Positions 1 through 11,560 of a stretch of 11,560 nucleotides of DNA are shown here, piece by piece (positions within the stretch are counted from its first letter, which is position 1; each line of letters opens with the position of its first letter). Where the stretch lies: NCBI GenBank assembly GCA_031289875.1, contig JAITOO010000185.1, positions 1-11,560 of the forward strand, written 5' to 3'. A program made the translations under genes and the position numbers. Below the pieces are notes generated by a model that saw nothing but the letters and a program-made list of their open reading frames with translations, searched no databases and had not been told where the DNA came from. The stretch comes from Flavobacteriaceae bacterium (GTDB taxonomy: Bacteria > Bacteroidota > Bacteroidia > Flavobacteriales > Weeksellaceae).

Positions 1-2
1 CG

Positions 3-113
3 GGCGAAGTTTTCGGAACATTTTCCAAAATTCTGTATTTTCTCGCCTGCCTCATCGGGACTTCTCTGCCTGTAACAGGCACGCTGATTTGGCTCAATAA
101 AATGAAAAAATAA
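3..113 (+). CDS. C-terminal end of a PepSY-associated transmembrane protein (partial)
   Basis: Only the last 36 codons and the TAA stop are in the window; the gene begins upstream. The frame opening at base 3 reads GEVFGTFSKI..., continues as a hydrophobic helix and ends ...TGTLIWLNKMKK. From family knowledge, the sequence G-[ED]-x-F-G ... hydrophobic helix ... P-V-T-G-x-x-x-W-L followed by a short basic tail is the typical end of PepSY-associated TM proteins (PF03929-like; often annotated as iron-regulated or reductase-like membrane proteins). It would lie in the inner membrane with the basic tail in the cytoplasm. The piece is too short for an initiation-based gene call, but frame, composition and ending agree. 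Which substrate or metal the full protein serves cannot be told from this fragment. Confidence 0.75.
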   Translation, partial: GEVFGTFSKILYFLACLIGTSLPVTGTLIWLNKMKK

Positions 114-167
114 TTTTAAGGGATGAAAAATAAACAAGTTATAACAGATGACAAAAAAATCCCGAAA

Positions 168-224
168 GGGTCGAATGTTGCGGGGACATTTGTATGGCTA
201 TAAATATATGAATCTTTCGGATTC
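168..224 (+). repeat. Direct repeat unit, copy A
   Basis: This copy starts GGGTCGAATGTTGCG, then has GGACATTTG, a CTATAAA block, and a GAATC...GATTC hairpin. The same order of blocks recurs at 291-349. The first 15 bases are identical in both copies; the interior is diverged. Confidence 0.75.
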
Positions 225-277
225 TTGCCTGACCCAACGGGTCGCATATTTATAGAAAAACCATTGCCGTTATCATG

Positions 278-298
278 TTCGACCCCTTCGGGGTCGAA
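278..298. repeat. Perfect 9-bp stem, 3-nt loop hairpin
   Basis: TTCGACCCC (278-286), loop TTC, then GGGGTCGAA (290-298). It is GC-rich in an AT-rich gap and is the strongest stem inside the 140-363 element. It lacks a T-run directly after it, so it does not look like a classical intrinsic terminator. Confidence 0.75.
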
Positions 299-349
299 TG
301 TTGCGCGGACATTTGCGTTTCTATAAACATTTGAATCCTAACGGATTCA
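291..349 (+). repeat. Direct repeat unit, copy B
   Basis: This is the second copy of the unit at 168-224, with the same 15-base start, GGACATTTG, CTATAAA and a terminal hairpin. Its hairpin is longer (TGAATCC/GGATTCA, 332-338/343-349). Where the loop-side bases differ from copy A, pairing is kept, suggesting that the hairpin rather than the exact sequence is conserved. Confidence 0.75.
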
Positions 350-391
350 TTCCATCTGTTATAGGGTATTTATTTTTTGTTACTAAACAGG

Positions 392-419
392 TTGATTGTA
401 ATATAATTCAGTATCTTTG
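392..419 (+). promoter_or_regulatory. Bacteroidota-type promoter for the thioredoxin-fold gene
   Basis: TATCTTTG at 412-419 matches the TAnnTTTG -7 box. A TTG at 392-394 lies 17 bp upstream as a plausible -33 element. Initiation would fall roughly at 425, giving a leader of about 15-20 nt to the ATG at 441 or 447. Confidence 0.65.
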
Positions 420-440
420 TGTCTGTAATCTTAAAATGAA

Positions 441-1514
441 ATGATTATGAAAAAACTTATTTCTTTTCTTCTGATATTGTTTCTTCCTTTTTTATTTTCA
501 GCACAGGTAAACGATAAATTCCCCATAAACGAACTGAGTCCCGGTCTCAATTCTTCTCATGTCAAAATAGTGGTTTTTATGCCTTCCCTTTCGGAAAAAA
601 CAGAATATGCTTCCATGATTGTTCAGGCATTCAAAAATTATTTTGTGGAAAAATTAGCTTTTGCGCCTGAAAACAGGGATAACGTCAATATTGATATTAT
701 TCTTGTCGCTCAGAATAAGGACAAAAATGAAATAAAACCGAACGAATTACTTGTCGAAGATCTTTTTGACACGCAAGGCATGAATGTTTTTTATTCGATA
801 AACCGGAAACTGAAATCTTTGCTGAATCTGCCTTCCTTAGAAAATGATGAAGATGATTCCGTTTTGTTCCTGTTAGACGAAAATAATTTCATTGTGTGGA
901 GAGATGACCGATACAGAGGGCAAGGCGAGCATTTGAAACCTTTGGAATATAAAATAAAAGAGTGGTTGCATCTTCCCTATCCTAAAATAGAAACAGCAAA
1001 CTTTCCCGACCTGCAAACAGGAAATTCCGCACCGGATGTCCTTTTGGAAGGAATGAAACTTTCTGATTATAAAGGAAGTATAGTGGTTCTGACTTTCTAT
1101 CCTGCGGCATACAGCGGAGTTGTTGATGTTAAAAAATGGATAAAACGAATAATAGATTTAAAACGAGAAATGATGATGTGCGCAATTCAGATACATTCTT
1201 TTGACAGTATATCCTTATTGACAGGCAGAAATGTGAACTATTTTGCCGTTACCGAATCAACGGCTGAAATTCTTAATAATTGGAGAGACGTAATGAACGC
1301 CTATCATATCCGGTATATAAACGACTTCGATTATTCTGTTTCTCAGGCTTTTGGAGCATACAACCAAGAAGGATACAACAATCGCCTGACCGTAATTATT
1401 GACCCGCAAGGCAAAATTGCTTATGTCGATAAAAATTATACCCTCAGCAAAGAAGTTGATATACAAACAATTATTCAAAAAATACAAGCCGATTTTCCGG
1501 AAGAGGAAGAGTGA
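441..1514 (+). CDS. Secreted tandem thioredoxin-fold protein, cysteine-less peroxiredoxin (AhpC/TSA-like) homologue
   Basis: 357 aa from 441; an ATG two codons later (447, MKKLISF...) is an equally good start and gives a cleaner signal peptide (basic KK, long hydrophobic core, cleavage near FSA-Q). The mature protein appears to be two thioredoxin-fold halves: residues ~25-175 (VVFMPS..., later VLFLLDENNFIVWRDD) and ~190-357. The second half resembles AhpC/TSA peroxiredoxins: APDVLLEG, DYKGSIVVLTFYPAAYSG, then FGAYNQEG, R315 and VIIDPQGKIAYVD. However, the PxxxTxxC active site reads P221-A-A-Y-S225-G-V-V228, so the peroxidatic Cys is Val. The only Cys I see is C247. It is probably an exported, redox-inactive or binding protein rather than a peroxidase. 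It has its own promoter and is convergent with the M1 peptidase. Fold assignment is moderately sure; function unknown. Confidence 0.85.
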   Translation: MIMKKLISFLLILFLPFLFSAQVNDKFPINELSPGLNSSHVKIVVFMPSLSEKTEYASMIVQAFKNYFVEKLAFAPENRDNVNIDIILVAQNKDKNEIKPNELLVEDLFDTQGMNVFYSINRKLKSLLNLPSLENDEDDSVLFLLDENNFIVWRDDRYRGQGEHLKPLEYKIKEWLHLPYPKIETANFPDLQTGNSAPDVLLEGMKLSDYKGSIVVLTFYPAAYSGVVDVKKWIKRIIDLKREMMMCAIQIHSFDSISLLTGRNVNYFAVTESTAEILNNWRDVMNAYHIRYINDFDYSVSQAFGAYNQEGYNNRLTVIIDPQGKIAYVDKNYTLSKEVDIQTIIQKIQADFPEEEE

Positions 1515-1574
1515 AAAATCAGGCACAGGCTACGTATTATATAAATGAATGTCTGTTAGGTAAAGGAAAATTCT

Positions 1575-3299
1575 TTATCTGCTGCTCATTTTTTTGACTT
1601 TTTTCACTTCAATATAGTAATTGGGATTGACGGAAAAGGCAGCGATAATTTTCTTTTTAGCGGTGATTTTCTGCGGTTTGTTGGTTGGGACGAGTTTTCC
1701 CAGCGAAGTTTTTATCGGCATGTCGAAACCCGGAATTGTGTTTTTCCAGCGGTATCGAATCGTTTCTTTGTCCACGATGAAATATTCAAATGTCGGGACT
1801 TTGGTCTGTCGCAGATATTGGTCGAAAAATTTGGTCAAATTCAGTCCCGAAGCGGAAGCCATGAAATCCTCAATTTCTTTTTCTGAAACGGTTTTATGAT
1901 AAAAATTCTTATTCATGTCTCGAAGCATCTGCCTGAATTTGTTGTCGTTGTCTATCCATTGGCGGAGTGTGTGAAGCATGTTTGCGCCTTTGTCATACAT
2001 GTCCCCGCTTCCGTTTGCAATCGACACGTCGTTTTTGATGTTTTTCCGCTGTCCGATAATGTATTTTTCTGCGTTTTCCTTTTTGAAAGTACTTTCCATA
2101 AACAAAGTTTCGGCATAGGTTGCAAAGGCTTCGTGTATCCACATGTCAGCCATATTGTTGCAGGTGATGCTGTTGCCGAACCATTCGTGCGCTGATTCGT
2201 GAACGATGATAAAATCCCATTTCAAACCTTCGCCCGTTTCGCTTCTGTCTGTGCCGAGATAGCCGTTTTGATATTTGTTTCCGTAAGCGATGTTGCTTTG
2301 GTGTTCCATTCCCAAATGTGAAGATTCTACTAATTTGTAGCTGTCTTCGTAAAAAGGATATGCTCCGAACCAATATTCCAACGCTTTCAACATAGGTTTG
2401 ACCTGCTCGAACTGTTTCTTGGCTTTGTCCACATTGTAGGACAAAACCCAATAATCCAGCGGCAATATACCTTTTTCTCCTCTGTATGAATCGGTAAATT
2501 CCTTATAATCACCAATATACGGAACAATATTGTAGGCGTTAATCGGCTGAGTTATCTGCCAGATGTACGCTGTTTTTCCTGTATCAAATTTTTGGGTAAT
2601 GACTTTATTTTTCGTAATTGTCTTGCCGTTTTTTTCTTTCACGGTAGTTTTGACGATTTGGTCTTCTGAGATTTCATATTTCTTTTTGGACAGCAGTTTC
2701 CCATTTCCTACTCCGACTAAGTCTTTCGTTGTGATAATGGTCATTTTCATGCCTTGCTCAGGTTCGTCGTCGAGAAAATCTTTGCACGGAAACCACGAAC
2801 TAGCTCCAAGTTCTTCGCAGGCAACTGTCATCCAAGGGTTCTTGTTGTTATCTCGGGAGAAAATCCAGCCGCCGTCCCAAGGAGCTTTTTGGGCAATTTT
2901 GGGCTTCCCGCTGAAATAGATAAAAACCGCACCTTTTTGGTTTTTATTGTACAAAAATGCGTCAAACAGGTCGATTTTGTAAATGTTTCCCATTCGAGAG
3001 AAAGTTACGCTCACGCCGGAGGCTATCACGCTGTCGATGCGCATCGGCTGCTGCAAATCAATCTGCATGATAAACTGTTTGTCTTTTACCCTTTCATAAG
3101 TGATAACATTCACGCCTTTAATTGATTGCGTGTTGAAGTCAGGTTCAATGGTGAGGTCGTAATAAAGAACGTTCCACCAGTCCCGCAGCGGAGTGTTAAT
3201 TGCTCTGAAATCTTTTTTATTCTGCGCCTGAACGGAAATCTCTGCTGCTAAAAAACAGAAAATCAAGGACAAGAGAAATAATTTTTTTCTGATACACAT
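1575..3299 (-). CDS. Secreted M1-family zinc metallopeptidase (aminopeptidase)
   Basis: 574 aa. Residues 1-26 form a signal peptide (CIRKK, hydrophobic core, cleavage near VQA-Q), so it acts in the periplasm or outside the cell. The gluzincin signature is complete: H367-E-S-A-H371 with E390 18 residues on (WIHE390AFATYAE) as zinc ligands, and Y435 in MYDKG as the transition-state Tyr. The substrate-binding GAMEN motif is a variant, GMEHQ (330-334), keeping its Glu. The N-terminal beta-rich domain spans roughly 30-270 and the catalytic domain 270-500. At 574 aa it lacks the large C-terminal helical domain of PepN/ERAP-type enzymes. The expected role is removal of N-terminal residues from peptides; specificity is not predictable. 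It is divergent from rnr with its own -7 box, and no strong terminator is visible in the short convergent gap to the upstream gene. Confidence 0.93.
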   Translation of the reverse strand: MCIRKKLFLLSLIFCFLAAEISVQAQNKKDFRAINTPLRDWWNVLYYDLTIEPDFNTQSIKGVNVITYERVKDKQFIMQIDLQQPMRIDSVIASGVSVTFSRMGNIYKIDLFDAFLYNKNQKGAVFIYFSGKPKIAQKAPWDGGWIFSRDNNKNPWMTVACEELGASSWFPCKDFLDDEPEQGMKMTIITTKDLVGVGNGKLLSKKKYEISEDQIVKTTVKEKNGKTITKNKVITQKFDTGKTAYIWQITQPINAYNIVPYIGDYKEFTDSYRGEKGILPLDYWVLSYNVDKAKKQFEQVKPMLKALEYWFGAYPFYEDSYKLVESSHLGMEHQSNIAYGNKYQNGYLGTDRSETGEGLKWDFIIVHESAHEWFGNSITCNNMADMWIHEAFATYAETLFMESTFKKENAEKYIIGQRKNIKNDVSIANGSGDMYDKGANMLHTLRQWIDNDNKFRQMLRDMNKNFYHKTVSEKEIEDFMASASGLNLTKFFDQYLRQTKVPTFEYFIVDKETIRYRWKNTIPGFDMPIKTSLGKLVPTNKPQKITAKKKIIAAFSVNPNYYIEVKKVKKMSSR

Positions 3300-3345
3300 A
3301 TTTTTTATTTATTTACTACGCTATTTGTTTGATGTTTTTCCGGTG

Positions 3346-3353
3346 CAAAGATA
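3346..3353 (-). promoter_or_regulatory. -7 box for the M1 peptidase
   Basis: Read on the - strand this is TATCTTTG, a full match to TAnnTTTG, 46 bp before the ATG. No TTG at a suitable -33 spacing is visible. Confidence 0.6.
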
Positions 3354-3435
3354 GAAAATGAAAAAAAAACTCCTCATCTTTTTCATCAATTTATATAATT
3401 ATAGCATCAGTTAAAGACAAAAACTAAAAAAACAC

Positions 3436-3443
3436 TACCTTTG
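3436..3443 (+). promoter_or_regulatory. -7 box for rnr
   Basis: TACCTTTG matches TAnnTTTG. Initiation would be near 3449-3450, so the leader of about 36 nt would begin directly with the hairpins at 3451-3480. A -33 TTG is not evident; TTA at 3411-3413 is the nearest candidate. Confidence 0.6.
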
Positions 3444-3450
3444 ACAAATC

Positions 3451-3480
3451 ATTCTGCTTGACAGAATATCTGAAATCAGA
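3451..3480 (+). promoter_or_regulatory. Two tandem small hairpins in the rnr leader
   Basis: ATTCTG (3451-3456) and CAGAAT (3462-3467) form a perfect 6-bp stem with loop CTTGA. TCTGA (3469-3473) and TCAGA (3476-3480) form a second, 5-bp perfect inverted repeat. Together they occupy almost the whole predicted leader, ending 5 nt before the start codon. They could shield the 5' end or affect ribosome access; this is inference. Confidence 0.45.
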
Positions 3481-3485
3481 AAAAA

Positions 3486-5633
3486 ATGGCAAAAAAAAAT
3501 AAAATCCCTGAAAAACACAGGGAAAAACTTCGAGACTTAAAAAGGGAAATTCTGGCTTTGTTCATGAAAAACCCAAACAAGCAATACAATTACAAACAAA
3601 TTTCCAATACGCTGAACCAGCGGAATCCTCGCCAGCGGGAAATAATCGTGCAGGCGTTGCAAAAACTGACTTCGGAAAAACAACTTTTAGAACCGAAAAC
3701 AGGAAAATACCAACTCAATTTTCAAGAACAATTTTTGACAGGAAAAATCGACGTCGGACAAAATGGAAACGCCTACGTCATTGTCGAAGGCTTGGTAAAA
3801 GATATTTTCGTTCCCAAATCCAAAACAGGACGGGCGCTGCAAAATGACATCGTCAAAATCGTAGTGCATCAATACAAAAACCGCCGCCCCGAAGCAGAAG
3901 TTATCGAAGTTATTGAACGGTACAGAACGCAGTTTGTCGGCAAGTTTGAATATAGTCCGAACAAAACTTTCGGCTTTGTGGTCGTAAATAACAATTCCAT
4001 TCACACCGATATTTTCATTCCCAAAGAAAGATTCAAAGGCGCTCAAAACGAGCAGATTGTGTTGGCAGAAATCATTGACTGGCGAGAAGGAGAGGACTCT
4101 CCGCGCGGAAAAATCATTGAGGTTTTAGGAGAATCGGGAGAAAACGAAACAGAAATTCACGCCATTCTCGCGGCATACGGACTGCCTTACCGCTTTCCCG
4201 AAGAGATAGAACAAGAAGCCGCAAATATTGACACTCAAATTACCGAAGCAGAAATCGCCAAACGGCGAGATATGCGCAACATCACAACTTTCACCATCGA
4301 CCCCACTGATGCTCAGGATTTTGACGATGCGCTTTCCATTCAAAAACTTCCGAACGGAAATTGGGAAATCGGCATTCACATCGCCGATGTTTCCCACTAC
4401 GTAAAACCCGGAACGCTCCTTGACGAAGAGGCTTATTCACGTGCAACTTCCGTCTATCTCGTTGATAGAGTTGTGCCTATGCTTCCGGAAATTTTGAGCA
4501 ACAACGTATGTTCCCTCCGTCCGAACGAAGAAAAATACACCTTTTCCGCCGTTTTTGAAATGGACAGATACGCCAACATCAAAAATTCGTGGTTTGGGCG
4601 GACGGTCATCAATTCCGACCGAAGATTTACTTACGAAGAAGCGCAGCAAGTAATTGAAGGACAAAGTCATGAGATGGAAAAGGAACTTTGTACACTGGAC
4701 AAGCTGGCGAAAATTTTGCGGGCGCACCGCCTGAAAAACGGCGCAATTTCTTTCGACAAATACGAAGTAAAATTCCGTCTTGACGAAAGCAAAAATCCTG
4801 TCGGCGTGTATTTTAAAATCAGCAAAGAAAGCAACCATCTGATTGAAGAATTTATGCTTCTCGCCAATAAAAAAGTTTCCGAATTTGTGAGCCTCAAAAA
4901 AGACGGCGAGCCGAGCGGAAGAACTTTTATTTACCGTATCCACGACGACCCCGATCCAAGTAAACTCCTTTCTTTGAAGCAGTTTGTCAATACTTTGGGT
5001 TACGACATCAATATTTCCAATCGAAAGCGCACCACTCAGTCGCTCAACAAGTTGCTGTCAGAAGTAAAAGGCAAGGGCGAAGAAAACATGATTGAAACTT
5101 TAGCGATGCGCACCATGTCAAAAGCAAAATACTCGACGGAAAATGTCGGGCATTACGGTTTGGCATTCGATTATTACAGCCATTTCACCTCGCCGATACG
5201 GCGTTACCCCGACGTTATTGCCCACCGTCTGTTGCAGGATTTTTTAGACGGAAAACTTTCTGCCAATCCTGCTGAAATTGAAGAGCAGGCAAAACATTCG
5301 AGCGAGCGGGAACGCGTTGCAGCCGATGCTGAGCGGGACAGCATCAAATATATGCAGGTGAAATTCATGAAACAATACGTTGGCGAGACTTTCGAGGGTG
5401 TGATTTCCGGCGTAACCGAATGGGGCATTTACGTGGAAATCAGGAATTTCGGAGCAGAAGGATTAATCCGCCTGCGGGATATTCGCGACGATGATTACCG
5501 GTTTGATGATAAAAATTACGCCATCATCGGACAACGCACAGGAATGCAGTATCAACTGGGAGACACGGTACAGATTAAAGTTACCCGCGCCGACTTGGAG
5601 AGAAAACAACTTGATTTTGAATTGACGGAGTGA
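3486..5633 (+). CDS. rnr: Ribonuclease R (RNB-family 3'-5' exoribonuclease)
   Basis: 715 aa, shorter than the 813-aa E. coli enzyme mainly because it has almost no Lys-rich tail after the S1 domain. Domains in order: basic N-terminal winged helix (~13-72), two cold-shock-like OB domains (~83-215), RNB catalytic domain (~255-600) and S1 domain (~633-712, GETFEGVISGVTEWGIYVE). The RNB metal-binding aspartates are present in FTID272PTDAQD278FD280D281, matching the RNase II D201/D207/D209/D210 cluster. The catalytic-site HFTSPIRRYPD is at 566-576, with R572 at the expected arginine. It degrades structured RNA processively from the 3' end in the cytoplasm, including defective mRNA and rRNA. It starts at the first ATG (MAKKNK). 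It is monocistronic by its own promoter; the next gene has another. All key residues are intact. Confidence 0.97.
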   Translation: MAKKNKIPEKHREKLRDLKREILALFMKNPNKQYNYKQISNTLNQRNPRQREIIVQALQKLTSEKQLLEPKTGKYQLNFQEQFLTGKIDVGQNGNAYVIVEGLVKDIFVPKSKTGRALQNDIVKIVVHQYKNRRPEAEVIEVIERYRTQFVGKFEYSPNKTFGFVVVNNNSIHTDIFIPKERFKGAQNEQIVLAEIIDWREGEDSPRGKIIEVLGESGENETEIHAILAAYGLPYRFPEEIEQEAANIDTQITEAEIAKRRDMRNITTFTIDPTDAQDFDDALSIQKLPNGNWEIGIHIADVSHYVKPGTLLDEEAYSRATSVYLVDRVVPMLPEILSNNVCSLRPNEEKYTFSAVFEMDRYANIKNSWFGRTVINSDRRFTYEEAQQVIEGQSHEMEKELCTLDKLAKILRAHRLKNGAISFDKYEVKFRLDESKNPVGVYFKISKESNHLIEEFMLLANKKVSEFVSLKKDGEPSGRTFIYRIHDDPDPSKLLSLKQFVNTLGYDINISNRKRTTQSLNKLLSEVKGKGEENMIETLAMRTMSKAKYSTENVGHYGLAFDYYSHFTSPIRRYPDVIAHRLLQDFLDGKLSANPAEIEEQAKHSSERERVAADAERDSIKYMQVKFMKQYVGETFEGVISGVTEWGIYVEIRNFGAEGLIRLRDIRDDDYRFDDKNYAIIGQRTGMQYQLGDTVQIKVTRADLERKQLDFELTE

Positions 5634-5679
5634 AAAACTCGACATACATCAAGAAAAAAATTAAATATTTTTGAATTTA

Positions 5680-5687
5680 TATCTTTG
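5680..5687 (+). promoter_or_regulatory. -7 box for the FMN reductase gene
   Basis: TATCTTTG, a full TAnnTTTG match, 22 bp before the ATG at 5710. It suggests this gene is transcribed separately from rnr despite the 76-bp gap. No convincing -33 TTG is seen. Confidence 0.6.
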
Positions 5688-5709
5688 TCTGAAAATAAAC
5701 AGTTAAAAA

Positions 5710-6240
5710 ATGAAAATTATAGCTTTTGGAGCGTCAAATCACAGAAAATCAATAAATAAACAACTGGCAGTATATGCTGCAAGCCTGTTCAAAAATGCAG
5801 AAGTGGAAATTTTAGACCTGAACGACTACGAAATGCCGATTTACAGTATCGAACGGCAGGAAAAAGGATTTCCCGAAGAAGCAAATAAATTCTTGGAAAA
5901 AGTAGATTCCGCTGATTTAATCATTATTTCTTTTGCAGAACACAACGGTTCTTATGCCGTTGCCTACAAAAATCTATTCGATTGGGCTTCAAGAATCCGC
6001 ATGAAAGTGTATGAAAACAAACCCGTGCTTTTGCTGGCAACTTCGCCCGGACAAGGCGGTGCGCAAAGCGTGTTGAGTTCTGCCGTAGCTTCTTTTTCCC
6101 TGCCGTATTACGGCGCAAAACTGCTCGGAAGTTTTTCCCTGCCCGATTTCTATGACAATTTTGACGAAGAAAAGGGTCAAATCATTAATAATGAATTTGA
6201 TACGAAATTGAAAGAAATACTTTCTCATGTTAGTATTTAG
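5710..6240 (+). CDS. NADPH-dependent FMN reductase-type flavoprotein
   Basis: 176 aa, the usual size for the flavodoxin-fold NADPH-dependent FMN reductase family (PF03358). Seen in the sequence: the N-terminal beta strand and phosphate-binding loop MKIIAFGASNHRKSINKQLA (residues 1-20), FAEHNGSY (75-82) with the following KNLFDWASR (87-95) typical of the flavin pocket and dimer interface, and LLATSPGQGGAQ (108-119) around the isoalloxazine ring. The family reduces FMN, quinones, azo dyes or metals with NAD(P)H. The substrate of this member cannot be told. It is cytoplasmic with no signal peptide. It lies between rnr and clpB in the same direction, but a recognisable promoter of its own and a 228-bp gap before clpB argue for independent transcription. 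Confidence 0.92.
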   Translation: MKIIAFGASNHRKSINKQLAVYAASLFKNAEVEILDLNDYEMPIYSIERQEKGFPEEANKFLEKVDSADLIIISFAEHNGSYAVAYKNLFDWASRIRMKVYENKPVLLLATSPGQGGAQSVLSSAVASFSLPYYGAKLLGSFSLPDFYDNFDEEKGQIINNEFDTKLKEILSHVSI

Positions 6241-6300
6241 TTTTTAATTCCCATCACGGCGTATAAGTCCGTTTTTTTTGATTAATATTCCTCAAAAAAG

Positions 6301-6355
6301 TCCGTCATTTTGTCTTTGTCCTTCTGTTTTCCAAATAAAAATCCGTCATTTTGTC
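6301..6355 (+). repeat. Pair of exact 14-bp direct repeats upstream of clpB
   Basis: TCCGTCATTTTGTC occurs at 6301-6314 and again at 6342-6355, a spacing of 41 bp (about four helical turns). The 228-bp gap between the reductase and clpB is otherwise low-complexity and T-rich, so an exact 14-mer pair stands out. An AT-rich inverted repeat AAATATT/AATATTT lies just downstream (6382-6388/6397-6403). The repeats may be a binding site for a regulator of clpB; no known heat-shock operator was recognised. Confidence 0.5.
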
Positions 6356-6434
6356 GTGATTTTTTTTGTATTTATTTCGTTAAATATTTGTTTTTCAATA
6401 TTTTGAATTTTTATAAAATTTCTTTTGGTGTATA

Positions 6435-6450
6435 TTTTGATTAATCAAAA
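6435..6450. promoter_or_regulatory. Perfect 16-bp palindrome before clpB, candidate operator
   Basis: TTTTGATTAATCAAAA is fully self-complementary and ends 18 bp before the clpB ATG. It overlaps the 3' part of TATATTTTG (6431-6439), the nearest approximation of a -7 box here, which has one base too many for TAnnTTTG. A repressor bound here would block initiation. The regulator is unknown; it does not resemble the CIRCE element. Confidence 0.5.
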
Positions 6451-6468
6451 CCAAGAGATTTTAAAATT

Positions 6469-9099
6469 ATGGATTTTAATAAATTAACCATCAAATCGCA
6501 GGAAGCCTTGCAGCAAGCCCAAGTAATTGCACAAGGCATGGAAAATCAAGCCATTGAGACGGCTCACTTGCTCAAAGTTCTTTTGGAAAGCGAGGCAAGC
6601 GTGATTACTTTTATACTCAAAAAGCAAAATTCAAACTTAGCATACATCAATTCAGAACTTCAAACGATTCTTTCGAGCCTGCCCAAAGTTTCGGGCGGAC
6701 AATTGTATCTTTCGCAAAACGCCAATAAAGCATTAAACGACGCACAGTTGGAGGCAAACAAAATGAAAGATGAATTTGTTAGTTTGGAACATATTTTTTT
6801 AGGGATTTTTTCTGTCAATGACAAGATTTCTCAATTACTCAAAAATCAAGGAGTTACCAAAGACGGCGTGCTGAAAGCCATTGAAGAAATCAGAAAGGGC
6901 GAACGCGTAACGTCCCCATCGGCAGAAGATACCTACAATTCCCTGAACAAATATGCCAAGAATTTGAATGAACTCGCTCAGGAAGGTAAATTGGACCCCG
7001 TTATTGGGCGGGACGACGAGATCCGCCGCGTGCTGCAAATCCTTTCCCGAAGGACAAAAAACAACCCGATTCTTATCGGCGAGCCGGGCGTTGGAAAAAC
7101 GGCTATAGCAGAAGGAATTGCACACCGAATCATCAACGGCGACGTTCCCGAAAATTTAAAAGATAAAACCATTTATTCGCTTGATATGGGTGCGTTGATT
7201 GCAGGCGCAAAGTACAAAGGAGAGTTTGAAGAAAGGCTGAAAGCCGTTATCAAAGAGGTTACTTCGTCCGCAGGAAACATCATTTTGTTCATAGACGAGA
7301 TTCACACTCTGGTCGGCGCAGGAGGCGGAGAAGGAGCCATGGACGCAGCCAACATTTTGAAACCCGCTTTGGCTCGTGGAGAACTCCGCTCTATCGGTGC
7401 AACAACCTTGAACGAATATCAAAAATATTTTGAAAAAGATAAAGCGTTAGAGCGTCGTTTTCAGAAAGTTATGGTTGAAGAACCTGAGGTGGAAGATGCT
7501 ATCGCTATCTTGCGGGGAATTAAAGAAAAATATGAAGCGCATCACAAAGTCAGAATCAAAGACGAAGCCGTGATTGCCGCCGTCGAACTTTCCAACCGTT
7601 ATATTTCCGACCGTTTTCTTCCCGACAAGGCGATAGACCTGATGGACGAGGCTTCTGCCAAGCTCCGCATGGAAATGAACTCCAAGCCTGAAGAATTGGA
7701 TATTTTGGATAGAAAAAAAATGCAACTGGAAATTGAACGCGAAGCCGTGAAACGCGAAGCGGAAAGCCCGACTTCCAACGAGGCTTTGAAACAGTCCAAT
7801 GAAAAACGATGGGCAACTGTGAAAGAAGAATTAGCTCAGCTCAACGAAAAGCGGAATGAACTTAGCGCTTTGTGGAAAGCAGAAAAGGAACGCGCCGAGA
7901 AAGTACAGGAAATCCGAAAAAACATTGAAGAATTTAAGCAGGAAGCCGACCGCGCCGAGCGTTCAGGAGATTATGGAAAAGTCGCCGAATTGCGTTATGG
8001 AAAAATCAAAGAGCAAGAAGAACTTTTGGCAAAAGCGGAAGCTGAACTTTCCGATGACCGTCCGCGCCTGATTAAGGAAGAGGTTGATTCGGAAGATATT
8101 GCAGATGTGGTTGCCAAATGGACGGGCATACCTGTAACTAAATTAGTGCAGGGCGAACGGGAAAAACTGCTCAATTTGGAATCTGTTTTGCATCGGCGGG
8201 TTGTCGGACAAGAAGAAGCAATAGAAGCTGTCGCCGATGCTATCCGCCGAAACCGTGCAGGGCTTAACGATGAAAGAAAACCTATCGGCTCGTTTTTGTT
8301 TTTGGGAACGACGGGTGTCGGAAAAACCGAACTGGCAAAGGCTTTGGCTGAATTTCTCTTCGACGATGAAAATTCGATGACGCGTATCGACATGAGTGAA
8401 TATCAGGAAAAGCATTCTGTAAGCCGTTTGGTCGGTGCGCCTCCGGGATACGTCGGTTACGACGAAGGCGGACAACTGACTGAGGCTGTGCGCAGAAGAC
8501 CTTACTCCGTAGTGCTTTTGGACGAAATCGAAAAGGCGCATCCCGATGTGTTCAACCTCTTGCTCCAAGTCTTGGACGATGGTCGATTGACGGACAACAA
8601 AGGTCGGATGGTGAACTTCAAAAACACGATTATTGTGATGACTTCCAATCTTGGCTCTCATCTGATTCAGGAAAATTTTGAAAAATTGGAAAGCGGCAAC
8701 TACAAGGAAATTCTGGAACTTACCAAAGAGCAAGTTATGGAACTGCTGCGGAAAACATTACGCCCTGAATTTTTGAACCGAATTGACGAGACGATTGTTT
8801 TCAAACCGTTGAACCATAAGGAAATACGAAGCATTATTGATATTCAGTTGGACGCTTTGAACAAAATCCTTTCCAAGAAAGGCATTCACATGGACATGAC
8901 CGACGACGCCAAAGACTACGTGATGGGCAAAGGCTATGACCCGTCTTTTGGAGCGAGACCGCTTAAAAGGTTGATACAGCACGAGATACTGAATCAGCTG
9001 TCCAAAGAAATTTTAAGCGGAAAAGTCAATGACAATGACAACATCATTGCTGACTATTTCCCTGAAACCGGTTTGGTTTTCAGGAAGAAAGAGGTTTGA
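6469..9099 (+). CDS. clpB: ATP-dependent chaperone/disaggregase ClpB
   Basis: 876 aa, the normal ClpB length (857 in E. coli). Order: Clp N domain with two repeats (~1-150); AAA+ module 1 with Walker A GEPGVGKT (204-211), Walker B FID276E277 and arginine pair ERRF (R329/R330); the long coiled-coil middle domain (~405-530) that separates ClpB from ClpA/ClpX; AAA+ module 2 with Walker A GTTGVGKT (613-620), Walker B LLD685E686, arginine R771 in FLNRID, and sensor-2 GAR830P. No IGF/L ClpP-docking loop is seen, so it is a disaggregase working with DnaK/DnaJ, not a protease partner. A palindrome and direct repeats lie upstream. All catalytic motifs are intact. Its last 58 bp are duplicated 2 kb downstream (see repeat entries), but this copy is full-length and followed by a terminator. 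Confidence 0.98.
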
Positions 9100-9107
9100 T
9101 TTTGAGA
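9042..9107 (+). repeat. 66-bp direct repeat, left copy (3' end of clpB)
   Basis: It covers the last 58 bp of clpB, including TGA, plus 8 bp. It is identical base for base to 11105-11170; identity stops abruptly on both sides. It contains the palindrome AAACCGGTTT (9065-9074) and a hairpin CCTGAAACC / GGTTTTCAGG (9061-9069/9075-9084, one-base bulge). Candidate attachment or recombination site (inference). Confidence 0.95.
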
Positions 9108-9123
9108 AATAAAAAGTAGTTAT

Positions 9124-9163
9124 AAAAAACCGGTTTGTTTTTACAGCAAGCCGGATTTTATTT
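9124..9163 (+). terminator. Intrinsic terminator after clpB
   Basis: The stem is CCGGTTTG (9130-9137) with CAAGCCGG (9147-9154), one G-U pair, 9-nt loop, preceded by an A-run and followed by ATTTTATTT. The A-rich left side would also help in the other orientation, for the convergent lipoprotein/membrane-protein transcript. Confidence 0.75.
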
Positions 9164-9203
9164 GTAATGAAATTACAACGGATATTTACTTTTCTTAATT
9201 AAA

Positions 9204-9390
9204 CCCTAATTCCGCCATTTTTCACGTAACAGGTAATCTAAAATATTGAAAATAAATAAATTACAAAAAAAATGTTCAATGTTACGTAAAATTTAAAAAT
9301 ACGGAATATATGAGAAAATAAAAAAAATATAATGCACAGATTTACAGACAAATACAAATATGCGTTACGTGTTTTGGAGCGGAGTTAGGG
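9204..9390. repeat. 187-bp element with imperfect ~27-bp terminal inverted repeats
   Basis: The left end, 9204-9230 (CCCTAATTCCGC ... CACGTAAC), and the right end, 9364-9390 (GTTACGTG ... GCGGAGTTAGGG), are inverted. The outer 12 bp match 11/12 and the inner 8 bp match 8/8, with a mismatched 7-bp middle. An extra copy of the inner motif, TGTTACGT, is at 9280-9287. The interior is AT-rich and non-coding. It occupies most of the 373-bp gap between clpB and the next gene. It may be a small non-autonomous element or a structured recombination/termination site. Confidence 0.55.
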
Positions 9391-9480
9391 ACTGATATAA
9401 TAGAAAAACTTGTTATAATGCTGCAAACCTGACGGTTACTAAACATCACAACAAGTCAGTATCAAAATTTAGATTTGCTC

Positions 9481-9708
9481 CTATTTTGTTCGATTTCTTA
9501 TGTATCGGTTATATATTATCAACCCCACAATATTAATAAACAGATATGTAAGTGAATGTAGAAAGACGGTTTTAATGATATTCGGATCGTCGAATATTTT
9601 ATTTTCCGGAAAATCATGTTTTGCTTTTGTAAATTCAAATAATAGATATAATAGGAACATGAAAAAACCGAAAAAAAATAATAAACCAAATTTTAATATT
9701 GTTTTCAT
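9481..9708 (-). CDS. Small two-helix membrane protein, candidate partner or immunity protein of the lipoprotein
   Basis: I take the ATG at 9708 (75 aa, MKTILKFGLL...). An upstream in-frame start at 9777 would overlap the lipoprotein gene and adds a non-hydrophobic 23 residues. Two transmembrane helices are evident, about residues 5-27 (very Phe/Leu-rich) and 46-66, joined by a short polar loop (KAKHDFPENKIFDDP). The C-terminus RYIRNRTK is basic, which by the positive-inside rule puts both ends in the cytoplasm and the loop outside. It begins 10 nt after the stop of the lipoprotein gene, so the two are almost certainly cotranscribed and probably act together at the envelope. I recognise no family. 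Small two-helix proteins next to toxin or bacteriocin genes often give self-immunity; that role is inference. Confidence 0.65.
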   Translation of the reverse strand: MKTILKFGLLFFFGFFMFLLYLLFEFTKAKHDFPENKIFDDPNIIKTVFLHSLTYLFINIVGLIIYNRYIRNRTK

Positions 9709-9718
9709 ACTTTTTGTA

Positions 9719-10510
9719 TTAACATGAAAAATATGCCATCCCTGAAGAAAAACCTGCTTCAGTTGCAATTTGAGCAAAAGCTAGTGGTGCCAGAACGCCA
9801 CCTGAAGCACCTGTATAAATTGCGGCAAAAAGACATCCTGCTCCGGCAGAGGCTGCATCAGCGGCTAAGACATTTTTTGAACAACTACTACTTGTTTCAA
9901 ATTCCGCGCTGTTTCCGGAACTTTGAAAATTTCGATTTTCTAAAGTTTTAAATTTATCATAGTTTCCAAATCCGCCTTTTTTTACAGGTAGCCAAAATTT
10001 TGCAGAATGTTGAATTACAGAGCTAAAAACTAAAAAGGATTCATAATCTCTAACTGATGAATTGGATTCTTTCATTTCCAATTCTAATTTTTTCATAAAA
10101 TCTTCTATTTTTGTAACTGATACATCATTTGCATTTAAATAGTTAATAGTTCGCTCAAAAAATTGGAAATTTTTTCTTTCTTTTAAATTCTGTTGTATAT
10201 ATACTAAATTTGTTTCAAGAGAGTGAGCTTTTTTGAATTTTAAATTATTTTCTTTAGCTATTTCTAAATCGTTAAACTTATCAATAAATTCTTTTTCCAT
10301 GTCATTGGTTGACCAATTAAAATCATTAAATGCTAATTCAAGCGTTTGATTATGTAATTCACCAATACTTCTGATTTGTTCGTCTGTTAAAATGCGTTTC
10401 TCGTCAGTATTACCTGTAAGAATATCAGAGGATTCATTATTACATGAATAAAACAAAGTAAAGGGTGAAATCAGCAAAATACTTAAAAATGAATTTTTGA
10501 TTTTTTCCAT
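9719..10510 (-). CDS. Lipoprotein with a Gly/Ala-rich, Cys-ended hydrophobic C-terminal tail (unknown function)
   Basis: 263 aa from the ATG at 10510; the frame stays open to an ATG at 10597, but only the internal start puts a signal peptide first (MEKIKN, hydrophobic core, FYSC lipobox, then NNESSD). The body (~25-205) is polar, charged and mainly helical, including ILTDEQIRSIGELHNQTLEL and SSVIQHSAKFWLP. The tail after C210 changes character: CSKNVLAADAASAGAGC..., rich in Gly/Ala/Ser, hydrophobic, with Cys at 210, 226 and as the final residue 263. Such a tail could insert in a membrane or be a processed bacteriocin-like peptide. From memory, unchecked, Bacteroidota have hypothetical lipoproteins with a W-containing motif followed by an AADA and Gly/Ala-rich tail. 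It forms a two-gene unit with the membrane protein behind it and is divergent from an XRE regulator. Function unknown. Confidence 0.8.
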   Translation of the reverse strand: MEKIKNSFLSILLISPFTLFYSCNNESSDILTGNTDEKRILTDEQIRSIGELHNQTLELAFNDFNWSTNDMEKEFIDKFNDLEIAKENNLKFKKAHSLETNLVYIQQNLKERKNFQFFERTINYLNANDVSVTKIEDFMKKLELEMKESNSSVRDYESFLVFSSVIQHSAKFWLPVKKGGFGNYDKFKTLENRNFQSSGNSAEFETSSSCSKNVLAADAASAGAGCLFAAIYTGASGGVLAPLAFAQIATEAGFSSGMAYFSC

Positions 10511-10694
10511 GTGATTTGTTTTTAATTTGGGTATAAAGTTAAAATCTTTTTTTTGAATACACACCAAATTTTGACTGAAATTAAGTTCTTTTTTCATTTT
10601 GTTTAAATTTTAAGTTAATAAATTTTATTTTAAAATTTCCGCCCAAAATTGAAAATTATTTTTACATTTACTCATTTAAAAATAAATAAATTCA

Positions 10695-10715
10695 ATTCAA
10701 AAATGAATAATTTTG
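10695..10715 (+). promoter_or_regulatory. Promoter and possible operator of the XRE regulator; likely leaderless mRNA
   Basis: TAATTTTG at 10708-10715 fits TAnnTTTG and ends only 4 nt before the ATG at 10720. Initiation 5-7 nt past the box would fall on or beside the start codon. An inverted repeat ATTCA-AAAA-TGAAT (10695-10699/10704-10708) touches the box and could be an autoregulatory site. The 122-bp gap back to the lipoprotein frame is very AT-rich; no - strand -7 box was found in it. Confidence 0.45.
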
Positions 10716-10719
10716 CAGT

Positions 10720-11082
10720 ATGAGCATAGGAACTAAAATACACAGGCTTCGAGAAGAGCGGAATTGGTCGCAGGAAGAATTGGCAGATTTGCTCGACATT
10801 TCACAGACCAAACTTCACAACATAGAAAGCGGACATTCTCAGAAAATAGATTTTCTGCTTATGGACAAGGTTTGCAAAGTTTTTGATAAAGATTTTGAAT
10901 ATTTTTTGGAAGAAAAAGTAGTTTATAATGTTGAAGAAAATAATGGACAAATAGCTCATAACATAGGAACTATCAATAATTTTCCTGAAAACCTTATCGC
11001 AGATGTCAAAAAATTGGTAGAGGACAATAAAACGAAAGACAAAATCATACAAGAATTGCGTGAACGATTGGGAGAAAAATAG
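10720..11082 (+). CDS. XRE-family helix-turn-helix transcriptional regulator with C-terminal coiled coil
   Basis: 120 aa. Residues ~5-60 form a classic HTH_3/XRE domain: IHRLREERNWSQEELADLLDIS (helices 1-2), QTKLHNIESG (recognition helix) and MDKVCKVFDKDFEYFLEE. A linker follows with NIGTINNF (~86-93), then a helical, charged C-terminus (PENLIADVKKLVEDNKTKDKIIQELRERL) that looks like a dimerising coiled coil. The protein is probably a dimeric DNA-binding repressor. It is divergent from the lipoprotein/membrane-protein pair and the only regulator inside the repeat-bounded segment, so it may control that pair or itself. No aspartyl or LexA-like protease domain is attached. The start is fixed by the domain boundary and by the -7 box immediately before it. 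A homologue with the same layout lies just to the right. Confidence 0.9.
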   Translation: MSIGTKIHRLREERNWSQEELADLLDISQTKLHNIESGHSQKIDFLLMDKVCKVFDKDFEYFLEEKVVYNVEENNGQIAHNIGTINNFPENLIADVKKLVEDNKTKDKIIQELRERLGEK

Positions 11083-11104
11083 TTGCAAAGATATTAAAAC
11101 AAGG

Positions 11105-11170
11105 CATCATTGCTGACTATTTCCCTGAAACCGGTTTGGTTTTCAGGAAGAAAGAGGTTTGATTTTGAGA
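11105..11170 (+). repeat. 66-bp direct repeat, right copy (orphan clpB 3' end)
   Basis: Identical to 9042-9107. In the clpB frame it still reads [22 protein letters not shown], but nothing upstream of it is clpB, so it is an untranslated remnant. It begins 22 bp after the XRE stop codon and is followed by unrelated sequence with no terminator. Confidence 0.95.
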
Positions 11171-11329
11171 GTGTCCGCCATTCTACCTAATACAAGGTTT
11201 AACTATTTGGAAAACATTAAAATAGACGAGTTTACATGAAATTCAAATAACGACTTAACTGATTATATGATTTTTTAGAAAATATAACAGATAGTCATTT
11301 TGAATTTTATAAACGCTGAAAATAATGCG
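11171..11329. other. Non-coding gap right of the repeat
   Basis: 159 AT-rich bp between the right repeat and the stop of the convergent regulator. I see no gene, promoter or strong terminator. One 9-mer, TCCGCCATT (11174-11182), also occurs at 9211-9219 in the left end of the 187-bp element; this could be chance or a trace of shared ancestry. AACGC/GCGTT (11312-11316/11327-11331) is a weak stem at the gene end. Confidence 0.6.
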
Positions 11330-11560
11330 TTATTTCAACTTTTCATTTTCCTCTTTCAAATGTTGGATTTCTTCTTTTAACGATTGGTTTTCCTCCTGCC
11401 ATTTATTTATTGTATTGTGCAAATCCTGTAAAATATAGTCAGGGATGTTGCAATAGACGTTGTTGTTACCTATATAGCTGCTTGATACATTCTCTATATT
11501 TTCGATATTTTGTGCAAGATTTTCATTTTCTTCATAAATATCTTCTACAGGTACATCCAA
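11330..11560 (-). CDS. C-terminal part of a second XRE-type regulator (partial, runs off the window)
   Basis: 77 codons including the TAA are in the window and the frame is open to the right edge, where the first codon is TTG (Leu in the full protein, not a start). The fragment begins LDVPVEDIYEE, the usual last helix of an XRE/HTH_3 domain, so the DNA-binding part lies past 11560. It continues with a spacer containing IGNNNVYCNIPDYILQDL, then a strong coiled coil ending NQSLKEEIQHLKEENEKLK. Order and spacing mirror the regulator at 10720-11082 (its NIGTINNFPENLIADVKKLVEDN aligns with IGNNNVYCNIPDYILQDLHNTIN), so the two are probably distant paralogues. It is convergent with that gene, with the orphan clpB end between them. 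Confidence 0.8.
   Translation of the reverse strand: MDVPVEDIYEENENLAQNIENIENVSSSYIGNNNVYCNIPDYILQDLHNTINKWQEENQSLKEEIQHLKEENEKLK

What the first reader, a model, noticed from the sequence alone, without database searches (positions are those of the whole stretch)
9042..11170. Exact 66-bp duplication of the clpB 3' end brackets a ~2 kb accessory cassette
9042-9107 and 11105-11170 are identical, with identity ending sharply on both sides. The repeat spans the last codons, stop and 8 bp downstream of clpB. This is the signature of insertion at a gene 3' end with regeneration of the end, well known for tRNA and some protein genes with tyrosine recombinases, yet the segment encodes no recombinase. 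It could be an in-trans mobilised cassette, and clpB could be an insertion hotspot. Perfect identity in a partly non-coding stretch suggests a recent event.
Basis: partly seen in the sequence, partly recalled or inferred. Interest (0 to 1): 0.75.

Follow-up and report, generated by a model that had tools for sequence, protein, structure and literature searches.

The report
clpB end duplicated around accessory genes
In an uncultured bacterium the last 66 bases of the housekeeping gene clpB occur a second time 2 kb downstream, bracketing a few accessory genes, a scar that was likely left when incoming DNA recombined into the chromosome.

Summary
Copy 1 ends the intact clpB and is followed by a terminator-like hairpin. 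Copy 2 is a detached fragment between an XRE gene and a dispersed repeat, "B", that starts at its right edge and leads to a second XRE-like gene. The bracketed 2 kb encodes an orphan predicted lipoprotein, a small hydrophobic ORF and the XRE regulator; no recombinase was found in it. clpB is not shown to be a hotspot: 0 of 87 other clpB loci have a duplicated coding end. A like event exists elsewhere in this genome (54 bp behind creD, bracketing a candidate phage-defence ATPase), and similar ones in other genera (rpoD end, a clpB flank, an argF 5' end). Repeats of different events mostly share no sequence, which argues against one integrase. I read it as the scar of a recombination-type insertion: pairing at the clpB end plus a non-homologous joint, stacking two accessory segments. 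Known kin: "insertion with long target duplication" and homology-facilitated or circularised-fragment insertion. No empty allele or reads were available; the mechanism stays inferred (about 0.5).

The parts
   Evidence: 89.7-93.4% protein identity to its counterpart in 8 of 8 genus relatives
9042..9107 (+). repeat copy 1: last 18 codons and stop of clpB plus 8 bp
9130..9154 (+). terminator-like hairpin behind clpB (taken as the usual clpB flank)
   Evidence: hairpin-like sequence also follows clpB in relatives, by eye
9204..9390 (.). dispersed ~187-bp repeat A, MITE-like, inverted ends CCCTAAyTCCGCy
   Evidence: at least 7 other places, whole or partial; ends read by eye
9481..9708 (-). 75-aa hydrophobic ORF, no relatives found
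9719..10510 (-). predicted lipoprotein, 263 aa (the ORF opens at 10597); no other protein found in the homology search; no family over a curated cut-off
   Evidence: lipobox by eye
10720..11082 (+). XRE-type regulator 1, 120 aa
   Evidence: HTH_3, 9.4e-12
11105..11170 (+). repeat copy 2: detached clpB 3' end; no ORF of 50 aa or more overlaps it
11171..11280 (.). start of dispersed repeat B; in three other places of the genome it also begins shortly after a gene stop
   Evidence: gene ends
11330..11560 (-). C-terminal part of a second XRE-like regulator, open at the contig end

Best explanation
The 66-bp repeat is a detached second copy of the clpB 3' end and likely marks the spot where an incoming DNA fragment carrying clpB plus accessory genes was joined to the chromosome, by homologous pairing at clpB on one side and a non-homologous joint on the other. 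In this reading (inferred) one version of the locus carried clpB followed by the hairpin, repeat A, the lipoprotein pair and XRE 1; another carried clpB followed by repeat B and XRE 2. The right edge of the repeat is where the two versions diverge, 8 bp after the stop. The left edge is the arbitrary joint between the end of the XRE 1 segment and the resident clpB. A fragment that first closed into a circle and entered by a single crossover in the shared 66 bp would give the same product. The clpB reading frame stays intact, and the older segment would be pushed downstream behind a 66-bp scar. Recombination between the two copies should delete the segment again (predicted).
For: Exact repeat with sharp edges and intact clpB. 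Two unlike accessory segments lie on the two sides of copy 2, its right edge being the start of a repeat known elsewhere in the genome. A second event of the same build in the same genome: C114, 54 bp, 53 of 54 identical, starting 5 bp after the creD stop, bracketing an AAA_14/DUF4143 ATPase (PADLOC candidate PDC-S01, 1.7e-160); there the right edge of copy 1 is the start of repeat A. Similar structures in other genera: last 66 bp of rpoD, 94% (L038), flank of 64 bp, 81% (L035); clpB flank, 62 bp, 89% (L165), 5' end of argF, 57 bp, 84% (L118). Lengths vary and both 3' and 5' gene ends occur, as expected of recombination. Of 10 pairwise comparisons between the repeats of five events, 8 are at shuffle level; the exceptions are clpB/rpoD (2 of 200 shuffles reach the score) and, weakly, clpB/L035 (20 of 200). 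Circularised fragments entering by single crossover gave such duplications experimentally (109-950 bp in 14 sequenced clones; PMC3240628, passages).
Against: No conspecific genome, so neither the empty locus nor the supposed donor version was seen. Classical HFIR mostly gives deletions, not duplications (PMC3240628 passages). Microhomology at the joint is poor (ACAA on both sides, offset by two G). ComEC and DprA families are present in 9 of 9 genus genomes but also in 10 and 11 of 14 control genomes, E. coli among them, so competence is not shown; Flavobacterium johnsoniae was reported not competent under the conditions used for Riemerella columbina (PMC7965970, abstract in the listing). In my repeat survey a bias to gene 3' ends is not established. 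creD and its right-hand neighbour are apart in the relatives that have both, so there is no empty site for the second event either. The clpB/rpoD similarity (2 of 200) is a result against the no-shared-core argument.
Confidence: 0.5

Rival explanations
1. A mobile island integrated at a recombinase attachment site in the clpB 3' end; it lost its integrase or uses one in trans, and the repeats are attL and attR.
For: Geometry fits: gene 3' end regenerated, direct repeats at both edges. A 450-aa integrase-like gene exists on contig C3. clpB and rpoD repeats are somewhat alike (2 of 200 shuffles). ICEs of P. syringae form 52-bp direct repeats at a tRNA-Lys, one site being near clpB (PMC10945833, passage).
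Against: No recombinase found in the segment; no shared core with the creD event (112 of 200 shuffles reach the score); no 66-mer trace in contig C3; no clpB coding-end duplication in 87 other loci; no relatives of the XRE or the lipoprotein found in viral contigs.
Confidence: 0.15
2. Template switching or repair copying inside one cell copied the clpB end into an older accessory array, with no incoming DNA.
For: Needs no donor; scattered duplications of this size exist in other genomes.
Against: Does not explain why the two copies lead into two unlike accessory segments, nor the same build at creD.
Confidence: 0.15
3. Transposition of repeat B (or a larger unit with XRE 2) from behind clpB to a place behind XRE 1, carrying 66 bp of clpB along by aberrant end use.
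For: Repeat B starts exactly at the right edge of copy 2 and occurs in at least 4 places, window included.
Against: The other three B copies follow long reading frames of their own, not detached fragments (in C52 the frame reaches the contig start); no transposase found; no B match in the fetched creD stretch of C114.
Confidence: 0.12
4. Assembly artefact: copy 2 is a chimeric join.
For: Fragmented MAG, 233 contigs; copy 2 ends 390 bp from the contig end.
Against: 119-bp overlaps suggest that k-mers span the 66-bp repeat with its flanks; both flanks hold repeats of this same assembly.
Confidence: 0.06

Closest known systems
Insertion with long target duplication (Nobusato, Uchiyama, Ohashi, Kobayashi 2000, H. 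pylori R-M genes)
   Same: Accessory gene unit bracketed by long, variable direct repeats of the target (known to me here only from passages that cite it in PMC1643837, PMC3154945 and PMC3031569; the 2000 paper was not looked up, the 2010 follow-up is not held)
   Different: Cargo here is not restriction-modification; an empty allele was not seen; the second copy leads into another accessory segment
Homology-facilitated illegitimate recombination, and single crossover of circularised fragments
   Same: Homologous anchor plus non-homologous joint; the circularised variant gives partial gene duplication (PMC3240628 passages)
   Different: Typical HFIR gives deletion of resident DNA; donor unknown here
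T6SS immunity-gene arrays of Vibrio cholerae
   Same: Stacked segments, in one model step an older effector gene's 3' end is shifted downstream; the authors suggest an HFIR-like event (PMC5361080 passages)
   Different: No secretion cluster here; the shifted fragment is from a housekeeping gene
Integrase-bearing islands at gene 3' ends
   Same: Direct repeat regenerates a gene 3' end
   Different: No integrase found in the segment, no core shared with the creD event

Membership tests
Insertion with long target duplication | insert bracketed by a long direct repeat of the target | tested here: met
   66 bp
Insertion with long target duplication | repeat length varies between events | tested here: met
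   66, 54, 66, 64, 62, 57 bp; six events, not a random sample
Insertion with long target duplication | single-copy empty allele in a close relative | tested here: inconclusive
   8 of 8 genus relatives have one match but unlike downstream DNA; no conspecific
Insertion with long target duplication | restriction-modification cargo (frequent, not required) | tested here: not met
Homology-facilitated illegitimate recombination | 3-10 bp microhomology at the joint | tested here: inconclusive
   ACAA offset by GG; donor continuation unknown
Homology-facilitated illegitimate recombination | natural competence | tested here: inconclusive
   ComEC and DprA families in 9 of 9 genus genomes, but also in 10 and 11 of 14 controls
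Homology-facilitated illegitimate recombination | resident DNA deleted at the insertion | tested here: inconclusive
   the clpB end is duplicated rather than deleted; deletion elsewhere cannot be judged without an empty allele
Integrase island at a gene 3' end | recombinase gene in the element | tested here: not met
Integrase island at a gene 3' end | repeat contains a core shared between events | tested here: not met
   clpB versus creD repeat: score reached by 112 of 200 shuffles; but clpB versus rpoD by 2 of 200
Transposon or IS insertion | short target duplication of fixed length | tested here: not met
   54 and 66 bp in the same genome

The most novel reading that the evidence does not exclude
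Accessory and defence genes of these bacteria travel as small circles that carry the end of a host gene as their address, enter by single crossover there, and pile up behind housekeeping genes as stacked segments separated by gene-end scars; contig C5 (an AlwI-type R-M unit that assembles into a 5.8-kb circle with the 3' part of a kinase gene) would be such a circle caught free.
Probability: 0.1. Interest if true: 0.75.

Novelty: new member of a known kind. Interest (0 to 1): 0.4.

Why it matters
If gene-end scars regularly separate stacked accessory segments, they are a readable record of how small accessory and defence genes enter genomes without transposases or integrases. Counting such scars in closely related strains would test the role of recombination-type insertion in gene gain, which in the papers seen here was described from laboratory transformation or conjugation, H. 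pylori and Vibrio.

Tried and rejected
Hotspot at clpB: not supported on 80 + 8 loci, one shared (L098 and G007:C58 agree in contig length and clpB position); 8 of the 80 hold under 2.1 kb behind clpB. Matches of 14-25 nt inside the coding end were taken as chance. Plasmid or phage origin by DNA similarity: no match of 9108-11560 in PLSDB or INPHARED; the clpB 40-mer, the XRE and the lipoprotein gave nothing in viral contigs. Native right flank from synteny: genus relatives have unlike DNA behind clpB, so this is open. Empty site for the creD event: creD is in 4 of 9 genus genomes (own included), the neighbour gene in 9 of 9; in the three relatives with both they lie on other contigs (G001, G007) or about 0.7 Mb apart (G004). 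Bias of repeats to gene 3' ends: not established. XRE regulator as agent of insertion: considered because XRE relatives sit beside variable cargo in G061, G111 and G099, but the repeats do not bracket the XRE in L035 and L038. Microhomology: not convincing. Lipoprotein homologues: one hit, itself; a weak match in G096 (E 8e-4, two stops) was not followed. Passages of PMC2884548 and PMC3784515 were seen and not used for an argument.
Full report
Observation. The 66-bp repeat is real and exact and has only two matches in the assembly. The window is a complete 11,560-bp contig (C188) of a 2.0-Mb draft genome of 233 contigs. The best-matching clpB genes by protein are in a Flavobacteriaceae MAG (93%) and in Chryseobacterium (69-71%), so I take it as a member of Flavobacteriales. 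Assembly error is unlikely: five of six exact end overlaps among the contigs I fetched are 119 bp, one is 109 bp, so graph k-mers should span a 66-bp repeat with flanks. No reads were available to prove it. The names clpB, creD, rpoD, argF, deoC and ahpC are by recall; no call names those proteins.

Anatomy. Copy 1 ends an intact clpB. It is followed by a terminator-like hairpin at 9130-9154, as clpB seems to be in its relatives (by eye), and then by a MITE-like dispersed repeat A at 9204-9390, found whole or in part in at least seven other places. Next come a small hydrophobic ORF and a predicted lipoprotein on the minus strand, then an XRE regulator on the plus strand. The homology search over about 5.8 billion proteins found only the lipoprotein itself, and it reaches no curated family cut-off. 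No recombinase or transposase was recognised in the segment. Copy 2 starts 22 bp behind the XRE stop, is overlapped by no ORF of 50 aa or more, and ends where a second dispersed repeat, B, begins. B occurs in at least three other places, each time starting shortly after the stop of a reading frame. Behind B lies the end of a second XRE-like gene that runs off the contig. So copy 2 is a scar between two accessory segments.

Is clpB a hotspot? In 80 clpB loci from named records none has a copy of 30 or more bases of the coding end; 8 of the 80 hold less than 2.1 kb behind clpB, so a copy could have been missed there. The eight genus relatives, one of them shared with that set, each have one match to the 408-bp clpB end and no nearby repeat of it. 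Four of the 80 have a direct copy of 30 or more bases of the downstream flank (L128, L158, L165, L167); only L165, a Lacinutrix MAG, is strong (62 bp, 89%), bracketing a deoC-like gene.

Other events. In the same genome, contig C114 has 54 bp behind creD repeated 1.8 kb on (53 of 54 identical), bracketing an ATPase of the PADLOC candidate family PDC-S01. In Flavobacterium akiainvivens (L118) the 5' end of an argF-like gene is repeated upstream of a 183-aa gene. L035 and L038 were fetched because of their XRE genes, so they are not a random sample.

Survey (pairs of 40-300 bp, at least 80% identical, at least 400 bp apart; isolated = no other pair overlaps). G000, 54 loci, 372 kb (13 chosen because they match the window's repeats, C114 known beforehand): 4 isolated pairs, namely the window, C114, a 5' end on C101, and contig C5's own circular overlap. 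G004/G005, 20 stretches, 400 kb: 2. Genus clpB loci, 8, 120 kb: 1. XRE loci of other genera, 6, 73 kb: 5, three of them in one repeat-rich locus (L039). The 80 clpB loci, 1.58 Mb: 11. So such repeats recur but are not frequent, they are not confined to this genome, and a 3' bias is not shown.

Mechanism. Eight of ten comparisons between repeats of five events are at shuffle level (clpB/rpoD is an exception at 2 of 200, clpB/L035 a weak one at 20 of 200), lengths differ, and one event lies at a gene 5' end. This speaks for a general recombination process that copies whatever host sequence is shared, rather than one integrase. The assembly holds three matches to the tyrosine-recombinase family, and the contig of the one that is not Xer-sized has no trace of the 66-mer. 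A fragment pairing with clpB on one side and joined non-homologously on the other, or a circularised fragment entering by single crossover, gives this product. The second route produced 109-950 bp duplications in E. coli (PMC3240628, passages). Stacked arrays for which an HFIR-like event was proposed are described for Vibrio T6SS immunity genes (PMC5361080, passages). Natural competence is reported for two Riemerella species, but Flavobacterium johnsoniae was not competent under the same conditions (PMC8383284 and PMC7965970, abstracts in the listing). In the genus of this window ComEC and DprA families are present in 9 of 9 genomes, which is compatible but not specific, since most control genomes have them too.

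Known kind. The structure matches "insertion with long target duplication" from H. pylori (seen only as cited). I therefore file it as a new member of a known kind, with the twist that the second copy separates two accessory segments. Six paper searches ran; only asked for clpB with Flavobacteriia or insertion hotspots, and its six listed papers did not show this finding by title or abstract start. That is no proof that it is unpublished.

What is shown and what is inferred. Shown: the repeat, its edges, its neighbours, the like event at creD, no recombinase recognised in the segment. Inferred: direction of events, incoming DNA, stacking, recency, deletability. Not available: a conspecific genome, reads, the right-hand end of the second segment.

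Noticed in passing
L182 (G000:C5, 1-5961): Contig with identical 119-bp ends, hence a 5,842-bp circle in the assembly: AlwI-type restriction enzyme, two DNA methylases, a 375-aa protein without a Pfam match (AT-rich) plus a GC-rich 190-aa 3' part of a pfkB kinase gene; no replication gene recognised, no PLSDB match. Possibly foreign to this genome.
   Followed up: partly
window 9204-9390 and G000 contigs C191, C173, C155, C174, C114, C21, C6: Dispersed ~190-bp MITE-like element with inverted ends, next to TTAA-like bases.
   Followed up: partly
L036 and L037 (G111, G099): Related XRE genes sit next to an ahpC-like gene with different cargo genes between them and a peptidase gene in two genomes (names by recall).
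   Followed up: no
L118 3343-3399 and 3986-4042: 5' end of an argF-like gene duplicated upstream, bracketing a 183-aa gene.
   Followed up: partly
L199 (G000:C101) 203-424 and 3835-4069: Upstream region and first codons of an M16-peptidase-like gene (name by recall) repeated at 86% near the contig end.
   Followed up: no
window 168-214 and 291-337: 47-bp direct repeat, 85% identical, 123 bp apart near the contig start.
   Followed up: no
L097 (G006:C11) 1-248 and 2958-3182: Direct repeat of about 240 bp, 88% identical, at the 5' end of a 791-aa gene and again beyond an XRE-like gene at the contig start, in the genus relative with the best clpB DNA match.
   Followed up: no
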